Shown here: piece by piece, positions 1 through 64,000 of the stretch
Layout: each line of letters begins with the position of its first letter
How positions within the stretch are numbered: the first letter of the stretch is position 1
Assembly (NCBI RefSeq): GCF_018476525.1
Contig: NZ_JAHCST010000050.1
Coordinates: forward strand, 1 to 64,000
DNA: 64,000 nucleotides
Source: Acrocarpospora catenulata
GTDB lineage: Bacteria; Actinomycetota; Actinomycetes; Streptosporangiales; Streptosporangiaceae
Reading direction: 5' to 3'
The notes under the pieces: generated by a model
Databases searched by the model: none
What the model was told of the DNA's origin: nothing
The model's input: only the letters and a program-made list of their open reading frames with translations
Position numbers and translations under genes: made by a program

Positions 1-1602
1 GACCGGCTCGATCACGTAGCCCTCACTCCACTGGGTCTGGGTGGTGGCCGTCGCCGAGCAGCCGCCGCCGGTGCCGCCGCCCGTGGTGGTGAAGGTCGCC
101 AGCGCCGAGTTGGACGACAGGTTCCCCTCGCCGTCCCGGGCCTGGACGAACACCTGGTACTGGGTGCTGGCCGTCAGGCCGGTCAGCGTGATCGAGTTGG
201 TGGTCGGGGAGCCGAGCAGGGTGTCGGTGGTGCCCACCCGCCGGTAGACGTTGTAGCCGGCCAGACCGCTGCCACCGGTGTCGGTGGAAGCCGTCCAGGT
301 CAGCGTCGCACCCGAAGAGGTGATGTTGGACGCCGTCGGCGTGCCCGGCGTGGTCGGCGGCGTGGTGTCGGTGGTGCCGCCACCAGTGGTGGTGAAGGTG
401 GCCACCGCCGAGTTACCCGACAGGTTGCCCGCACCGTCACGCGCCCGGACGAGCACCTGGTACTGCGTGCTCGCGGTCAGCCCGGTCAGGTTGACCGAGT
501 TGGTGGTCGACTGGGCGATCAAAGTGTCGGTGGTGCCCTGCCGCCGGTAGATGTTGTAACCCGCCAGGCCCGAGCCGCCGGTGTCGGTGGAGGCGGTCCA
601 GGTCAGCGTCGCACCGGAGGAAGTGATGTTGGACGCGGTCGGAGTGCCCGGGGTGGTGGGCGGGGTGGTGTCGGTGCTCGGCGTGGTGTTGAGGCCGAAG
701 AACTGGATGGCCATCGCCGCCTGGCCGCTCAGCGGCAGGCTGTGGCCGGTGTTGGCGATGCTGATCGCCTCGACCTTCAGGTTGCCGCCGCTGTCGCGGT
801 AGCGGGTCCGGGTCCAGCCGGACTGCGGCGTGTCGGTGGAGGTCGGCGTCTGGCTCAGGCCGTGGACGTTGGTCCACTGCTTGATCTGCTCGTTGAAGTT
901 CGGGTACGCCAGGGTGGTGTCGGTGGTGCCGTGCCAGATCTGCATCGGCGGCCGGGCGCCGCTGTAGCCGGGGAAGGCGTTGCGGACCAGGTCGCCCCAC
1001 TGCTGCGGGGTCATGATCCGCTGGCCGGAGGAGCACTGGCTGTTCCACGACGAGCCGTCGGTGGTGGCGAAGCAGGCGAACGGCACGCCCATGAACGCCG
1101 CCCCGGCCTTGAACACGTCCGGGTACGCGCCGATCAGCACGTTGGTCATCATGCCGCCCGAGGAGGCGCCGGTGACGTAGACGCGGTTGGCGTCGCCGCC
1201 CCGGTTCTGGACGGCCCAGCGCACCATGGACACGATGCCGACCGGGTCGCTGCCGCCGTTGTGGGTGAGCGCCTGGGGCGAGGACACGTCGAAGCAGGAG
1301 CCGCTGCGGGTAGCGGTCGGGTAGATGACGATGAAGCCGTACTGGTCGGCCAAGGAGGCGAACTGGGTGCCCGAGTAGAAGGCCTGCCCCGAGCCGGTGC
1401 AGTAGTGCACGGCGACCAGGATGGGCGGGTTCGGCTGGACGTTGTCCGGCACGTAGATGTGCATGCGCAGGTTGGTCGGGTTGGTCCCGAAGTTGGTGAC
1501 CTCCACCAGGGACGCCGCCGAGGCCGGCCGGGCGAGCACCAGGCCCGCCAGGACCAGCACGGCGGTGAGGGCCATACGGAATGGGCCTATCAGCTTCGCC
1601 AT
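1..1602 (-). CDS. Secreted CE1/PHB-depolymerase-like esterase with two FnIII domains and CBM2 (3' end cut by window)
   Basis: This is an extracellular carbohydrate or polyester esterase of the alpha/beta-hydrolase fold (acetylxylan/feruloyl esterase or short-chain PHA depolymerase group). The ATG at 1602 has a strong AGGAGA-type ribosome site just upstream. A signal peptide ends near residue 29 (ARPASAA). The nucleophile is Ser147 in GASSG; Asp228 (HGTTD) and His287 (TGHS) are the likely partners. Two near-identical FnIII modules cover roughly residues 310-400 and 410-505. A CBM2 cellulose-binding module begins after a Gly-rich linker and is cut at the window edge (534 codons visible). The same FnIII-FnIII-CBM2 tail occurs in the SGNH hydrolase at 7643-9265. 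The exact substrate cannot be read from sequence. Confidence 0.9.
   Translation of the reverse strand, partial: MAKLIGPFRMALTAVLVLAGLVLARPASAASLVEVTNFGTNPTNLRMHIYVPDNVQPNPPILVAVHYCTGSGQAFYSGTQFASLADQYGFIVIYPTATRSGSCFDVSSPQALTHNGGSDPVGIVSMVRWAVQNRGGDANRVYVTGASSGGMMTNVLIGAYPDVFKAGAAFMGVPFACFATTDGSSWNSQCSSGQRIMTPQQWGDLVRNAFPGYSGARPPMQIWHGTTDTTLAYPNFNEQIKQWTNVHGLSQTPTSTDTPQSGWTRTRYRDSGGNLKVEAISIANTGHSLPLSGQAAMAIQFFGLNTTPSTDTTPPTTPGTPTASNITSSGATLTWTASTDTGGSGLAGYNIYRRQGTTDTLIAQSTTNSVNLTGLTASTQYQVLVRARDGAGNLSGNSAVATFTTTGGGTTDTTPPTTPGTPTASNITSSGATLTWTASTDTGGSGLAGYNVYRRVGTTDTLLGSPTTNSITLTGLTASTQYQVFVQARDGEGNLSSNSALATFTTTGGGTGGGCSATATTQTQWSEGYVIEPV
79..680 (-). repeat. Two tandem FnIII-encoding repeats (about 300 bp each)
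   Basis: The stretches about 79-372 and 382-678 encode successive FnIII modules that are nearly identical in protein (shared ASNITSSGATLTWTAS and GGSGLAGYN) and very similar in DNA. They are separated by a TTGGGT linker. The same unit appears twice more at 7965-8560 in another gene, so the module has been copied between genes. Confidence 0.8.
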
Positions 1603-1617
1603 CCGCCTTCTCTCCTT

Positions 1618-1629
1618 TGAAACATTTCA
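1618..1629. promoter_or_regulatory. Inverted repeat TGAAA-CA-TTTCA upstream of the esterase
   Basis: A 5-bp-arm inverted repeat with a 2-nt centre lies 16 nt before the esterase start. GAAA-N-TTTC palindromes are known near xylanase genes of Streptomyces. Similar elements occur here at 1739-1747 (GAAAGTTTC, over the LacI stop), 9435-9458 and 11541-11552. A role as an operator for polysaccharide-hydrolase control is inferred. Confidence 0.4.
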
Positions 1630-1745
1630 GAAGAATGACCGATCGCATTCGCCGCGAAAGCTACGCAGGGCCCGGAACCCGGTCAAGGAGAGGGCCGGGC
1701 GGCCGGTCTGAGCAGCAGCTCAACCGGTCCGGCCGGCGGAAAGTT

Positions 1746-2783
1746 TCATCGGGAGGGCGGCGCGGTGCTGTCCCGGACGACGAGGGTGGTGGCCAGTTCC
1801 ACCCGGTGCTGGGCGGGCTCCTCGCCGGTGGCCAGGGCGATGGCGATCTGGGCCGCGGCGGCGCCCATGGCGGTGAGCGGCTGGCGCACGGTGGTCAGCG
1901 GCGGGCCGACCCAGCGGGTGAACTCCAGGTCGTCGAAGCCGACCACGCTCAGGTCGTCGGGCACCCGCAGCCCGGCCTCCCTGGCCGCCTGGATGACGCC
2001 CAGGGCCTGCAGGTCGTTGCCGGTGAAGACGGCGGTGGGCGGGTCGGGCAGGGCGAGCAGCTCGCGGCCGAGGGCCAGGCCGTCCTCGAAGGCGAAGGCG
2101 CCGTCGCGGATCAGGGCGGGGTCCACCGGCACGCCGGCGGTGTCCATCGCGGCGCGGAAGCCGTCCAGGCGGGCCCTGGCGCACAGGAAGTTGGGCGGGC
2201 CGCTGATCTTGGCGATCCGGCGGTGGCCGAGGTCGAGCAGGTGGCGGGTGGCGGCCACGCCGCCGCTCCAGTTGGTGGCGCCCACCGAGGGGATGGTGTG
2301 GCCGGGGTCGCCGGTGGGGTCCAGCGCGACCAGCGGGATGGCGCTGGCGGCCAGCTGGCCGTGCTGCTGGGCGGTGAACCCGGCGTAGACGGCGATCACG
2401 GCGGTGGGGCGGCGGGCCAGCACCTGCTCCAGCCAGCCCCGGCCGGGGGCCAGCCTGCCCCGCATCTCGGTGAAGCCGACGGCCAGCTCGTGCTCCCTGG
2501 CCACCGACTCCACGCCGCGCATGAGCTCGATGGCCAGATGGCTCTCCAGCACGGAGAAGACCACTTCCAGGATGGCGGCGGGGCCGACCGCCTCGGGGCG
2601 GCGGTAGCCGTGCTCGCGCAGCAGCTCCTCCACCTTGCGCCGGGTGTCCAGGGCCACACCCGCCCGACCGTTGATCACCTTCGACACGGTCGGCGCGGAC
2701 ACGCCGGCCATCCGGGCGATGGTGGCGACCGTCATCTCCCCCCGGCGCCGGCCACGCCGGTACTCCGGATCGATCGCCGTCAC
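1746..2783 (-). CDS. LacI-family transcriptional regulator
   Basis: A 345-residue LacI/GalR-type repressor. The helix-turn-helix and hinge are visible near residues 18-65 (VATIARMAGVSAPTVSKVIN, then a hinge), followed by a periplasmic-binding-protein-like sugar sensor to the C-terminus. The GTG at 2783 has no Shine-Dalgarno, but TACACT ends 7 nt upstream, so the message may be leaderless; an internal ATG at residue 17 is the alternative. A near-perfect LacI-type palindrome (2804-2822) lies just upstream, which fits autoregulation. The gene sits between the secreted esterase (same strand, 143 bp downstream) and the divergent ROK/GH4 operon, so it probably controls one or both in response to an oligosaccharide. 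Confidence 0.93.
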   Translation of the reverse strand: MTAIDPEYRRGRRRGEMTVATIARMAGVSAPTVSKVINGRAGVALDTRRKVEELLREHGYRRPEAVGPAAILEVVFSVLESHLAIELMRGVESVAREHELAVGFTEMRGRLAPGRGWLEQVLARRPTAVIAVYAGFTAQQHGQLAASAIPLVALDPTGDPGHTIPSVGATNWSGGVAATRHLLDLGHRRIAKISGPPNFLCARARLDGFRAAMDTAGVPVDPALIRDGAFAFEDGLALGRELLALPDPPTAVFTGNDLQALGVIQAAREAGLRVPDDLSVVGFDDLEFTRWVGPPLTTVRQPLTAMGAAAAQIAIALATGEEPAQHRVELATTLVVRDSTAPPSR

Positions 2784-2803
2784 GCCGCGTAGTGTACCGG
2801 ACC

Positions 2804-2822
2804 ACTCGAAACGGTTACGAGT
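2804..2822. promoter_or_regulatory. LacI-type operator palindrome
   Basis: ACTCGAAACGGTTACGAGT has 9-bp arms around a central G with one mismatched pair. It has the size, central position and flanking AAAC/GTTA pattern typical of LacI-family operators. It lies 21-39 bp before the LacI start and about 25 bp above the -35 of the divergent ROK operon, so one bound repressor could affect both. Confidence 0.65.
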
Positions 2823-2844
2823 CGGTTGCGAGGTATCGTCCGAC

Positions 2845-2873
2845 TTGACGGGTTCGGAAAGTTTCTTTACTTT
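2845..2873 (+). promoter_or_regulatory. Sigma-70-type promoter of the ROK-GH4-kinase operon
   Basis: TTGACG (2845-2850), a 17-nt spacer and TACTTT (2868-2873) make a good housekeeping promoter, with transcription expected near 2880. One 17-bp ROK-like site lies in the spacer and a second straddles the expected start, which suits repression. Confidence 0.6.
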
Positions 2874-2900
2874 CTACTGACAGTTAGGAAGCTTTCCTAA
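2853..2900. promoter_or_regulatory. Two ROK-type operator sites, 31 bp apart
   Basis: The site at 2884-2900 (TTAGGAAGCTTTCCTAA) is an inverted repeat with perfect 7-bp arms around 3 nt. A degenerate copy, TTCGGAAAGTTTCTTTA, at 2853-2869 matches it at 12 of 17 positions. The centre-to-centre distance of 31 bp is about three helical turns, so both sites face the same side of the DNA. The immediately downstream ROK regulator is the obvious ligand. Confidence 0.6.
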
Positions 2901-2917
2901 TTTGGAGGAACCACCCC

Positions 2918-4117
2918 GTGAGCCGCTCCCTGGCCGGTACGCCGAGCCTACTGCGTGCCATCAACGACCGCGCCGCCCTGGAGATGCTGCTCGACCGGGG
3001 CCCGCTGACGCGCCCGGAACTGGGCGCGCTCACCGGCCTTTCCAAGCCGACCGCCTCCCAGCTGCTGGCACGGCTGCGGGAGGCCGGCCTGGTGGTGCTG
3101 GACGGGATCAGGGAGGGCCTGCCCGGCCGTACCGCCGAGGTGTACCGGATCAACGCCGGGGCCGCGCACGTGGCCGCGCTGGACGTGACGCCCGCGCGTA
3201 TCGAGGCGGCGGTGGCCGACCTGACCGGCACGGTGCTGGCCACCCACCGGCTGGCCACGCCGGGCAGGGCGGGCGGGGACGTGGTGGCGCGGGTCCGGGC
3301 CGCCCTGGCGGGGGCCGGCCAGGGCCTGCCGTCGCCCGACCGGGTCGTGATCGGCATCCAGGGCGCGATGGACCCGGCCACCGGAAGGCTCGGCTACGCC
3401 GCGCACATCCCCGGCTGGCACATCCCCGACCTGCTGGGCACCCTGCGCGACGGGCTGGGCGTGCCGGTGGACGTGGAGAACGACGTCAACCTGGTGGCGC
3501 TGGCCGAACAGGCGCACGGGACCGCGCGCGGGCACCGCGACTTCACGCTGCTGTGGGCCGACTCGGGGATCGGGTCGGCGCTGGTGCTCGGCGGGCGGCT
3601 GCACCGGGGGGCCACCGGGGGCGCCGGGGAGGTCGGGTACATGCCGGTCGCCGGCGCGCCCACCGCGCGCGAGGTGGGGCGGCGGGCCGATCACGGCTTC
3701 CAGGCGCTGTCCGGAGGCCCGGCCGTGCTGCGGGTGCTGCGCTCACACGGGTTGCGCGGCACCACCCCCGCCGCCGCGGTACGCCACGCCGTACGGGCTC
3801 TGGATAAGGGCGCGCCCGAAGGGCGGCGGGCACTGCGGGAGATCGCGGAGCGGCTGGCGACGGGGCTGGCGGCGGTGACCGCGGTGGTCGATCCGGAGGT
3901 GGTGGTGCTCTCCGGAGGCATGCTGCTGGCCGGTGGGGAGCCGCTGCGGGCCATGATCGAACAGGAGTTGCACGCGCTCTGCCTGCCCCGGCCGCCGGTG
4001 CGGCTGTCCACGGTCGAGGGCAACCCGGTGCTGGCGGGCGCGCTGCACCTGGGCCTGGGCGAGGTCCGCGACGAGGTTTTCAGCTCGACTCTGAACCTTC
4101 CGAAGGAGGCGCTGTGA
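2918..4117 (+). CDS. ROK-family transcriptional regulator
   Basis: A 399-residue repressor of the ROK (NagC/XylR-like) family. The N-terminal winged helix-turn-helix (residues about 15-70, LTRPELGALTGLSKPTASQLL) is followed by an actin-like sugar-kinase-fold domain with VENDVN near 187 and a C-terminal LSGGMLLAGG loop. The GTG at 2918 has GGAGG 9 nt upstream. It is the first gene of an operon: its stop overlaps the start of the GH4 gene by 4 nt. The paired sites at 2853-2900 suggest autorepression relieved by a phosphosugar or amino sugar. The HExxGH-type and Cys zinc motif of NagC-like ROK proteins is not obvious (GAGEVGYM stands in its place). Confidence 0.93.
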   Translation: MSRSLAGTPSLLRAINDRAALEMLLDRGPLTRPELGALTGLSKPTASQLLARLREAGLVVLDGIREGLPGRTAEVYRINAGAAHVAALDVTPARIEAAVADLTGTVLATHRLATPGRAGGDVVARVRAALAGAGQGLPSPDRVVIGIQGAMDPATGRLGYAAHIPGWHIPDLLGTLRDGLGVPVDVENDVNLVALAEQAHGTARGHRDFTLLWADSGIGSALVLGGRLHRGATGGAGEVGYMPVAGAPTAREVGRRADHGFQALSGGPAVLRVLRSHGLRGTTPAAAVRHAVRALDKGAPEGRRALREIAERLATGLAAVTAVVDPEVVVLSGGMLLAGGEPLRAMIEQELHALCLPRPPVRLSTVEGNPVLAGALHLGLGEVRDEVFSSTLNLPKEAL

Positions 4118-5373
4118 AGCTGGCCGTGGTCGGGGGCGGCTCGACGTACACGCCGGAGCTGATCGACGGGTTCGCCCGGCTGCGGGCCGAGCTCCCGCTG
4201 ACCGAGATCGCCCTGATCGATCCGGACGAACAACGGCTCGCCCTGGTCGGCGGCATGGCGCGGCGCATGCTGGCGCGGGCCGGGCATCCGGCGGCGGTGA
4301 GCACCTGGACCGACCGGGCCGCCGGGGTGGCCGGGGCCGCGGCGGTGCTGCTCCAGCTGCGGGTGGGCGGGCAGGCGGCCAGGAACGTGGACGAGACGCT
4401 GCCGCTGGACTGCGGCTGCGTCGGGCAGGAGACCACCGGCGCGGGCGGGCTGGCCAAGGCGCTGCGGACCGTCCCGGTGGTGCTGGAGATCGCCGAAACC
4501 GTACGGGCGCACGCCCCGGACGCCTGGATCGTCGACTTCACCAACCCGGTCGGCATCGTCACCAAGGCCCTGCTGGACGCCGGGCACCGGGCCATCGGCC
4601 TGTGCAACGTGGCGATCGGCTTCCAGCGCCGCTTCGCCGCCCACCTGGGGGTGGCGCCCGCCTCGGTCGAACTCGGGCACGTCGGCCTCAACCACCTCAC
4701 CTGGGAGCGCTCGGTCAAGGTGGACGGGCAGGAGGTGCTGCCCAAGCTGATCGAGGAGCAAGGGGAGGAGATCGCCGCCGACATCGGGCTGCCCGTCTGG
4801 GTGCTCCGGGAGCTGGGCATGGTGCCCTCCTACTACCTGCGCTACTTCTACGCGCACGACCAGGTGGTGGCCGAGCAGCGGGCCAAGCCGTCCCGGGCGG
4901 CCGAGGTGAAGGCCGTGGAGGACGCCCTGCTGGAGATCTACGCCGACCCCGCCAGCGACACCAAGCCGGAGCTGCTGGACAAGCGCGGCGGCGCCTACTA
5001 CTCCGAGGCGGCGGTCGCGCTCATCGCCTCCCTGATCGGCGACCGGGGGGACACCCAGGTGGTCAACACCCGCAACGGGGACACGCTGCCGTTCCTGGAC
5101 CCCGAGGCCGTCATCGAGGTGCCGGCCACGGTCGGCGCGCACGGCGCCACCCCGCTCCCGGTGGATCCCGTCCAGCCGCTGTTACGCGGGCTGATCGCGC
5201 ACGTGTCGGCGTACGAGACGCTGGCGCTGGAGGCTGCGCGGCACGGCGGCGAGCGGCGGGTGCGGGATGCGCTGCTGGCCAACCCGCTGATCGGGCAGGC
5301 CGACCTGGCCGCCGACCTGGCCGGGCGCCTGGTGGCCGCCAACCGGGCCTACCTGCCGTGGGCGGCCCGATGA
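4114..5373 (+). CDS. GH4 family 6-phospho-beta-glucosidase
   Basis: An NAD- and metal-dependent glycosidase of family GH4, 419 residues. The dinucleotide-binding loop is at residues 6-15 (VGGGSTYTPE). The metal ligands are Cys164 (GLCN) and His194 (GLNHL), as in 6-phospho-beta-glucosidases; NPVGIVT near 144 also fits. It should hydrolyse imported phosphorylated disaccharides such as cellobiose- or chitobiose-6-phosphate in the cytoplasm. The GTG start overlaps the ROK stop (GTGA), and its own stop overlaps the kinase start (ATGA), so the three are translationally coupled. No PTS permease lies in the window, so the route by which the substrate is phosphorylated is unknown. Confidence 0.92.
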   Translation: MKLAVVGGGSTYTPELIDGFARLRAELPLTEIALIDPDEQRLALVGGMARRMLARAGHPAAVSTWTDRAAGVAGAAAVLLQLRVGGQAARNVDETLPLDCGCVGQETTGAGGLAKALRTVPVVLEIAETVRAHAPDAWIVDFTNPVGIVTKALLDAGHRAIGLCNVAIGFQRRFAAHLGVAPASVELGHVGLNHLTWERSVKVDGQEVLPKLIEEQGEEIAADIGLPVWVLRELGMVPSYYLRYFYAHDQVVAEQRAKPSRAAEVKAVEDALLEIYADPASDTKPELLDKRGGAYYSEAAVALIASLIGDRGDTQVVNTRNGDTLPFLDPEAVIEVPATVGAHGATPLPVDPVQPLLRGLIAHVSAYETLALEAARHGGERRVRDALLANPLIGQADLAADLAGRLVAANRAYLPWAAR

Positions 5374-6389
5374 GGACCGTGCTGGCCGTGGACGGCGGCA
5401 ACAGCAAGACCGACGTGGCCCTGATCGCCGAGGACGGCACGGTGCTGGCCACCGCCAGGGGCGCGGCCTTCCTGCCGCAGAGCGTGGGCGTGCCCGCCGC
5501 CATCGACGCGCTCCACGCCGCGGTACGGCAGGCTCTCCCGCACGCCGTTTCCCCCTACGCCGACCACATCGCCGCCTACGTGGCCGGGGCCGACCTGCCC
5601 GTCGAGGAGGACCGGCTGACCGCCGAACTGCTCTCCCGCGGGTACGGCCGCGGCGTGGTGGTCGGCAACGACACCTTCGCCCTGCTCCGGGCGGGCACCG
5701 AGGCCACCTGGGGTGCCGCCGTGGTGTGCGGGGCCGGGATCAACGCGGTCGCGGTCGCCCCGGACGGCCGGGTGGCCCGCTTCCCCGCCCTGGGCCGGAT
5801 CAGCGGCGACTGGGGCGGCGGGTCCGGTCTGGCCGAGGAGGCGTTGTGGCACGCCGTACGGGCCGAGGACGGCCGGGGGCCCGCCACGGCGCTGACCGAG
5901 GTGGTGCGGGGCGTGTTCGGCACCCGCACGGTGGAGGAGGTGGTGATCGCCCTGCACTTCGAGGAACTGCCCACCGAGCGCCTGCACGAACTGGTGGCCC
6001 CGCTGCTGGCCGCCGCCCCCGGCGACGCCGTGGCCCGGTCGGTGGTGGAACGGCAGGCCGAGGAGATCGAACTGCTCGGCACGGTGGCCATGCGCCGGGT
6101 GGACCTGCTGGACGCGCCCTGCGAGGTGGTGCTCGGCGGCGGCGTGCTGACCGCCCGCGACCCGCTGCTGACCATGCTGGTCGAGCAACGGTACGCGGCG
6201 AGCGCGCCACTGGCCCGCCTGGTGATCCCCGACCTGCCGCCCATCGCGGGGGCCGCCCTGCTCGGGCTGGACCGGCTGGGCGCCACGCCGGACGCGCACG
6301 AGCGGGTGCGCGACCACTACGCCGGGAACGCCGGACGGCCGCGCCCCTTCCCCGAGGGCGCGGCCGCTTATACCGAGGGTGGCCGGTAG
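5370..6389 (+). CDS. BadF/BadG-type N-acetylglucosamine kinase-like sugar kinase
   Basis: An ASKHA-fold kinase of 339 residues. The phosphate loop VDGGNSKTD is at residues 6-14, GNDTF near 98 and GRISGDWGGGSGLA near 145; this is the BadF/BadG/BcrA/BcrD-type layout of GlcNAc kinases. The ATG at 5370 overlaps the GH4 stop by 4 nt. It probably phosphorylates a monosaccharide freed by the operon, with GlcNAc the leading candidate. Its 3' end overlaps the convergent Lrp gene by 22 nt. Start choice is firm because of the coupling. Confidence 0.88.
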   Translation: MRTVLAVDGGNSKTDVALIAEDGTVLATARGAAFLPQSVGVPAAIDALHAAVRQALPHAVSPYADHIAAYVAGADLPVEEDRLTAELLSRGYGRGVVVGNDTFALLRAGTEATWGAAVVCGAGINAVAVAPDGRVARFPALGRISGDWGGGSGLAEEALWHAVRAEDGRGPATALTEVVRGVFGTRTVEEVVIALHFEELPTERLHELVAPLLAAAPGDAVARSVVERQAEEIELLGTVAMRRVDLLDAPCEVVLGGGVLTARDPLLTMLVEQRYAASAPLARLVIPDLPPIAGAALLGLDRLGATPDAHERVRDHYAGNAGRPRPFPEGAAAYTEGGR

Positions 6390-6817
6390 TCGTAGGGGGT
6401 GCTGAGCACCACCGTGGTCCGGGTGGAGACGTTGGCCGCCGCCCGGATCTGGTTGAGCAGATCCTCCAGGGCCAGTGGCGAGGCCACCCGGACCTTCAGG
6501 ATGTAGCTCTCCTCCCCCGCCACGCTGTGGCAGGACTCGATCGCCGACAGGTGGCGGAGGCGATCCGGCGCGTCGTCGGCGGCGGCCGGGTCGATCGGCT
6601 TGATCGAGATGAACGCGGTGAGCGGCAGCCCGATCTCGTCGTAGTCCACCAGCGCCGCGTAGCCGCGGAGCACGCCGCGTTTCTCCAGCCGCCGCACCCG
6701 CTGGTGCACCGCGGAGACCGAGAGCCCGGTCTCCTTGGCGAGGTCGGTGAAGCTCATCCGCCCGTCGGCGGCCAGCAGCGTCACGATGCGGCGATCGATC
6801 TCCTCCACCCCGCACAC
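6368..6817 (-). CDS. Lrp/AsnC-family transcriptional regulator
   Basis: About 149 residues. An N-terminal helix-turn-helix (VEEIDRRIVTLLAADGRMSF, then ETGLSVSAVHQRVRRLEKRG) is followed by a RAM ligand-binding domain (GEESYILKVRV, TTVVLSTPYDYR). Members sense amino acids as octamers and act locally or globally. The start is uncertain: GTG at 6817 or 6808 fits the family N-terminus, while the ATG at 6871 would add an unconserved extension and lacks a ribosome site. The 3' end overlaps the kinase gene tail-to-tail. The target genes are not evident here. Confidence 0.9.
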   Translation of the reverse strand: MCGVEEIDRRIVTLLAADGRMSFTDLAKETGLSVSAVHQRVRRLEKRGVLRGYAALVDYDEIGLPLTAFISIKPIDPAAADDAPDRLRHLSAIESCHSVAGEESYILKVRVASPLALEDLLNQIRAAANVSTRTTVVLSTPYDYRPPSV

Positions 6818-6897
6818 GGTAGTGCCGTCTTGACCTTCCCGCGCCGCTAAGTGGTCACGGCCTGATTCCATCACACGCGCGACGGGGCCGGGCCGGT

Positions 6898-7548
6898 TCA
6901 GTCGGCGATGGCGCTGACGAAGGCGACCTCGTAGCCGCGGGCCTTGGAGCCGCGGACGTGCATCAGCAGGGCGCCGCCCTCGTAGGAGTAGGCGCAGGAG
7001 TAGCCCTTGGGCTCCTTGGTGCAGCCCTGCCAGAGGTACTTGACGCCGTTCGGGTCGTACTTGGCGCGGAAGAGGCAGTACTGCCCCTCCTTGCCCTTGG
7101 AGTCCGTGCAGACCGCGTCCTTCTTGGCGACTTCCAGGCCCATGTTGCGGTCGTTCTTGGTCCAGGCCTTCAACAGGTACTGGGCGACGGTGGCCGGCTT
7201 GGTGGCGTGCCGGGAGCGGTAGACCTTGGTGACCTTGCCGCCGGTGACGACCATGCCGATGCCGTCCAGGTCGCCGGGGACGTTCACGCTGGTGTGCTTG
7301 AACCGGCAGAAGTTGCCCTTGCAGCCGGCGAAGACGTCGGGGGCGCGGAAGACGTAGGCGAAGATGCTGGAGACCGCGGCGGGGGTGGCGACCTTGGCGG
7401 CGGCCACCTTGTCGTTGTGCAGCCAGGCGTTGAAGAGCTTCTTCGCGACGGTGGCGGGGGCCGGGGCGGCGGCCTGTGCGGCGGTGGGGAAGATTAACGC
7501 GGCCGAGGCCGCGAGGGCGGCGGTGCCGAGAACCATTCGACGAGACAT
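6898..7548 (-). CDS. Secreted protein of unknown function with internal duplication
   Basis: A 216-residue exported protein that I do not assign to a named family. A clear signal peptide (basic MSRRM, hydrophobic core, AQA-AAP cleavage near residue 26) opens it. The mature part contains two copies of an about 80-90-residue unit, each starting ATVA..L..AW..ND (residues about 32 and 117). Each carries Cys residues (GCKGNFC; QYC, QGC, YSC), so disulfides are likely outside the cell. The fold may resemble small NTF2-like or uncharacterised Actinobacteria-secreted domains, but this is only a guess. It is on the same strand as the Lrp gene, 80 bp upstream of it. Confidence 0.8.
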   Translation of the reverse strand: MSRRMVLGTAALAASAALIFPTAAQAAAPAPATVAKKLFNAWLHNDKVAAAKVATPAAVSSIFAYVFRAPDVFAGCKGNFCRFKHTSVNVPGDLDGIGMVVTGGKVTKVYRSRHATKPATVAQYLLKAWTKNDRNMGLEVAKKDAVCTDSKGKEGQYCLFRAKYDPNGVKYLWQGCTKEPKGYSCAYSYEGGALLMHVRGSKARGYEVAFVSAIAD

Positions 7549-7593
7549 GCGGCGAATTTAACGGTCTTTCCTTGCACGCGGCTTGCATTCGGG

Positions 7594-7639
7594 CCACCGG
7601 CCGGGGCCCCCGGTGCCACCTGGGGACCCCGGCCGGTGG
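7594..7639 (-). terminator. Strong hairpin terminator of the SGNH hydrolase gene
   Basis: CCACCGGCCGGGG at 7594-7606 pairs perfectly with 7627-7639. The stem extends by four more C-G pairs with a bulged A. It begins 3 nt past the stop at 7643 and has no U-tract, as is common in actinomycetes. Confidence 0.75.
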
Positions 7640-7642
7640 GAA

Positions 7643-9265
7643 TCAGGGAGAGGTGCAGGTGTAGGCGGACGGGGTGGCGGTGTTGCCGTTGGGGCGGCTG
7701 GCCTGGAAGCCGAAGCTGGTGTTCTGGCCGGCGCCCAGATTGCCGTTGTAGCCGAGGCTCTTGGCGGTTACAGTCTGGCCGCTGACCGTGAGGGTCGCAT
7801 TCCAGGAACCGGTAATGGTATGGCCGGCGGGCAGGGTGAAGGTGACCGTCCACCCGGTGATCGCGGAGGTTCCCGCGGTCACGGTGACCGGTTGCACGAC
7901 GTACCCGTCGCCCCACTGGGTCTGCACGGTGCCGGTCGCGGTGCAGGCGCCGCCGGTGCCGCCACCGGTGGTGGTGAAGGTCGCCAGCGAGGAGTTGCCG
8001 GACAGGTTCCCGGCGCCGTCACGCGCCCGGACGAACACCTGGTACTGCGTGTTGGCGGTCAGGCCGGTGAGGGTGACCGAGTTGGTGGTGGACGTGGCGA
8101 TCTGGGTGTCGGTCGTGCCCACCCGCCGGTAGACGTTGTAACCGGCCAGGCCCGAGCCGCCGCTGTCGGTGGAGGCGGTCCAGTTCAGGGTCGCGCCGGT
8201 GGAGGTCACGCCGGACACGGTCGGGGTGCCCGGAGTGGTCGGCGGGGTGGTGTCCACCGGCGGCGCGCTGGTGGTGAAGGTGGTCAGCGCCGAGTTGCCC
8301 GACAGGTTGCCCGCGCCGTCACGCGCCCGGACGAACACCTGGTACTGGGTGCTGGCCGTCAGCCCGGTCAGGGCGACCGAATTGGTGGTGGACTGGGTGA
8401 GCAGGGTGTCGGTGGTGCCCACCCGCCGGTAGACGTTGTAGCCCGCCAGGCCCGAGCCGCCGCTGTCGGTGGATGCCGTCCAGGTCAGGCTGGCCCCGGT
8501 GGAGGTGATGCTGGACGCGGCCGGGGTGCCCGGCGTGGTCGGCGGAGTGGTGTCCGTGGGGGTGCCGCTGAGCAGCGGGGTCAGCGACGGGTACCACTTG
8601 TCGGACATCTTCTGGTCGCCGGCCGCGTTCGGGTGGACGCCGTCGTAGGTGTCGGTGGTGGTGTTGAAGTTGGTCCACTGGTCCACCACGGTGATCGGCG
8701 AGGCCGCGGTGGTCTTGCCCGCCGCCCACGCGGGGATGGCGTTGTTGAAGTCGATCACCCGCTGCGGGCAGGCGGCGCAGGCGCTGGCCGCCATGGGGAT
8801 GATCTTCGCGACCAGGATCTTCATGTTCGGGTTGTTGGCCCGCATCTGGTCGACCAGCGTGCTGAAGGCGCTCAGGATGGTCGCCGGGGCGATGTTGCTC
8901 CACACGTCGTTGGTGCCGAAGTGCATGAGCACGATGTCGGGGTTGGTGGCCGACAGCCAGCCGGGCAGCTGGTTGGCGTTGGCGACGTTGGTGGCCAGGA
9001 AGCCGCCGTGGCCCTCGTTGTCGCCGTCGTAGGACACCCCGCAGCCCTGCGGGCCGAGCGTGCCGACGAAGTCGATGTTGGTGTAGCCGGTGCTCTGCAG
9101 CCGGTTCCACAGCAGCGCCCGCCAGCAGCCGGGCGAGCCGGTGATCGAGTCGCCCAGCGGCATGATGCGCACCGGCGCGGCCTGGGCGGGTCCCGTGACA
9201 CCGAAGACCACCGCCCCTACCATCGCCAGCACGATGGCGAGAAATGTTCTGAGTTTGTGGCGCAT
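7643..9265 (-). CDS. Secreted SGNH/GDSL hydrolase with two FnIII domains and CBM2
   Basis: An extracellular esterase of 540 residues, probably an acetyl-xylan or other polysaccharide deacetylase. The ATG at 9265 follows AGAGGAGAG. The signal peptide ends near residue 29 (GPAQAAP). SGNH blocks: GDSIT with nucleophile Ser40, GTND at 117-120, and DGVHPN with Asp208/His211. FnIII modules lie at about 240-325 and 335-425, and a CBM2 at about 435-540 with its terminal Cys pair. It ends in a strong hairpin terminator. The C-terminal half is closely related to that of the esterase at the left edge. Palindromes upstream (9435-9458) suggest control together with other plant-polymer hydrolases. Confidence 0.93.
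   Translation of the reverse strand: MRHKLRTFLAIVLAMVGAVVFGVTGPAQAAPVRIMPLGDSITGSPGCWRALLWNRLQSTGYTNIDFVGTLGPQGCGVSYDGDNEGHGGFLATNVANANQLPGWLSATNPDIVLMHFGTNDVWSNIAPATILSAFSTLVDQMRANNPNMKILVAKIIPMAASACAACPQRVIDFNNAIPAWAAGKTTAASPITVVDQWTNFNTTTDTYDGVHPNAAGDQKMSDKWYPSLTPLLSGTPTDTTPPTTPGTPAASSITSTGASLTWTASTDSGGSGLAGYNVYRRVGTTDTLLTQSTTNSVALTGLTASTQYQVFVRARDGAGNLSGNSALTTFTTSAPPVDTTPPTTPGTPTVSGVTSTGATLNWTASTDSGGSGLAGYNVYRRVGTTDTQIATSTTNSVTLTGLTANTQYQVFVRARDGAGNLSGNSSLATFTTTGGGTGGACTATGTVQTQWGDGYVVQPVTVTAGTSAITGWTVTFTLPAGHTITGSWNATLTVSGQTVTAKSLGYNGNLGAGQNTSFGFQASRPNGNTATPSAYTCTSP
7965..8560 (-). repeat. Two tandem FnIII-encoding repeats in the SGNH gene
   Basis: Units at about 7965-8250 and 8262-8560 encode FnIII modules matching those at 79-680, including long stretches of near-identical DNA. 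Four copies of the module therefore lie in two genes about 7 kb apart. Confidence 0.8.
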
Positions 9266-9434
9266 TCGCTCTCCTCTGATCGGGTCAAGCGATGCTAGGA
9301 GGCCACTGATCGCCTGAGCAGGCCACGGGCCGCCCAAAATCCGCTACCTGCGCTTTCCTGGATTCGGCAATGAAACATTCGCCATTTCGGCCCTGGACGC
9401 CCAGGCGCAAACCACCGGCCGAGACCTCCGCACA

Positions 9435-9458
9435 TTTCTGAAATATCCGAAATTTCGG
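9435..9458. promoter_or_regulatory. Paired GAAA/TTTC palindromes between the SGNH gene and the 9513 gene
   Basis: CCGAAATTTCGG (9447-9458) is a perfect 12-bp palindrome. TTTCTGAAA (9435-9443) is a second inverted repeat beside it, and TGAAACATTC occurs at 9371. They lie in the 247-bp divergent intergenic region and resemble the CGAAA-N-TTTCG elements reported near Streptomyces xylanase genes. A role as operator is inferred. Confidence 0.45.
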
Positions 9459-9512
9459 GATGTTTGAGGCGGGTGGGCGGGGTACGGCGGGTGGGGAGGA
9501 GGGAACGCGACC

Positions 9513-9878
9513 ATGACCGTGACACGATTCAAGGACCTGCCGCTGGCCTCCCGGGACCGCGAGTGGGACGGCGACGCCGCCGAACGCCGCGTCCGCAAGT
9601 GGGCCGACGCCGAGGACGCGCCCGACGCCGCCTACCGCGACGCCCACGTCTGGTACGACGGCGCCCACCCGAAGAACTTCGGCAGCTACAAACTCCTCAT
9701 CGCCGACGTCATCAAGGGCCGTCTGACGGCCGTTCCTCGCGCCATCATGTCCGCGGGCGGCATCGTCCAGGGCGCCCGCGGCGGTGTGGACATCCCCGGG
9801 ACCGATATGCCCCGCGTCAAGTCCCACCTGGCCAAGTACTACAAGAAGATGCACGACACCGCCCCGTGGGAGCGGTAG
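9513..9878 (+). CDS. Small conserved protein of unknown function
   Basis: 121 residues, with ATG preceded by GGAGGAGGG. The protein is charged and has no signal or membrane segment. Conserved-looking blocks are SREREW-like DREWDGDAAERRVRKWA, YRDAHVWYDG, NFGSYKLLIADVI and a C-terminal VKSHLAKYYKKM. As far as I recall, this pattern also occurs as a domain in phage head-protease-associated polypeptides, but nothing else phage-like lies nearby. It is 26 bp upstream of the chloroperoxidase-like gene and may share its transcript. No function is assigned. Confidence 0.75.
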   Translation: MTVTRFKDLPLASRDREWDGDAAERRVRKWADAEDAPDAAYRDAHVWYDGAHPKNFGSYKLLIADVIKGRLTAVPRAIMSAGGIVQGARGGVDIPGTDMPRVKSHLAKYYKKMHDTAPWER

Positions 9879-9904
9879 CCGCGTTTTAGCGAAGGAGCAG
9901 GGCC

Positions 9905-10729
9905 ATGGCCTATGTGACCGCCGCTGATGGAGCGCACATCTACTACAAGGACTGGGGCGAGGGGCGGCCCGTGGTGTTCAGCCACGGGTGGCCGTTGCAG
10001 GCCGACAGCTGGGAGTCGCAGATGCTGTTCCTGGCCGAGCGGGGGTTCCGGTGTCTGGCGCACGACCGGCGGGGGCACGGGCGATCCAGTCAGACCTGGT
10101 CCGGGAACGACATGGACACCTATGCCGACGATCTGGCCACACTGGTGGAAGAGCTGGATCTGCGGGACATGTCGCTGGTCGGGTTCTCCACCGGGGGTGG
10201 GGAGATGGCCCGGTATGTCGGGCGGCACGGGACCTTCCGGGTGCGGTCGGTGGCGCTGGTGTCGGCCGTGCCGCCGTACATGCTGAAGACCGACGACAAT
10301 CCGGGCGGGGTGCCGGTGGAGGTGTTCGACCGGTTGCGGGCGGCTTCACTGGCGGATCGCTCGCAGCTCTACCGGGATCTGGCGGATGGGCCGTTCTTCG
10401 GGGCCAACCGGCCGGGGGCGAAGGTGTCGCAGGGGATGCGGGACGCGTTCTGGCGGCAGGGGATGCAGGCCGGGCATCGGGGGGCGTACGAGTGCATCGC
10501 GGCCTTCTCGGCGACCGACTTCCGGAGGGATCTGGATTCCTTCAACGTGCCGACGCTGGTCGTGCACGGGGACGATGACCAGGTGGTGCCGTTCGAGGTG
10601 GGCGGTCAGGCGTCGGCGGCCCGGATCAAGGGCGCCACGCTGACCGTGTACCCCGGGGCGCCGCACGGCCTCATCGAAACCCACAAGGAGCGGCTCTGCG
10701 GCGATCTGCTGGAGTTCCTGTCCTCCTGA
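9905..10729 (+). CDS. Alpha/beta hydrolase, cofactor-free haloperoxidase (chloroperoxidase) type
   Basis: 274 residues, the usual length of non-heme chloroperoxidases/esterases. The triad is visible: Ser95 (GFSTGG), Asp225 (HGDDDQ) and His254 (APHGL); the oxyanion-side motif is SHGWPL near 26. Such enzymes hydrolyse esters and, with organic acid and peroxide, form peracids. The ATG at 9905 follows AAGGAG. It ends at a bidirectional hairpin (10743-10773). The natural substrate is unknown. Confidence 0.9.
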
Positions 10730-10742
10730 CGCTCCGTAACCG

Positions 10743-10773
10743 GGTACGGGCCTCCACGGAGGAGGCCCGTACC
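10743..10773. terminator. Bidirectional terminator hairpin
   Basis: A perfect 13-bp stem (10743-10755 with 10761-10773) and a 5-nt loop lie between convergent stops at 10729 and 10776. Confidence 0.75.
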
Positions 10774-10775
10774 GG

Positions 10776-11426
10776 TCAGAACGGGTGGTACTTCAGGACG
10801 GGGGCGAGGGAGAACAGGGGTTCGCCCGCTTTGAGTGCCGGTTCGCCGACGATGCGGTTGACGATTTCGGCCAGGGCCGGGGACGCCTTGAAGTGCCAGG
10901 GAGTGAGGCCGCCCAAGCCGCCCTTCTTCACGCCCGCGATGGAGACCAGGGCCTCGGGGGCGAAGCAGGTGGCCAGTTGGACCTCCTTGTCCTGGCGGAC
11001 GCCGTTGATCACGGGCTTGGCGTACGCGCCGCAGGGCAGCACCCGGATGGCGAAACCGTCGTCGATGGTGAGATGGTTACCGGTGCCGGGCTGGGTGAGG
11101 GAGAAGCCGCCCGGGTAGCAGATGCGTCCGTCCAGGCCGATGCTGTCGTACTGCATGCCGATGGGCATGCGGATGCCGAGGTCCTCGCCGTCCTTGCCCC
11201 GCACCCGGGAGACCGGCCGGACGGCGTCCCAGACCGCGCCGTACTTCTTGATCAGCGCCCTGATCCGGGGCTCCCAGAGCACCGTGGCCTCGCCCCAGGG
11301 GGAGAAGTACAGGCCGCCCTTGGCGCTGGAGCAGTACTGCGGGCGCGGCGCCGACGCGGCGGCGATGGTCGGCAACGGGGTCAGGGTGAGAACCGCGGCG
11401 GCGAGCGCGGTCGCGAGGCAACGCAT
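10776..11426 (-). CDS. Secreted protein of unknown function
   Basis: 216 residues from the ATG at 11426 (MRCLATALAAAVL), which gives a normal signal peptide cleaved near AAASA. A longer frame to 11561 would bury the signal. The mature protein contains five Cys (QYC, RICYPGG, LPCGAY, ATCF) and no recognisable enzymatic motif. Leader context is poor in Shine-Dalgarno. A CGAAAGTTTTCG inverted repeat is centred about 120 bp upstream. I do not recognise the family. Confidence 0.75.
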   Translation of the reverse strand: MRCLATALAAAVLTLTPLPTIAAASAPRPQYCSSAKGGLYFSPWGEATVLWEPRIRALIKKYGAVWDAVRPVSRVRGKDGEDLGIRMPIGMQYDSIGLDGRICYPGGFSLTQPGTGNHLTIDDGFAIRVLPCGAYAKPVINGVRQDKEVQLATCFAPEALVSIAGVKKGGLGGLTPWHFKASPALAEIVNRIVGEPALKAGEPLFSLAPVLKYHPF

Positions 11427-11540
11427 GATCGTCACTGTAGGTAACGAAGAGCGCCGGATGGTGACAGACACGCACGCGCGGCCATTGACCAGAACCGCGA
11501 AGCATGCCACGTTTGTTGTCGAAAACTCTCGGAACAATTT

Positions 11541-11552
11541 CGAAAGTTTTCG
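11541..11552. promoter_or_regulatory. CGAAA..TTTCG-like inverted repeat
   Basis: CGAAAGTTTTCG lies upstream of the secreted protein gene ending at 10776 and just beyond the terminator of the next gene. It belongs with the elements at 1618 and 9447. Confidence 0.35.
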
Positions 11553-11562
11553 TCCCCACATG

Positions 11563-11600
11563 TGGAGGCGCCGGCGGATCGGCGCCCGCCGGCGCCTCCA
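11563..11600 (-). terminator. Terminator hairpin of the triplicated secreted-protein gene
   Basis: The arms 11563-11577 and 11586-11600 form a 15-bp perfect GC-rich stem with an 8-nt loop, 4 nt past the stop at 11604. There is no U-tract. Confidence 0.75.
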
Positions 11601-11603
11601 TCT

Positions 11604-12707
11604 CTAGAACTGTGACGTGTACGTGACGAGCGACTGGCGGTCCACCTGCGTCGTCGTGCTGTAGCACACCACGTCCCGCACGACCGCCTGGCTTCCGGTG
11701 CTCAGCCAGAGCGTCAGCAGGTTGCAGTACTCGGGCCCCGGCCCGAACGCGGTCGCCTGCACGTGGTCACGGAGGATCCCCATCCGGGGGAAGATCACCA
11801 ACCGCATGCCGGGACCGGCCGTCTGCACGGTGTTCACCGCGCCCTGCGAGTTGTAGTTGATCCCCACCGGCACCGGCGCGTACGGACCCGGGTTGGCGGC
11901 GCTGACGTCGAAGGTGTAGGCGAAGTACTTCGGCGGGATGGCGGCTCCCGTGATCGCCCGTTCCCGCTGGTAGGTCAGGGACCAGCCGGTGTTGAACGGG
12001 TTGTTGACGGCGTCGTGGCACCGCACCTCGACCGTCTGCACGGCCGCCGCCGGGCTCCAGTTGCCCACCTTGCACCTGGCCGGGGCGGTGGGGTTGACGG
12101 CGGTCGCCTGGAGGCCGCCCGCCGGGGCCGGGGCGCCCAGGCCGGGGAAGGTCACCCGCCAGACGCCGAGGCCGAGCGGGACCACGGTGTTGACCGCGCC
12201 GACCGAGTTGTACTGGCTGACGATGGCGGCGCCGTTGTGGTGCACGTAGCCGAACGCGTGGGTGCCCGCGGGGAGCAGGCCGGTGCTCTCCTCGTACATG
12301 ACGGTGAACGGCACCCAGATGGGGGCGCCGCCGAAGCGGTAGCAGCGGACCGAGACCAGTTCGTCGGGCCCGACCGCGTTCCACTTCTCGGCCTGGCACC
12401 AGACCGGCTGGTTGGTCACGGCCGTCACGTGCACCACGCCGCCGGGCCCGCCGATCTGCGGGAAGCGCACGAACGTCTCCCCCGGTGCGCCGGGAGTCAC
12501 CGAGACGCTGAAGGCCGCCGGCCAACTGCCCGCCTGGTGGTTGGGGTCGGGCACCCCGGAGGGCACGTCGACGAAGGCGAAACCCCACCGGTTGGGTACG
12601 GCCGCCTGCGCCTGACCGCCCAGCGCGGTCAGGCCTGCCGCCGCCATCGCCAGCGACAGCACCGCGAGGAGAATCCGGCGCAGAGGTAATCGGATTGTCG
12701 TCACCAT
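11604..12707 (-). CDS. Secreted protein with three tandem domain repeats, unknown function
   Basis: 367 residues from the ATG at 12707, which has AAAGGGA 5 nt upstream. The signal peptide is cleaved near GGQAQA-AVP. The mature chain is three repeats of about 105-115 residues. Each has an aromatic opening (WGFAFV, HAFGYV, FAYTF), then V.FP..G, then ATA......C.....W and V.V.C, and ends with a Tyr-rich strand. One Cys pair per repeat suggests one disulfide per domain, i.e. three beta-sandwich-like units. SQYNSVGAVNTV and INYNSQGAVNTV mark repeats 2 and 3. I know no named family; surface or matrix binding is a guess. Confidence 0.8.
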   Translation of the reverse strand: MVTTIRLPLRRILLAVLSLAMAAAGLTALGGQAQAAVPNRWGFAFVDVPSGVPDPNHQAGSWPAAFSVSVTPGAPGETFVRFPQIGGPGGVVHVTAVTNQPVWCQAEKWNAVGPDELVSVRCYRFGGAPIWVPFTVMYEESTGLLPAGTHAFGYVHHNGAAIVSQYNSVGAVNTVVPLGLGVWRVTFPGLGAPAPAGGLQATAVNPTAPARCKVGNWSPAAAVQTVEVRCHDAVNNPFNTGWSLTYQRERAITGAAIPPKYFAYTFDVSAANPGPYAPVPVGINYNSQGAVNTVQTAGPGMRLVIFPRMGILRDHVQATAFGPGPEYCNLLTLWLSTGSQAVVRDVVCYSTTTQVDRQSLVTYTSQF

Positions 12708-12790
12708 AGTTCCCTTTCCCATCGGAAACGGCCACTGCGGCCCTTACACCCGTTCATAGGACGGAAATCTCACAACGAGAAGACTCAACT

Positions 12791-12859
12791 TTTGAACTCA
12801 CCTTCGAGTCACCGAAAAGCCGTCCTGTCAAGCCCATTTGAACTGCATATTCGAGTAAC
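12791..12859. promoter_or_regulatory. Direct repeat TTTGAACT-n4/5-TTCGAGT upstream of the NACHT gene
   Basis: TTTGAACT followed by TTCGAGT occurs at 12791 and again at 12837, 46 bp apart, with 4- and 5-nt spacers and AC shortly after each. The second copy continues into a perfect CGAGT-A-ACTCG palindrome (12852-12862). The repeat lies 50-118 bp before the NACHT start and looks like a double binding site; no cognate regulator is identified. Confidence 0.4.
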
Positions 12860-12908
12860 TCGGGAAAAGATCGGCGGATGCCACCCGCGAACGATTCATG
12901 GATAGGCC

Positions 12909-15900
12909 ATGATGAAGACCGTGGACCCTTCTGCCGTGGCCGGCGCCGTCGCGAAGTCGGTACTCAACCTCGCGGCCAAGCCGTTCATCACCAGGGCACA
13001 GAACCACCTGGCCCGACGCGGAAAACTCCGGACCAGCGATGTACGGCAGACGCTCTCCTTCATCCCCGGGCCGCACATCGGACAGTTGGTCACCCTGGGG
13101 CTGGTGGAGCATCTCCCGGCCGGGGTCACCTTCCACCAGGTACGCCAACTCCTGAACACGCCGGCCTTCAAGTCGACCGCGCAGAAGTACATCGCCCTGC
13201 ACCTGCACGGGGTCGCCGACGACCACCGGCCGCAGGTTTCCACGCTGCTGCGCGACCAGTTCAGCCGGGCGTTCCCGCACGCCGACCGAGGCGAGCTCCA
13301 CCGTTACGCGGTGCAGCTGGACACCGTGCTGGAGCAGTCCTGCGCCCAGGTGGCCGAGCAACTACGCGAACGGCTCACCGACCAGCGAGCCGGAATGGAC
13401 TGGGCGGGCGCGCTGCTGTCCCTGGACACGATCAGGGCCATCGAACACCACGTCGCCCTGCTCAGCACCCGCGAGAGCGACACCGGGGAGCAGCGCGAGA
13501 ACTGGCTGGAGGGCTACCGGAACCGGTTCGCCCAGGCACACGCCAAGATCCAGCTGCCCAACGTGGGCTTGCGTCGCGGGGTCGACCACGGCGACCTATA
13601 CGTCCGCCCCGACCTACTCTGGCACCTGAACGCCGCCGAGCCACAACTGGTCAGCGGCAAGGGGACATCGAGCTCGGCGGTCTTCCCGGACCTCAGCAGT
13701 CCGCCCTTGATCCACGGCGACCCGGGCGCCGGCAGGTCACTTGCCGCGTGGCAGCGCAGTGGTCCGCCCTTGGTCCTCGGGGACCCGGGCGCCGGCAAGT
13801 CAATCCTCGCGCGGCAACACGGCGGGGTGACACTCAGCTCGGCGGACTTCCTGGACCGCATCGACCGGTCGGTGATCCTCGGCGACCCTGGTGCGGGCAA
13901 GTCCACCGCCAGCGGACTGTTCGCGCTGCTCTGGCTGACCGAAGGGCGCGGGGTGCCCTTCCACCTGGTGCTCCGGCAGCTGCGGTTCGAGGAGTCCGGG
14001 TTCAACCTCGTCAGCGAGATCGAGCGGGTGCTGGCGACGACCTACCAGCATCCGCCGCCCGCCGGGCTGGTGGAGGAGTTGCTGCACGAAGGCTCTGCGT
14101 TGATCGTCTTCGACGGGTTGGACGAGTTGCTCTCCCCGGTCCAGCGAGAGCAGACCTGCCGCATCATCGAGACCGCCAGCGCGGCCTACCCCAGCGCTCA
14201 GATCCTGGCCACCTCCCGGCGCATCGGCTACGAGGCGGCCCGGCTGGCGCCGGAGGTGTTCCAGGAATACACCCTGTGGCCGTTCAACGAACGGCAGATC
14301 GCCGAGTACGTCGGGAACTGGATCCGGCTCGGCGAGCCCCAGCCCGAGGAGCAGGTGAAGCAGCGCGTCGACAAATTTATGGTGCAGAGCAAACCCATTT
14401 CCGACCTGCGCACAAATCCATTGATGCTGGCATTCATCTGTATGCTGATGGACGCCGAGCTGGAGATTCCGGGTAACCGATATCAGATTTACAGCAGCTG
14501 CGCCCATCTGCTGCTTGAACACTGGGACAGAATGCGGGAGCTGGCCAAAACCAATGTCGAGCGCCACTCCTACGAGGTGGCGCTGAGCGAAGTGGGATAT
14601 GTCTCGCTCCGGCGGCCGGAACCGGGGATGACTGAGGAGGAGGTCAAGGAGATCCTCGTCCGCAATTTCCTGGCCGAGTCCATGGCGGACCGAAACCGCG
14701 CCCGCGAGAGCGCGCACGCGCTGATCGAGCTGTGCCGAGGCCGAGCCTGGATGTTCACCGACATCGGCCGGGACCGGCTCCAGCGGGAGCTGTTCGACTT
14801 CACGCACAAGAGCTTCAGAGAGTACTTTGCGGCCCAGCACATGGCGCGACGCTCCGCGAGCCCTGCTGAGTTGGCCGACCAACTCGATGAGCTGATCGCC
14901 TCCTCCTCCAACGAAGTGCTGGTGCAGATCTGTCTCAGCGTGGCCGACCGCCAGTTCGTGGCGGGCTCCTCGGCGACGCTTCTCCAGCTCCTGCGCCGGC
15001 CGGAGATCGCGTCCTCGGACACGGCGCTGAACTGCCTGATCAAGGCCGCAGATGGGCTTCCGTTGGTTGAGGGGGCGCTAGCGGCGCTGGCGAAGGCCGT
15101 CGTCGAAGTCCACCCAACATCGTCGGTCTCCGGCGGCATGCTGCTGCCGCTCATGCGCGCCAAGTCACTTCACGAGTGCCTCCCTCTGATCGCCGCCGCA
15201 GTACAGCGTCGGGTCGAGCGCGAAGGCCCAGCAGCCATGACGCATCTGATCAAAGTCCCGGGTGTGTGGGAGTTGTGCGTGCGACATGGTGTGGTGGACT
15301 TCAGTCCGGATTCACGCTGGCCACACCCTTCGGTGAGCATGCTCGCACAGCGGCTGTTCGAAGGTGATCTGGACTTCTTGACCAGTACCCCCAACTCCAG
15401 CTTGGCTCTGTGGCTGTCGCGAGCCATGGCGGAGGAACCGCGCGATCCCGTCAGGACGAAAAGGGCACTGGCTCTGCTCGCATACGTGGGCAGGTCGACG
15501 GCGGAAATCTTCAGCCGAAGCTCGCTACCTGACAGCCCTGCAGACGACCTGACTCTAGAGATCAGCTGCCCGGAATCCCACAAACCAGCCCTTATCATCC
15601 CTCAGGCCGTGGTCGGTTTTCATGCGCTACAGACCGACCAGGCCGCTGGTTTGCTCGGCGCCGCACTCCGCCGATGCGCCGGGCACCGGCCGGACGTACA
15701 GGCGGGCATGTTGTTCGTGCTCATGGGCCACCTCGAACTGGCCCAGCGATACTTCTCCTCCCAAATCAGCCTGCTTCCGCCTGTTGCCACCGCACTGTCA
15801 CATGCGCGGCGAATCGGCAGAGTCGTCCAGCCGCTCCCCGGCTTGAACCGGCTTCCTCCCGCCAACCGGGAAGTCCTCGACCGCTGGATCGACGGCACAT

Positions 15901-15944
15901 TTTCGATCTTCGAGTTCCCCGAGGAGGGGACCGCCGTCTCCTGA
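12909..15944 (+). CDS. NACHT/STAND-family NTPase with three Walker A motifs
   Basis: 1011 residues. An N-terminal helical region of no known family (1-250) is followed by a NACHT-type NTPase: Walker A motifs at 270-277 (GDPGAGRS), 291-298 and 325-332 (both GDPGAGKS), Walker B LIVFDGLDE at 398-406, and sensor-like ATSRR near 434. A winged-helix-like part (FTHKSFREYFAAQHMA near 640) and an alpha-helical C-terminal sensor of about 350 residues follow; no WD40 or TPR is evident. Only the third P-loop sits at the normal distance from Walker B. Proteins of this class are signal-dependent switches, often antiphage. Codons become AT-richer around 14370-14600 and 15050-15800, suggesting acquisition. 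ATG at 12909 or 12912; the ribosome site is weak. Confidence 0.88.
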   Translation: MMKTVDPSAVAGAVAKSVLNLAAKPFITRAQNHLARRGKLRTSDVRQTLSFIPGPHIGQLVTLGLVEHLPAGVTFHQVRQLLNTPAFKSTAQKYIALHLHGVADDHRPQVSTLLRDQFSRAFPHADRGELHRYAVQLDTVLEQSCAQVAEQLRERLTDQRAGMDWAGALLSLDTIRAIEHHVALLSTRESDTGEQRENWLEGYRNRFAQAHAKIQLPNVGLRRGVDHGDLYVRPDLLWHLNAAEPQLVSGKGTSSSAVFPDLSSPPLIHGDPGAGRSLAAWQRSGPPLVLGDPGAGKSILARQHGGVTLSSADFLDRIDRSVILGDPGAGKSTASGLFALLWLTEGRGVPFHLVLRQLRFEESGFNLVSEIERVLATTYQHPPPAGLVEELLHEGSALIVFDGLDELLSPVQREQTCRIIETASAAYPSAQILATSRRIGYEAARLAPEVFQEYTLWPFNERQIAEYVGNWIRLGEPQPEEQVKQRVDKFMVQSKPISDLRTNPLMLAFICMLMDAELEIPGNRYQIYSSCAHLLLEHWDRMRELAKTNVERHSYEVALSEVGYVSLRRPEPGMTEEEVKEILVRNFLAESMADRNRARESAHALIELCRGRAWMFTDIGRDRLQRELFDFTHKSFREYFAAQHMARRSASPAELADQLDELIASSSNEVLVQICLSVADRQFVAGSSATLLQLLRRPEIASSDTALNCLIKAADGLPLVEGALAALAKAVVEVHPTSSVSGGMLLPLMRAKSLHECLPLIAAAVQRRVEREGPAAMTHLIKVPGVWELCVRHGVVDFSPDSRWPHPSVSMLAQRLFEGDLDFLTSTPNSSLALWLSRAMAEEPRDPVRTKRALALLAYVGRSTAEIFSRSSLPDSPADDLTLEISCPESHKPALIIPQAVVGFHALQTDQAAGLLGAALRRCAGHRPDVQAGMLFVLMGHLELAQRYFSSQISLLPPVATALSHARRIGRVVQPLPGLNRLPPANREVLDRWIDGTFSIFEFPEEGTAVS
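13698..13904 (+). repeat. P-loop-encoding tandem repeats inside the NACHT gene
   Basis: Walker A codons lie at 13716-13739, 13779-13802 and 13881-13904. The first two units are a 63-bp tandem duplication (about 47 of 60 bases identical by eye around each). The third shares the GDPGAG core and an upstream SSA.F.D pattern with the first. Reading frame is kept throughout. Confidence 0.85.
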
Positions 15945-16002
15945 CCATCGTTTGACCGCTCCGCCAACCCCTGGACGACGGATCACTCCGATGATCTGCT
16001 CA

Positions 16003-16016
16003 TGAGAGCGCTCCCA
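16003..16016. promoter_or_regulatory. CebR-like operator box
   Basis: TGAGAGCGCTCCCA differs at one base from the CebR box of Streptomyces (TGGGAGCGCTCCCA), a LacI-family cello-oligosaccharide operator. It ends 32 bp before the MFS gene start. Function is inferred from the match. Confidence 0.45.
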
Positions 16017-16048
16017 CTGATCGCCCAGCTGCCCGGAAGGACACCGCG

Positions 16049-17236
16049 ATGGGACACGGCCTGCGCAAGGCCCGGATCGGCACCACGCTCACGTTCATTC
16101 TCGCGGGGATCTTCTCCGGGACGCTCGCCGTCCGCGTACCCGCCCTGGCCGGCAAGCTCGACCTCTCCGAAGGGCAGCTGGGCATCGCCCTGCTGGCCTG
16201 CGGCATCGGCTCGCTGCTGAGCATGCAGGCCGCCCGCCCGCTGATGCGGCGCGCGGGCAGCCACCGCCTGCTGGCCGTCACGGGACCGCTCTGCTCGGCG
16301 GCACTGGCGCTGCTCGGCCTGGCGCCGACGTACCCGCTGCTGATCCTGGCGGCTAGCGCGTTCGGGCTCGCCTTCGGGCTGCTGGACGTGGCGATGAACG
16401 CGCAGGGCGCGGCGGTGGAGGCGGGGTACGGCCGCCCGCTGCTGAGCGGCATGCACGCCGGATGGTGTTTCGGCGCGATCGTCTCCGGCCTGCTCGGCTA
16501 CCTGGCGATCGGACTGGGGCTGACCTTCACCACGCACCTGACCGCCGTCGGAGCGGCCGGAATCCCGGCCGCCCTGGCCCTGATGCCCACCTTCCTGAAG
16601 GACTCCCCCGCCGACGAGCAGAACGGCGGATCCCGGAAGGGGCTGCCGAACGTCGTCTACCTGCTCGGCGTGGTGGTCTTCGCCGCCTTCACCATCGAGG
16701 GCACGGTCGCCGACTGGAACGGCCTCTACCTGCGTGACGTGCTCGGCGCGCCGGAGTCGGTGGCCGCGCTCGGCTACCCGCTCTTCGTGGCGGGCATGCT
16801 CGGCGGCCGCCTGGCCGGTGACCGGCTCCGGGCCAGGTACGGCGCCCGCACCCAGCTGACCATCGGCGGCCTGGGCGCCGCCGCCGCGTTCGCCGTGGTG
16901 GTCACCGCCCCCAGCCCGGCGGTGGCCATGCCGGTGCTGGTGCTCGCCGGGCTGGCCATCGCGCCGGTGATCCCGTTCGCGCTCTCCCTGGCGGGCGCGG
17001 CCGATCCCGCGCAGTCCGGCCCGGCCATCGCGCAGACCGCCACCATCGGGTACGCGGGCCTGCTGCTCGGGCCGGTGATCATCGGGTTCCTGGCGGACGC
17101 GACCTCGCTGCGGGTGGCCCTGAGCTTCGGCCTGCTGCTGGGCGTGGCGATCACGATCGTCTCCCGGTTCCTGCCCTCGGACCGGCCGGCGCGAGCCGTA
17201 CCGGGGGCGAGGACCAAGGAGACGGTCAGCGGCTGA
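16049..17236 (+). CDS. MFS transporter (YbjJ/FucP-like)
   Basis: 395 residues with about 12 hydrophobic segments: N-terminal half to about 195, a short charged linker (KDSPADEQNGGSRKG), then the second half. The first loop has the RVPALAGKLDLSEGQLGIALL pattern of YbjJ-type members, and GLLDVAMNAQGAAVE near 110 is also typical. The start has GGAAGGA upstream. Substrate unknown; the upstream CebR-like box hints at sugar-responsive control. Its 3' end overlaps the convergent MetE-like remnant by 11 nt. Confidence 0.88.
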   Translation: MGHGLRKARIGTTLTFILAGIFSGTLAVRVPALAGKLDLSEGQLGIALLACGIGSLLSMQAARPLMRRAGSHRLLAVTGPLCSAALALLGLAPTYPLLILAASAFGLAFGLLDVAMNAQGAAVEAGYGRPLLSGMHAGWCFGAIVSGLLGYLAIGLGLTFTTHLTAVGAAGIPAALALMPTFLKDSPADEQNGGSRKGLPNVVYLLGVVVFAAFTIEGTVADWNGLYLRDVLGAPESVAALGYPLFVAGMLGGRLAGDRLRARYGARTQLTIGGLGAAAAFAVVVTAPSPAVAMPVLVLAGLAIAPVIPFALSLAGAADPAQSGPAIAQTATIGYAGLLLGPVIIGFLADATSLRVALSFGLLLGVAITIVSRFLPSDRPARAVPGARTKETVSG

Positions 17237-17708
17237 GTTCGGCGCGGACGGTGGCGGCGGCCTCGGTCATCGCCTGGAGTTTGGCGAAGGCGACCTCGCG
17301 CGGCAGGTACTTCATGCCGCAGTCGGGGGCGATCTGGAGGCGCTCGGCGGGGTGGTACTCCAGCGCGGCGCGGATTCTCGCGGCGATGATCTCCGGGGGT
17401 TCGACACTGGGGTCGTTGAGGTCCACCACGCCCAGGATGACGTCCTTGTCCGGGAGGGCGGTCGCGAAGCGGTTGGAGTAGCTCTCGCGGCGGATCTCCC
17501 CGTCGGTGAGGATGTCGATGCCCGCCCGTTCCATGTCCCGGATCGCCACCACGGTGGCGTCCTCCTGCGCCTGCGCCAGCCACTCCCCCGGCACCCGCCA
17601 GATCTCCCTGGCCCGCACCCGGGGCGGCAGCCTGCTCCCCAGCATCTCCCGGTCCACCAGCCAGTCCGGCTGCGGATAGCTGCCCACCACCGTCGTCACC
17701 AACACCAC
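17226..17708 (-). pseudogene. MetE-like (cobalamin-independent methionine synthase family) gene with internal deletion
   Basis: 160 codons remain open from the GTG at 17708 (AAGGAGG upstream) to 17226. The N-terminal part (VVGSYPQPDWLVDREML, then DMERAGIDILTDGEIRRESY) and the C-terminal part (DVILGVVDLNDPSVEPPEII, then QIAPDCGMKYLPRE) both belong to the about 340-375-residue MetE/UROD-like family. About 200 residues between them, including the substrate-binding barrel strands, are missing. The join lies in frame near 17454-17459 (FATAL/PDKD). The zinc-site Cys in APDCGMK survives but the fold cannot be complete, so activity is unlikely. It is called a pseudogene although the frame is intact. 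Confidence 0.75.
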
Positions 17709-17858
17709 CCGGGCCACCTCCTTCCCCTGAGCCTCCGTCAGCATCCCCTGCGGGGCAAGGCATTCCTCAGGCGGAACCGGTCGGCCTTGGGTGGAACGAC
17801 CGCTGGAACGAAATGTCACGCGGTACTGGCTGGAAAGTCCATTTGACGAGGGGCAACA

Positions 17859-18008
17859 GTGAGCGACATGTACGCAACGACGGGGCTGCGAGCGGGGGTG
17901 TTCCACCGCCACGAGTGGCAGGAGATCGAGCGTATCGGGCGGGTGGTCACCAGCTGGTGCCCGTGCGGGAAGACCAAGACCCGGGTGGTGCGGATCACTA
18001 CGATCTGA
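17859..18008 (+). CDS. 49-residue protein with CPCG motif
   Basis: GTG at 17859 follows GAGGGG at good spacing; the stop is at 18008. The peptide is basic, with a single WCPCGK motif near residue 34 and no signal. Similar tiny CPCG proteins occur in actinomycetes, but I assign no family. It lies 36 bp before the EEP gene on the same strand and may be co-transcribed. Confidence 0.5.
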   Translation: MSDMYATTGLRAGVFHRHEWQEIERIGRVVTSWCPCGKTKTRVVRITTI

Positions 18009-18044
18009 TCGGATCTGAGGCCTGATTCGGGGGGTTGGCGGAGC

Positions 18045-19013
18045 GTGCCCGTTCTTGCAAGGAAACGCCGCTGGACGGGGGTGGCCGCCTGGACGGTCAC
18101 GGGAATGTTCGCGGTGTGGGCGGCGCTCCGGCTGGTTCCCGGGGATGTGGGTTTCCACTGGGTGCGGCTGGTGGCGTTCACCCCGGTGGTGGCGTTCTGC
18201 TCGCCGGTCGCCGTGGCGGTCGCGTCACTCGCCCGCCGATGGTACGCGGCGGGAGTCGCCGGGCTGGTCTGCCTGGTGATGGCGGCGCTGGTGGGACCCA
18301 GAGCGCTGCCGGGCGAGGTCGCTCCCCCGCAGGGGCCCCGGCTGCGGGTGCTGTCGGCGAACCTGCTCGTCGGATCGGTGCCCGGGGAGGCGCTGGTCCG
18401 GCTGGTACGGGACCTGCGGCCCGACGTACTTGCCCTACAGGAACTCACCCCCACCGCGGCCGAAGCCCTGCGCGATGCGGGCCTGCACGAACTACTGCCG
18501 CACCAGGCCCGCGAGGCCCGTCCCGGAGTCGGGGGATCGGGAATCTACTCCCGTTTCCCGGTCAACCAGCGCGAGGTCATCGACTTCGGCGGGTTCGCCC
18601 AGCTCAGGGCCACGGTCGAGGCTCCGGGCCGGAACGTGGACGTGGTCTCCGTGCACCCGTGCGCGCCCGCCCGCGCGGACAAGTACCGATGCTGGGCCGA
18701 CGGCCTGGCCGCGCTGCCGCCGGCGGACGGCGACGCCCGGGTGCTGATGGGCGACTTCAACGCGACCCTCGACCACGCGCGGATGCGCGCCCTGCTGGCC
18801 ACCGGCTACCGGGACGCCGCCGACGCCACCGGGGACGGCCTGGCCACCACCTGGCCGGTCATCTCCTGGCGTTTCCACGGCGTGCCGATCCCCTCGGTGA
18901 CGCTGGACCACGTCCTTGCCGGCGGGGGAACGCGGGTGCACGCCTTCAGCACCCACGTCCTTCCCGGAACCGATCACCGGGCCGTTTTCGCCGACCTCAC
19001 GCTCCAGCGCTAA
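18045..19013 (+). CDS. Membrane-anchored endonuclease/exonuclease/phosphatase (EEP) family protein
   Basis: 322 residues. Three hydrophobic segments (about 12-30, 40-62, 67-85) anchor an extracytoplasmic EEP domain. Its motifs are VLSANLL (about 102), the catalytic Glu in ALQELT (about 133), VLMGDFNATLDH (about 235) and the terminal GTDHRAV (Asp-His). The family hydrolyses phosphodiesters of nucleic acids, inositol phosphates or lipids; the substrate is unknown. GTG start at 18045. The last 4 bases overlap the end of the convergent histidine-kinase gene. Confidence 0.9.
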   Translation: MPVLARKRRWTGVAAWTVTGMFAVWAALRLVPGDVGFHWVRLVAFTPVVAFCSPVAVAVASLARRWYAAGVAGLVCLVMAALVGPRALPGEVAPPQGPRLRVLSANLLVGSVPGEALVRLVRDLRPDVLALQELTPTAAEALRDAGLHELLPHQAREARPGVGGSGIYSRFPVNQREVIDFGGFAQLRATVEAPGRNVDVVSVHPCAPARADKYRCWADGLAALPPADGDARVLMGDFNATLDHARMRALLATGYRDAADATGDGLATTWPVISWRFHGVPIPSVTLDHVLAGGGTRVHAFSTHVLPGTDHRAVFADLTLQR

Positions 19014-20512
19014 CGATGCCTGCTGAACACCCCGCCGGTGACCAGACGCCGGATCTGGGTGAAGACCGTGGCCGCCCGGTCGGTCTTCGGATGTCCCGCC
19101 TGCCGGTCGAGGAGAATCGTCCAGGTCCGGGGCTGCTCGGGCGCGGGCTGGGGTGTCACGGCGACGCCCTTGCTCAAGGGAAGGCGCAGCACGAACCGTG
19201 CCCCCCGGTCGCTGTCCTCGATGCGCAGGGTGCCCCCGTGCGCCTGGGCGATCTCCCGGGCGATGGCCAGCCCGAGCCCGGTCCCCCCGGAGTCCCGGTC
19301 GCGTGCCGCGTCCAGACGGGTGAAGCGTTCGAAGACCCGCTTGCGGTCCCCGGGGGCGACCCCGGCGCCGTCGTCCAGGACCTCCAGGACGGCGCTCCCG
19401 TCCTCGGCGCGTACGGTGACGGTGATCTGGGAGGTGGTGTGCCGTTCGGCGTTGTCGAGCAGGTTGACCAGCACCCGGGTGACGCGCAGCCGGTCGCAGT
19501 CGACGCGCACGTCCGGCTGGAGGCGCCTGACGATCATCGCCCGGTAGGCGCGCTGGTCCAGTTCGGCGCCGGCCAGCCGGCCCAGGTCGGTCGGCTCGCG
19601 GCTGAGGGGGGCGCCCGCGTCCAGCCGGGCCAGGGCCAGCAGGTCGGTCACGATCGCCTGGAGCCGGTCCACTCCGGCGAGCACCGCCGTGGCCGTGGTC
19701 GGCCAGTCGGTCTCCTCGGGGAACATGAGCGCCTCGTCCAGTTGCGTCCGCATGGCGGTGATGGGGCTGCGCAGGTCGTGGGAGGCGTCGGAGGTGAACC
19801 GCCGGAGCTGCTCGTAGGCGCCCTCCAGGCGGTCCAGGGTGTCGTTGACCGTCTCGGCCAGGACCTTGATCTCTTCGTAGGTGTGGTTGTCCGGCACCGG
19901 GACCCGCCGGTCCAGCTGGCTGGCGGTTATGTCGGAGAGTTCCCGCCGGATCGCGGTCACCGGGGCAACCGCGTTGGCGATGTCCCGGTACGCCCAGCCG
20001 GTGACCACGGCGCTCACCAGCAGGGAGGTGCCGATCGCCAGGAGCACCGCCGTGGAGTTGCCGTACCAGGGGACCGTCGGGGTGGCCACGTAGAGCCTCC
20101 AGATGCTGTCCGGCTGGAAGATGTTGTACGCGGCCACGGTCTGGCACCCGGTCAGCCCTGCCGGCGGGCAGAGCACCCGGACGGAGCGGGTGGCCCCGTC
20201 GTCGGGGCGGAAGGTGGCGATCGGAGGTTTGCCGACCAGTTGGGCGCTCGCCGCGACCGGTTTGCCCTGGGCGTCCAGGACCTGTATCGCCGCGTCGTCC
20301 TCGTCCGGCAGCACCGAAGGGAGCGGTCCCTGCCGGATGAGTGGCACCACCCGGCTAAAGGCGGCTATTTCCTTGGCCAGCGCGTTGTCGGCTTCCTTGC
20401 TGCCCGCGTACATCAGGAAGAGCGTGCTGAGAAACAGGCACATCAACGCCATGAAGGCGCCGGTGATCATCGTCCTGCGGCCCAGGAACGATGACCGTTG
20501 CCACTTCACCAT
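19010..20512 (-). CDS. Sensor histidine kinase (orphan)
   Basis: 500 residues; ATG at 20512 after GGGAGGAGG. Transmembrane helix (about 14-36), an extracellular sensor loop with a Cys pair (VLCPPAGLTGC), a second helix (about 150-172), HAMP, then HisKA with the phosphorylatable His in SDASHDLRSPI (about 260) and an HATPase_c domain (NLLDNAERH, DDGAGV, GGTGLGLAI). A C-terminal tail of about 50 residues follows the kinase core. No response-regulator gene adjoins it, so its partner must be elsewhere. Confidence 0.93.
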   Translation of the reverse strand: MVKWQRSSFLGRRTMITGAFMALMCLFLSTLFLMYAGSKEADNALAKEIAAFSRVVPLIRQGPLPSVLPDEDDAAIQVLDAQGKPVAASAQLVGKPPIATFRPDDGATRSVRVLCPPAGLTGCQTVAAYNIFQPDSIWRLYVATPTVPWYGNSTAVLLAIGTSLLVSAVVTGWAYRDIANAVAPVTAIRRELSDITASQLDRRVPVPDNHTYEEIKVLAETVNDTLDRLEGAYEQLRRFTSDASHDLRSPITAMRTQLDEALMFPEETDWPTTATAVLAGVDRLQAIVTDLLALARLDAGAPLSREPTDLGRLAGAELDQRAYRAMIVRRLQPDVRVDCDRLRVTRVLVNLLDNAERHTTSQITVTVRAEDGSAVLEVLDDGAGVAPGDRKRVFERFTRLDAARDRDSGGTGLGLAIAREIAQAHGGTLRIEDSDRGARFVLRLPLSKGVAVTPQPAPEQPRTWTILLDRQAGHPKTDRAATVFTQIRRLVTGGVFSRHR

Positions 20513-20749
20513 CAGACCTCCTCCCGAATGAGCGAATTTCCCCTGCCGAGTCAAAGAACCCCGTTGACCTGCAAAAACGTCCCGAAGGATGGCAAAGTTT
20601 TCGGACGGGCGCAGTTGACCAACGCTGGGTTCGACAGGTAGGGCAGGAGTTTCCACGGCCACGCCATACGTCGGATGTGAGCTGTTAAACACCGGGTTGG
20701 TGCCCCTGGAGCGGGGTAGGGTTCCTGGTTCTCCAGGGAGGCGGTGGCC

Positions 20750-22762
20750 ATGGTGAACCGCTTGTTCCAGGATCGGGCCGACGCCGGGCGCGTGCTCGCG
20801 GGTCTGCTTGAGTCGTATCGCGGTGAACCCGATCTGGTCGTGCTGGCGCTGCCCCGGGGCGGGGTGCCGGTGGCGTACGAGATCGCCAGGGCCCTGGACG
20901 CCCCGCTCGACGTGTTCCTGGTGCGCAAGCTCGGCGCTCCGGGGAGCGGGGAGTTCGCCATGGGGGCGATCGCCCGCGGCGGGACGATCGTCGTGAACGA
21001 CGACGTGGTCCGGGCGCTGGACATCTCGCCGGAGACCATCGAGCAGGTGGCACAGCGCGAGGGACGGGAACTGCTGCGGCGCGAGCGGATGTACCGGGAA
21101 GGGCGTCCGCCGCCGGACCTGGCCGGCAAGACGGTCATCGTGGTCGACGACGGCCTGGCGACGGGCGCGAGCATGCACGCCGCCGTGCGCGCGCTCCGGT
21201 CCCTCCGGCCCGGCCGGATCGTCGTCGCGGTGCCTGCGGCGCCGGAGTCCACCTGCGCGGAGCTGGCGGCCGAGGTCGACGAGGTGGTCTGCGCCGCCAC
21301 GCCGTCGCCGTTCGTGGCGGTGGGGCACTCCTACTGGGACTTCACCCGGACGACCGACGAGGAGGTGCGCGACCTCCTGCGCGCCGCGCCCATCGCGCGG
21401 GTCCCCACCACCGGAGCGGGGATCCACACGGACGTCGCGGCCGTGCGATCGGAGGCGCTGCCCACCGAGGACGGTGTGCCGAACGACGATCTGCTGTTCG
21501 AGCTGGTGGGGGATGCCCATTTCGTCCTGATCGGTGAGGCGTCCCACGGTACGCACGAGTTCTACGCGGCACGCGCGCGCATGACCCGCCGACTCATCCA
21601 GGAGAAGGGCTTCTGCGCCGTGGCGGCGGAGGCGGACTGGCCCGACGCCTACCGGGTGAACCGGTACGTACGCGGTCGTAGCGACGACGTCACCGCCGAG
21701 CAGGCGCTGCGCGGCTTCGCGCGGTTCCCGGCCTGGCTGTGGCGGAACGAGGTCATGCTGGACTTCGTCGGCTGGCTGCGCGCGCACAACGACAACCTCG
21801 GCGGCGACGAGGCGGCCAAGGCGGGCTTCTACGGGCTGGATCTGTACAGCCTCCACCGGTCCATCCAGGAGGTGATCTCCTACCTGGAACGGGTGGATCC
21901 GGCCGCGGCCGCGCGGGCGCGGGAACGGTACGCCTGCTTCGACCACAGCGCGGACGGCGACGGCCAGGCCTACGGGTTCGCCGCCGCGTTCGGCGCGGGC
22001 GAGACCTGCGAGCGCAAGGTCGTCGAGCAGCTCTTCGACCTGCAGTGGCACGGGCTGGAGTACGCCCGGCGGAACGGCCTGCTGGCCGAGGACGCGTTGT
22101 TCTACGCCGAGCGGAACGCGCTGGTGGTCAAGGCGGCGGAGGAGTACTACCGCACCATGTTCGGCGGCCGCGCCTCGACCTGGAACCTGCGCGACGAGCA
22201 CCTGGCGGCGACCCTGGACGCCCTGGCCAGGCATCTCAGCCACCGGCGGGGCGAGCCCGCCAAGATCGTCGTGTGGGCGCACAACTCCCACGTCGGCGAC
22301 GCCGCCGCGACCGAGGCGACGGCCCGGGGCGAGGTCACCGTCGGCCGGCTGGTCCGGGAGCGGCACCCGGGCGACTGCCGCCTCATCGGTTTCACCACCT
22401 ACACCGGCACGGTGACGGCGGCCGACGACTGGGGCGGACCCGCGGAACGCAAGCTGGTACGTCCCGCGCTTTCCCCGTCGATCGAGGAACTGCACCACGA
22501 GGCGGGCGGCAAGGAGTTCCTGCTCTTCTTCGACGCCGCGCCGCAGACCAGGGAACTCCTGCGAAAGGTGCTGCTGGAGCGGGCGATCGGCGTCGTCTAC
22601 CGGCCGCGGACCGAGCGGCGGAGCCACTACTTCCTGGCGCGCGTCTCCGAGCAGTTCGACGCGGTGATCCACATCGACGAGACTCGTGCCGTCGAACCCC
22701 TCGAACGCACCGCGGGGTGGGAAAAGGGAGAAGCATCGGAAACCTATCCGTTTGCCGTCTAA
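20750..22762 (+). CDS. Phosphoribosyltransferase - erythromycin esterase fusion protein
   Basis: 670 residues. Residues 1-215 form a type I phosphoribosyltransferase with [14 protein letters not shown] near 33 and the PRPP loop [13 protein letters not shown] at 129-141. Residues 235-670 form an erythromycin-esterase/EreA-like hydrolase with [11 protein letters not shown] at 262-272 (catalytic Glu and His) and [11 protein letters not shown] near 508. Fusions of this type occur in actinomycetes and Proteobacteria; their reaction is not known to me, and macrolide resistance should not be assumed. ATG at 20750 is preferred over the GTG at 20744 because AGGGAGG is 8 nt away. Confidence 0.9.
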
Positions 22763-22870
22763 CTGGTGGTAATGGTCTGTCCAGCCCTCCACAGGCAACG
22801 AAAAATCACTCGCTGTATCCGTACCGGCTGCGGGAGCATGGCTGCGGGGTCGGTATTCAGGGGGGCGGAC

Positions 22871-24745
22871 ATGGCTGTGCTCGGTTCAGTTGATTCCCCG
22901 GCTTCCCCGGATTCGCCGCCCGGCGAACCGTCGGCCCGGAGGTCGGCCGTCCTGCTGGCGCTGCGGTACTACGTCCGGGAACTGCGGAGGCTGCGGCGGG
23001 TCTCGGTGCCCGCGATGCTGCTGCCGGCGTTGGGGAACATCTGCCTGTTCTACCTGGCGCCGCTGGCGGTGGGCGGGCTGGTGGGGCATCTGGCCGGTCG
23101 TGGGGAGGGCACCCTCGACGCGCTCCTGCCGTACGTGCTCGGCTTCGGCGCGATGCTGCTCCTCGGCGAGGCGCTGTGGCGGCTGGGACTGCACTTCCTG
23201 AACCGCACGGACGCCCGGGGCATCGAGCGGCTCGGCCAGGTGGGCATGGACGAGCTGATGGCCAAGGACGCCGCGTTCTTCCACGACAACTTCGCCGGTT
23301 CGCTGACCAAACGGGTGCTGAACTTCTCCAGCGGGTTCGAGGCGTTCGTCGACACCTTCGCGTTCTCGATCGTCGCCAAGGTGGTGCCGCTGGCGTTCGC
23401 CTCGGTGGTGCTGTGGCGCTACCACCCGCTGCTGGTCTTCGTGCTGGTGGGCCTCATCCTCGTCACCGGGTTCCTGGTGGCCCCGCTCATCCGCCGCCGC
23501 CAGGTGCTGGTGGACCGGCGGGAGGCCGCCAAGATCCGGGTGTCCGGGCACGTCGCCGACGTGCTGTCCAACATGGAGACGGTCCGCGCGTTCGCCGCCG
23601 AGGACCGCGAGTCCGTGGAGCACCGGGACCGGCTCGCCGAGCAGCGCCGGCTGTCGCTGCGTTCCTGGGACTACGGCAACCTCCGGGTGGACACCGTCGT
23701 CGCGCCGCTGTCGGTCCTCACCAGCACCGTCGGCCTGCTCCTGGCCGTCGCCCTGCGGGGCGGCCTGGGCGTGGAGGCGATCGTGGTGACGTTCACCTAC
23801 TACACGAACTCGATCAGCCTCATGTTCGAGTTCAACCAGATCTACCGCCGCATGGAGAGCGTGCTGACCGAGGCCGCCCAGTTCACCGAACTGCTCCTCA
23901 CCCCGCCTGCCGTGGTCGACCCGGACAACCCGCAGCCGCTGCGCCCCGCCGACGCCGGTGTCCGCTTCGAAGGGGTGCGGTTCGCGCACGCCGGCAATCC
24001 GCTCCTGTTCGACCGCCTGGACCTGGACATCCCGGCCGGTACCAAGATCGGCCTGGTCGGCCGGTCGGGCGGCGGCAAGACCACGCTGACCCGGCTGCTG
24101 CTGCGCCTCATGGACATCGACGGCGGCCGGATCCTGGTCGGCGGCCAGGACATCGCCCGGCTCCGGCAGGCCGACCTGCGCAGCCTGATCGCCTACGTGC
24201 CCCAGGAACCCGCCATGTTCCACCGGACGCTGCGCGACAACATCGCCTTCGCCCGCCCGGGCGCCACCGAGGCCGAGATCCGCCAGGCCGCGCAGGCGGC
24301 GCACGTCACCGAGTTCGCCGAAGCCCTGCCCGCCGGTTTCGACACGCTGGTCGGCGAACGCGGCGTCAAGCTCTCCGGCGGCCAGCGCCAGCGCGTCGCG
24401 CTCGCCCGCGCCATCCTGCGCGACGCGCCGATCCTGCTGCTGGACGAGGCCACCAGCGCGCTGGACTCCGAGAGCGAGATCCTCGTCCAGGAGGCGTTAT
24501 GGCGTCTGATGCGCGACCGTACCGCCCTGGTGGTCGCGCACCGGCTGAGCACCGTCGTCCGCATGGACCGGCTGGTCGTCCTCGACCAGGGCCATGTCGT
24601 GGAACAGGGCACTCACGGCGAACTCCTCCAGGCCCAGGGGCCGTACTCCCGGCTCTGGCACCACCAGTCCGGCGGCTTCCTGGTCGAAGAGGAGGAGCCG
24701 TTGCCGCTCGATCCCGTTCACGGGACGGCGGCGAGGAAGAGGTAG
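22871..24745 (+). CDS. ABC exporter (fused permease/ATPase half-transporter)
   Basis: 624 residues from the ATG at 22871, which has GGGGGG upstream. The N-terminal six-helix exporter domain (about 25-330) leads to an ATPase with Walker A GRSGGGKT near 397, Q-loop YVPQEPAMF, signature LSGGQRQR near 504 and Walker B ILLLDEATSALD. It acts as a dimer exporting a lipid, peptide or drug; nothing identifies the cargo. The last 28 bases overlap the convergent antiporter gene. It lies 108 bp after the PRT-esterase fusion, so co-transcription is possible. Confidence 0.92.
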   Translation: MAVLGSVDSPASPDSPPGEPSARRSAVLLALRYYVRELRRLRRVSVPAMLLPALGNICLFYLAPLAVGGLVGHLAGRGEGTLDALLPYVLGFGAMLLLGEALWRLGLHFLNRTDARGIERLGQVGMDELMAKDAAFFHDNFAGSLTKRVLNFSSGFEAFVDTFAFSIVAKVVPLAFASVVLWRYHPLLVFVLVGLILVTGFLVAPLIRRRQVLVDRREAAKIRVSGHVADVLSNMETVRAFAAEDRESVEHRDRLAEQRRLSLRSWDYGNLRVDTVVAPLSVLTSTVGLLLAVALRGGLGVEAIVVTFTYYTNSISLMFEFNQIYRRMESVLTEAAQFTELLLTPPAVVDPDNPQPLRPADAGVRFEGVRFAHAGNPLLFDRLDLDIPAGTKIGLVGRSGGGKTTLTRLLLRLMDIDGGRILVGGQDIARLRQADLRSLIAYVPQEPAMFHRTLRDNIAFARPGATEAEIRQAAQAAHVTEFAEALPAGFDTLVGERGVKLSGGQRQRVALARAILRDAPILLLDEATSALDSESEILVQEALWRLMRDRTALVVAHRLSTVVRMDRLVVLDQGHVVEQGTHGELLQAQGPYSRLWHHQSGGFLVEEEEPLPLDPVHGTAARKR

Positions 24746-25938
24746 CTGCCGCACAGGGCCAGGTGGACGCCGGCCTGGAGGAGGGTGGCGCGGCCGGGCA
24801 GCACGGTGAGGGTGCCGACGACCGCGGTGAGGCCGAGCAGGACGATGTGGGTCGCGCCGAGCCCGAGCACGAGCGGGCCCTCCAGCCAGATCGACAGCAC
24901 CGCGATGGTGGGAATGGTCAGGCCGATGCTGGCCATGGCGGAGCCGAGGGCGAGGTTGAGGCTGATCTGGGTGCGGTTGCGGTGCGCGTTGCGGGCGGCG
25001 GCGAGGGTTTCCGGCAGCAGCACCAGCATGGCGATGACCACGCCCACGACCGCCTGCGGCAGCTTGGCGCCGGAGACGGCCGCCTCGATGGTCTTGGACT
25101 CCACCTTGGCCAGGCCGACGACCGCGACGAGCGCGGCCAGCAGCAGCCCGAGGCTGGCCAGGGCCGTGCCTGTGGACGGGGTCTCCGCGTGTTCCTCGGT
25201 GTCGGCGTCCTCGGTTTCTTCGGGCCGCGCGACGGCGATCACATTCTCGGCCTTGCCCGCCGGCGGAGAGGCGGGGCCGGTAGGTTGCGCCTCGAGGACG
25301 GCGCTGGGCTGTCGTACGACGAAGTTCTGGGCGGGCAGGAAGTAGTCGCGGTGGCGGACGTTCTGGACGAACAGGAACAGCACGTACAGGGCCAGCGAGA
25401 TCACGGCGGCGAAGGTCAGTTGCGGACCGGAGAATATCGGGCCCGGGCTGCTCGTGGTGAAGGTGGGCAGCACCAGGCTGAGGGTCGCCAGCGTAATCAC
25501 GGTGGCCAGCGCGGTGGCGGTGCCCTTGGCGTTGAACGGGGCGGTGCCGCTGCGCAGGGCGGTGATCAGGAGCGACAGGCCGACGATGCCGTTACAGGTG
25601 ATCATCACGGCGGCGAAGACGGTGTCCCTGGCCAGCGTCGCGGCGCCGGGGCCGCCGGAGAGCATCAGGGAGACGATGAGGCCGACCTCGATGACGGTGA
25701 CCGCCACGGCGAGGATGAGTGAGCCGTACGGTTCCCCGACGCGGTGCGCCACCACCTCGGCGTGGTGCACCGCCGCCAGCACGGACAGGGCCAGCAGCAC
25801 GACGACCACGATCTCGACCGGGACCGGCAGACTACGCCCCCACACCAAGATGAGGGTCAGGACGGCCGCGACGGGCACGATCAGGGCGGCCAGTCCCAGC
25901 GGGGAACGGGTAGTCGCAGGGGTCGGCGAGACGCTCAA
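24718..25938 (-). CDS. ChaA-type calcium/proton antiporter (CaCA family)
   Basis: 406 residues, about 11 membrane helices in two inverted halves. Each half bears the CaCA alpha-repeat: GEPYGSLILAVAVTVIEVGLI near 67, and LPQAVVGVVIAMLVLLPETL near 295. A long acidic cytoplasmic loop (EETEDADTEEHAE, about 240) joins them. It exports Ca2+ or Na+/K+ against H+. The start is TTG at 25938, supported by GAGGAGG 7 nt upstream and no better alternative. Confidence 0.88.
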   Translation of the reverse strand: MSVSPTPATTRSPLGLAALIVPVAAVLTLILVWGRSLPVPVEIVVVVLLALSVLAAVHHAEVVAHRVGEPYGSLILAVAVTVIEVGLIVSLMLSGGPGAATLARDTVFAAVMITCNGIVGLSLLITALRSGTAPFNAKGTATALATVITLATLSLVLPTFTTSSPGPIFSGPQLTFAAVISLALYVLFLFVQNVRHRDYFLPAQNFVVRQPSAVLEAQPTGPASPPAGKAENVIAVARPEETEDADTEEHAETPSTGTALASLGLLLAALVAVVGLAKVESKTIEAAVSGAKLPQAVVGVVIAMLVLLPETLAAARNAHRNRTQISLNLALGSAMASIGLTIPTIAVLSIWLEGPLVLGLGATHIVLLGLTAVVGTLTVLPGRATLLQAGVHLALCGSYLFLAAVP

Positions 25939-26434
25939 ACAAGTACCTCCTCAGTTCTCTCGGAACGCCATGGACATGCACAGGTCAGGCTGAGAACCCA
26001 GGCGGCCATGCCGATCGGCGGGATCGCCCTCGGTTAGGGCTCCCACCGCGTCGTCAGTACGAGGGACGCGGATGACGGGGCGTCGGCGATCCTCAATCGC
26101 CCAGTCTGCCCTCTGACTGCGGTGTCCGGTATAGGGGTTGATGCCCATTTCGGCCGGGGCGAAGTCTGTATATGAGGGTAGCCGACACGTGAGCACCACC
26201 GTCGCCCCCGGCCGGGACGCCAACCTCCCGACCGACCTCCACCCCAGGCAAAGACTTCCCCATATACCGACATATCCCACTTTGTGAAATGGACGAACAA
26301 GTCAGCGCCCCCCATCACACACAAAGGCATATTAACGCCCATATGAGCGCGCAAATTGGCGGCCCGCAATTAGCACAGGCCGCCAATTGTTACGCCATCG
26401 ACACCTGTCCTGATTTATCCATTTAATGCGAGAG
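25939..26434. other. About 500-bp AT-richer gap without a convincing gene
   Basis: Several short open frames occur, but none has both a ribosome site and recognisable protein. The right half (26280-26420) is visibly AT-richer than the surroundings and holds one hairpin (26354-26388). It forms the left border of the NACHT-Wadjet region. No terminal repeats or integrase were seen. Confidence 0.6.
26354..26388 (-). terminator. Hairpin downstream of the small membrane-protein gene
   Basis: AATTGGCGGCC (26354-26364) pairs perfectly with 26378-26388 across a 13-nt loop, 46 bp past the stop at 26435. Confidence 0.5.
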
Positions 26435-26653
26435 CTACGCTCGCTCACGGATTGGCGCGGCCTTTCCACGGCCGCCGGCGCGGGACGGCCACCCGCGCGG
26501 CATGCTCCGCAGACATCGGGCGACGGCGTCCAGCAACGCCGGGCGTTCGCTGGGCGTGCTGCCACGCAGGACCAAGGCGAGCGCGATCACGGCCACGACA
26601 CGCGGCAGCAGCGCGCCCGCCAGCGGCAGGAGGAGGAGAGCGTAGGCGTCCAC
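26435..26653 (-). CDS. Small membrane protein, unknown function
   Basis: 72 residues; GTG at 26653 has AAAGGGA 8 nt upstream. One long hydrophobic stretch (residues about 4-29, LLLLPLAGALLPRVVAVIAL) is followed by a cationic amphipathic tail (ERPALLDAVARCLRSMPRG). Similar single-span proteins with a short HRP..LRA.A..LR tail are common in actinomycetes. It is divergent from the HTH-NACHT gene, with 113 bp between starts, so the two may share a control region. Confidence 0.55.
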   Translation of the reverse strand: MDAYALLLLPLAGALLPRVVAVIALALVLRGSTPSERPALLDAVARCLRSMPRGWPSRAGGRGKAAPIRERA

Positions 26654-26766
26654 GGCTTCATCCCTTTCGACGGGTTCGGGTTTGGAATCGACGCGACTGG
26701 CCAGTCCGCGACTTCCGTTCTAGACCCCCGGAGCCGACCGCGAACAGGGCGTCTGACCAGGTGTTA

Positions 26767-29436
26767 ATGGGTGAATGGGTACCAATGACGAGCAACGAGG
26801 AAACGACCAGGAAGCGCGGCCGGGGCGGCCAGACCGTCAAGGGCGTGACCCGCCCCGACCCGGAGGCCGCGGAGCCGGAGTTCCGCCCGTGGGCCGAACT
26901 CGCCTGCCGCCTGTACGACGAGCTGTACGCCACCCGCCCCCCGGCCGGCCGTCCGGGCATCAACGAACTCGCCAAGGCCACCAACTACGCCGGCGCAATG
27001 ATCTCCTATGTCTTCTCCGGCAAACGGCGCTACAGCTGGCAGGTCTTCCGGGCGATCGTGCGCGCGCTCGGCGGCCGGCCCGGCGAGTGGAAGGCCCGCT
27101 GGGACGCTACCGAGCGCCGCCACCGCGAGGAGACGCGGCTGCGCGGGCTGCTCCCGTTGCCGGGCCTGGACCAGGACGCCGCCGTACCCGACCGCGCCGT
27201 CGGAGACTGGGGATCGCCGGCAAAACCCCCGATCAGGCGGATGTCCCGGTGGCTGGCGAAGATCGGCGCGGTCGCCTTCACCGCCGCGCTCGAAGCCGTG
27301 CTGGTGATGCTGGCGCTCACCCTGCCCGCGCCGGGTTCCTACCTGGCGGGAGCCTGCGCCGCCGCGCTGACGGCGCTGCTCGGCCGCTGGTGGCTGCGCC
27401 GCCGGGCGAATGTGAGCCACCGCCGGCGACTCAAACTGCTGCGAATGGTCCGCGACAAAGCCGGAAAAGAGGCGGCGAGGGCGCAGGCGTATTACTACCT
27501 AATCCCCAGATTCACCCTGCTGGACGAGGAACCCGGCGGGAAAAAGCGCGGGAGCCGTCCGGAACTAATCCGGACAGACACCACCGTGACCGATATCCGC
27601 GCCCTCTTCGAGCAGGGCGGCGACGAGCTGACCCTGCTCGCCGACGCGGGCCTCGGCAAGTCCGCCCAGCTCGCCAAGCTCGCCCACGCCCTGGCCGAGG
27701 AGGCCATCGCGGAACTGGAGGCCGAACCGGGCCACCCGGGGCGCCCGCTGCCCGTGCTGCTCAACCTGGCCACCTACCGGGGCGAGGCGTTCGAGGACTG
27801 GCTCGTCGCCGAGGTCCACCGCGCCTACGACCACACCCCCGAGCAGTTCGTCCGCACCTGGCTGGCCGACGACCTGCTGCTGCCGATCCTGGACGGACTC
27901 GACCACGTGCCGTCGGCGCACCGCCGGGAGTGCGCCGCGCAGCTCAGGCGGTTCCGGCGGCAGGCCGCGGGCCTGGTGCTGAGCTGCCGCAACCGTGACG
28001 TGCAGCTGGCCCTCACCGTGGACACCGCGCTCCGCGTCGAGCTGGCCAGGCCGAGCAGGCAGGACGTCCAGGAGTACCTGATCGCTAACCCGGACGGTCT
28101 GGCGCCGGTACGCGAAGCGCTGGACGCCGACACCGGCCTGTGGCCGCTGCTGCAGTCGCCGCTGATGCTCGACATCATCCGCCTGACCTACACCGGCCGC
28201 CCGGCCGACGACCTGCGCCGCCCCGGCTCCCCCGCCGAACGCCGCAAACGGCTCTTCGACGCCTACCTCGCCCAGCGGCTCCAGGGCCACCCCAATCCGT
28301 ACGCCGCCCTCTGCCGCCTGACCTGGCTGGCCCAAACGCTCACCACCCGCGGCGAGCAGGTGCTCTACCTCGACCGCCTGGACCTTGACTGGCTTTCCCC
28401 GGCCGCGCGCAAAGTGCCCCGCGCGGCCACCGGCGGCGCGGCGACGATCACGCTCTGGATCATGACCGTGGGCTGGATGGCGGTGGCGATCCACACGGGC
28501 GCGATCCAGGCGCGCCTCCCGGACGTGGCGCTGCTCGCCGGAATCACCGTCCTGGTCACCTGCTGCCAGATCGTGATCAGCGAGCGACTGGCCGACAGCC
28601 GGCAGGAGTCGCCGGGCAAGGCCGTCGTCCTCAACATCCCCGCCATACTCATCGGCGGCGCCGCGCTCCAGAGGATCGACTGGGGTTCGCAGGGCGTCAT
28701 CCTGGCCCTGCTCATCGCGGCCTGGGGGTACATCACCACGATGGAAGGCGGGTTCCGGCCGGTGTTCAAACCGGTGGAACGGATGCGCTGGACCTGGCGG
28801 CCGACCGAGTTCCTCCTCTACTCCCCGCGCAACCAGGCCCTCGTCCGGGGCACCGTGGCGACGTTGCTCAACGTGGTCAAAGCCCTGCTGTTCGGCTACG
28901 CCTTCCATCTGTACTTCCCCGAGCCCGTCTGGCTGCCCTACACGGCGACCGTCCTGCTCGTGGTGATCTACCTGCTCGGCAACAACTTCGAGCCCTCCCT
29001 GGACGACGACCGGACCCGCCCCAACGAGGGCATCCGCCGATCGGCCCGCTACGCCCTGGCGCACGGCGCCCTGAACGCCCTGATCGTCGCCCTCGCGTTA
29101 CTCCTGCTGGTCACCCTGTCGACCGGCCATCTCGACACCACCCCCGCCTGGCTCCTGGCCGCCCTCTTCGCCGGCCTGTACGGCCTGGCCCGCGCCTTCC
29201 GCTACGGCGGCCTGGCCCTGATCCAGTACTGGACCGTGCGCCTGGTCCTCACCGCCCTGGGCTACATCCCCCTCCGCTACCAGCGTTTCCTGGAGGACGC
29301 CGAACACCGTATCCTCCTCTACCGCACCGGCAGCGGCTTCACCTACCCGCACCGCCTCATCCAGGAACACCTCGACACCGCAGCCCGCGAAGAAGACCCG
29401 GACACGTTCTGGCAGCGTCTACCGGACCACTCGTGA
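26767..29436 (+). CDS. HTH-membrane-NACHT NTPase next to the Wadjet operon
   Basis: About 889 residues. Residues 60-110 look like an XRE-type HTH (GINELAKATNYAGAMISYVF, then FRAIVRALGG). Two hydrophobic helices follow (about 166-186, 191-206), then a basic linker and a NACHT NTPase: Walker A ADAGLGKS at 292-299 and Walker B LLPILDGLDH at 371-380. The C-terminal 330 residues hold about eight more hydrophobic segments and end in a cytoplasmic tail (FTYPHRLIQEHLD). Membrane-bound NACHT proteins of this layout are typical of actinomycetes and are thought to be signalling or defence switches. It ends 43 bp before the first Wadjet gene, same strand. The start may instead be ATG 26785. Confidence 0.85.
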   Translation: MGEWVPMTSNEETTRKRGRGGQTVKGVTRPDPEAAEPEFRPWAELACRLYDELYATRPPAGRPGINELAKATNYAGAMISYVFSGKRRYSWQVFRAIVRALGGRPGEWKARWDATERRHREETRLRGLLPLPGLDQDAAVPDRAVGDWGSPAKPPIRRMSRWLAKIGAVAFTAALEAVLVMLALTLPAPGSYLAGACAAALTALLGRWWLRRRANVSHRRRLKLLRMVRDKAGKEAARAQAYYYLIPRFTLLDEEPGGKKRGSRPELIRTDTTVTDIRALFEQGGDELTLLADAGLGKSAQLAKLAHALAEEAIAELEAEPGHPGRPLPVLLNLATYRGEAFEDWLVAEVHRAYDHTPEQFVRTWLADDLLLPILDGLDHVPSAHRRECAAQLRRFRRQAAGLVLSCRNRDVQLALTVDTALRVELARPSRQDVQEYLIANPDGLAPVREALDADTGLWPLLQSPLMLDIIRLTYTGRPADDLRRPGSPAERRKRLFDAYLAQRLQGHPNPYAALCRLTWLAQTLTTRGEQVLYLDRLDLDWLSPAARKVPRAATGGAATITLWIMTVGWMAVAIHTGAIQARLPDVALLAGITVLVTCCQIVISERLADSRQESPGKAVVLNIPAILIGGAALQRIDWGSQGVILALLIAAWGYITTMEGGFRPVFKPVERMRWTWRPTEFLLYSPRNQALVRGTVATLLNVVKALLFGYAFHLYFPEPVWLPYTATVLLVVIYLLGNNFEPSLDDDRTRPNEGIRRSARYALAHGALNALIVALALLLLVTLSTGHLDTTPAWLLAALFAGLYGLARAFRYGGLALIQYWTVRLVLTALGYIPLRYQRFLEDAEHRILLYRTGSGFTYPHRLIQEHLDTAAREEDPDTFWQRLPDHS

Positions 29437-29479
29437 ACAACGTGCCACGGTCTCTCCGCAGGTCGAGGAGAATGGCGGT

Positions 29480-31009
29480 ATGACCGTCCCGTCTCAGGAG
29501 CATCAGCCGTTCGCTCACCTGAGCGCTCCCAATGCCGTCCTGTACCGGGAGATCCTGCGTGTGTTCGCGCGGGCGAAGGAACGCTTCATCGTGCATCTGC
29601 GGCCGGAGGAGGTGGCCGCGGAGCTCCGGCGGGACAACGACGATCCGCTCGCCCAGGCCCTGGAGAAGCTGCGGGACTGGGGGAATCTGCAGGCCGACGC
29701 CGACACCGGCCGGGTCACCTCGGTGGAGGACTTTCACCGCAAGCGGTACCTGTTCCAGCTCACCCCCGCCGGTCAGGCGGCCGAGCAGGCCATCGCGTTC
29801 TACGAGGAGGCCATCGGGCGGCGCGGCGTCCTGCAGTCGGTGGCGCTGGGGGACATCGCCGAGCAGGTCCAGTCGCTGGCCGTGCTGGCCCGCGACGAGG
29901 ATCCCGACCCTGCCCGGGTCCACCTGCTCCTGCTGTCCCTGGCCGAGCGGTTCTCGTCGCTGGCCGACAACGCGCAGGCCTTCATGGCCTCGCTGCGCCG
30001 CGCCATCGACTTCTCCGACGGCGACGTGGCCGGCTTCATCGCCTACAAGGAGCGGTTGATCGAGTACATCAACCGTTTCATCGCCGACCTCGCCAATTCC
30101 GGCTCGCGGATCGCCGCGTTGCTGGCCGAGCTGGAGGAGTCGGATTACGAGAAGCTGCTGCGGCTGGCCGCGCGGCGCGAGGCCGCGGACGCGGTTCCCG
30201 ACGGGGCGGACGCCGCGGACGCCTACGCCAAGGCCGAGGAGGCGGCGTTCTCGTCCTGGGTGAACCGTTGGCGCGGGCTGCGCGACTGGTTCGTCTCCAT
30301 CGATGTGGGCCGCCCGTCGCAGGCGCGGCTGCTGCGCCAGGCGGCGATCTCGGCGATCAAACAGCTCATCGACGCCGTGGGGCTGCTCAACGAGCGCCGC
30401 TCGGGCCGCTCCGACCGCTCCGCGGACTTCCGCACCCTGGCCCGCTGGTTCGCGGAGGCGCCGAACGAGGCGGCGGCGCACCGGCTGTGGCGGGCGGCGT
30501 TCGGTCTGACCCCGGCCAGGCACCTGACCGTCACGGCCGCGACCCTGGACGAATGGCGGGAGGTGGGGGCCGCGACCTCCTGGCGGCAGGCGCCGCCGAT
30601 CCGGATCTCGCCGCAGCTTCGCCGTACCGGATCGTACGAACGCCGGGGCAAGCCGAACAAGGTGACCGACCGCACGGCGGCGCGCAGGCTGCTGCTGGAG
30701 CAGGCCGAACGGGAGGCGGCCGAGACGGCCGCGGCCCGCGCCCGGCTGCGGACCGGCGGGCCGGTCCTGCTCTCCGAGCTCGGCCTGCTGGAGCCGCGGG
30801 CGTTCCGGCTGTTCCTCGCCCTGCTGGGCGACGCGCTGGCCGCCCGGCGGCCGGGCGACACGGAGGTGAAGACGGTGACCGGCGACGGCTCGATGGAGGT
30901 ACGGCTGACGCTCGTCCCCGGCGGAGGCGCGGTGGAGATCCACACCGAGGACGGAGTGCTCACCGGCCCCGAGCACGTGATCGAGATCACCGACCTGGTG
31001 GCCGGATGA
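29480..31009 (+). CDS. jetA: Wadjet JetA-like protein (DUF2397/TIGR02677)
   Basis: 509 residues; ATG follows GAGGAG. The protein has winged-helix character at the start (HLSAPNAVLYREILRVFARA, LRPEEVAAELRRDN) and long helices in the middle, matching the kleisin-like DUF2397 subunit in the order DUF2397-DUF2398-SMC-DUF2399. In Wadjet, JetA is the kleisin bridging the SMC ATPase heads and recruiting JetB; the complex extrudes DNA loops and triggers cleavage of closed circles. The stop overlaps the JetB-like start by 4 nt. Assignment rests on family pattern and gene order. Confidence 0.87.
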   Translation: MTVPSQEHQPFAHLSAPNAVLYREILRVFARAKERFIVHLRPEEVAAELRRDNDDPLAQALEKLRDWGNLQADADTGRVTSVEDFHRKRYLFQLTPAGQAAEQAIAFYEEAIGRRGVLQSVALGDIAEQVQSLAVLARDEDPDPARVHLLLLSLAERFSSLADNAQAFMASLRRAIDFSDGDVAGFIAYKERLIEYINRFIADLANSGSRIAALLAELEESDYEKLLRLAARREAADAVPDGADAADAYAKAEEAAFSSWVNRWRGLRDWFVSIDVGRPSQARLLRQAAISAIKQLIDAVGLLNERRSGRSDRSADFRTLARWFAEAPNEAAAHRLWRAAFGLTPARHLTVTAATLDEWREVGAATSWRQAPPIRISPQLRRTGSYERRGKPNKVTDRTAARRLLLEQAEREAAETAAARARLRTGGPVLLSELGLLEPRAFRLFLALLGDALAARRPGDTEVKTVTGDGSMEVRLTLVPGGGAVEIHTEDGVLTGPEHVIEITDLVAG

Positions 31010-32157
31010 CCCCGGAGGAGGAGGCGGCCCAGCGGCGGGCCGCGCTGCGCGCCCTGCTGGCCAAGCCGCTGCTGACCGCGGAGGACGACGCCGAGACGCT
31101 GATGCTGGTCCGCCGGCACCTGACCGAGCTGCGCGGCTGGCTCACCCGGGAGACCGGCTGGCGGCTGACGGTGGATTCGGCCACGGCCCGGCTGTTCAAG
31201 ACCGTCGCGGACACGACCGACGCCACCCATCCCGCCAGAGGCAGGACGGGAGAGCCGTACGGCCGCCGCCGCTACGTGCTGCTCTGCCTGGCCCTGGCCG
31301 TGCTGGAACGGGCCGACGCGCAGACCACACTGGGCAGGCTCGCCGAGGAGGTGCTGTCGGCCGCCGCCGAACCCGAACTGGACTTCGACTTCACCCTCGA
31401 CAGCCGCGCCGAACGGACCGACCTGGTCACCGTGGTGCGGACGCTGCTCGGCCTCGGCGTGCTGCGCCGGGTCGCGGGTGACGAGGACGCCTACCTGACC
31501 GCCACCGGCGACGTCCTGTACGACGTGCGCAGGCCGGTCCTGGCCGCGCTGCTCACCGGCACGCGCGGCCCTTCCACCATCGCGGCCGGCTCCTTCGAGG
31601 CGCGGCTGACCGAGCTGACCGCCGAACCGGTCCCCGACACCGACGACCTGCGCAACCAGGCGCTGCGCCGCAGGCTGACCCGCAGGCTGCTGGAGGACCC
31701 GGTGCTCTACTTCGCCGACCTCGACGAGGCCGAGCGCGCCTACCTGACCTCCCAGCGGCACGTCATCACCCGGCGCATCGAGGAGGCGACCGGGCTGGTC
31801 GCCGAGATCCGCGCCGAGGGCATCGCGATGGTGGATCCCGAGGACGAGCTGACCGATGTCCGCATGCCCGAGCAGCGGACGGACGGGCACGTGACGCTGC
31901 TGGTCGCCGAGCATCTGGCCACCCGCGGCGAGGTGAGCATGGACGAGCTGCGCGCCTACGTCCGGCAGGCCGCCCGCGATCACGCCTCCTTCTGGCGCAA
32001 GGGCGTGACGGAACCGGGCGCGGAGGACGGCCTGCTGGCCACCGCGCTGGCCAAGCTGACGGCACTGCGACTGGCACGCCAGACGGCGAACTCGGTCGCG
32101 GGACTGCCCGCCATCGCCCGCTACGCCTTGAACGAACCCGTAATCAAAGGACAGTGA
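31006..32157 (+). CDS. jetB: Wadjet JetB-like protein (DUF2398/TIGR02678)
   Basis: 383 residues from the ATG at 31006 (ATGA overlap with JetA). The start MTPEEEAAQRRAALRALLAK and the RRRYVLLCLALAVLERADAQTTLG block are typical of TIGR02678. Helical, with winged-helix-like segments near 300-345. It is the KITE-like partner of the kleisin that regulates the SMC ATPase. Its stop overlaps the SMC gene (GTGATG at 32154-32159), so expression is coupled. Confidence 0.87.
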   Translation: MTPEEEAAQRRAALRALLAKPLLTAEDDAETLMLVRRHLTELRGWLTRETGWRLTVDSATARLFKTVADTTDATHPARGRTGEPYGRRRYVLLCLALAVLERADAQTTLGRLAEEVLSAAAEPELDFDFTLDSRAERTDLVTVVRTLLGLGVLRRVAGDEDAYLTATGDVLYDVRRPVLAALLTGTRGPSTIAAGSFEARLTELTAEPVPDTDDLRNQALRRRLTRRLLEDPVLYFADLDEAERAYLTSQRHVITRRIEEATGLVAEIRAEGIAMVDPEDELTDVRMPEQRTDGHVTLLVAEHLATRGEVSMDELRAYVRQAARDHASFWRKGVTEPGAEDGLLATALAKLTALRLARQTANSVAGLPAIARYALNEPVIKGQ

Positions 32158-35100
32158 TGCCGCCCTCCCCGACCTCCGAACGCTGGAAGCCGCTGCGCGC
32201 CGGGCTCGTCGACATCTTCTACTACGACGTGGAGGAGTTCCATTTCCACGACGGGCGCCTGCTGCTGCGCGGCAACAACGGCACGGGCAAGTCCAAGGTG
32301 CTGGCCCTGACGCTGCCGTTCCTGCTGGACGGCGAACTCGCGCCGCACCGGGTCGAGCCGGACGGCGACCGGCAGAAGCGGATGGAGTGGAACCTGCTGC
32401 TCGGCGGCAAGCATCCGCATCCCGAGCGGCTGGGCTACGCGTGGCTGGAGTTCGGGCGGCGCACCGCCGACGGCGGCGAGGAGTTCCGCACGATCGGCTG
32501 CGGGCTGAAGGCGGTCAGGGACCGCGGCATCGTCCGGCACTGGTTCTTCCTCACCCCCCAGCGCGTCGGCGCCGAACTCCACCTGCTCTCCCCCGCCGGG
32601 GTGGTGCTCACCCGGGAGAAGCTGCGCGAGGCCGTCGAGGGCCATGGCATGGTCTACGACCGGGCCGCCGACTATCGCCGGGCGGTGGACGAGGCCCTCT
32701 TCGGTCTCGGCGCGCACCGCTACGAGGCGCTGGTGAACCTGCTCATCCAGCTCAGGCAGCCGCAGCTGTCCAAGAAGCCGGACGAGAAGCTGCTGTCCAG
32801 GGCGCTCACCGAGGCGCTGCCGCCGCTCAGCCCCGCCCTGATCGCCACGGTCGCCGAGGCGTTCCGTGGTCTGGACGAGGAGCGCGACGCGCTGCGCGGG
32901 CTGGAGGAGGCGCGCCGGGCCGCCTCCGACTTCCTGGTCCACTACCGCAGGTACGCCGGAATCGCCGCCAGACGCAAGGCCGCCGTCCCGCGCCTGGCCC
33001 AGAGCCGGTACGAGCATCTGGGGCGTGACCTGGGCGAGGCAGAAGCGGCGCACGCGGCGGCCGAGGCGGAGCTGGCGGCGGCCCAGACCTCGCTGGAGGA
33101 ACTGGCGACGCGGCGCACCCTGCTGGAGGCCCGCAGGGAGGCACTGCGGCAGAGCCCCGAGATGCGCGACGCGGAACGGCTCAACCAGACCGGTGAGGAG
33201 GCCAGGCGGCAGTCCGACCACGCCAAACGCTGCGAGGGGGAGCGTGACCGCCTCACCGCCGAGACCCACCGCCGCGAGCAGCGGACCCGTACGGCCCTGG
33301 ACCGGGCGCAGGAGGCGGGCCGCGACCTGGACCAGGCCAGGGAGCTGACCCGCACGGCCGCCCGCGCGGCGGCGTTCGAGCCCGCCCACCTCGCCATCCT
33401 CGACTGGCACGCCATCGTGCCGCCGCCCGAACTGGCCAGGGCGCGGCGGGACGCCGAGACGCTGGCGGCCCGCCAGGACCAGGCGATCGGCGAGCTGGAA
33501 CGGCTGATCGACACCGTGGCGCAGGCCAGGTCCCGGCTGGCCGCGGCCCGCGCGGAGGTGGACCGGCTGACCGGCGAACTGCAGGCCGCCGCCGAGCGGG
33601 TCGCCGCCGCCGAGGAGGCGACGGCCACGGCGACCACCGGCCTGGTCGATGCCTACGCCATCTACCTGGCCGGCCTGACCGAGCTGCGGCTGGAGGACCC
33701 TGACGAGGCGCTGGCGGCGCTGGAAGGCTGGGCCGTGGCCGCCGACGGCCCCAACCCGGCCGCGTCCGCCGTCGACGACGCGGCCAGAGCCGCCACCGAC
33801 GCGCTCGGCCGCCTCGGCGCCGAACTCGACGCCGAGCTGCGCGGGGCCAGGCAGCTGGCCGCGACGCTGGCCGAGGAGATCGCCAGGCTGGAAACCGGTG
33901 GCCACGACGCTCCGCCGGCCCCGCGCACCCGTGCCCCCGAGACCCGGCTCGGCCGCCCCGGCGCGCCCCTGTGGAAGGTCGTGGACTTCGCCGAGGCCGT
34001 GCCGCCCGCGCATCGGGCCGGGCTGGAGGCCGCACTGGAGGCCGCGGGCATCCTCGACGCCTGGGTGACGCCGGCGGGAACCCTGCTCGCCGCGGACGAC
34101 ACCGTCATCGTGGCCGGCGAGCCCCTGACCGGGCCGTCGTGCGCGGTCGTCCTGCGCCCGGCCGTCGACCGGGCCGACCCGCAGGCCGCGGCCCTGCCCG
34201 ACGACGCCGTACGAGCCGTGCTCCAGGCCATCGGGCTGGGCCCCGGCCGCCCCGGCGGGACGTGGGTGGCGGTGGACGGCCGGTGGGCCAACGGCGTACT
34301 GGCCGGATCCTGGCACAAGCAGGACGCCCACCACATCGGCGAAGGGGCGCGGGAGGCCGCGCGGCGCGCCAGGCTGGCCGTGCTCCGCGGCGAACTCGAC
34401 CAGGTACGCCGCCGGATCGAACAGCTGGACGCCGACCTGGACACGCTGGCCGCACGGCGGGACCGGCTCGCCGCCGAACACCGGGCGCTGCCCGCGGACG
34501 CGCCGCTGCGCGAGGCGCAGGTCAAGCTCGCCGCCGAACACGAACGGCGGAGCGAACTGGAGGCCAAGCACGCCGCCGCGACCCGGGTCACGCTGGCCCG
34601 CCACCACGAGCTGGACGCCGCCGAACTCCGGGCGGCCGAGTTCGCCGGGGACGTCGGTCTGCCCGCCGACCCTCCGGGCCTGGCGGCGGTCAAGGCCGGG
34701 GTGGCCGACTACCGGCTGGCCCTGGCCAGGTTCTGGCCCGTCGAGCAGGCCCGGCGTACCGCGCTGGAGGCGGCCGAGGAGGCCGCAGAGGAACTCGACC
34801 GGACCAGGCGGCAGCTGCACGAGGCGGCGGAGCTGGCGGCCGCGGCGCGCGAGCGGGCGGACGCCGCCGCCGAGACCTACCGCGCGCTGGCCGAGACCGC
34901 CGGCGCGGCCGTCGAGGAACTGTTCCGGCAGCTCGAACTGGTGAAACGGGACCTGGAGGAGCGCCTGACCGCGGAGAACGCGGCCCGGCGCAGAGAGCAG
35001 GGCGCCCTGCAGGAACGCGGCAAGGCCGAGGGCGCGCGTGACACCCTGCGCGGCCAGATCGGGGAGGCGGCCGCGGCGCGCGACGCCGCGGTACGGGAGT

Positions 35101-36257
35101 TCCAGGCGTTCGCCGCCACCGGCCTGCTGCGCGTGGCCCTGCCCGCCCTGGCGGTGCCCGACCCGGCGGGCGAGTGGGCGGCCACCCCGACCGTGCTCCT
35201 GGCCAGGACGGTCAACGCCGAGCTCGACGGCGTGGACGACGGCGACGGCCCGTGGGATCGGGTGCAGAAGAAGGTGGCCGAGGAGCACAAGCTGCTGTCG
35301 GACGCCCTGGCCAGGCACGGGCACTCCGTCGGGCTCACCCTGCGCGAGGGCATCATGATCGTGGACGTGCTGTTCCAGGGGCGTACCAGGGACGTTCCCG
35401 AGCTGGCCGAGGCGCTGACGGAGGAGACCGAGCACCGGGCCAGGCTCCTGTCGGCGAAGGAACGCGAGATCCTGGAGAACCATCTGCTCAACGAGGTGGC
35501 GGGTACGCTGCACGAGCTGATCGCCGCGGCCGAGTTCGAGGTCAGGGAGATGAACGCCGAGCTGGAGTCCCGCCCCACCTCCACCGGCATGCGCCTGCGC
35601 CTGATCTGGAAGACCGCCAGGAACGCCCCCGAAGGTCTGGACCGGGTCCGCGACAAGCTCCGGCAGACGGTGGACGCCTGGTCGGTCGCCGACCGTTCCC
35701 TCGTCGGCGCGTTCCTGCAGGACCGGATCGCCCGCGAGCACGCCGACAACCCGGCCGCGGGCTGGACCGAGGCGCTGACCAGGGCGCTGGACTACCGCGG
35801 CTGGCACGAGTTCGCGATCCAGCGGCTGCAGGACGGTCAGTGGCGGGCCGCGACCGGCCCCGCCTCCGGCGGCGAGCGGGTGCTGGCGGCCTCGGTGCCG
35901 CTGTTCGCCGCCGCCTCCGCGCACTACAAGTCGGCGGGCAACCCGCACGCTCCCCGCCTGGTCGCCCTGGACGAGGCGTTCGCCGGGGTCGACGACGACT
36001 CGCGGGCCAAGTGCCTGGGCCTGCTGGCCACCTTCGACATGGACGTGGTGATGACCAGCGAACGCGAGTGGGGCTGCTACCCGCAGGTCCCCGGCCTGGC
36101 GATCTGCCAGCTCAGCCGCCGCGACGGCATCGACGCCGTCCTGGTCACCCCATGGCGCTGGGACGGCCGCGAACGCCGCCGCACCGAACGTCCCGTCGCC
36201 TCCCTGCCCGTGGCCGCCCCCAGTGTCGCCGTACGGCAGGACGACCTGTTCACATGA
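32157..36257 (+). CDS. jetC: Wadjet JetC-like SMC/MukB-type ATPase (TIGR02680)
   Basis: 1366 residues from ATG 32157 (AAAGGA upstream); a GTG at 32154 would add one residue. Walker A GNNGTGKS at 39-46, signature SGGER at 1237-1241, and Walker B LVALDEAFAGVD with Asp1272 form the two halves of an ABC-type head. Between them are two long Ala/Glu/Arg-rich coiled-coil arms (about 280-550 and 740-1050) around a hinge-like globular part. It is the motor subunit that loads on plasmid DNA and extrudes loops. All ATPase motifs look intact. Stop overlaps the JetD-like start by 4 nt. Confidence 0.92.
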   Translation: MPPSPTSERWKPLRAGLVDIFYYDVEEFHFHDGRLLLRGNNGTGKSKVLALTLPFLLDGELAPHRVEPDGDRQKRMEWNLLLGGKHPHPERLGYAWLEFGRRTADGGEEFRTIGCGLKAVRDRGIVRHWFFLTPQRVGAELHLLSPAGVVLTREKLREAVEGHGMVYDRAADYRRAVDEALFGLGAHRYEALVNLLIQLRQPQLSKKPDEKLLSRALTEALPPLSPALIATVAEAFRGLDEERDALRGLEEARRAASDFLVHYRRYAGIAARRKAAVPRLAQSRYEHLGRDLGEAEAAHAAAEAELAAAQTSLEELATRRTLLEARREALRQSPEMRDAERLNQTGEEARRQSDHAKRCEGERDRLTAETHRREQRTRTALDRAQEAGRDLDQARELTRTAARAAAFEPAHLAILDWHAIVPPPELARARRDAETLAARQDQAIGELERLIDTVAQARSRLAAARAEVDRLTGELQAAAERVAAAEEATATATTGLVDAYAIYLAGLTELRLEDPDEALAALEGWAVAADGPNPAASAVDDAARAATDALGRLGAELDAELRGARQLAATLAEEIARLETGGHDAPPAPRTRAPETRLGRPGAPLWKVVDFAEAVPPAHRAGLEAALEAAGILDAWVTPAGTLLAADDTVIVAGEPLTGPSCAVVLRPAVDRADPQAAALPDDAVRAVLQAIGLGPGRPGGTWVAVDGRWANGVLAGSWHKQDAHHIGEGAREAARRARLAVLRGELDQVRRRIEQLDADLDTLAARRDRLAAEHRALPADAPLREAQVKLAAEHERRSELEAKHAAATRVTLARHHELDAAELRAAEFAGDVGLPADPPGLAAVKAGVADYRLALARFWPVEQARRTALEAAEEAAEELDRTRRQLHEAAELAAAARERADAAAETYRALAETAGAAVEELFRQLELVKRDLEERLTAENAARRREQGALQERGKAEGARDTLRGQIGEAAAARDAAVREFQAFAATGLLRVALPALAVPDPAGEWAATPTVLLARTVNAELDGVDDGDGPWDRVQKKVAEEHKLLSDALARHGHSVGLTLREGIMIVDVLFQGRTRDVPELAEALTEETEHRARLLSAKEREILENHLLNEVAGTLHELIAAAEFEVREMNAELESRPTSTGMRLRLIWKTARNAPEGLDRVRDKLRQTVDAWSVADRSLVGAFLQDRIAREHADNPAAGWTEALTRALDYRGWHEFAIQRLQDGQWRAATGPASGGERVLAASVPLFAAASAHYKSAGNPHAPRLVALDEAFAGVDDDSRAKCLGLLATFDMDVVMTSEREWGCYPQVPGLAICQLSRRDGIDAVLVTPWRWDGRERRRTERPVASLPVAAPSVAVRQDDLFT

Positions 36258-37507
36258 GCGACGAATACCAGCGGCTACGCCGACTCCTGGGTGGGGAGGA
36301 GACCGCCTGGCTGGTGGACCGGGCACGCCGCCGCCTGGCCCAGGGCAGACCGCTGACCGGCACGATCACCCTCACCAGCGCGTCGCCGGGGCAGCGACGG
36401 GCGATCGAACTCCTCCTCGGCCGCCGCGCCGGCACCGGCACCTCACTGTCGGTCTCCTTGGACGAGGTGGACCAGATGCTGCGGGCCAGCGGCGTCGCAC
36501 CCGAAGGCCTGCACGAGGCCGTGGTACGCCTGGGCGGCCCCGTCCGCGATCTGGCCGCCGAGAACGCGGCCCTGGCTGCCGCCTGGCTACGGGCGTTCGG
36601 CCGGCTCGACACCCTGATCGCCGATCGCCCGGAACTCTCCGGCTGGCGCTCCTGGCTGGAAACCACCGGACTGGTCCGCAGGCTCGCTCCGACCGCCGAC
36701 GAGGCGCGCCCGCTGCTCGACCACCTCACCTCGATCCTGGCCCGGCTACCCGCACCTGGCCTGCCCCTCGGCCGCCTGGCCGCAGAAACCTGCGGCGACG
36801 CCCACGCACTGGACGAGGGCCGCCCACTGGCGACACTGGCCCTGTCGGCGGCACGCGCACTCGCCGGCCTGCCGTACACGGACGGCGGCAGAGCGGACGC
36901 CCGCCGCGCCGCCTGGGCCGCGGTCGGCGTCCACCTCGACGACCTGTCCTCCCTCGTCCTCTGCCTCGGCCTGACCGGCGACGACCGCACCCCCACCGGC
37001 CGGATCCTCAACGCGGCCACCGAGGCGGGCGAGCCCTGCGTACTGACCCTCCGCCAACTCCGCCGCCACGAGACCCCCCTCACCGCCGGCCTGGTCCGCA
37101 TCTGCGAGAACCCCGTAGTGATCGCCGCCGCCGCCGACGAACTCGGCCCCTCCTGCCCGCCCCTGGTATGCGCGAGCGGCAGACCATCAGCGGCCGTCTG
37201 GCACCTACTCGACCTCCTCGCCTCCAGCGGCGCCACCTTCGCCTACCACGGAGACTTCGACTGGGGCGGAGTTGCCATCGCCACCGCCGTCCACGAACGA
37301 ATCGGCTTCCAGCCATGGCGCTTCGACACCCCCTCCTACCAGGCGGTCCCCGCCTCCGCCCCCCTGACCGGCCGCCCACACCCAACGCCCTGGGCTCCAG
37401 ACCTGTCCCAGGCCATGGCACAACGCGCCGTCCGAGTCGAAGAGGAACTCGTCCTCTCCGACCTCCTCACCGACCTGGCCGCCGCGCCCCAAGCAGATCA
37501 TCTTTGA
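36254..37507 (+). CDS. jetD: Wadjet JetD-like nuclease subunit (DUF2399/TIGR02679)
   Basis: 417 residues; the ATG overlaps the SMC stop. The N-terminal arm-like region (TSASPGQRRAIELLLGRRAG) matches TIGR02679. The C-terminal DUF2399 Toprim-like domain shows the conserved Glu285 (ICENPVVI) and the DFDWGG motif with Asp334 and Asp336, the expected metal ligands of the nuclease that cuts the extruded circular DNA. The catalytic set looks complete, so the system is probably functional. Confidence 0.9.
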   Translation: MSDEYQRLRRLLGGEETAWLVDRARRRLAQGRPLTGTITLTSASPGQRRAIELLLGRRAGTGTSLSVSLDEVDQMLRASGVAPEGLHEAVVRLGGPVRDLAAENAALAAAWLRAFGRLDTLIADRPELSGWRSWLETTGLVRRLAPTADEARPLLDHLTSILARLPAPGLPLGRLAAETCGDAHALDEGRPLATLALSAARALAGLPYTDGGRADARRAAWAAVGVHLDDLSSLVLCLGLTGDDRTPTGRILNAATEAGEPCVLTLRQLRRHETPLTAGLVRICENPVVIAAAADELGPSCPPLVCASGRPSAAVWHLLDLLASSGATFAYHGDFDWGGVAIATAVHERIGFQPWRFDTPSYQAVPASAPLTGRPHPTPWAPDLSQAMAQRAVRVEEELVLSDLLTDLAAAPQADHL

Positions 37508-37620
37508 CCCGGCACTCCCCCACCGACCGCTCCGTCAACGCGACCAAACCCCCGCAATCCAGACCCCGCTGAACACCGAATACGAGGAGACCGGGCCCAT
37601 CAATCACTGAAGGTGATGCA

Positions 37621-37752
37621 ATGCGTACTTCCACCAGATTCGTCATCACACTCGCCGTAGCCCTGACAGCCATCGCCGCCACCCAGACCGCCGCATCCGC
37701 CGCCACGGCCATCGAGTACGGCCTAATCGCGGCACTCATAGCAGTCGCCTGA
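37621..37752 (+). CDS. 43-residue Flp-pilin-like peptide
   Basis: ATG at 37621 has GAAGGTGA upstream; stop TGA at 37752. Residues 1-27 look like a Sec signal (basic MRTSTR, hydrophobic core, AASAA). The last 15 residues, TAIEYGLIAALIAVA, are the hallmark N-terminal helix of Flp/Fap-type pilins, normally followed by about 20-25 more residues that are missing here. It could be a truncated pilin, a fusion remnant or a short secreted peptide. No tad assembly genes are nearby. It begins 113 bp after the JetD-like gene. Confidence 0.6.
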   Translation: MRTSTRFVITLAVALTAIAATQTAASAATAIEYGLIAALIAVA

Positions 37753-37842
37753 CAGCGTGGGTCGCCGCGCCCGCTACCAGCGAGGATTACGCGGCACCTG
37801 CGCGCCGACCGAGGACCCTGCGGGCACGCCGCACCCATGACC

Positions 37843-37864
37843 TACAATTATGTCCTAGGACATA
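37843..37864 (+). promoter_or_regulatory. -10 box with perfect 16-bp palindrome operator
   Basis: TACAAT (37843-37848) is a near-consensus -10. It is directly followed by TATGTCCTAGGACATA (37849-37864), a perfect 16-bp palindrome over the expected transcription start, 52 bp before the nitronate monooxygenase start. The position suits repression by a GntR-type protein such as the MocR regulator two genes on. No clear -35 is seen. Confidence 0.6.
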
Positions 37865-37916
37865 TCATGTCGCGGGCTGCGCGGCAGGGTAGTACGGATA
37901 CGGAAGGGCCTCGTTG

Positions 37917-38945
37917 ATGCTTCGGTCCGGGTTGTTGGAGGCGTCGCTTCCGGTTGTCGGGGCGCCGATGGCGGGTGGGCCGAGCACGGTCGCTCTCGCC
38001 GGGGCGGTGGGGGGTGCGGGAGGGTTCCCGTTTCTTGCTGGGGGGTACAAGGCGGCCGGTGCTCTCGCCGATGAGATCGGGCTGGTTCGCAGGTTCGGCG
38101 GGGCCTTCGGCGTCAATCTGTTCGTTTCTGGTTCGGGCGGGGTGGATGAGGCGGCGTTTCGTGCTTACGCCGCCGAGTTGCAGCTCGAGGCGGAGCGGTA
38201 CGGGCTTCGTCTGGATCCGCGGCCGGTGGTGGACGATGACGACCACTGGCCGGAGAAGCTCGCGCTGCTGCTGTCCGATCCGGTGCCGGTGGTCTCGCTG
38301 ACCTTCGGCCTGCCGCGGGCGCGGGACATCGCCGCGTTGCGGCGAGCCGGTAGCCGGGTGCTGGCCACGGTCACGACGGCGTCGGAGGCGCGGGCCGCGC
38401 AGGAGGCCGGGGTGGACGGGCTGGTGGTCCAGGGCACCGCGGCCGGAGGGCACAGCGCGACGTACGATCCGGCCCGGCCGTTGACCCCGATCGCCACCCG
38501 GGACCTCGTACTCGACGTGCGTGCGGCGGTGGACCTGCCCGTGGTCGCCGGTGGCGGGGTGGACGGGCCCGAGGCCGTCCGCGAGCTGCTGCACGCGGGC
38601 GCGGAGGCGGTGGCTGTGGGGACGCTACTGCTGCGTACGGAGGAGTCGGGCGCCTCGCAGACCCACAAGGACGCGCTGGCCGACCCGGCGTTCACCCAGA
38701 CGGTCATCACGCACGCCTTCACCGGTCGCCCGGCCCGCGGCCTGCGCAACGGCTTCATCGACCGCCATGACGCCTCCGCGCCGTTCGGATACCCGGCGAT
38801 CCACCACCTGACCCGGGCGCTGCGCCAGGCCGCCGCGAAGGCCGGTGACGCCGACCTGCTGCACCTGTGGGCGGGCACCGGGTATCGCAGTGCCCGTGAC
38901 GGCTCGGCGGCACAGGTCATCCGGCACCTCACCGAGGGCTTGTGA
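37917..38945 (+). CDS. Nitronate monooxygenase / 2-nitropropane dioxygenase family protein
   Basis: 342 residues; ATG at 37917 with GGAAGGG upstream. An FMN-binding TIM barrel with APMAGGPST at the start, VVQGTAAGGHS near 180 (the catalytic His) and VVAGGGVDGPEAV near 203. The family oxidises nitronates, such as propionate 3-nitronate, to keto acids. First gene of an operon with MocR, DapA-like and an MFS stub; the stop is 2 bp before the MocR start. The actual substrate may be a related flavin-barrel substrate. Confidence 0.9.
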   Translation: MLRSGLLEASLPVVGAPMAGGPSTVALAGAVGGAGGFPFLAGGYKAAGALADEIGLVRRFGGAFGVNLFVSGSGGVDEAAFRAYAAELQLEAERYGLRLDPRPVVDDDDHWPEKLALLLSDPVPVVSLTFGLPRARDIAALRRAGSRVLATVTTASEARAAQEAGVDGLVVQGTAAGGHSATYDPARPLTPIATRDLVLDVRAAVDLPVVAGGGVDGPEAVRELLHAGAEAVAVGTLLLRTEESGASQTHKDALADPAFTQTVITHAFTGRPARGLRNGFIDRHDASAPFGYPAIHHLTRALRQAAAKAGDADLLHLWAGTGYRSARDGSAAQVIRHLTEGL

Positions 38946-38947
38946 GC

Positions 38948-40264
38948 ATGAGCGACACAGTGGCGGGCGGCATCCAGGGCGCCAACGCCGGCGGGCTCGT
39001 CGCCTCGATCCGGGCGCGGATCGACGCCGGCGCCCTCTCGGCCGGCGACGCGCTGCCCTCGATCCGCACGCTGGCCACCGAGCTGGGGCTGAACCGGAAC
39101 ACGGTCGCCGCCGCGTACGCGCAGCTCGCCGCGGCGGGCATCGTGGAGACCCGCCGGCGGGGTGGCACGATCGTCCTCGGGGTGCCGAACCTGGACGGCG
39201 AAGGCCAGGCCTCGGAAGGCGGGGTGGTCAATCTCAGCAGCGGCAACCCCGACCCCGCGTTCCTCCCCAGGATGGCCGGCGTGCTGGACGCCGGCTACTC
39301 GCCGCCGCTGTACGGGACCGCCCCGGTCAGCGAGGAACTCCAACGGTGGGCCGCCCAGCACATGACCCCGGACGTGGCAGGGCCGCATCGGCTGGTGCTG
39401 ACCCACGGGTCGGTCGACGCGGTCGATCGGCTGCTGGGCGCGTACCTGACCCGAGGCGACACCGTGGCCGTCGAGGACCCTTGCTTCCTGTCCAGCATCG
39501 GCGCCCTCCGCCTGGGCGGCTTCCAGAGCGCCCCGGTCGCCGTCGACGAGGAGGGCATGACGGTAGAGGGGCTGCGCGCCGCGTTGGCGGCAGGCGCTCG
39601 GGCGCTCGTGTGCACCCCCAGGGCGCACAACCCGACCGGGGCGAGCCTGAGCCCGGCGCGGGTTGCCGCGCTGCGCGAGGTGCTGGCCGGATACCCCGGC
39701 GTGCTCGTGGTTGAGGACGACCACTTCTCGGCCGTGTCGTCCCGTCCCTACCTGCGCGTCACGCCGCCGGACGCGCACCGGTGGGCGCTGGTGCGGTCAG
39801 TGTCCAAGTTCCTCGGCCCCGACCTGCGGGTCGCGTTCGTGCTGGCCGACCCGGACACCGCGACCCGGCTGGAGTCCCGGCTGAGCTCGGCGACCACCTG
39901 GGTCAGCCACATCCTTCAGCACCTCGTCGCCCGGCTGCTGGCCGACCCGCACACCCACGCGCTACTGGACCGGGCGCGTGCGTCCTACGCCGGACGCAGC
40001 GGCCTGCTCGTCGCCGAGCTCACCGGGCGAGGCCTGCCGATGCAGCGGCACACAGACGGCCTGAACGTCTGGGTCCCCCTCCCCGGCAGGCCCCGGCAAG
40101 TCGTGAACGACCTGGCCAAACGCGGCTGGGCCGTCCGGCCGGGCGAGAACTTCGCCGTGGGCGACCGGCCGCCGCCGGCGATCCGGGTGACCACCGCGAC
40201 GCTCTCCCCGCAGCAGGCGACCGCGTTCGCGGCCGACCTCGCCGCTGTCCTGCAAATGGCGTAG
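38948..40264 (+). CDS. MocR-type regulator (GntR HTH fused to PLP aminotransferase domain)
   Basis: 438 residues. A GntR winged helix (residues about 15-78, SIRTLATELGLNRNTVAAAY) is joined to a fold-type I aminotransferase domain with YGTAPVSEEL near 120, AHNPTG near 222 and the PLP-binding Lys in VSKFLGPDLRVAF. MocR proteins sense PLP or amino compounds and usually control a divergent gene; here the regulator lies inside the operon. The palindrome at 37849-37864 is its likely site. ATG at 38948 is preferred over GTG 38942 because of GAGGG spacing. Confidence 0.92.
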   Translation: MSDTVAGGIQGANAGGLVASIRARIDAGALSAGDALPSIRTLATELGLNRNTVAAAYAQLAAAGIVETRRRGGTIVLGVPNLDGEGQASEGGVVNLSSGNPDPAFLPRMAGVLDAGYSPPLYGTAPVSEELQRWAAQHMTPDVAGPHRLVLTHGSVDAVDRLLGAYLTRGDTVAVEDPCFLSSIGALRLGGFQSAPVAVDEEGMTVEGLRAALAAGARALVCTPRAHNPTGASLSPARVAALREVLAGYPGVLVVEDDHFSAVSSRPYLRVTPPDAHRWALVRSVSKFLGPDLRVAFVLADPDTATRLESRLSSATTWVSHILQHLVARLLADPHTHALLDRARASYAGRSGLLVAELTGRGLPMQRHTDGLNVWVPLPGRPRQVVNDLAKRGWAVRPGENFAVGDRPPPAIRVTTATLSPQQATAFAADLAAVLQMA

Positions 40265-40294
40265 TTCGTCCCCCGTACCAGAAGGAAGACCTCC

Positions 40295-41188
40295 ATGTTC
40301 ACCGGCCTCAGCGCCTTCCCCCTAACCCCGATGGACGAGCAGCGCATCGACGAGTCCGCTTTCGCCGGGCTCGTCGCGCGCCTGGCCGCCGCCGCGGTCG
40401 ACTCGATCACGGCACTGGGGTCGACCGGCTCCTACGCCTATCTCACGCGCGAGGAACGCACCCGTATCGCCCACCTCGCCGTCAAGCACGCCGGGGAGGT
40501 GCCGGTGGTCATCGGGATCGGCGCACTGCGTACCAAACATGTCCTGGAGCTCGCCGAGGACGCCCAGGCCGCCGGTGCCGCCGGGGTGCTGCTGGCCCCG
40601 GTGTCGTACCAGGCGCTGACCCCGGACGACGTGTACGGCCTGTACGAGGTCGTGACCCGGGAGCTGTCGGTGCCCCTGGTGGTCTACGACAACCCCGGCA
40701 CCACCCACTTCACCTTCACCGACGACCTCTATCAGGCCATCGCCGCGCTCCCCCACGTCGCCTCGATCAAGATCCCCGGCGTCCCGGCGGACCCCGCGCA
40801 GGCCGCCGCCCGGATCGCCCGGCTCCGCGAGATCCTTCCCACGCACGTCACGATCGGAGTCTCCGGTGACGCCTTCGCGGCCACCGGCCTGAACGCGGGC
40901 TGCGACGCCTGGTACTCCGTCATCGCCGGCACCCTGCCAGCACCGGCGCTCGCGATCACCCGCACCGCGCAAGCCGGCGACGTCGAGCGGGCCACCGCGT
41001 TGTCCGCGCGCCTGCGACCACTGTGGGACCTTTTCGCCCGCCACGGCAGCCTGCGGGTGACAGCGGCGATCGCCGAGCACCTGGGCCTGGTCGATCGGCC
41101 CTGCCTCCCCCTGCCGATCCGCGGACTGCCGGACGCCGACCACGCCGAGGTCGCCCGGGTCGTCGACGAGTTGAGCCTGGGCTCATGA
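40295..41188 (+). CDS. Dihydrodipicolinate synthase family aldolase/lyase
   Basis: 297 residues; ATG with GAAGGAAG upstream. TIM-barrel with LGSTGSYAYL near 41, Tyr131 (VYDNPG) and the Schiff-base Lys159 (ASIKIPG), all expected for active DapA/NAL-type enzymes. The second position of the usual GTTGE is changed (GSTGS), so it is probably not the lysine-pathway enzyme but a sugar-acid or amino-acid aldolase working with the neighbours. Its stop overlaps the downstream MFS stub by 4 nt. Confidence 0.9.
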   Translation: MFTGLSAFPLTPMDEQRIDESAFAGLVARLAAAAVDSITALGSTGSYAYLTREERTRIAHLAVKHAGEVPVVIGIGALRTKHVLELAEDAQAAGAAGVLLAPVSYQALTPDDVYGLYEVVTRELSVPLVVYDNPGTTHFTFTDDLYQAIAALPHVASIKIPGVPADPAQAAARIARLREILPTHVTIGVSGDAFAATGLNAGCDAWYSVIAGTLPAPALAITRTAQAGDVERATALSARLRPLWDLFARHGSLRVTAAIAEHLGLVDRPCLPLPIRGLPDADHAEVARVVDELSLGS

Positions 41189-41511
41189 CCGTCGCCTTAG
41201 CCCTCGCCGCGGTCACACTGACCGGCGTGTTCTGGGCGGCGGCAGCCGCCTATGCCCTCGCCGGCGTCCTCAACTCCTGCTTCTTCGCCGCGACCCTCGC
41301 CGCCCGCAACGAGTACGCCCCCGCCACAGCCCGCGGCCAGGTGTTCGTCTGGATCGGCGCACTGAAGATCACCGCCGGCTCCGCAGGCACCGCCCTGGCC
41401 GGCGCGATCATCACCACCACCCTCCACCTGCCCCTCCTCCTCGCCATCGGCCTCACCCTCGCCGCCACAGCCGCATCCCTGGCCGAACGCGCCCTGCCGC
41501 CCCGCCGATGA
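41185..41511 (+). pseudogene. Truncated MFS transporter (C-terminal stub)
   Basis: 108 codons from the ATG at 41185 (ATGA overlap with the DapA-like stop). Three to four hydrophobic segments with ARNEYAPATARGQVFVWIGAL and GSAGTALAGAII correspond to the last helices of a 12-helix drug-exporter-type MFS protein. The first two thirds of such a gene are absent. The neat overlap suggests that a deletion fused the start of the old gene to its end. Not expected to transport. Confidence 0.6.
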
Positions 41512-41610
41512 CCACGGCCTCTTCGGGGCAGAAAGCACTTCTTTGCATGCGACGGCCACTGTGAAAAGCTCTGAGAACGATCGGGCGGTTCCGTCGCCAC
41601 GGGAGGGCCT

Positions 41611-43047
41611 GTGGATCAGAGCGCCGATTCCTCAGCCGTTCCGCAGGTGGGGCAATGGCTGCTCAGCCTGCCGCTCATCGCCCCGGTTCGCGAGTACTAC
41701 GTGGAACGACGCACCATGTTCGACACCACAATGCTCCGATACCTGGCCGAGACGCCGCTGATCGACGACGACGACCGTGAGCGGATCAAGGATGACTGCG
41801 AGTGGTGGCTGCGGCAGACGAACGCCCGCCAGGCATGGTTCCACGTCATCGAGCGTTACCGGGACGCCATCTCCTATGTCCTGCTGTGGCCGCTGGTCCC
41901 GGTCGCCGCCACGGTGACCATGTCGTACTCCGTCGCCGACCCGCCTACCGGCTGGCGTCTCGCTCACCTCGTGCTGGGTGTGCTGTTCACGCTCGGTGCC
42001 CTGTCGGGCAGCCTCCGCCACGCCGATTTCGCGATGCCGCGGCCTTCCGGCCTGTTCGGGCTGGCCTTCCTGGTGGTGTCCGGCCTGCTTCTGTACGGTC
42101 CGTGGACGGAAGCCGGATGGTTGCCGGTGACGGGAGCGCTGCTGCTGGCGAGCACGGTCGGCCTGATCGTGGCGTTGGCGGGCGTGTTCGTGCTGGACAT
42201 CCGGCGCATCCGGACCCGTGCCGCGGTGTTTCTGGTCGTGCAGGGCGCGCTGGCCGTGGTGACGCTGGCGGTCGGGCAGGGGGACGGAGCGGGCTGGGCC
42301 GGGGGGCTCTGGTCCGGGCTCTGGGCGGGACTGACGGCGATGGTGGTCGCGGGGTTCGTCTTCGTCCTGACCTACCTGATCACGAGCCTCCTGGAACGCC
42401 GCAAGATGCGGGTGTGGACGGTCGGCGAGCTGGTGCAGACGCTGATCTGGTTCGGTGCGCGGGCGCAGGACGCGCACCTGCCGTTGGAGGAGCGGTCGGC
42501 GCTCGGGCAGGCGTTCCCCTTCAGCGATCCGGTCGGCGTCGCCTGGGAGCTGGAGTGGCTGGCCCGGTTGATCGAACGCTGTCTGCCCCGGCAGCTGACG
42601 GCCTGGGATCCCATGGGGGACCGGATGGTGGCCGAGCGCTGCCGGGGGATCGCGGCCCGGCTGCGTGAGCTGAAGATGGAGTTCCTGCTGCGGCAGAGCA
42701 CTCCCGCCCACGAGATCGCCGCCCGGCTGGTCCCCGCGGTGGTGCCGATCATCGACGGTGACTGGGACCGGCTGGAGACGGCCGAGGTCCAGGTCGTCCC
42801 GCACTCCCGGCTGCGGCTGGTGCTGCGCGGGCTCGGCGGGGCGTTCGTGGCAATCGCCCCGCTGGCCGTCTTCCTGCTCCTGCGGACCACCACATCGGTC
42901 ATTCCCGACAGCATCGTGGACCAGGTGCTGCCCATCGCGGTCACCTGGCTGCTGCTCTCGATCATCGCCTGGATCGACCCGGGAACGGGAAGCCGAAGCG
43001 GCAAGCTCCGCAACCTCACCGACCTGCTGCCCGGCTCACGTTCCTGA
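41611..43047 (+). CDS. Multi-pass membrane protein of unknown function
   Basis: 478 residues; GTG at 41611 with GGGAGGG upstream. A soluble N-terminal part (about 1-80, with the acidic patch DDDDRERIKDD) precedes six or so helices (about 90-260). A cytoplasmic segment of about 140 residues (VGELVQTLIWFGARAQDA, PRQLTAWDPMGDRMVAERCR) and two closing helices (about 405-460) follow. I do not recognise the family. A 70-bp stretch near its 3' part (42769-42839) is repeated, with indels, at 46321-46386. Confidence 0.8.
   Translation: MDQSADSSAVPQVGQWLLSLPLIAPVREYYVERRTMFDTTMLRYLAETPLIDDDDRERIKDDCEWWLRQTNARQAWFHVIERYRDAISYVLLWPLVPVAATVTMSYSVADPPTGWRLAHLVLGVLFTLGALSGSLRHADFAMPRPSGLFGLAFLVVSGLLLYGPWTEAGWLPVTGALLLASTVGLIVALAGVFVLDIRRIRTRAAVFLVVQGALAVVTLAVGQGDGAGWAGGLWSGLWAGLTAMVVAGFVFVLTYLITSLLERRKMRVWTVGELVQTLIWFGARAQDAHLPLEERSALGQAFPFSDPVGVAWELEWLARLIERCLPRQLTAWDPMGDRMVAERCRGIAARLRELKMEFLLRQSTPAHEIAARLVPAVVPIIDGDWDRLETAEVQVVPHSRLRLVLRGLGGAFVAIAPLAVFLLLRTTTSVIPDSIVDQVLPIAVTWLLLSIIAWIDPGTGSRSGKLRNLTDLLPGSRS
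42769..42839 (+). repeat. Source copy of a direct repeat also present at 46321-46386
   Basis: This 71-bp segment of the membrane-protein gene (CGGCTGGAGACGG to CTCGGCGG) recurs 3.5 kb downstream in the same orientation with one inserted and six deleted bases. Confidence 0.75.
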
Positions 43048-43160
43048 CGAATTCGTGCCCGATCTCCAGTTGTGAGGTCCTTCGGGTACGCCTCCCGGAC
43101 CGGCATTCCACAGACGTGTCGCGACTCATCAGCCTTGCTGGCCCCGCGGACTGCCTGCAC

Positions 43161-43229
43161 GATGTGTGCCGCGTCGCCGGCCAGCAGCACCCGGTCGTAC
43201 CGGTAGCGCTCGGCCAGCCGCGTGGCGTC
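43161..43229 (-). pseudogene. Fragment of a flavin-dependent monooxygenase
   Basis: The minus strand reads DATRLAERY, RYDRVLLAGDAAHI (23 codons). This is the GD motif that binds FAD ribityl in aromatic-ring hydroxylases. The expected HPxxGQGxN continuation is replaced by unrelated codons, and nothing upstream matches. It is a small remnant of a lost gene. Confidence 0.5.
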
Positions 43230-43235
43230 GGAGCA

Positions 43236-43441
43236 TCACGGGCACGGTGGGGCGTAGGGGAGCTGGGGGATGTACTTTTCCACTGCCGGGGCGTGAGGAC
43301 GTTCCGGGTGGTGGAGCAGATCCACTGGGCGGCGTGCTCGACGTTCAGGTCCCACAGCCTGATCACACCGTCTTCCCCGGCGCTGGCCAGACGGCCGTCG
43401 CGGTTGAACGCCACCGACAGACTGCGCAGGCGAATGCACAA
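43236..43441 (-). pseudogene. Frameshifted C-terminal tail of a WD40-repeat protein
   Basis: The minus strand encodes a final WD40 blade (SLSVAFNRDGRLASAGEDGV, then IRLWDL) and the tail CSTTRNVLTPRQW. One base appears to be lost at the following GGAAAAG, and the next frame gives KYIPQLPYAPPCP and a stop at 43236. This tail is typical of large actinomycete WD40 proteins with kinase or STAND domains. The rest of the gene is gone. Confidence 0.6.
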
Positions 43442-43769
43442 CCCACATATCCGGGAATATCGGGGCCGAGGGACCGTCAGGAGCTACCCGTCCAGTTCTC
43501 GCTGAGTCGCTTTGGCCCGATCCACCGTCCACGCCAGCGCTGAGGTCAGGCTGGCAATGCAAGCTCGATGCCCTGTTGCGCGAGGGTGCCAGCCTGCCGG
43601 ACGGTGGGGGTGCCAGCACCCCCGGGAACCTCACGGCCAGCGCCCTTTCGCGGGTATTTAAAGCGATATGTAATTCAGCGGTGGAGCGCATCATGCCGGT
43701 GCTGTCGGAGCCGAGCAGCGGCGGCCTTCCTGGCGCGATGAACGCGTCGAGCACACCCATGGAGCCCTC
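43442..43769. other. Non-coding stretch before the FtsX-type gene
   Basis: No protein-like frame with a ribosome site was found. The sequence mixes AT-richer and GC-rich patches and adjoins the remnants to its left, consistent with decayed DNA. It must contain the promoter of the permease gene, which I could not locate. Confidence 0.5.
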
Positions 43770-46178
43770 ATGAATCTCGCCGCCGTCTGGCTCCGCCTGG
43801 AGTTGCGCAGACGGGTTCGGTCACTCACCGTCCTCGCGCTGCTCGTGGCCATGGCGACCGCCACCGTGCTGACGGCCGTGGCCGGCGCACGGCGGGGGGA
43901 GAGCGCGCTGGGCCGTCTGCGTGCGGTGACGCTGCCGTCCGACGCCGTCGTCCTGCCCAACGATCCCAAGTTCGACTGGGACAAAGTGCGCGCGATGCCC
44001 GGCGTCGCGGCCGTGTCCGGCTTCGCCGTGGCGCCCTTCTCCGTAGAAGAGCTCCCTGGCTACGGGGGGCTTCTCCCGCCTGCGGACCACGAGGCGTACC
44101 AGACGGTGGAACGACCGGTGGTGCTGGAGGGACGCCTCGCCGATCCCGGCCGTGCCGACGAGGTCATGGTCACCGGCCGGTTTCCCGCCGCCACCGGTTT
44201 GGGCGTCGGGGACGCTCTCACCCTGCGCCTGATGACCGAGCAGGAGGCCGACGACCCCTACTTCGACGGCAGCCCCCACGGCCCGCGGGTGCGGGCACGC
44301 ATCGTCGGTGTCATCCGTTCTTTCTGGTTCTCTGACACGCTGGAACGCCAGTTCTCGGTCTACCCCTCACCGGCTCTCTTCGCCGCCTATCCGAGAAACT
44401 TCGTCGGCACCGGCTCGTACGGCTTCGTCAACGCGCTGGTCCGTCTCGACTCAGGAGAGGAGGGACTCCCGACATTCAAGGAAGGGCTGGCCAAGATCAC
44501 CGGCCGGACAGACATCGAGATCCGGAACGAGGCTGACGTCGCCCGGCATACTCAGCAGGTCAACGCCTACGAGAGCCTGTCCCTTCTGGCCTTCGCCCTG
44601 GCCGCGCTGGTCGCCGCGGTCGTCCTTGTCGGCCAGTCGGTCGCCCGCTATACCACGGCCAACGTGACCGAGTTGCAGGTGCTGCGCGTCCCCGGCATGA
44701 CCACGAGGCAGACACTGACCGCCGCCGCTGCGGGGCCGTTCCTCGCCTCCCTGGTCGGCGCGACGCTAGGGATCGGCGTAGCCGTCGTCGGTTCCCTGTG
44801 GATGCCGATCGGCGCCGCATCTCTGGTCGAGCCCGTACCCGGCATCGACGTCGATGTGCTCGTCCTCGCCTCCGGGTGGGCGGTCGTGCCGCTGATGGTC
44901 CTCGCCGGAGCGCTTGTATCGGGGCGGATCTCGGTCGCGGCGGCGCGATCCGAGGCACCGCCGCGTCGCTCCGCCGTCGCCCGAGCAGGGGCGCGCCTCG
45001 GCCTGCCCGTACCTCTCGTGGTCGGCAGCCAATTCGCCCTTGAGCCCGGCCGGGGCCGCGATGCTGTTCCGGTGCGGCCCGCGATGTTCGGGGCGGTCGC
45101 TGGTGTGCTCGGGGTGCTGTCCTCCTTCACGTTCGCCGCGGGTGTTACGGACGCGGCGAACGATCCTCGCAGGTTCGGCCAGACATTTCAGTTATTGACG
45201 GTGCTCGGCGAGAATGGGCGGGACTGGCAGCCGACGGACAAGATCACAGCCACTGCCGCCCGAGATCGCGATGTCATCGCGGTCAACGACGCCCGCATTG
45301 CGGTGGCCGGGGCGGGCCAGGTCACGGGCGGGGACGCGGTCACCGTCACTGTCTACACCTACGCACCTGTCGGCGCCCCCGTCCCGGTGGTTCTCACCTC
45401 AGGCCGGCTGCCCGAAACGGCGGGCGACATCGTCCTCGGCCCAATCACTGCGCGCAATCTTGAGCTACAGGTCGGCTCGACCGTACGGCTGACCGGGACG
45501 ACCGGACCAAAGGACCTGAAAGTGTCCGGGATCGGCTTCGTTCCGCAGGGTTCGCACAACGACTACCACTCCGGGGCATGGACCAGCGCGGCCGGTTTCG
45601 AGACGCTGTTCGGTACGGACTTCAAATACCACGCGGCACTCGTCGCTCTTCGGGGGGGCGCCGATACGGAGGCCGTTCGCAGCCGCCTCCTGACAGCCAT
45701 CAAAGCGATCGACGGTGTTGAACGCATGGACTTGTTGCCGATGAGCGCGCCCCCTCAGCTCGTCGAGGTCCAGGACATCCAGAGCCTGCCGCTGTTCCTT
45801 GGCGGCTTTCTCGCGCTCCTCGCTGTAGGCGCCGTGGGCCACGCGCTGGCCACCGCCGTACGACGGCGCAGGCGCCAGGTCGCGGTCATGCGGACACTCG
45901 GCATGACCCGCCGCCAGTCGCGGCTCGTCGTGTTCACCCAGGCGTCACTGCTCGCGATCGTGGGCCTTTCCTTGGGGGTGCCGCTCGGCGTCATGTTGGG
46001 CCGCACGCTGTGGCGCATCGTCGCCAACCAGACCCCGCTGTTCTACGAGCCACCGGTCGCCCTCTGGGCGCTGCTGGCGATCGGACCGGCAGCGCTCCTG
46101 GTCGCCAACCTTCTCGCGCTGTGGCCGGGACACCTCGCCGCACGGCTGCACATCGGCCACATCTTCCACACGGAGTGA
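43770..46178 (+). CDS. FtsX-like ABC transporter permease
   Basis: 802 residues in the MacB/FtsX permease layout: a first helix (about 18-40), a large extracytoplasmic domain (about 45-260), three helices (about 270-385), a second soluble domain (about 430-660) and three final helices (about 668-795), with RRRRQVAVMRTLGMTRRQ before them. Such permeases need a LolD-type ATPase, but none lies beside it. Start ATG at 43770 has GGAG 6 nt upstream. It is bordered by gene debris on both sides, so it may have arrived alone or lost its partner. Confidence 0.88.
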   Translation: MNLAAVWLRLELRRRVRSLTVLALLVAMATATVLTAVAGARRGESALGRLRAVTLPSDAVVLPNDPKFDWDKVRAMPGVAAVSGFAVAPFSVEELPGYGGLLPPADHEAYQTVERPVVLEGRLADPGRADEVMVTGRFPAATGLGVGDALTLRLMTEQEADDPYFDGSPHGPRVRARIVGVIRSFWFSDTLERQFSVYPSPALFAAYPRNFVGTGSYGFVNALVRLDSGEEGLPTFKEGLAKITGRTDIEIRNEADVARHTQQVNAYESLSLLAFALAALVAAVVLVGQSVARYTTANVTELQVLRVPGMTTRQTLTAAAAGPFLASLVGATLGIGVAVVGSLWMPIGAASLVEPVPGIDVDVLVLASGWAVVPLMVLAGALVSGRISVAAARSEAPPRRSAVARAGARLGLPVPLVVGSQFALEPGRGRDAVPVRPAMFGAVAGVLGVLSSFTFAAGVTDAANDPRRFGQTFQLLTVLGENGRDWQPTDKITATAARDRDVIAVNDARIAVAGAGQVTGGDAVTVTVYTYAPVGAPVPVVLTSGRLPETAGDIVLGPITARNLELQVGSTVRLTGTTGPKDLKVSGIGFVPQGSHNDYHSGAWTSAAGFETLFGTDFKYHAALVALRGGADTEAVRSRLLTAIKAIDGVERMDLLPMSAPPQLVEVQDIQSLPLFLGGFLALLAVGAVGHALATAVRRRRRQVAVMRTLGMTRRQSRLVVFTQASLLAIVGLSLGVPLGVMLGRTLWRIVANQTPLFYEPPVALWALLAIGPAALLVANLLALWPGHLAARLHIGHIFHTE

Positions 46179-46320
46179 GCCACTCGACCAGCGGACACGA
46201 GGTTCCCGGGGTAACTGTTCAGCCAGCTGCACCAGGCCACCCATACTCGTCGTCGCCAAGTGCGCCGATCTTGGCTGGGCGGCGCCTTCGCCGACCACGA
46301 ACTCCCCTCGTAGAAGTGAG

Positions 46321-46386
46321 CGGCTGGAGACGGCCGAGGTCCAGGTCGTGCCCGCACTCCCGGCTGGTGCTGCGCGGGCTCGGCGG
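46321..46386 (+). repeat. Degenerate second copy of part of the 41611 membrane-protein gene
   Basis: Matches 42769-42839 except for one inserted G and a missing GCGGCT-type hexamer, which break the frame. Flanks diverge, although GTTGGCAAATCG just after resembles GTGGCAATCG of the parent. It is a pseudogene scrap. Confidence 0.7.
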
Positions 46387-46533
46387 CCACCGCACGAGTT
46401 GGCAAATCGTAGGATTTATCCCTTTTGTCGTGGCGGTCGACACCAATAGACAAAAGAAGGCAGACGAAAAGCTTGACGGATCGGGCACATGATGGCCTTA
46501 ATTTGTTTGGCGTACAAGATGGCCATTTTTCAT

Positions 46534-46558
46534 CGGTTTAACAATTCCTGTTGAACCG
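46534..46558. promoter_or_regulatory. Inverted repeat upstream of the XRE regulator
   Basis: CGGTTTAACA and TGTTGAACCG (10-bp arms, one mismatch) are separated by ATTCC and end 29 bp before the XRE start. The location suits an autoregulatory operator. The surrounding 46440-46590 is clearly AT-rich. Confidence 0.5.
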
Positions 46559-46587
46559 CCGGTATAACCTCGATGACTGGAGGTAAA

Positions 46588-47412
46588 ATGCCCGCCCCCC
46601 AAGAGCTCGACCCCGCCGAAAGCCCGCGCGCGCTCCTCGGCTCGGAGATTCGGAAATACCGAATGGCCTCCGACATGTCCCAGGAACAACTCGCCGAGAA
46701 GATCAACTTCAGCGCGGGCATGGTCAGCTTCGTCGAACGGGCAACACGGATCCCAAGCCGCCAGTTCGTCGAACTCTGCGAGAAGGCCCTCGGCCTCAAC
46801 GGCGAACTCCTCCGCCTGTGGCCACTGGTCAGCATGACGGCCAGACCGGAGTGGTTCCAGCCCTGGCTGGAAATCGAACCGGACGCCACGGTCATCCGAA
46901 CCTGGCAGCCGAATGTCGTCCCCGGCCTGCTCCAAACAGAGGCATACGCTCGCGCGATTCTCAGCGGGCGCCCCCGGATGGCCGACGACCAGATCGAGGA
47001 GGCCGTCGTCGCCCGCCTGGACCGGCAGCTCATCCTGGACCGCGTCACGCCCCCAATGTTGTGGGCGGTCCTGGACGAGGGCGTGCTATCCCGCCCGATC
47101 GGCGGCAGGGATGTAATGCGCGAGCAACTAGAACATCTGATCAAGATGTCCGACAATCGCAGCGTGACCATTCAGGTCTCCCCCATGGACAGCCGCGCGA
47201 CCATTGGTCTCGAAGGCGGGTTCATGATCGCCGGACGCCCGGGACAACCCGACACCGTGTACATGGAGGCTGCTACACTCGGTTTTGTCACCATTGAGGC
47301 CGAAAAGGTGGCCAAGGTAATCAACCTCTATGACGCACTACGCGCCGAGGCATTTCCCGCGCGTGCATCGATCGAACTAATAAAAGAGAAGCTGGTGAAC
47401 CTGTGGACCTGA
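46588..47412 (+). CDS. XRE-family regulator with DUF5753 (Scr1-type antitoxin-like)
   Basis: 274 residues; ATG at 46588 after GGAGG. An XRE helix-turn-helix (about 18-72, MSQEQLAEKINFSAGMVSFV) is followed by the DUF5753 domain with WFQPWLEIEPDA, VVPGLLQTEAYARAIL and ARLDRQLIL, the standard actinomycete pattern. These proteins pair with small DUF397 proteins; the 10-nt overlap with the next gene confirms it. Roles proposed for such pairs are developmental control and toxin-antitoxin-like behaviour. Codon use is AT-richer than the surroundings. Confidence 0.92.
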   Translation: MPAPQELDPAESPRALLGSEIRKYRMASDMSQEQLAEKINFSAGMVSFVERATRIPSRQFVELCEKALGLNGELLRLWPLVSMTARPEWFQPWLEIEPDATVIRTWQPNVVPGLLQTEAYARAILSGRPRMADDQIEEAVVARLDRQLILDRVTPPMLWAVLDEGVLSRPIGGRDVMREQLEHLIKMSDNRSVTIQVSPMDSRATIGLEGGFMIAGRPGQPDTVYMEAATLGFVTIEAEKVAKVINLYDALRAEAFPARASIELIKEKLVNLWT

Positions 47413-47615
47413 ACGCAGAACTGGCAGCCGCGCACTGGCGTAAGTCGTCCTTCTCAGGCGGAAGCGGTGGAGACTGCCTGGAGGTCGCCCCGCTTACCGG
47501 TGGCCGAGTCGGCCTCCGCGACACTGAATCCCCCGAGCAACCGCCTTTCGTGGTCAGCGCGAGTGTGTGGGATGCGTTCGTGAAGGGCGCGAAGGCTGGA
47601 GAATTCGACTTCTGA
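47403..47615 (+). CDS. DUF397 protein
   Basis: 70 residues, GTG start inside the XRE gene end. Shows the DUF397 signature: WRKSSFSGGSGGDCLEVA near 12, VGLRDTESP near 36 and WDAFVKGAKAGEFDF at the end. Partner of the upstream XRE protein, and like many such pairs the only two genes of their transcript. Biochemical role unproven. Confidence 0.93.
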   Translation: MDLNAELAAAHWRKSSFSGGSGGDCLEVAPLTGGRVGLRDTESPEQPPFVVSASVWDAFVKGAKAGEFDF

Positions 47616-47630
47616 TGCGACTTTGATGGA

Positions 47631-47666
47631 CGCATGCCCGGCCCGAAGTAGAGCGCCGGGCATGCG
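47631..47666. terminator. Bidirectional terminator hairpin
   Basis: CGCATGCCCGGC (47631-47642) pairs perfectly with 47655-47666 over a 12-nt loop, between convergent stops at 47615 and 47681. Confidence 0.75.
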
Positions 47667-47680
47667 GGGTGTCTCTGGAG

Positions 47681-48817
47681 CTATTCGACTTTGGTGAGTG
47701 CCCGGCTGATGACCAGGCGCTGGATCTGGTTGGTGCCTTCCACGATCTGGAGGACCTTGGCTTCGCGCATGAAGCGTTCGACCGGGAAGTCCTCCACGTA
47801 GCCGTAGCCGCCGAGGACCTGGACGGCGTCGGTGGTGACCTTCATGCACATGTCGGTGGCGAAGAGTTTGGCCATCGCCGCCTTGGGACCGTACGGACGG
47901 CCGGCGTCGCGGGAGCGGGCGGCGTCCAGGTAGAGGGCGCGGGCGGCGGCGATCTGGGTGGCCATGTCGGCCAGGAGGAAGCCGATGCCCTGGAAGTCGG
48001 CGATGCGGGAGCCGAACTGGCGGCGTTCCCTGGCGTAGGCGGTGGCGGTCTCGAAGGCCGCCTGGGCCAGGCCGACGGCGCAGGCGGCGATGCCGAGGCG
48101 GCCGCCGTCCAGGGCGGACATGGCGATGCGGAAGCCTTGGCCGGGGGTGCCGACCAGGGCCTGCGGCGGGAGCCCTACGCCCTCGAAGCGGACCTGGGCG
48201 GTGGGTGAGGAGCGCATGCCCATCTTGCGTTCGGGAGCGGCGAAGGACAGGCCGTCCAGCCCGGCGGGGACATGGAAGCAGGAGACGCCCTCGTCGGTCC
48301 TGGCCATCAGGGTGTAGAAGTCGGCCACGCCGCCGTGGGTGGTCCAGGCTTTCACGCCGTCGACCGTGTAGCCGTCCGAGGTGGGGGTCGCCCGGGTGGT
48401 GAGCGCGGCGGCGTCGGAGCCGGACTGCGGCTCCGACAGGCAGTAGGCCCCCAGCAACTCGCCGCCGAGCAGCGACGGCAGGTGCTCCTCGCGCTGCGCG
48501 GGCGTGCCGTAGGCGGCCAGCGGGAAGCAGGACAGCGTGTGCACCGACAGGCCGAGCCCGACCGCCAGCCAGGCCCCGGCGAGCTCCTCGACGACCTGCA
48601 GATACACCTCGTACGGCAACCCCGCCCCGCCGTACTCCTCGGGGTAGGGCAGGCCGAGCAGGCCGGTGGAGCCGAGCAGGGTGAACAGCTCGCGCGGGAA
48701 GCGCCCGGCGGCCTCGTCGGCGGCGGCGCGCGGCTGGACCTCCTTGGCGGCCAGCTCCCGCACCAGCTCGAACAGTTCGTAGCCCTCGTGGGTGGGCGAG
48801 ACCCGGTCCACGTTCAT
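47681..48817 (-). CDS. Acyl-CoA dehydrogenase
   Basis: 378 residues, the normal length. The N-terminal helical domain, FAD-binding middle (AYCLSEPQSGSDAAAL) and C-terminal helical domain with GRLGIAACAVGLAQAAF, RRQFGSRIADFQ and catalytic Glu in QIVEGTNQIQR are complete. It oxidises acyl-CoA thioesters using FAD and passes electrons to ETF. ATG at 48817 overlaps the M24 peptidase stop by 4 nt, so it is the second gene of a two-gene operon. Chain-length specificity cannot be told. Confidence 0.95.
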   Translation of the reverse strand: MNVDRVSPTHEGYELFELVRELAAKEVQPRAAADEAAGRFPRELFTLLGSTGLLGLPYPEEYGGAGLPYEVYLQVVEELAGAWLAVGLGLSVHTLSCFPLAAYGTPAQREEHLPSLLGGELLGAYCLSEPQSGSDAAALTTRATPTSDGYTVDGVKAWTTHGGVADFYTLMARTDEGVSCFHVPAGLDGLSFAAPERKMGMRSSPTAQVRFEGVGLPPQALVGTPGQGFRIAMSALDGGRLGIAACAVGLAQAAFETATAYARERRQFGSRIADFQGIGFLLADMATQIAAARALYLDAARSRDAGRPYGPKAAMAKLFATDMCMKVTTDAVQVLGGYGYVEDFPVERFMREAKVLQIVEGTNQIQRLVISRALTKVE

Positions 48818-49932
48818 CCGACGACGACCAGATCCCGGGTGGTCAGGTTGAGCCGTTCCCCGCCGGACTCGCCGCAGATCACGATGTCCTCGATGCGGGC
48901 GCCGTGGCGGCCGGGCAGGTAGATGCCCGGCTCGATGGAGAAGGCGAAGCCCGGCGCCATGAGCTCGGTGTTGCCGGCGACGATGTAGGGCTCCTCGTGC
49001 GACTCCAGGCCGATGCCGTGGCCGGTGCGGTGGATGAAGTACTCCCCGTAACCCGCGTCGGCGATCACCTCGCGGGCGGCGGCGTCCACCGCCTCGCAGG
49101 TCACCCCCGGCTTCACGAACTCGCAGGCCACCTCCTGGGCGCGGCGGAGCACCTCGAAGTAGGCCAGGTACTCCTTGCCGGGCTCGCCCACCACGTAGTT
49201 GCGGGTGGAGTCGGAGCAGTAGCCGGAGGGCATGGTGCCGCCGATGTCGACCACCACGGGGTCGCCCGGCTGGATCACCCGGTCGGAGAGCTCGTGGTGC
49301 GGGGAGGCGCTGTTGGGGCCCGAGCCGACGATGACGAAGTCGATGGTGGCGTGCCCGGCGTTCATGATCGCGTCGGCGATGTCCCGGCCGACCTGCCGCT
49401 CGGTCCGCCCCGCCCGCAGCAGGCTCGGCACCAGTTCGTGCACGGCGTCGATGGCGGCGCCGGCGGCGCGCAGCGCGGCGGCCTCGGCCGGGGACTTACG
49501 CATGCGCAGCTCACGCAGCACCCGCCCGGCCAGGGCCTGCTCCGCCCCGGGCAGCGCCTCACGGAAGCGCAGCGACTGCATCGCCCACATCCGGTCGGCG
49601 AGACCGACCGCGCCGACCGTGCCGAGCCGCTTGGCGACCACCGCATACGGATCGTCGGTCTCGTCCCAGGGCACGAACTCCACCCCGGTCCGCCCCGCGG
49701 GCGAGGCCTGCGCGGCCGGCAGTTCCAGCCGGGGCACCATCATGAACGCCTCCCCGGCGGCGGGCACCACCAGGCAGGTCAGGCGCTCCAGCGCGTGCGC
49801 GTCGTAACCGCAGACGTAGCGCAGGTCGGGACCGGGGGTGAGCAGCAGCGCATCCAGCCCGGAGGCGGCCACGGCCTCCCGGACCCGGGCGATCCTGGTC
49901 ACCGGATACAGCTCAGAGGACTCCGTTGTCAC
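48814..49932 (-). CDS. M24-family aminopeptidase P / Xaa-Pro peptidase
   Basis: About 372 residues from GTG 49932, chosen because the family N-terminus (ARVREAVAASGLDALLL) follows shortly. A longer frame to 50013 exists, and the Shine-Dalgarno is too close to be convincing. A creatinase-like N-domain precedes the pita-bread domain with all five metal ligands: VVDIGG, CSDSTR, RTGHGIG, FSIEPGIY and ARIEDI. It removes residues ahead of proline in the cytoplasm. Coupled to the downstream acyl-CoA dehydrogenase. Confidence 0.92.
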   Translation of the reverse strand: MTTESSELYPVTRIARVREAVAASGLDALLLTPGPDLRYVCGYDAHALERLTCLVVPAAGEAFMMVPRLELPAAQASPAGRTGVEFVPWDETDDPYAVVAKRLGTVGAVGLADRMWAMQSLRFREALPGAEQALAGRVLRELRMRKSPAEAAALRAAGAAIDAVHELVPSLLRAGRTERQVGRDIADAIMNAGHATIDFVIVGSGPNSASPHHELSDRVIQPGDPVVVDIGGTMPSGYCSDSTRNYVVGEPGKEYLAYFEVLRRAQEVACEFVKPGVTCEAVDAAAREVIADAGYGEYFIHRTGHGIGLESHEEPYIVAGNTELMAPGFAFSIEPGIYLPGRHGARIEDIVICGESGGERLNLTTRDLVVVG

Positions 49933-50098
49933 GTCCCTTATCCAAGCACAGCCCGCCGACAAACCGAGCGAGGGAGCGGGCGCGCCCGATGGTCGCAAAT
50001 ACTCCCCACCCACCCCGAATGACTGCTACGCTCCGCGCAAGGCCGATCACGGCCAGTTCATGATTGTCCGGATACATGCTGTGTCGAGAGCGAGTCCC

Positions 50099-50992
50099 AT
50101 GGTCGGCGTCGTGGGCGGCGATCCGCCCCTCCTCCCCGCGGACGACCGCATCTCCCCGATGAGAGCTCCGCTGGCCCCCCTGACCACCACCCACCTCACC
50201 ACCCCGCAGACCGCCGCGGAAATGGTGGCGGACCTGCGCGCCCGCCTGGACCGGCAGGAAGAGCAGCTGGCCGCCGAGCGCGGCCTCAGCACGGCCCTGC
50301 GCGCCGCCATCCTCCCCGAACCCGGGGCCATCCTGGACCTGCCCTCCGCCAACATCGCGGTCAGGTACGTGCCCGCCGGCCAGTCCGGCCTGGGCGGCGA
50401 CTGGTACGAGGCGACCCCGCTCGCCGACGGCCGGGTGCTGCTCGCGGTGGGCGACGTGTCCGGCCACGGGATCGCGGCCATCGCGCAGATGGCCCAGCTC
50501 CGGCACGCCCTGGTCGGCCTGGCCATGACCCGCCAGCCCCCGGACCGGCTGCTGTCCTGGCTCAACCGCCTGGTGCTCAACTGCCTGGACGACACCATCG
50601 CCACCGTGATCACCGGCCTGTTCACCCCCCGGACCGGCCTGTTCCGCTGGGCCCAGGCCGGGCACCTGGCGCCCATCCTGGTCAGGGACGGCCGGGCCAG
50701 CCAGCCGTCCACCCCCGCCGGGCTGGTCCTGGGCGCCGTCCCGCATCCCCCGTTCGCGGTGGCCGAGCTGCGCCTGCAGCCCGGGGACCGGCTGCTGCTG
50801 TTCACCGACGGGCTGGTGGAACGCCGGAACCGGGACATCGGGGAGGGCCTGACCCTGGCGCTGCGCGCGGCCGAGCGACTGGACTGGCCCGACCTGGAGG
50901 GGCCCGACCTGGACGCGCTGATCGACGAGGTGGGCGGCCCCAACCCGGACGACGACATGTGCCTGCTGGCGGTGCGGCTGCTCGGAGAGTAG
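50099..50992 (+). CDS. PP2C-type (SpoIIE domain) serine phosphatase
   Basis: About 297 residues from ATG 50099; ATG 50060 or 50159 are alternatives, none with a strong ribosome site. After a short N-terminal part and a helix (LRARLDRQEEQLAAERGLST), the SpoIIE/RsbU-type PP2C domain shows the metal-binding GGDWYEA, GDVSGHG, AGHLAPIL, FTDGLVERR and PNPDDDMCLL motifs. Such enzymes dephosphorylate anti-anti-sigma factors. No sensor domain or sigma-factor partner lies nearby. Confidence 0.9.
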   Translation: MVGVVGGDPPLLPADDRISPMRAPLAPLTTTHLTTPQTAAEMVADLRARLDRQEEQLAAERGLSTALRAAILPEPGAILDLPSANIAVRYVPAGQSGLGGDWYEATPLADGRVLLAVGDVSGHGIAAIAQMAQLRHALVGLAMTRQPPDRLLSWLNRLVLNCLDDTIATVITGLFTPRTGLFRWAQAGHLAPILVRDGRASQPSTPAGLVLGAVPHPPFAVAELRLQPGDRLLLFTDGLVERRNRDIGEGLTLALRAAERLDWPDLEGPDLDALIDEVGGPNPDDDMCLLAVRLLGE

Positions 50993-51007
50993 AGCACCAT
51001 AGACAGG

Positions 51008-51901
51008 GTGCTGATGCTCCTGGACACCCCCTCGCTCTATTTCCGCGCCTTCTACGGCATCCCGGAGTCGATGACCGCGCCGGACGGCATGCCCGTCAAC
51101 GCCGTGCGCGGGCTGATCGACATGATCGCCACGCTGGTCCGCTCGCACTCCCCCAGCGAGCTGGTGGCCTGCATGGACGCGGACTGGCGGCCCGCCTTCC
51201 GGGTGGCCGCGCTCCCCTCGTACAAGGCGCACCGGGTGGCCGAAGGCGACCAGGAGCAGATCCCCGACACGCTGGCCCCGCAGGTGCCGGTGATCGAGGA
51301 GGTCCTGGACGCGCTGGGCGTGGCCCGGATCGGCGTCGCCGGATACGAGGCGGACGACGTGATCGGCACCCTGGCGATCCGGCAGCAGGGCGCGGTGGAG
51401 ATCGTCACCGGCGATCGGGATCTGTTCCAGCTGGTGGATGACGCGAAGCCATGCCGGGTCCTTTACACAGTAAGGGGGATTCGTAACCTCCAGACGGTGG
51501 ACGAGGCGTTCGTCACCGCCAAGTACGGCATCCCCGGCCGCGCCTACGCCGACTTCGCCACCCTGCGCGGCGACCCCAGCGACGGCCTGCCCGGCGTGCC
51601 CGGCATCGGCGAGAAGACCGCGGCGGCCCTGATCACCCGCTTCGGCTCGCTGGCCGCGCTGCTGGCCGCCACCGGCGAGGACGGCTTCCCGGCCGGCGCC
51701 CGCAACAAGCTGAACGCCGCCGGCGAGTACCTCGCGGTCGCCCCCGCCGTCGTCAAGGTCGCCCACGACGTGCCCATCCCCGAGGTGGACATCGCGCTCC
51801 CCCGCAAACCCCGCGACCCGGAGCGCCTGGTCGAACTCGCCGACCGTTACGGCCTGGACGGCCCGCTCAACCGCCTCCTGGCCGTCCTCGCGAAACAGTG
51901 A
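51008..51901 (+). CDS. 5'-3' exonuclease (FEN1/PolA N-terminal type)
   Basis: 297 residues; GTG 51008 or ATG 51014. Acidic metal-binding clusters are visible (LLDTPSLYFRAFYG, CMDADWRP, YEADDVIGTLA, TGDRDLFQL), as is the helix-hairpin-helix GVPGIGEKTAAALI near 198. It removes RNA primers or flaps, like the PolA N-domain acting alone. Its stop touches the convergent helicase stop. Presence next to HelY is standard in actinobacteria. Confidence 0.93.
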   Translation: MLMLLDTPSLYFRAFYGIPESMTAPDGMPVNAVRGLIDMIATLVRSHSPSELVACMDADWRPAFRVAALPSYKAHRVAEGDQEQIPDTLAPQVPVIEEVLDALGVARIGVAGYEADDVIGTLAIRQQGAVEIVTGDRDLFQLVDDAKPCRVLYTVRGIRNLQTVDEAFVTAKYGIPGRAYADFATLRGDPSDGLPGVPGIGEKTAAALITRFGSLAALLAATGEDGFPAGARNKLNAAGEYLAVAPAVVKVAHDVPIPEVDIALPRKPRDPERLVELADRYGLDGPLNRLLAVLAKQ

Positions 51902-54610
51902 TCAGCCGACCGAGGAGTAGGACACCACGCCGCGGCGGAGCGCGTCCAGCGCCTTGTTGGCGTTCTCCCTGACCTTGCTGCCCTTCGGCGCGGCCGTGCT
52001 CAGCTGGCCGAGCAGGTCGAGCAGCTGCTTGACCCAGCGCACGAAGTCACCGGCGGCCAGGTCGCCGTCGGTGAGCACGGCGTCCAGCGAGTGCCCCTTG
52101 GCCCAGCGGAAGGCCGCCCAGGCGAACCCGAAGTCGGGCTCCTTGGTGAAGGACAGCCCGTGGTCCTCCTCGACGCCCTCCAGCTCGCTCCAGATCCGGA
52201 GCATCGCGCCCAGCGCCTCCTTGGCGGCCCCGGCCGGGATCTTCGGGCTGCGGGTGTCGTCGGACTGGCGGGACTCGAAGACCAGGCCGGAGACGCAGGC
52301 GGCCAGCTCGGCCGGGTCCAGGCCGTCCCAGACGCCCTCGCGCAGGCACTCGGCGGTCAGCAGGTCCAGCTCGGTGTAGAGCTGGGCCAGCCGGCGCCCC
52401 TGGTCGGTGACGGTCTCCCCGTCCAGGTAGCCGAGCTGGTCGAGCACCCCGCAGACCCGGTCGAAGGTACGCGCGATGACGTGCGAGCGGCCCTCCACCC
52501 GGCGGCGGAGCGTCTCGGTCTCGCGGAGCAGCTTGTGGTAGCGCTCGGCCCAGCGGGCGTGGTCCTCCCGCTCGTCGCAGCCGTGGCAGGGGTGGCGGCG
52601 CAGGTCGCGGCGGAGCCGGTTGATCTCCTCGTCCTCGGTGGCGTGGTCGCGCGCCCTGGTGGGCTTGCCGAGGTCCCGGTCGCCCAGCTTGGCGTGCATG
52701 GTGGCCACCAGGTTGGCCCGCTCCTTCGGGCTGCGCGCGTTGAAGTTCTTCGGGATGCGGATCCAGTCCACCGGCTCCACGGGGACCGGGAAGTCCGCCG
52801 TACCCAGGCGCTTGACCTGCTTGCCCACGGTCAGCACCACCGGCGAGGGCCCCTCCCCGCGCACGTTCAGCCCCGGGTCCAGCACCACGGCGAGACCGGC
52901 TCGCCGCCCGCCGGGAATGCGGATCACGTCGCCGGGCTTGAGCGTCTCCAGGCTCTGTACGGCCTGCGCCCGCCGCGCCGCCCCCCGCTGCCGGGCCAGC
53001 TCGGCCTCCCGGTCCGACAGCCGCCGCCGCATCGCCGCGTACTCGGGGAAGTCCCCCAGATGGCAGGTCATCGCCTCGGCGTACCCGGCCAGCGCCTGCT
53101 CGGACTTGCGCAGCTGGCGGGCCAGCCCGACCACCGCCCGGTCGGCCTGGAACTGGGCGAAGGAGTCCTCCAGCAGGGTGCGCGCCCGCTCCCGGCCGAC
53201 CTGCCCGACCAGGTTCACGGCCATGTTGTAGGAGGGCCGGAAACTGGAGCGGAGCGGGTAGGTGCGGGTGCTGGCCAGACCGGCCACGCTCACCGGGTCC
53301 ATCCCCGCCTGGTAGACGACCACCGCGTGGCCCTCCACGTCGATGCCGCGCCGCCCGGCCCGGCCGGTGAGCTGGGTGTACTCCCCCGGGGTCAGGTCGG
53401 CGTGGGTCTCCCCGTTCCACTTGTCCAGCTTCTCGATCACCACCGAGCGGGCCGGCATGTTGATGCCCAGGGCCAGCGTCTCGGTCGCGAACACCGCCTT
53501 GACCAGGCCCTTGGTGAACAGCTCCTCCACCACCTCCTTGAAGGTGGGGAGCATGCCGGCGTGGTGGGCGGCCAGGCCGCGCTCCAGACCGTCCCGCCAC
53601 TCCAGGTAGCCGAGCACGGCCAGGTCCTCGTCCGGCAGGTGGGCGGTGCGCTCGTCCACCAGCTGCCGGATCTCGTGGCGCTCCTTGTCGGTGGTCAGCC
53701 GCAGCCCCCCGTACAGGCACTGGGTGACGGCGGTGTCGCAGCCGGCGCGGGAGAAGATGAAGGTGATGGCGGGCAGCAGGCCCTCGGCGTCCAGCCGTTC
53801 GATGGTGGCGGCCCGGTCGTGGCCGCCGCGCCGGGGGCGGCCGTAGCCGCGCTTGCCGCGCGCCTGGGCCAGGCGCTGCTCGTCCCTGGACAGCCGCATC
53901 AGGTTCGCGTTGATCCGGGTCGCGCCGTCCTCGTTGGCGAACAGGTCGTAGAGGCGGTTGCCGACCAGCATGTGCTGCCAGAGCGGGACCGGGCGGTGCT
54001 CGTCGACGATCACCGTGGTGTCGCCGCGCACCTCGCCCAGCCACTCGCCGAACTCCTCGGCGTTGCTGACCGTGGCCGACAGGGCGGCCACCCGGACCGA
54101 CTCGGGCAGGTGGATGATCACCTCTTCCCAGACCGCGCCGCGGAACCGGTCGGCCAGGTAGTGCACCTCGTCCATGACCACGTAGCCGAGGCCGGCCAGC
54201 GTGCCGGACCCGGCGTAGAGCATGTTGCGCAGCACCTCGGTGGTCATCACCACGATCGGGGCCTCGCCGTTGACGCTGTTGTCGCCGGTGAGCAGGCCGA
54301 CCTTGGCCGCGCCGTACCGCCGGACCAGGTCGTTGTACTTCTGGTTGGAGAGGGCCTTGATCGGGGTGGTGTAGAAGCACTTGCGGCCCTGTTCCAGGGC
54401 CAGGTGCACGGCGAACTCGCCGACCACCGTCTTGCCCGAGCCGGTCGGGGCGGCCACCAGCACCCCGTCCCCCGCCTCCAGTGCCTGGCAGGCGTCGAGC
54501 TGGAACTCGTCCAGCTCGAAGTCGTACAACCCGCGGAACGAGGTGAGCGCGGGGCCGTGCTCGCTCTGCTGGTCACGGAAGGCGGCGTAGCGTTCCGCAG
54601 GCGTGCTCAT
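51902..54610 (-). CDS. helY: Ski2/Mtr4-like DEAD/DEAH-box RNA helicase (HelY type)
   Basis: 902 residues. RecA domain 1 has Walker A APTGSGKT at 54-61 and DEVH at 147-150; domain 2 has QLTGRAGRRGIDVEGH near 418. A winged-helix and DSHCT-like C-terminal helical region (FRWAKGHSLDAVL) follow. It belongs to the mycobacterial HelY group, thought to remodel RNA. The first gene upstream on this strand is the lipid kinase. Position beside tatAC and pafBC matches other actinobacteria. Confidence 0.93.
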   Translation of the reverse strand: MSTPAERYAAFRDQQSEHGPALTSFRGLYDFELDEFQLDACQALEAGDGVLVAAPTGSGKTVVGEFAVHLALEQGRKCFYTTPIKALSNQKYNDLVRRYGAAKVGLLTGDNSVNGEAPIVVMTTEVLRNMLYAGSGTLAGLGYVVMDEVHYLADRFRGAVWEEVIIHLPESVRVAALSATVSNAEEFGEWLGEVRGDTTVIVDEHRPVPLWQHMLVGNRLYDLFANEDGATRINANLMRLSRDEQRLAQARGKRGYGRPRRGGHDRAATIERLDAEGLLPAITFIFSRAGCDTAVTQCLYGGLRLTTDKERHEIRQLVDERTAHLPDEDLAVLGYLEWRDGLERGLAAHHAGMLPTFKEVVEELFTKGLVKAVFATETLALGINMPARSVVIEKLDKWNGETHADLTPGEYTQLTGRAGRRGIDVEGHAVVVYQAGMDPVSVAGLASTRTYPLRSSFRPSYNMAVNLVGQVGRERARTLLEDSFAQFQADRAVVGLARQLRKSEQALAGYAEAMTCHLGDFPEYAAMRRRLSDREAELARQRGAARRAQAVQSLETLKPGDVIRIPGGRRAGLAVVLDPGLNVRGEGPSPVVLTVGKQVKRLGTADFPVPVEPVDWIRIPKNFNARSPKERANLVATMHAKLGDRDLGKPTRARDHATEDEEINRLRRDLRRHPCHGCDEREDHARWAERYHKLLRETETLRRRVEGRSHVIARTFDRVCGVLDQLGYLDGETVTDQGRRLAQLYTELDLLTAECLREGVWDGLDPAELAACVSGLVFESRQSDDTRSPKIPAGAAKEALGAMLRIWSELEGVEEDHGLSFTKEPDFGFAWAAFRWAKGHSLDAVLTDGDLAAGDFVRWVKQLLDLLGQLSTAAPKGSKVRENANKALDALRRGVVSYSSVG

Positions 54611-54666
54611 GCCGTCAACCCTACCGATATCCGTGTTACGGGCGTCCTACTCCGCGCCGTGGCTCT

Positions 54667-55557
54667 TTACAAAGTAGATCGAGGGGTCAGCACGCGCACC
54701 GCGCCCGGGACGACCTCGCAGGTCAGCGGGGCCGGGCCGACGCGTTCGCCGTCGGCGTAGGCGATCACGTCCGGCGCGTCGAGGGTCACACTGCGGACGC
54801 GGACGATCCGGACCGCCGGGTGGGCGGTGTGGGTGCCCCGGTAGACACCGGGGAAGGTGCGCAGGAAGGCGGTCTTCGGGAGCGCGCCCAGGACCAGCAC
54901 GTCCAGCAGGCCGTCGTCGGGGCGCGCGTCGGGGCAGATCCGCATGCCCGCCCCGTACGAGCGGGTGTTGGCCACCGCCACGAGCATCGCCTCCTGTGTC
55001 ACCCGCTCCCCGTCGAGGGTGAGGGTGAACGGGATGGGGGCGAAGCTCCGTAACTCCTCGGCCACGGCCAGCAGATACTTGGCCATGCCGGGCGGCCAGG
55101 TCTTCCGGTTGGCGCGTTCGTTCACGCGGGAGTCGAAGCCGCAGGCCAGGACCCCGGCGAACCAGCGCCCGCCGGGGGTGATCCGGGCCGCGTCGATCAT
55201 CCGGACGGTTCCCCCGGTCACCGCGTCGGCGGCCCGCAGCGGGTCCTTGTGCGGCACGCCCACGGCGTCGGCGATGTCGTTGCCGGTCCCGGCGGGGATG
55301 ATGCCCAGCGGCACGTCGGTCCCCGCGACGGCCTGGAGTGCCAGGTGCACCAGCCCGTCGCCGCCGAAGGCCACCAGGGCGTCAGGCGCGGCGGCGACAG
55401 CCGTACGGGCCAGGGCGAGAGCCTCGTCGGCCGAGGTCCCGGTCAGGACGGTGACCTCACAGCCGCCCTCGCGCAGGCGGGTCAGCACCGGGCCGAGCAG
55501 GCGCAGGCCGCGCCCGCCGCGAGCGGCGGGGTTGACCAGGACCGTGAGGCGCCTCAC
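54667..55557 (-). CDS. Diacylglycerol/lipid kinase (YegS-DagK family)
   Basis: 296 residues. NPAARGGRG near 9, the nucleotide-binding GGDGLVHLAL near 65 and PAGTGNDIA near 88 define the DAGK catalytic domain; a beta-sandwich C-domain follows. It phosphorylates diacylglycerol or a related lipid at the membrane. GTG start at 55557 directly abuts the tatC stop, so it is translated as part of the Tat operon. Confidence 0.93.
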   Translation of the reverse strand: MRRLTVLVNPAARGGRGLRLLGPVLTRLREGGCEVTVLTGTSADEALALARTAVAAAPDALVAFGGDGLVHLALQAVAGTDVPLGIIPAGTGNDIADAVGVPHKDPLRAADAVTGGTVRMIDAARITPGGRWFAGVLACGFDSRVNERANRKTWPPGMAKYLLAVAEELRSFAPIPFTLTLDGERVTQEAMLVAVANTRSYGAGMRICPDARPDDGLLDVLVLGALPKTAFLRTFPGVYRGTHTAHPAVRIVRVRSVTLDAPDVIAYADGERVGPAPLTCEVVPGAVRVLTPRSTL

Positions 55558-56406
55558 CTATTCCGCCGGAGCGGACGGCCCGTCGAGCTCCTCCTCCAGC
55601 GCCTTGGCCTTCGCCGCGTCGGCGACCGCCTGCCGCTTGTCGTGCGCGTACATGAAGCCCAGGGCCAGGTAGAACAGGGCGATCATGGGCAGCGCCAGAG
55701 CCAGCATGGTGAACGGGTCCTGGCTCGGCGTCGCGACGGCCGCGAACACGAACATCAGGAACACGACCATGCGCTGGTGCTTGGCCACCGCGCTGTACTT
55801 CAGCACGCCGAGGATGTTCAGGAAGGCCAGCAGCAGCGGCAGCAGGAACGAGACGCCGAAGATGAGCAGCATCATCATCAGGAACGACAGGTAGTCGCTG
55901 ACGTCGATCAGCGCGACCGCGTTGTCCGGCACGAATCCCAGCAGCAGCGACAGGCCCTTGTCCATGGTCAGGTAGGCCAGCGCGGCCCCCGCCAGGAAGA
56001 GCGGGATGGCCAGGGCGAGGAAGGTGTAGGAGTACCGCTTCTCGTTCCGGTAGAGACCGGGGGTGACGAACGCCCAGACCTGGAAGAGCCAGATCGGCGC
56101 GGCCACCACCAGGCCGAACATGAACGCGACCTTCAGGTTGATGAAGATACCGCCGGTCACGCTGCCGACCACGAGGCTGCACTCGGTGCCGCCGCCCAGC
56201 CGGTACGCCTCCGGCAGGCGGCAGAACGGGCCGGTCATGAAATCCCAGATCGGGTCGAAGAAGACGAACCCGACAATCGTTCCTACGACCACACCGAGAA
56301 TGATCTTGATGAGCCGGTTCCGAAGCTCACGGATGTGATCCATGAGCGACATGCGGCCGTCATCGCTCGCGGCCGTGGTGGGAGTCGACCGTTTCAGCAG
56401 CGCCAT
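55558..56406 (-). CDS. tatC: Sec-independent protein translocase TatC
   Basis: 282 residues with six helices. The conserved N-terminal MSLMDHIRELRNRLI and the FVTPGLYRNEKRY loop are present. Together with TatA it exports folded proteins bearing twin-Arg signals. A charged C-terminal tail (AKALEEELDGPSAPAE) extends it. It lies 36 bp after tatA on the same strand. Confidence 0.97.
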   Translation of the reverse strand: MALLKRSTPTTAASDDGRMSLMDHIRELRNRLIKIILGVVVGTIVGFVFFDPIWDFMTGPFCRLPEAYRLGGGTECSLVVGSVTGGIFINLKVAFMFGLVVAAPIWLFQVWAFVTPGLYRNEKRYSYTFLALAIPLFLAGAALAYLTMDKGLSLLLGFVPDNAVALIDVSDYLSFLMMMLLIFGVSFLLPLLLAFLNILGVLKYSAVAKHQRMVVFLMFVFAAVATPSQDPFTMLALALPMIALFYLALGFMYAHDKRQAVADAAKAKALEEELDGPSAPAE

Positions 56407-56442
56407 GGGACGATTCCTGGGCTAGGAGGGGTGAGTTCCGGC

Positions 56443-56772
56443 TCAGTTCTTCTTCTCGGCCTGGGTGGCGCGCAGCTTGGCGTTCTCCTCCTCCAGCGCG
56501 CGCAGCCGGTCCTCAACCGAGGGCGTGGCCGCCTGCGGAGCCGTGGGCGGAATCTGCGCGGGCGGCGCGGTCTGGGCCGGCGGCGGGGTCACCGTCTCAC
56601 CCTGCACAACCGTGGTGTTCTCGTCCTCGTCCCGCAGCTTGCTGGTCTCCTTCTTGAACAGCCGGAGCGACTGGCCGAGCGCCCGCGCCGTGTCCGGCAG
56701 CTTCTTCGCGCCGAACAGGAGGATGACGATGAGACCGATAATGATCAGCTCAGTGGGTCCCAGGTTGCCCAT
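56443..56772 (-). CDS. tatA: Sec-independent protein translocase TatA
   Basis: 109 residues. The N-terminal helix ELIIIGLIVILLFGAKKLPD with the FG hinge, the amphipathic helix (TARALGQSLRLFKKE) and a Pro/Thr-rich tail ending in a short coiled coil are as expected. Forms the pore with TatC. Confidence 0.97.
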   Translation of the reverse strand: MGNLGPTELIIIGLIVILLFGAKKLPDTARALGQSLRLFKKETSKLRDEDENTTVVQGETVTPPPAQTAPPAQIPPTAPQAATPSVEDRLRALEEENAKLRATQAEKKN

Positions 56773-56839
56773 GACACTTCCCTTACAAGGCGGATGGTGC
56801 GCGTCTCAAGCCGATCGTACGCCGTGCGGACCGTACTCT

Positions 56840-57031
56840 TCACCCTTCGGGAGGACGAACCGCACTGATTCCGGCACGTAACCGAGGTTCCAGCCGCCGA
56901 CGAGCCAGGTCCAACTCCCGGTCCAGGCCCCGTACGGCCGATAAAACCCGGGCGGTCAGCACCCCCAGCACGGCCAGCCCGGCCACGCCGAGGCCGACCG
57001 CCAGGTAGATCCACGCCATGTCTTTGCCCAT
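56840..57031 (-). CDS. Small single-span membrane protein between pafC and tatA
   Basis: 63 residues. ATG 57031 shares one base with the pafC stop (TGATG); ATG 57019 is an alternative. One N-terminal helix (about 5-27, WIYLAVGLGVAGLAVLGVL) is followed by a basic helical tail (RELDLARRRLEPRLRAG). The tight coupling and position suggest it is real and belongs to the Paf-Tat transcript. Function unknown. Confidence 0.7.
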   Translation of the reverse strand: MGKDMAWIYLAVGLGVAGLAVLGVLTARVLSAVRGLDRELDLARRRLEPRLRAGISAVRPPEG

Positions 57032-57972
57032 CAGTAGTAATTGGCCAGCGCCTGCCGGGCGGTCTCGGTGACCCGCTCGGCCAGCGACTCCGGCCGGATC
57101 ACCCGGCCCGCGTCGCCCAGCCGGAGCGCCAGCCGTACCAGCCAGGACTGGTCGCGCGCCCGCAGGGTGATCCGCTGGCGGCCCTCGCCGAGCTCCTCCA
57201 CGCGCTCCACCGGGTAGTACTCCGAGACCCAGCGCCCGGCGGGGGTGACCTCCAGCTCGACCAGTTCGTCGCTCTCCGAGGGCCGGAAGACGCCGTCGGC
57301 GACGTCCATCGGCTCGGCCTCGGCGGGCGGGTCGGCGGGCACGTCCAGCATGGTGACCTCGAGGACGCGGTCCACCCGGAACATGCGCATCGCCTCGGCC
57401 CGGTAGCACCAGCCCTCCAGGTAGTGGCGGCCGTCCACCAGCACCACGCGGAGCGGGTCCACCTCGCGCGGGGTCACCTCGTCCCGCCCCGGCACGTAGT
57501 AGCGGAGCGAGAGGCGCCGCCCGGCGCGGACGGCGGCGGTGACGGTGGCCAGCGCGCCGGGCGCGGCGTCCACCTCGACCGCGACCTGGTTGCTGACCGC
57601 CGCGGCGCCGTCCCCGGCGGCCTGCTCCAGTTTGGCGATCACCCGGCCGAGCGCCTCGCTGCCGCCGAACTCCGGCAGCTCGGCCAGCAGGCGCAGGGCC
57701 ACCAGCAGCGCGCTCACCTCGTCCACCCCCAGCTTGAGCGGGCGGGCGATGGTCTCGGCGTTCTCGATGAGGATCTCGCCGCCGTCCCAGGAGACGTCGA
57801 TGAGGTCGCCGGGGGTGTGGCCGGGCAGCCCGCACATCCAGACCAGCTGGAGGTCGTCGATGAGCTGCTTCTCGTTGAGCCCGAACAGGCGGGCCACCTC
57901 CGCCACCTCGGCGCCGGGGTGGGACATCAGGTAGGGCACCAGGGCCAGCAACCGGGGCAGCCGGTCGTTCAC
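57031..57972 (-). CDS. pafC: WYL-domain transcription activator PafC
   Basis: 313 residues. Winged helix at the N-terminus (LPRLLALVPYLMSHPGAEVA, FGLNEKQLIDDL), WYL domain with RRLSLRYYVPGRDE and GRHYLEGWCYRAEAMRMFRVDR, then the WCX extension. With PafB it forms the heterodimeric activator of the LexA-independent DNA-damage response. GTG start overlaps the pafB stop by 4 nt. Confidence 0.95.
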   Translation of the reverse strand: MNDRLPRLLALVPYLMSHPGAEVAEVARLFGLNEKQLIDDLQLVWMCGLPGHTPGDLIDVSWDGGEILIENAETIARPLKLGVDEVSALLVALRLLAELPEFGGSEALGRVIAKLEQAAGDGAAAVSNQVAVEVDAAPGALATVTAAVRAGRRLSLRYYVPGRDEVTPREVDPLRVVLVDGRHYLEGWCYRAEAMRMFRVDRVLEVTMLDVPADPPAEAEPMDVADGVFRPSESDELVELEVTPAGRWVSEYYPVERVEELGEGRQRITLRARDQSWLVRLALRLGDAGRVIRPESLAERVTETARQALANYY

Positions 57973-58913
57973 TGCAACGCCCCCTTCAGGCGGCGGATGA
58001 CGGCCTCGCGGGCGTCCGGCGGGTCGATCACCTGGGCGTCGGAGCCGAGGCTGGCGATCCACCCGGCCAGCCGCTCCGGGTCGGTGAAGGCCAGCTCGAC
58101 CTGGTCCCACTGCTCACCGGGGGTGACCGTGCGGGCCAGGTGGCGCAGCCCCTGGCAGCTGCCGGGGCGGACCCGGATCAGCGCCACACGCTCGGGATAG
58201 TCCTCGCCGTAGCTGTAGCCGACCTGGGCCCGCAGGTCGATGCCCTCGGGCACCGTGATCGCGCCCGGGCGGCCCACGGCGCTCACAGAGCCGACGATGC
58301 GGCTCAGCCGGAAGACGCGGGTGTCCTCGCGGCCCCGGTCGTGGCCCACCAGGTACCACCGCCCGCGGCGGCTCACCACGCCCCAGGGCTCCACGCTGCG
58401 GCGCAGCACCGACTCGCTGCCGGAGGAGCGGTAGTCGAAGGCCACCACCCGCCGGTCCCTGACCGCCTCCCAGAGGGTGGGGAAGGACGGGTCCCGGGTG
58501 TCCACCCGCAGCTCAAGGGGCCCTTCGACGAGGTCGGTCTGGACCCCGCCCGCCTTCAGCTTGAGCATGGCGCCGCTGGCCGCCTCGGCCAGGCTGGCCC
58601 GCTGCCAGACCTGCGCGGCCAGGCCCAGGATGGCGGCCTCGTCGGGTTCCAGGGTGATCTCGGGCAGCTCGTACGCCTCCCGCACGATGCGGTAGCCCGG
58701 ATCGTCCTCCCAGGGGTCTTTCTGCACCTCGATCGGGATGCCGATCTCGCGGAGCTCGTTCTTGTCGCGCTCGAACATGCGCTGGAAGGCTTCGTCGTTC
58801 TCCGGGTCGTACCCGGGAACGGCGTGACGGATCTGTTCCGCGCTGAGCGGCCGCCGGGTCGAGAGCAGGCAGATCACCAGATTGAGCAACCGTTCGGTCT
58901 TCCGCCGCGACAT
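57969..58913 (-). CDS. pafB: WYL-domain transcription activator PafB
   Basis: 314 residues; ATG 58913 follows GGAGGGGAGGGG. N-terminal winged helix (TERLLNLVICLLSTRRPLSA, FERDKNELREIGIPIE), WYL domain (RRVVAFDYRSSGS, GRWYLVGHDRGREDTRVFRL) and WCX domain. First gene of the pafB-pafC-small protein-tatA-tatC-lipid kinase-helY series. The Pup ligase gene pafA is expected nearby but is not inside this window. Confidence 0.95.
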   Translation of the reverse strand: MSRRKTERLLNLVICLLSTRRPLSAEQIRHAVPGYDPENDEAFQRMFERDKNELREIGIPIEVQKDPWEDDPGYRIVREAYELPEITLEPDEAAILGLAAQVWQRASLAEAASGAMLKLKAGGVQTDLVEGPLELRVDTRDPSFPTLWEAVRDRRVVAFDYRSSGSESVLRRSVEPWGVVSRRGRWYLVGHDRGREDTRVFRLSRIVGSVSAVGRPGAITVPEGIDLRAQVGYSYGEDYPERVALIRVRPGSCQGLRHLARTVTPGEQWDQVELAFTDPERLAGWIASLGSDAQVIDPPDAREAVIRRLKGALQ

Positions 58914-58958
58914 CGCCCCTCCCCTCCTTCTCCAGTCAAGAACGCTACCCTTTTCCGG

Positions 58959-60029
58959 GTGATCAGATGGCGCAAGGGCGAGGTCCTGGGGATCAGGCGT
59001 GACTGGCCGGGCGCGGTGGAACTCGAGGTATCCGTCGAAGACGGAACCCGGTGCCGGGCGCTGGCCTATCCCCCGCTGGTGGGCCGTCCGGAACCCGGCG
59101 ACGCGGTCCTCCTGAACACGACCGCACTCGCGATGGGCCTCGGTACGGGAGGTTACGCCATGGTGGTGGCGATTCCGGACCGTTTGCCACAAGATCCCAC
59201 CGGTCCCGGGCACCTGGTGAAGGCGCGGTACACCCCGCTCCAGGCCACCGTGCTCGGCGCCGACGAGCAGGGCTCCCCCTACCACGACCTCCTGCGGGAC
59301 GCCGAGCACGTGGCGGGCATGCCCGTGGTGGTGGCCGACCTGCACTCGGCCCTGGCCCCCATCCTCTGCGGCCTGTACGCCGACCGCCCCGACACCAAGG
59401 TCGCGTACGTGATGACCGACGGCGGCGCCCTCCCGGCCTGGTTCTCGATGACCTGCGCCCGGCTACGCGAGATCGACTGGCTGTGCGGGGTGGTGACGGC
59501 CGGACAGGCGTTCGGCGGGGACGTGGAGACGGTCACCGTGCACACCGCCCTGCTGGCCGCCCGGCACGTGCTGGGCGCGGACGTGGCGATCGTGGCGCAG
59601 GGCCCCGGCAACCTCGGGACGGGCACCCGCTGGGGCTTCTCCGGGGTGTCCGCCGGGGAGGCGGTCAACGCCGCCGCCACGCTCAAGGGGCGGCCGGTGG
59701 CGGCCCTGCGGGTCAGCGAGGGCGACCGGCGGGAGCGGCACCTGGGCGTCTCGCACCACTCGATGACCGCCTACGGCCGGGTGGCGCTGGCCCCCGCCGA
59801 GGTGGTGGTGCCGGCGCTGCCCGGCGACTTCGGCGAGCGGGTGCGCTGGCAGGCCGAGGACCTGGGGGCCCGGCACATCCTGGTGCACGTGCCCGTGGAC
59901 GGCCTGTACGAGGCGCTGAAGGAGTCCCCGGTGAAGCTGTCCACCATGGGGCGAGGGCTGGACGACGACCTGGCCTATTTCCTCACCTCGGCCGCCGCCG
60001 GGCGGCACACGGCCACCCTGCTCGCCTGA
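58959..60029 (+). CDS. DUF3866 family protein
   Basis: 356 residues. The start MIRWRKGEVLGIRRDWPGAV, GLGTGGYAMVVA near 59 and the repeated HSMTAYGRVALAPAEVVVPA block match the actinobacterial DUF3866 family, whose function I do not know. GTG 58959 lacks a ribosome site; TACCCT ends about 9 nt upstream, so the message is probably leaderless. Divergent from pafB with 45 bp between starts. Confidence 0.85.
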   Translation: MIRWRKGEVLGIRRDWPGAVELEVSVEDGTRCRALAYPPLVGRPEPGDAVLLNTTALAMGLGTGGYAMVVAIPDRLPQDPTGPGHLVKARYTPLQATVLGADEQGSPYHDLLRDAEHVAGMPVVVADLHSALAPILCGLYADRPDTKVAYVMTDGGALPAWFSMTCARLREIDWLCGVVTAGQAFGGDVETVTVHTALLAARHVLGADVAIVAQGPGNLGTGTRWGFSGVSAGEAVNAAATLKGRPVAALRVSEGDRRERHLGVSHHSMTAYGRVALAPAEVVVPALPGDFGERVRWQAEDLGARHILVHVPVDGLYEALKESPVKLSTMGRGLDDDLAYFLTSAAAGRHTATLLA

Positions 60030-60070
60030 AATCCCAGCTCAGCGCGGGCTCGGCTCCTACCATCGGCTGA

Positions 60071-60958
60071 GTGAGACACCGACTTCCCGCCCTGCTGCTC
60101 GTGGCCCTGCTCCCGGGGTGCTCGGCTCTCCCGGCCAGACAGACCGGCGGTCAGCACTCGGCGGCCCGGCCCTCGGCCACCGCGCCCACCCCGTCCGCCG
60201 CGCCCAAGCGGGCCGTGTTCCTGACCATCGGCGACTTCGGCGCCGGCAGTGACGCGCAGCGGCGCGTCGCGGCGGCCATGCGGCAGTGGGCCAAGAACGG
60301 GCGGCACGTCGACGCCATCGTCACCACCGGGGACAACGTCTACCCGGACGGCAGCCCCGGCAAGTTCTCCCAGGTGCTCACCGGCCCGTACCGCGGCCTG
60401 AACGCGCCGCTGTGGGCGGCCCTGGGCAACCACGACGTGCAGGGCGGCCACGGCCCGGCGCAGCTGCGCAGGCTCGGCCTGCCCAGGCCGCCGTTCACCA
60501 AGCAGCTGGCGGGCGCCGAGCTGCTGTTCCTGGACGGCAACCGCGACTTCCAGACGCAGGCCCGCTGGCTGGACGACCGGCTCTCCCGGCCGGGGCCGAA
60601 GTTGCGGATCGTGGTCTTCCACCAGCCCGCCTGGTCCTGCTCGCTGCACGGCTCGACCCCGACCGTGGACCGGTACTGGGTGCCCGTGCTGGAACGCCAC
60701 AAGGTGGCCCTGGTCCTCAACGGCCACGACCACAACTACCAGCGCTTCACCTCACGCAAGGGGGTCACCTACGTGGTGACCGGGGGCGGCGGGGCGGGCC
60801 TGTACCCGGTCCGCGACAACTGCCGCGGCCTGCCCCGCAAGGACGCCGCCGCCGAACGCCACCACTTCCTGGCCGCCGAGATCACCGGCGACACCCTCCG
60901 CCTGTCGGCCATCGGGCCCAGCGGCAACACCTTCGACCAGGTGACCATCAAACGCTGA
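60071..60958 (+). CDS. Metallophosphoesterase lipoprotein
   Basis: 295 residues. Lipobox LLLVALLPGC puts Cys16 at the membrane anchor; a Pro/Ala-rich linker follows. The calcineurin-type phosphoesterase domain shows TIGDFGAGSD, TTGDNVYPDG, ALGNHDVQGG, FHQPAWSC and NGHDHNYQRF, i.e. all metal ligands, like purple acid phosphatases. It acts outside the cell on phosphate esters. GTG start. It lies 41 bp after the DUF3866 gene and overlaps the convergent DUF3291 gene by 11 nt. Confidence 0.92.
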   Translation: MRHRLPALLLVALLPGCSALPARQTGGQHSAARPSATAPTPSAAPKRAVFLTIGDFGAGSDAQRRVAAAMRQWAKNGRHVDAIVTTGDNVYPDGSPGKFSQVLTGPYRGLNAPLWAALGNHDVQGGHGPAQLRRLGLPRPPFTKQLAGAELLFLDGNRDFQTQARWLDDRLSRPGPKLRIVVFHQPAWSCSLHGSTPTVDRYWVPVLERHKVALVLNGHDHNYQRFTSRKGVTYVVTGGGGAGLYPVRDNCRGLPRKDAAAERHHFLAAEITGDTLRLSAIGPSGNTFDQVTIKR

Positions 60959-61391
60959 TCGGGTGGTAGAAGTCCTTGAAGGTGAACGCCTCCAGGCCGG
61001 GTCCCTCGGCCCGGAGGCGCTCCAGGCGCGCCATCCCGTCCTCCAGCTCCGGGATCGTCCCCTCCTCGATCCACCACATCACGCTGTACGGCTCCGCGAC
61101 GCGGTGGAACCACTCCCGGCGCCGCTGGAGCACGGCCAGGTGCCGGGACCGGTAGACGAAGTTCCAGAGCGTCTCCCTGGACTCCCAGACCGAGAAGTTG
61201 ATCACCAGGTCGTCGCCGTAGTCGTGCTGGACGGTGTCGGTGGGGTCGTCCCCGCCCTTGAGCCGCCAGACGAACCCGGGCGCTGAGTCGGAGAGCTGGT
61301 TGACGGGTTCCAGCAGCGAGACGAACTCCGCCAGCTGGGGGGTGTCAAGGGGGGCGAGCAGATGCGCGACGTTCAGCTGAGCCAGGTGCAT
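60948..61391 (-). CDS. DUF3291 domain protein
   Basis: 147 residues. HLAQLNVAHLLAPLD at the start, SVWESRETLWNFVYRSRHLA and WFHRVAEPYSVMWWIEEGTIP are the DUF3291 signature, a ferredoxin-like dimeric alpha-beta-barrel related to antibiotic-biosynthesis monooxygenases. Activity unknown. Lies 38 bp downstream of the SufR-like regulator on the same strand. Confidence 0.88.
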   Translation of the reverse strand: MHLAQLNVAHLLAPLDTPQLAEFVSLLEPVNQLSDSAPGFVWRLKGGDDPTDTVQHDYGDDLVINFSVWESRETLWNFVYRSRHLAVLQRRREWFHRVAEPYSVMWWIEEGTIPELEDGMARLERLRAEGPGLEAFTFKDFYHPISV

Positions 61392-61429
61392 GCGTTCAGC
61401 ATCCTCAGCCGCCCATCTCTATGTCAACT

Positions 61430-62044
61430 CTAATTAGTTTTAGAAACCACGACGCAGCACTCCCCCGGCCGGGGGTCCGGGCGTACCTCGCCGCGGCCCT
61501 CCAGCAGCCCCTGGCAGAGCGCGAGGTTCATCGAACAGACCAGCAGCGGATGCTCCTGCGACAACACATGGAACGGGCAGTTGCGCAGCCGCAGGACCCC
61601 GTCCTCCTCATAGGGCTCGTACCCGTGCCCGGCCAGCGCCTCGGCCACCGGGCCACCCGTGGCGAGCTTGCGCCCGGCCCTGCGGGCGGCCTCCTCGGCC
61701 ACCTCGTCGCCGCCCAGCAGGTCGACCACCTCGGCCAGGATCAGGGCCAGGGTGCGATAGTCCCGGGCCGGCAGGCTCACCGCGTGCTCGGTCCCCGACC
61801 GGCGGTAGACCTTCGCGGGACGGCCGCTGCCGGGGCCGCGCCGCTCCCCCCGGTGCTCGAAAGCGGCCGTCAGCAGGCCCGCCTCGACCAGCTTGTCCAG
61901 GTGAAAGGCCGCCAGAGCGCGCCCCACCCCCGCGGCCTCCGCCGCCTCGGCCCGGCCGACCGCACGCCCCTGCCCCACGACGAACCGGTAGAGCTCCCGC
62001 CGCACCGGATCACCCAGCACGGCCACCGCCTCATCACTGTTCAC
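61430..62044 (-). CDS. SufR-like helix-turn-helix regulator with probable Fe-S site
   Basis: 204 residues. An ArsR/DeoR-like winged helix (VAVLGDPVRRELYRFVVGQG, AAFHLDKLVEAGLL) is followed by a sensor domain with Cys residues spaced as in SufR-type regulators: NCPFH, VCSMN, LCQG and ECC near the C-terminus. An iron-sulfur cluster ligand set is therefore likely. GTG 62044 has no Shine-Dalgarno; TAGACT at 62056-62051 suggests a leaderless message. No suf genes are near; the downstream DUF3291 gene is a candidate target. Confidence 0.8.
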   Translation of the reverse strand: MNSDEAVAVLGDPVRRELYRFVVGQGRAVGRAEAAEAAGVGRALAAFHLDKLVEAGLLTAAFEHRGERRGPGSGRPAKVYRRSGTEHAVSLPARDYRTLALILAEVVDLLGGDEVAEEAARRAGRKLATGGPVAEALAGHGYEPYEEDGVLRLRNCPFHVLSQEHPLLVCSMNLALCQGLLEGRGEVRPDPRPGECCVVVSKTN

Positions 62045-62146
62045 ACGCGGAGTCTAGGTCGCGACATGCAGGATCCTCGCCGCCGTCCCCGCATGCCCAG
62101 GGCGCGGGCGGCGTCAGGCGGGACCGCGACCGTATACTCGTCGCCC

Positions 62147-62437
62147 GTGACGGACCCCTGCCCCTGCGGGCACGACGCCTGGGCCGTACCCGCCGATCAG
62201 CGCGAGGCGCTGGCCCTGGCCGGGCACCAGAACGCCATCGGGCATCTGCTCGCCGTCGTCGCGCGGGACAACGCGCGGTGGCTGGGGGTGCTGCGCTGCA
62301 CCCGGTGCGGCCGGCTGTGGGCGGAGGACAGCATGAGCTCCGGCCATGCCGACATGTTCTTCATCTACCCGATCACGGCAACCGACCCAGACGCCTGGCT
62401 GGCCGCCGCTCGTTCCCTCAACCTGCCAAGCCGCTAG
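62147..62437 (+). CDS. Small Cys-rich (zinc-ribbon-like) protein
   Basis: 96 residues. CPCGH at 5-9 and CTRCG near 51 could bind one zinc. The rest, including HQNAIGHLLAVVARDN and a DMFFIYPI strand, has no named family that I recall. TATACT (62133-62138) ends 8 nt before the GTG, so transcription is likely leaderless. Confidence 0.65.
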   Translation: MTDPCPCGHDAWAVPADQREALALAGHQNAIGHLLAVVARDNARWLGVLRCTRCGRLWAEDSMSSGHADMFFIYPITATDPDAWLAAARSLNLPSR

Positions 62438-62473
62438 TGGATCTCAGCTGAGCCATGGCAGCAGACAGACGAT

Positions 62474-62542
62474 GGCCCCTCCCGGTCGTTTCCGGGCGGG
62501 GCCGCCTCTTACGGGGCCGACCACCGGGTGGCGCGCACCCGG
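62474..62542. terminator. Two hairpins between convergent genes
   Basis: One stem spans 62474-62503 (GGCCCC..CCCGG with CCGGG..GGGGCC, one mismatch) after the Cys-rich gene. A second (CCGGGTG 62524-62530 with 62536-62542) lies after the lectin stop at 62564. Confidence 0.6.
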
Positions 62543-62563
62543 CCCGGCCGCTGGGTCACCTCA

Positions 62564-63139
62564 TCAGTAGATGTTCCAGCGCTGGTTCCAGTTCCCGCTG
62601 CAGCGCCAGACCTGGAGCAGTGCGCCGTTGCTGTAGTTGACGTCCGTGACGTCGAGGCAGACACGGTCGGGACCCAGCCCGGTCACAGCGAGGTTGATGA
62701 GCTGAACCCAGTTGTTCCCCGTCTCGACCGGCATCGCCAGCCAGCGCTGATTCCAGCCGCTACTGCACTCCCACTGCTGCACGCGGACGCCGCTCCCGTG
62801 CGGCACATCGGTCGCCATGTCGAGGCACAGCTGGGAGAGCTCGTTCTTGATCTGGTAGTAGGTATAGCCCTGGAGGCTGCCTTTCGCGGTGACCAACCAC
62901 CGCTGGTTCCGGTATTCACCGGTGGTGCGCTTCTGCCACAGCTGAGCCCTGCCTCCGTTGTTCATGGACAGGTCCCTCATGTCGAGCACCATCGGGACGC
63001 TGGCCGGTGTCCCACCAGATGGCGGGTACACGCTGATGTAAATGCCGTTCGCGGCACTCGCCGGCGTCTGGACGGTGAACACGGTCGCCAACATGACCAG
63101 GCCCGCGGCCGCGGCCCTGAAGACCTTCCTGATACGCAT
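62564..63139 (-). CDS. Secreted ricin-type beta-trefoil lectin
   Basis: 191 residues; ATG 63139 follows AAAAGGAG. Signal peptide cleaved near TPASA-ANG. The mature protein is one RICIN beta-trefoil: repeats end in QLWQ, GEYRNQRWLV, GWNQRWLAM and NWNQRWNIY (QxW motifs), with Cys pairs (LCLDM..WEC; VCLDV..WRC). It probably binds extracellular polysaccharide; there is no attached catalytic domain. A promoter is readable at 63206-63234. Confidence 0.9.
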   Translation of the reverse strand: MRIRKVFRAAAAGLVMLATVFTVQTPASAANGIYISVYPPSGGTPASVPMVLDMRDLSMNNGGRAQLWQKRTTGEYRNQRWLVTAKGSLQGYTYYQIKNELSQLCLDMATDVPHGSGVRVQQWECSSGWNQRWLAMPVETGNNWVQLINLAVTGLGPDRVCLDVTDVNYSNGALLQVWRCSGNWNQRWNIY

Positions 63140-63205
63140 GGAGCTCCTTTTCCTTGGCCCTGTTCGGCTCTGTTCGCCGGTGACGGCAAGAGCTTTGGGC
63201 AGGCC

Positions 63206-63234
63206 GGTATAGGAGCGGTATAGGCACTGGTCAC
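63206..63234 (-). promoter_or_regulatory. Promoter of the ricin-type lectin gene
   Basis: On the minus strand GTGACC (-35, 63234-63229), 17 nt and TATACC (-10, 63211-63206). A second TATACC (63222-63217) lies 11 bp upstream of the -10, forming a direct repeat. Predicted leader about 60 nt. Confidence 0.5.
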
Positions 63235-63292
63235 GGGCCTGCGGGCAGGCGAACAGGACTCAGGTGGCGAGTGTTCCCCGCGGAAACCATGG

Positions 63293-63324
63293 CCGGGGAA
63301 TCCGCGGTTGGGCGGATTCCCCGG
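63293..63324 (-). terminator. Terminator hairpin of the FKBP gene
   Basis: A perfect 13-bp stem (63293-63305 with 63312-63324) and 6-nt loop lie 10 nt past the stop at 63334. Confidence 0.75.
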
Positions 63325-63333
63325 GGAAGGGCG

Positions 63334-64000
63334 TCAGACGGCGCCCAGCACGTCCACCACGAAGACGAGGGTGTCGGTGCCCTTGATGCCGCCCTGGGCG
63401 TTGCCCTCCTTGCCGTAGCCGAGCTCCGGCGGGATGGTGATGACGACGCGGCTGCCGACCGGCACCCCGGTGAGGCCCTGGGACCAGCCCTTGACCACCT
63501 GGTTGAGCGCGAACTGGGTGGCCTCGCCGCGCTTCCAGCTGGAGTCGAACTCGGTGTCGGTGCCCCAGATCTTGCCGGTGTAGTGCACCATGACCGTCTG
63601 GTCGGCCTTCACCTTGGGGCCTTCGCCCTGGATGACGGTCTTGACGACCAGGTCGGACGGAGGCTTGGCGACGGTCTTGGTGGTCAGCTGCGGGGCCTCC
63701 GTGCCGCCCGGGTTGACCAGCTTGACGCCTTCGATGCCCGGGTCCTTGGCGGTGCCCACGACGGCCTTGGCCGTGGCCGAGATCACGTCCACGACCAGCA
63801 CCTGGGAGGAGACGTTGAAGTCGGTGCCCTGCTGCTTGGCGTTCTCGATCATGGTCGGGTCCAGGCTGTCCTTGGCGATGACCACCAGGACCCGCCCGCC
63901 CGGCTTGATGCCCACCAAGCCGTCGTGGAGCGCCTTCGGCAGCTGCTGGTTGACCGGGACGAACTCCCCACTGCCCGCGTCGTACGCCGAGCCGCCGGTC
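63334..64000 (-). CDS. FKBP-type peptidyl-prolyl isomerase, two FKBP domains (5' end cut by window)
   Basis: The visible 222 residues contain the end of one FKBP domain (LPKALHDGLVGIKPGGRVLV) and a complete second one (KADQTVMVHYTGKIWGTDTE, then VGSRVVITIPPELGYG and GTDTLVFVVDVLGAV). The frame stays open to the edge, so the start lies beyond 64000. Tandem FKBP proteins of this kind are exported lipoproteins or secreted foldases in actinobacteria and are often found between pafA and pafB. A strong terminator follows. Confidence 0.92.
   Translation of the reverse strand, partial: TGGSAYDAGSGEFVPVNQQLPKALHDGLVGIKPGGRVLVVIAKDSLDPTMIENAKQQGTDFNVSSQVLVVDVISATAKAVVGTAKDPGIEGVKLVNPGGTEAPQLTTKTVAKPPSDLVVKTVIQGEGPKVKADQTVMVHYTGKIWGTDTEFDSSWKRGEATQFALNQVVKGWSQGLTGVPVGSRVVITIPPELGYGKEGNAQGGIKGTDTLVFVVDVLGAV

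Follow-up and report, generated by a model that had tools for sequence, protein, structure and literature searches.

A bacterial NACHT ATPase with three P-loop motifs and one Walker B: a rare-looking oddity better explained by an old, tolerated linker expansion than by a new mechanism

STAND proteins, as described in excerpts of PMC12169576, contain a NACHT part that switches with nucleotide and passes a signal from a C-terminal sensor to an N-terminal part. The same excerpts describe the NLR-related bNACHT antiphage proteins, which are encoded by a single gene and have a central NACHT domain (PF05729) with additional N- and C-terminal regions. The eukaryotic proteins NLRC4 and NLRP3 carry one Walker A motif (excerpts of PMC9633759); the lysine of this motif contacts the nucleotide phosphates, and its exchange for alanine in NLRP3 lowers turnover about threefold (same excerpts of PMC9633759). 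Short peptides with a single P-loop can bind phosphorylated ligands on strand-loop-helix scaffolds of ~40–60 residues, and P-loop prototypes, which are designed peptides, are based on short strand-(P-loop)-helix units, which may be present twice (excerpts of PMC10119929).

We analysed a 64,000-nucleotide stretch of the Acrocarpospora catenulata genome (the window), in which a first-pass annotation had reported a NACHT ATPase with three P-loop motifs at residues 270, 291 and 325 ahead of a single Walker B. These coordinates and counts hold (Table 1). Like the bNACHT proteins of the excerpted account, the encoded protein has a central PF05729 domain, additional regions at both ends and a single gene; unlike them, it carries three P-loop motifs instead of one. 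The statement that no NACHT protein with a tripled P-loop has been described agrees with a full-text search of open-licence papers, which returned no NACHT protein with tandem P-loops among the matches listed.

The frame contains no internal stop and a single NACHT domain (Pfam PF05729, residues 320–472; 45.2 bits versus a curated cut-off of 26.7), with Walker A (325–332) and Walker B (398–406) in an ATPase core modelled as strand-loop-helix. Foldseek returned NLRC4 (4kxf, E 1.2e-10) and NLRP3 chains as the best solved structures; they have the NACHT fold in common with the query at 12–14% identity in most rows and a query-normalised TM of ~0.2–0.3. With respect to the three-part layout of effector, NACHT and sensor, helical regions flank the NACHT domain on both sides in the model, and neither end belongs to a Pfam family (residues 1–250 have no Pfam match at E 0.1). 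From the usual STAND layout, the N-terminal region is presumed to be an effector or signalling part. Known defence models did not match, PADLOC returning 0 families at E 1 and NCBIfam EruA a partial match of 40.8 bits versus a cut-off of 1000, and an immune role is presumed. These features are best explained by a STAND/NACHT protein that is encoded by one gene, belongs to an actinobacterial subfamily and resembles bacterial immune NACHT proteins in build, with a helical N-terminal part, a variable linker, a NACHT ATPase and a helical C-terminal part. A decayed gene was ruled out: the 1011-residue frame is open, GC3 is 0.84, and Walker B, TSRR, NPLML and FTHKSFREYFAA are present.

Table 1 Features of the NACHT gene, in positions of the window
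Feature	Position	Strand	Remarks
NACHT (STAND) ATPase gene	12909..15944	+	1011 aa; end coordinate includes stop
Helical N-terminal region (presumed effector or signalling part), ~residues 1–236	12909..13616	+	model helices 7–211; no Pfam family
Block 1: linker segment and P-loop 1	13655..13738	+	62/84 identical to block 3
63-bp tandem repeat, 2 copies (13694–13762, 13757–13825)	13694..13825	+	54/69 identical
P-loop 1 GDPGAGRS, residues 270–277	13716..13739	+	Walker lysine replaced by arginine
P-loop 2 GDPGAGKS, residues 291–298	13779..13802	+	intact motif inside linker
Block 3: linker segment and working P-loop	13820..13903	+	partner of block 1, lag 165
P-loop 3 GDPGAGKS, residues 325–332	13881..13904	+	working Walker A; aligns with sole P-loop of 18/18 relatives; model strand 320–325, helix 331–344
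Walker B LIVFDGLDE, residues 398–406	14100..14126	+	sole Walker B

We aligned 18 relatives (8 from a plasmid record and genome contigs, 10 from genome searches), the closest being ~37–44% identical to the query. All 18 carry a P-loop at position 3, once as GHPGAGKS, and none carries one at position 1 or 2, so that the tandem loops are not conserved in any aligned relative; a separate alignment, whose 14 relatives include 11 of the 18, agrees. The full-length relatives L044 (Streptomyces, '[Kitasatospora] papulosa' plasmid), L047 (Streptomyces), L045 (Lentzea), L046 and L050 (Amycolatopsis), L048 (Saccharothrix, a MAG) and L049 (Umezawaea) align with the query over the N-terminal region, the linker, the NACHT domain and part of the C-terminal region at ~29–44% identity (BLAST), but have one P-loop, a linker of 26–41 residues and no tandem repeat. 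The linker that joins the helical N-domain to NACHT, counted from a conserved YV-P site up to the loop, has 90 residues here versus 24–42 in 14 relatives and 35, 41, 33 and 60 in the remaining four. A ~55-residue (165-bp) expansion of this linker harbours loops 1 and 2, and subtraction of 55 residues leaves 35, comparable to the 24–42 found in 17 of 18 relatives. The linker of the Lentzea relative resembles the left part of block 1. The 60-residue linker belongs to a distant Amycolatopsis relative (L051), contains much alanine and many charged residues, and has no second P-loop; the linker can thus expand without P-loop copies. The first-pass annotation had named absence of the extra loops from homologues, combined with decay of the protein, as grounds for rejecting its proposal; half of this applies, in that the loops are absent from every homologue examined but the protein itself is not decayed.

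Wider searches extended this comparison. A P-loop motif is present in 109 of 112 relative-like ORFs, 3 of the 109 being the query itself; two nearby motifs occur in none of the 106 non-query ORFs (some redundant), and in three a second match lies 394–685 residues off. With two candidates scored per genome, a family-wide search matched 29 of 341 genomes at E 1e-25, the query's own included, and a class-wide search of 394 genomes gave no other match at E 1e-70. When the 83-residue insert was used as query, with 13–16 candidates scored per genome and a sensitivity too low for strongly diverged tandem loops, matches came from 2 of 338 family genomes, namely its own and L111, where the match is a single P-loop and not a tandem; the corresponding search of 396 phylum genomes matched 1, its own, and thus gave no second tandem case. 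A first scan of contigs gave no relative and a second, with a two-row alignment, 60 loci; viral contigs yielded 151 pattern matches and no relative, and phages one weak match. Since no relative closer than ~37–44% identity was found, these comparisons do not directly bracket the age of the duplication.

The AlphaFold2 model, calculated with 19 alignment rows (mean pLDDT 70.2, pTM 0.57), places loop 3 confidently between strand 320–325 and helix 331–344 (pLDDT ~82–89). Residues 243–303 have pLDDT below 50, which in a stretch that lacks aligned relatives is weak evidence of disorder, and no strand; loop 2 is followed by a low-confidence helix (295–303) and loop 1 by just three helical residues. 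In the model, the strand-loop-helix fold is not formed around each loop, loops 1 and 2 being predicted without strands. A single-sequence model of residues 249–473 was uninformative (mean pLDDT 45.8). Together, the 18 of 18 relatives and the AlphaFold2 model bear out the earlier proposal that only the third loop is placed for the fold. The only amino-acid change in the three P-loop cores is the lysine-to-arginine exchange in loop 1, and it hits the Walker lysine. Exchange of this lysine for arginine is usually disabling.

At the DNA level, the three motifs start in frame with spacings of 63, 102 and 165 bp, all of which are repeat lags and multiples of three. Identity amounts to 54/69 bases (0.78) at lag 63, 62/84 (0.74) at lag 165 and 26/31 (0.84) at lag 102, where it covers the P-loop alone. 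The 63-bp in-frame tandem duplication of the first two loops reported in the first pass is thus real, though imperfect; the account was incomplete in that copy 1 also repeats the block of copy 3 at lag 165 and no longer has the Walker lysine. Masking of the P-loop codons leaves 42/60 matches at lag 165, and the highest value among 60 shuffles of the gene's codons is 36; judged by these comparisons, DNA repeats, and not just shared codons, connect the three motifs. The lag-165 similarity sits in the linker part (30/39 bases) and in the core (19/24). Directly beside the core it falls to 12/21 bases before and 7/18 after, indistinguishable from other P-loops, and a 102-bp unit is for this reason deduced from the spacing. 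Ranked by score over lags of 20–399 across the whole window, the lag-63 and lag-165 repeats come third and fourth, below two 300-bp repeats, of which the one that was checked is fn3; Tandem Repeats Finder at its default score lists neither the lag-63 nor the lag-165 repeat.

The window contains further repeats. A secreted-looking GDSL esterase (7643–9337, reverse strand) has two fn3 domains and a CBM2, the fn3 domains forming a 300-bp tandem repeat with 87% matches; a second tandem repeat of 303 bp with 83% matches (70–676) is similar to the fn3 repeat at 7969–8555. The 372-residue secreted-looking protein encoded at 11604–12722 (reverse strand) has no Pfam family, shows an internal repeat of lag 357 bp near 11779 and is conserved in all four sister genomes.

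Two tandem duplications, one nested in the other, of ~102 bp and then 63 bp, are consistent with the DNA; their order and unit size are themselves deduced. In a first step, a ~102-bp block comprising the P-loop and a portion of the linker would have been duplicated in frame; in a second, the 63-bp repeat would have arisen inside the new copy, so that the linker would have become longer by ~165 bp (~55 residues) in this lineage. As the copies are only 74–78% identical, these duplications are not recent. The first-pass suggestion of a recent and harmless replication accident therefore survives with regard to the duplication and its tolerance, both of which are favoured here, and fails with regard to recency: the copies differ at 22–26% of sites. 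As a rough guide, this divergence falls about within the between-species range of the left flank, which has 68–73% identity to the four sister genomes in long matches (27–32% divergence, part of it coding), and a recent duplication was ruled out.

The gene itself also appears old at this locus. The same flanking genes are 337–453 bp apart in all four sister genomes of the genus versus 3326 bp here (12723–16048; L122, 305–461), and the NACHT gene is missing between them in all four. One sister genome (G001) retains a decayed remnant of the 5' end of the gene (local score 43.0 versus a best of 19.0 in 100 shuffles), G002 a short 5' remnant (26.5 versus 16.5) and G004 a marginal one (25.5 versus 24.5), and none was found in G003 (13.0 versus 17.5); some of the matched sequence precedes the ATG. 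The decayed remnant in G001 indicates that the gene is old at the locus and was lost in the sisters, and most likely, judging from these alignments, it was present in the ancestor of the genus or at least before the split from G001. A fresh insertion of a single gene, considered on the basis of the flank spacing, was dropped in favour of loss in the sisters, given the remnants in G001 and G002. The remnants end before the linker and so do not date the duplications. Comparison of the window with eight relative loci revealed no conserved neighbour or partner gene; the matches beyond the gene itself came from overlapping ORFs in that region.

We consider it probable that the arrangement stems from old in-frame duplications, with loop 3 working and the spare loops representing a tolerated expansion of the linker. 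Loop 3, seated in the ATPase fold, would bind nucleotide together with Walker B 398–406, and the NACHT part would switch with nucleotide, relaying to the N-terminal part a signal received by the C-terminal sensor. Loops 1 (lysine to arginine) and 2, in a flexible tether that lacks the core strand and the rest of the fold, would be passengers that lengthen the tether with little or no effect, and would thus be nearly neutral.

Evidence on the other side comes from the codons of the spare motifs. Counted as identical/synonymous/changed, the core gives 3/4/1 versus 8/0/12 in the flank for copies 1 and 3 (Fisher p 0.038), 6/1/1 versus 4/2/8 for copies 1 and 2 (p 0.074) and 3/5/0 versus 1/0/3 for copies 2 and 3 (p 0.018), in three tests that share data, with silent changes that may lie on the side of copy 3, which is constrained anyway, and flanks that may evolve faster than neutral. 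In a neutral simulation with flank-calibrated distances, both motifs were kept as well as observed in 0.0006–0.00075 of runs, rising to 0.0015–0.00225 with favourable branch lengths; the choice of the site on account of its intact motifs biases these values. On these counts, the spare motifs are better preserved than their flanks, which counts against pure neutrality and keeps alive a reading, unlikely in our estimate, in which the tandem loops are a functional module that has been kept: loop 2 would weakly bind ATP, ADP or polyphosphate, or act as a pseudo-ligand that docks on the NACHT site, and so tune activation, and loop 1 would be its inactivated twin. In addition to the outlasting of the flanks in three comparisons and the simulation, this reading draws on the full consensus of two of three loops despite 22–26% divergence and on the binding of phosphorylated ligands by short one-P-loop peptides (excerpts of PMC10119929). 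Those peptides, however, also carry strand-loop-helix scaffolds of ~40–60 residues and, like the prototypes, are set apart from the query, whose pieces belong to a natural linker for which neither a strand nor a full helix is predicted. Against it stand, further, the lack of a confidently modelled structure near loops 1 and 2, the absence of the tandem from all relatives examined, which makes it a single case, the missing Walker lysine of loop 1, and the fact that motif retention is the very reason for which the site was picked. We likewise regard as unlikely the wider version, in which an NLR-like immune ATPase would have retained P-loop seeds, arrayed naturally in tandem within its linker, as a switch sensing nucleotide or phosphate, with one loop silenced and more than one phosphate-binding element per chain. 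The earlier proposals of decoys or tuners of nucleotide binding find no direct support here.

An origin by illegitimate recombination, in which the spare P-loop piece would be a graft donated by a different P-loop ATPase gene and not a copy of the gene's own loop, is improbable to a similar degree. In the surroundings of the core, the best matches of copies 1 and 2 to P-loops of other NACHT genes (39 and 44 of 62) slightly exceed their matches to copy 3 (37 and 36 of 62), and the best other match in the genome itself is a second NACHT gene (80% over 58 bases, E 1.2e-6). Such matches are ordinary, however, as 78 of 87 P-loop windows have a best flank match of at least 23/38, and the linker segment before loop 1 repeats that before loop 3 (30/39 bases) at equal distance from the core. 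Copies 1 and 2 agree with each other at 27/38 flank bases, where the best of 87 other P-loop windows reaches 18 with copy 1 and 23 with copy 2. An assembly or sequencing artefact is very improbable even in a draft genome of 181 contigs, since an assembly error would give near-identical copies, and these differ at 22–26% of sites within a frame that stays open across the 165 bp.

The three P-loops thus represent a true, rare-looking oddity that an old and tolerated linker expansion explains better than a new mechanism would. The gene is a clean test case either way, because one lysine change and one removal of 165 bp separate the readings. If the spare loops are functional, they would be a natural counterpart of P-loop peptides made by design, and an NLR-like switch would be tuned in a new way. 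If they are neutral, they show how much the linker before a NACHT domain tolerates, and that motif searches can miscount active sites in such proteins, where the P-loop that fits the fold should be chosen and not the first match.
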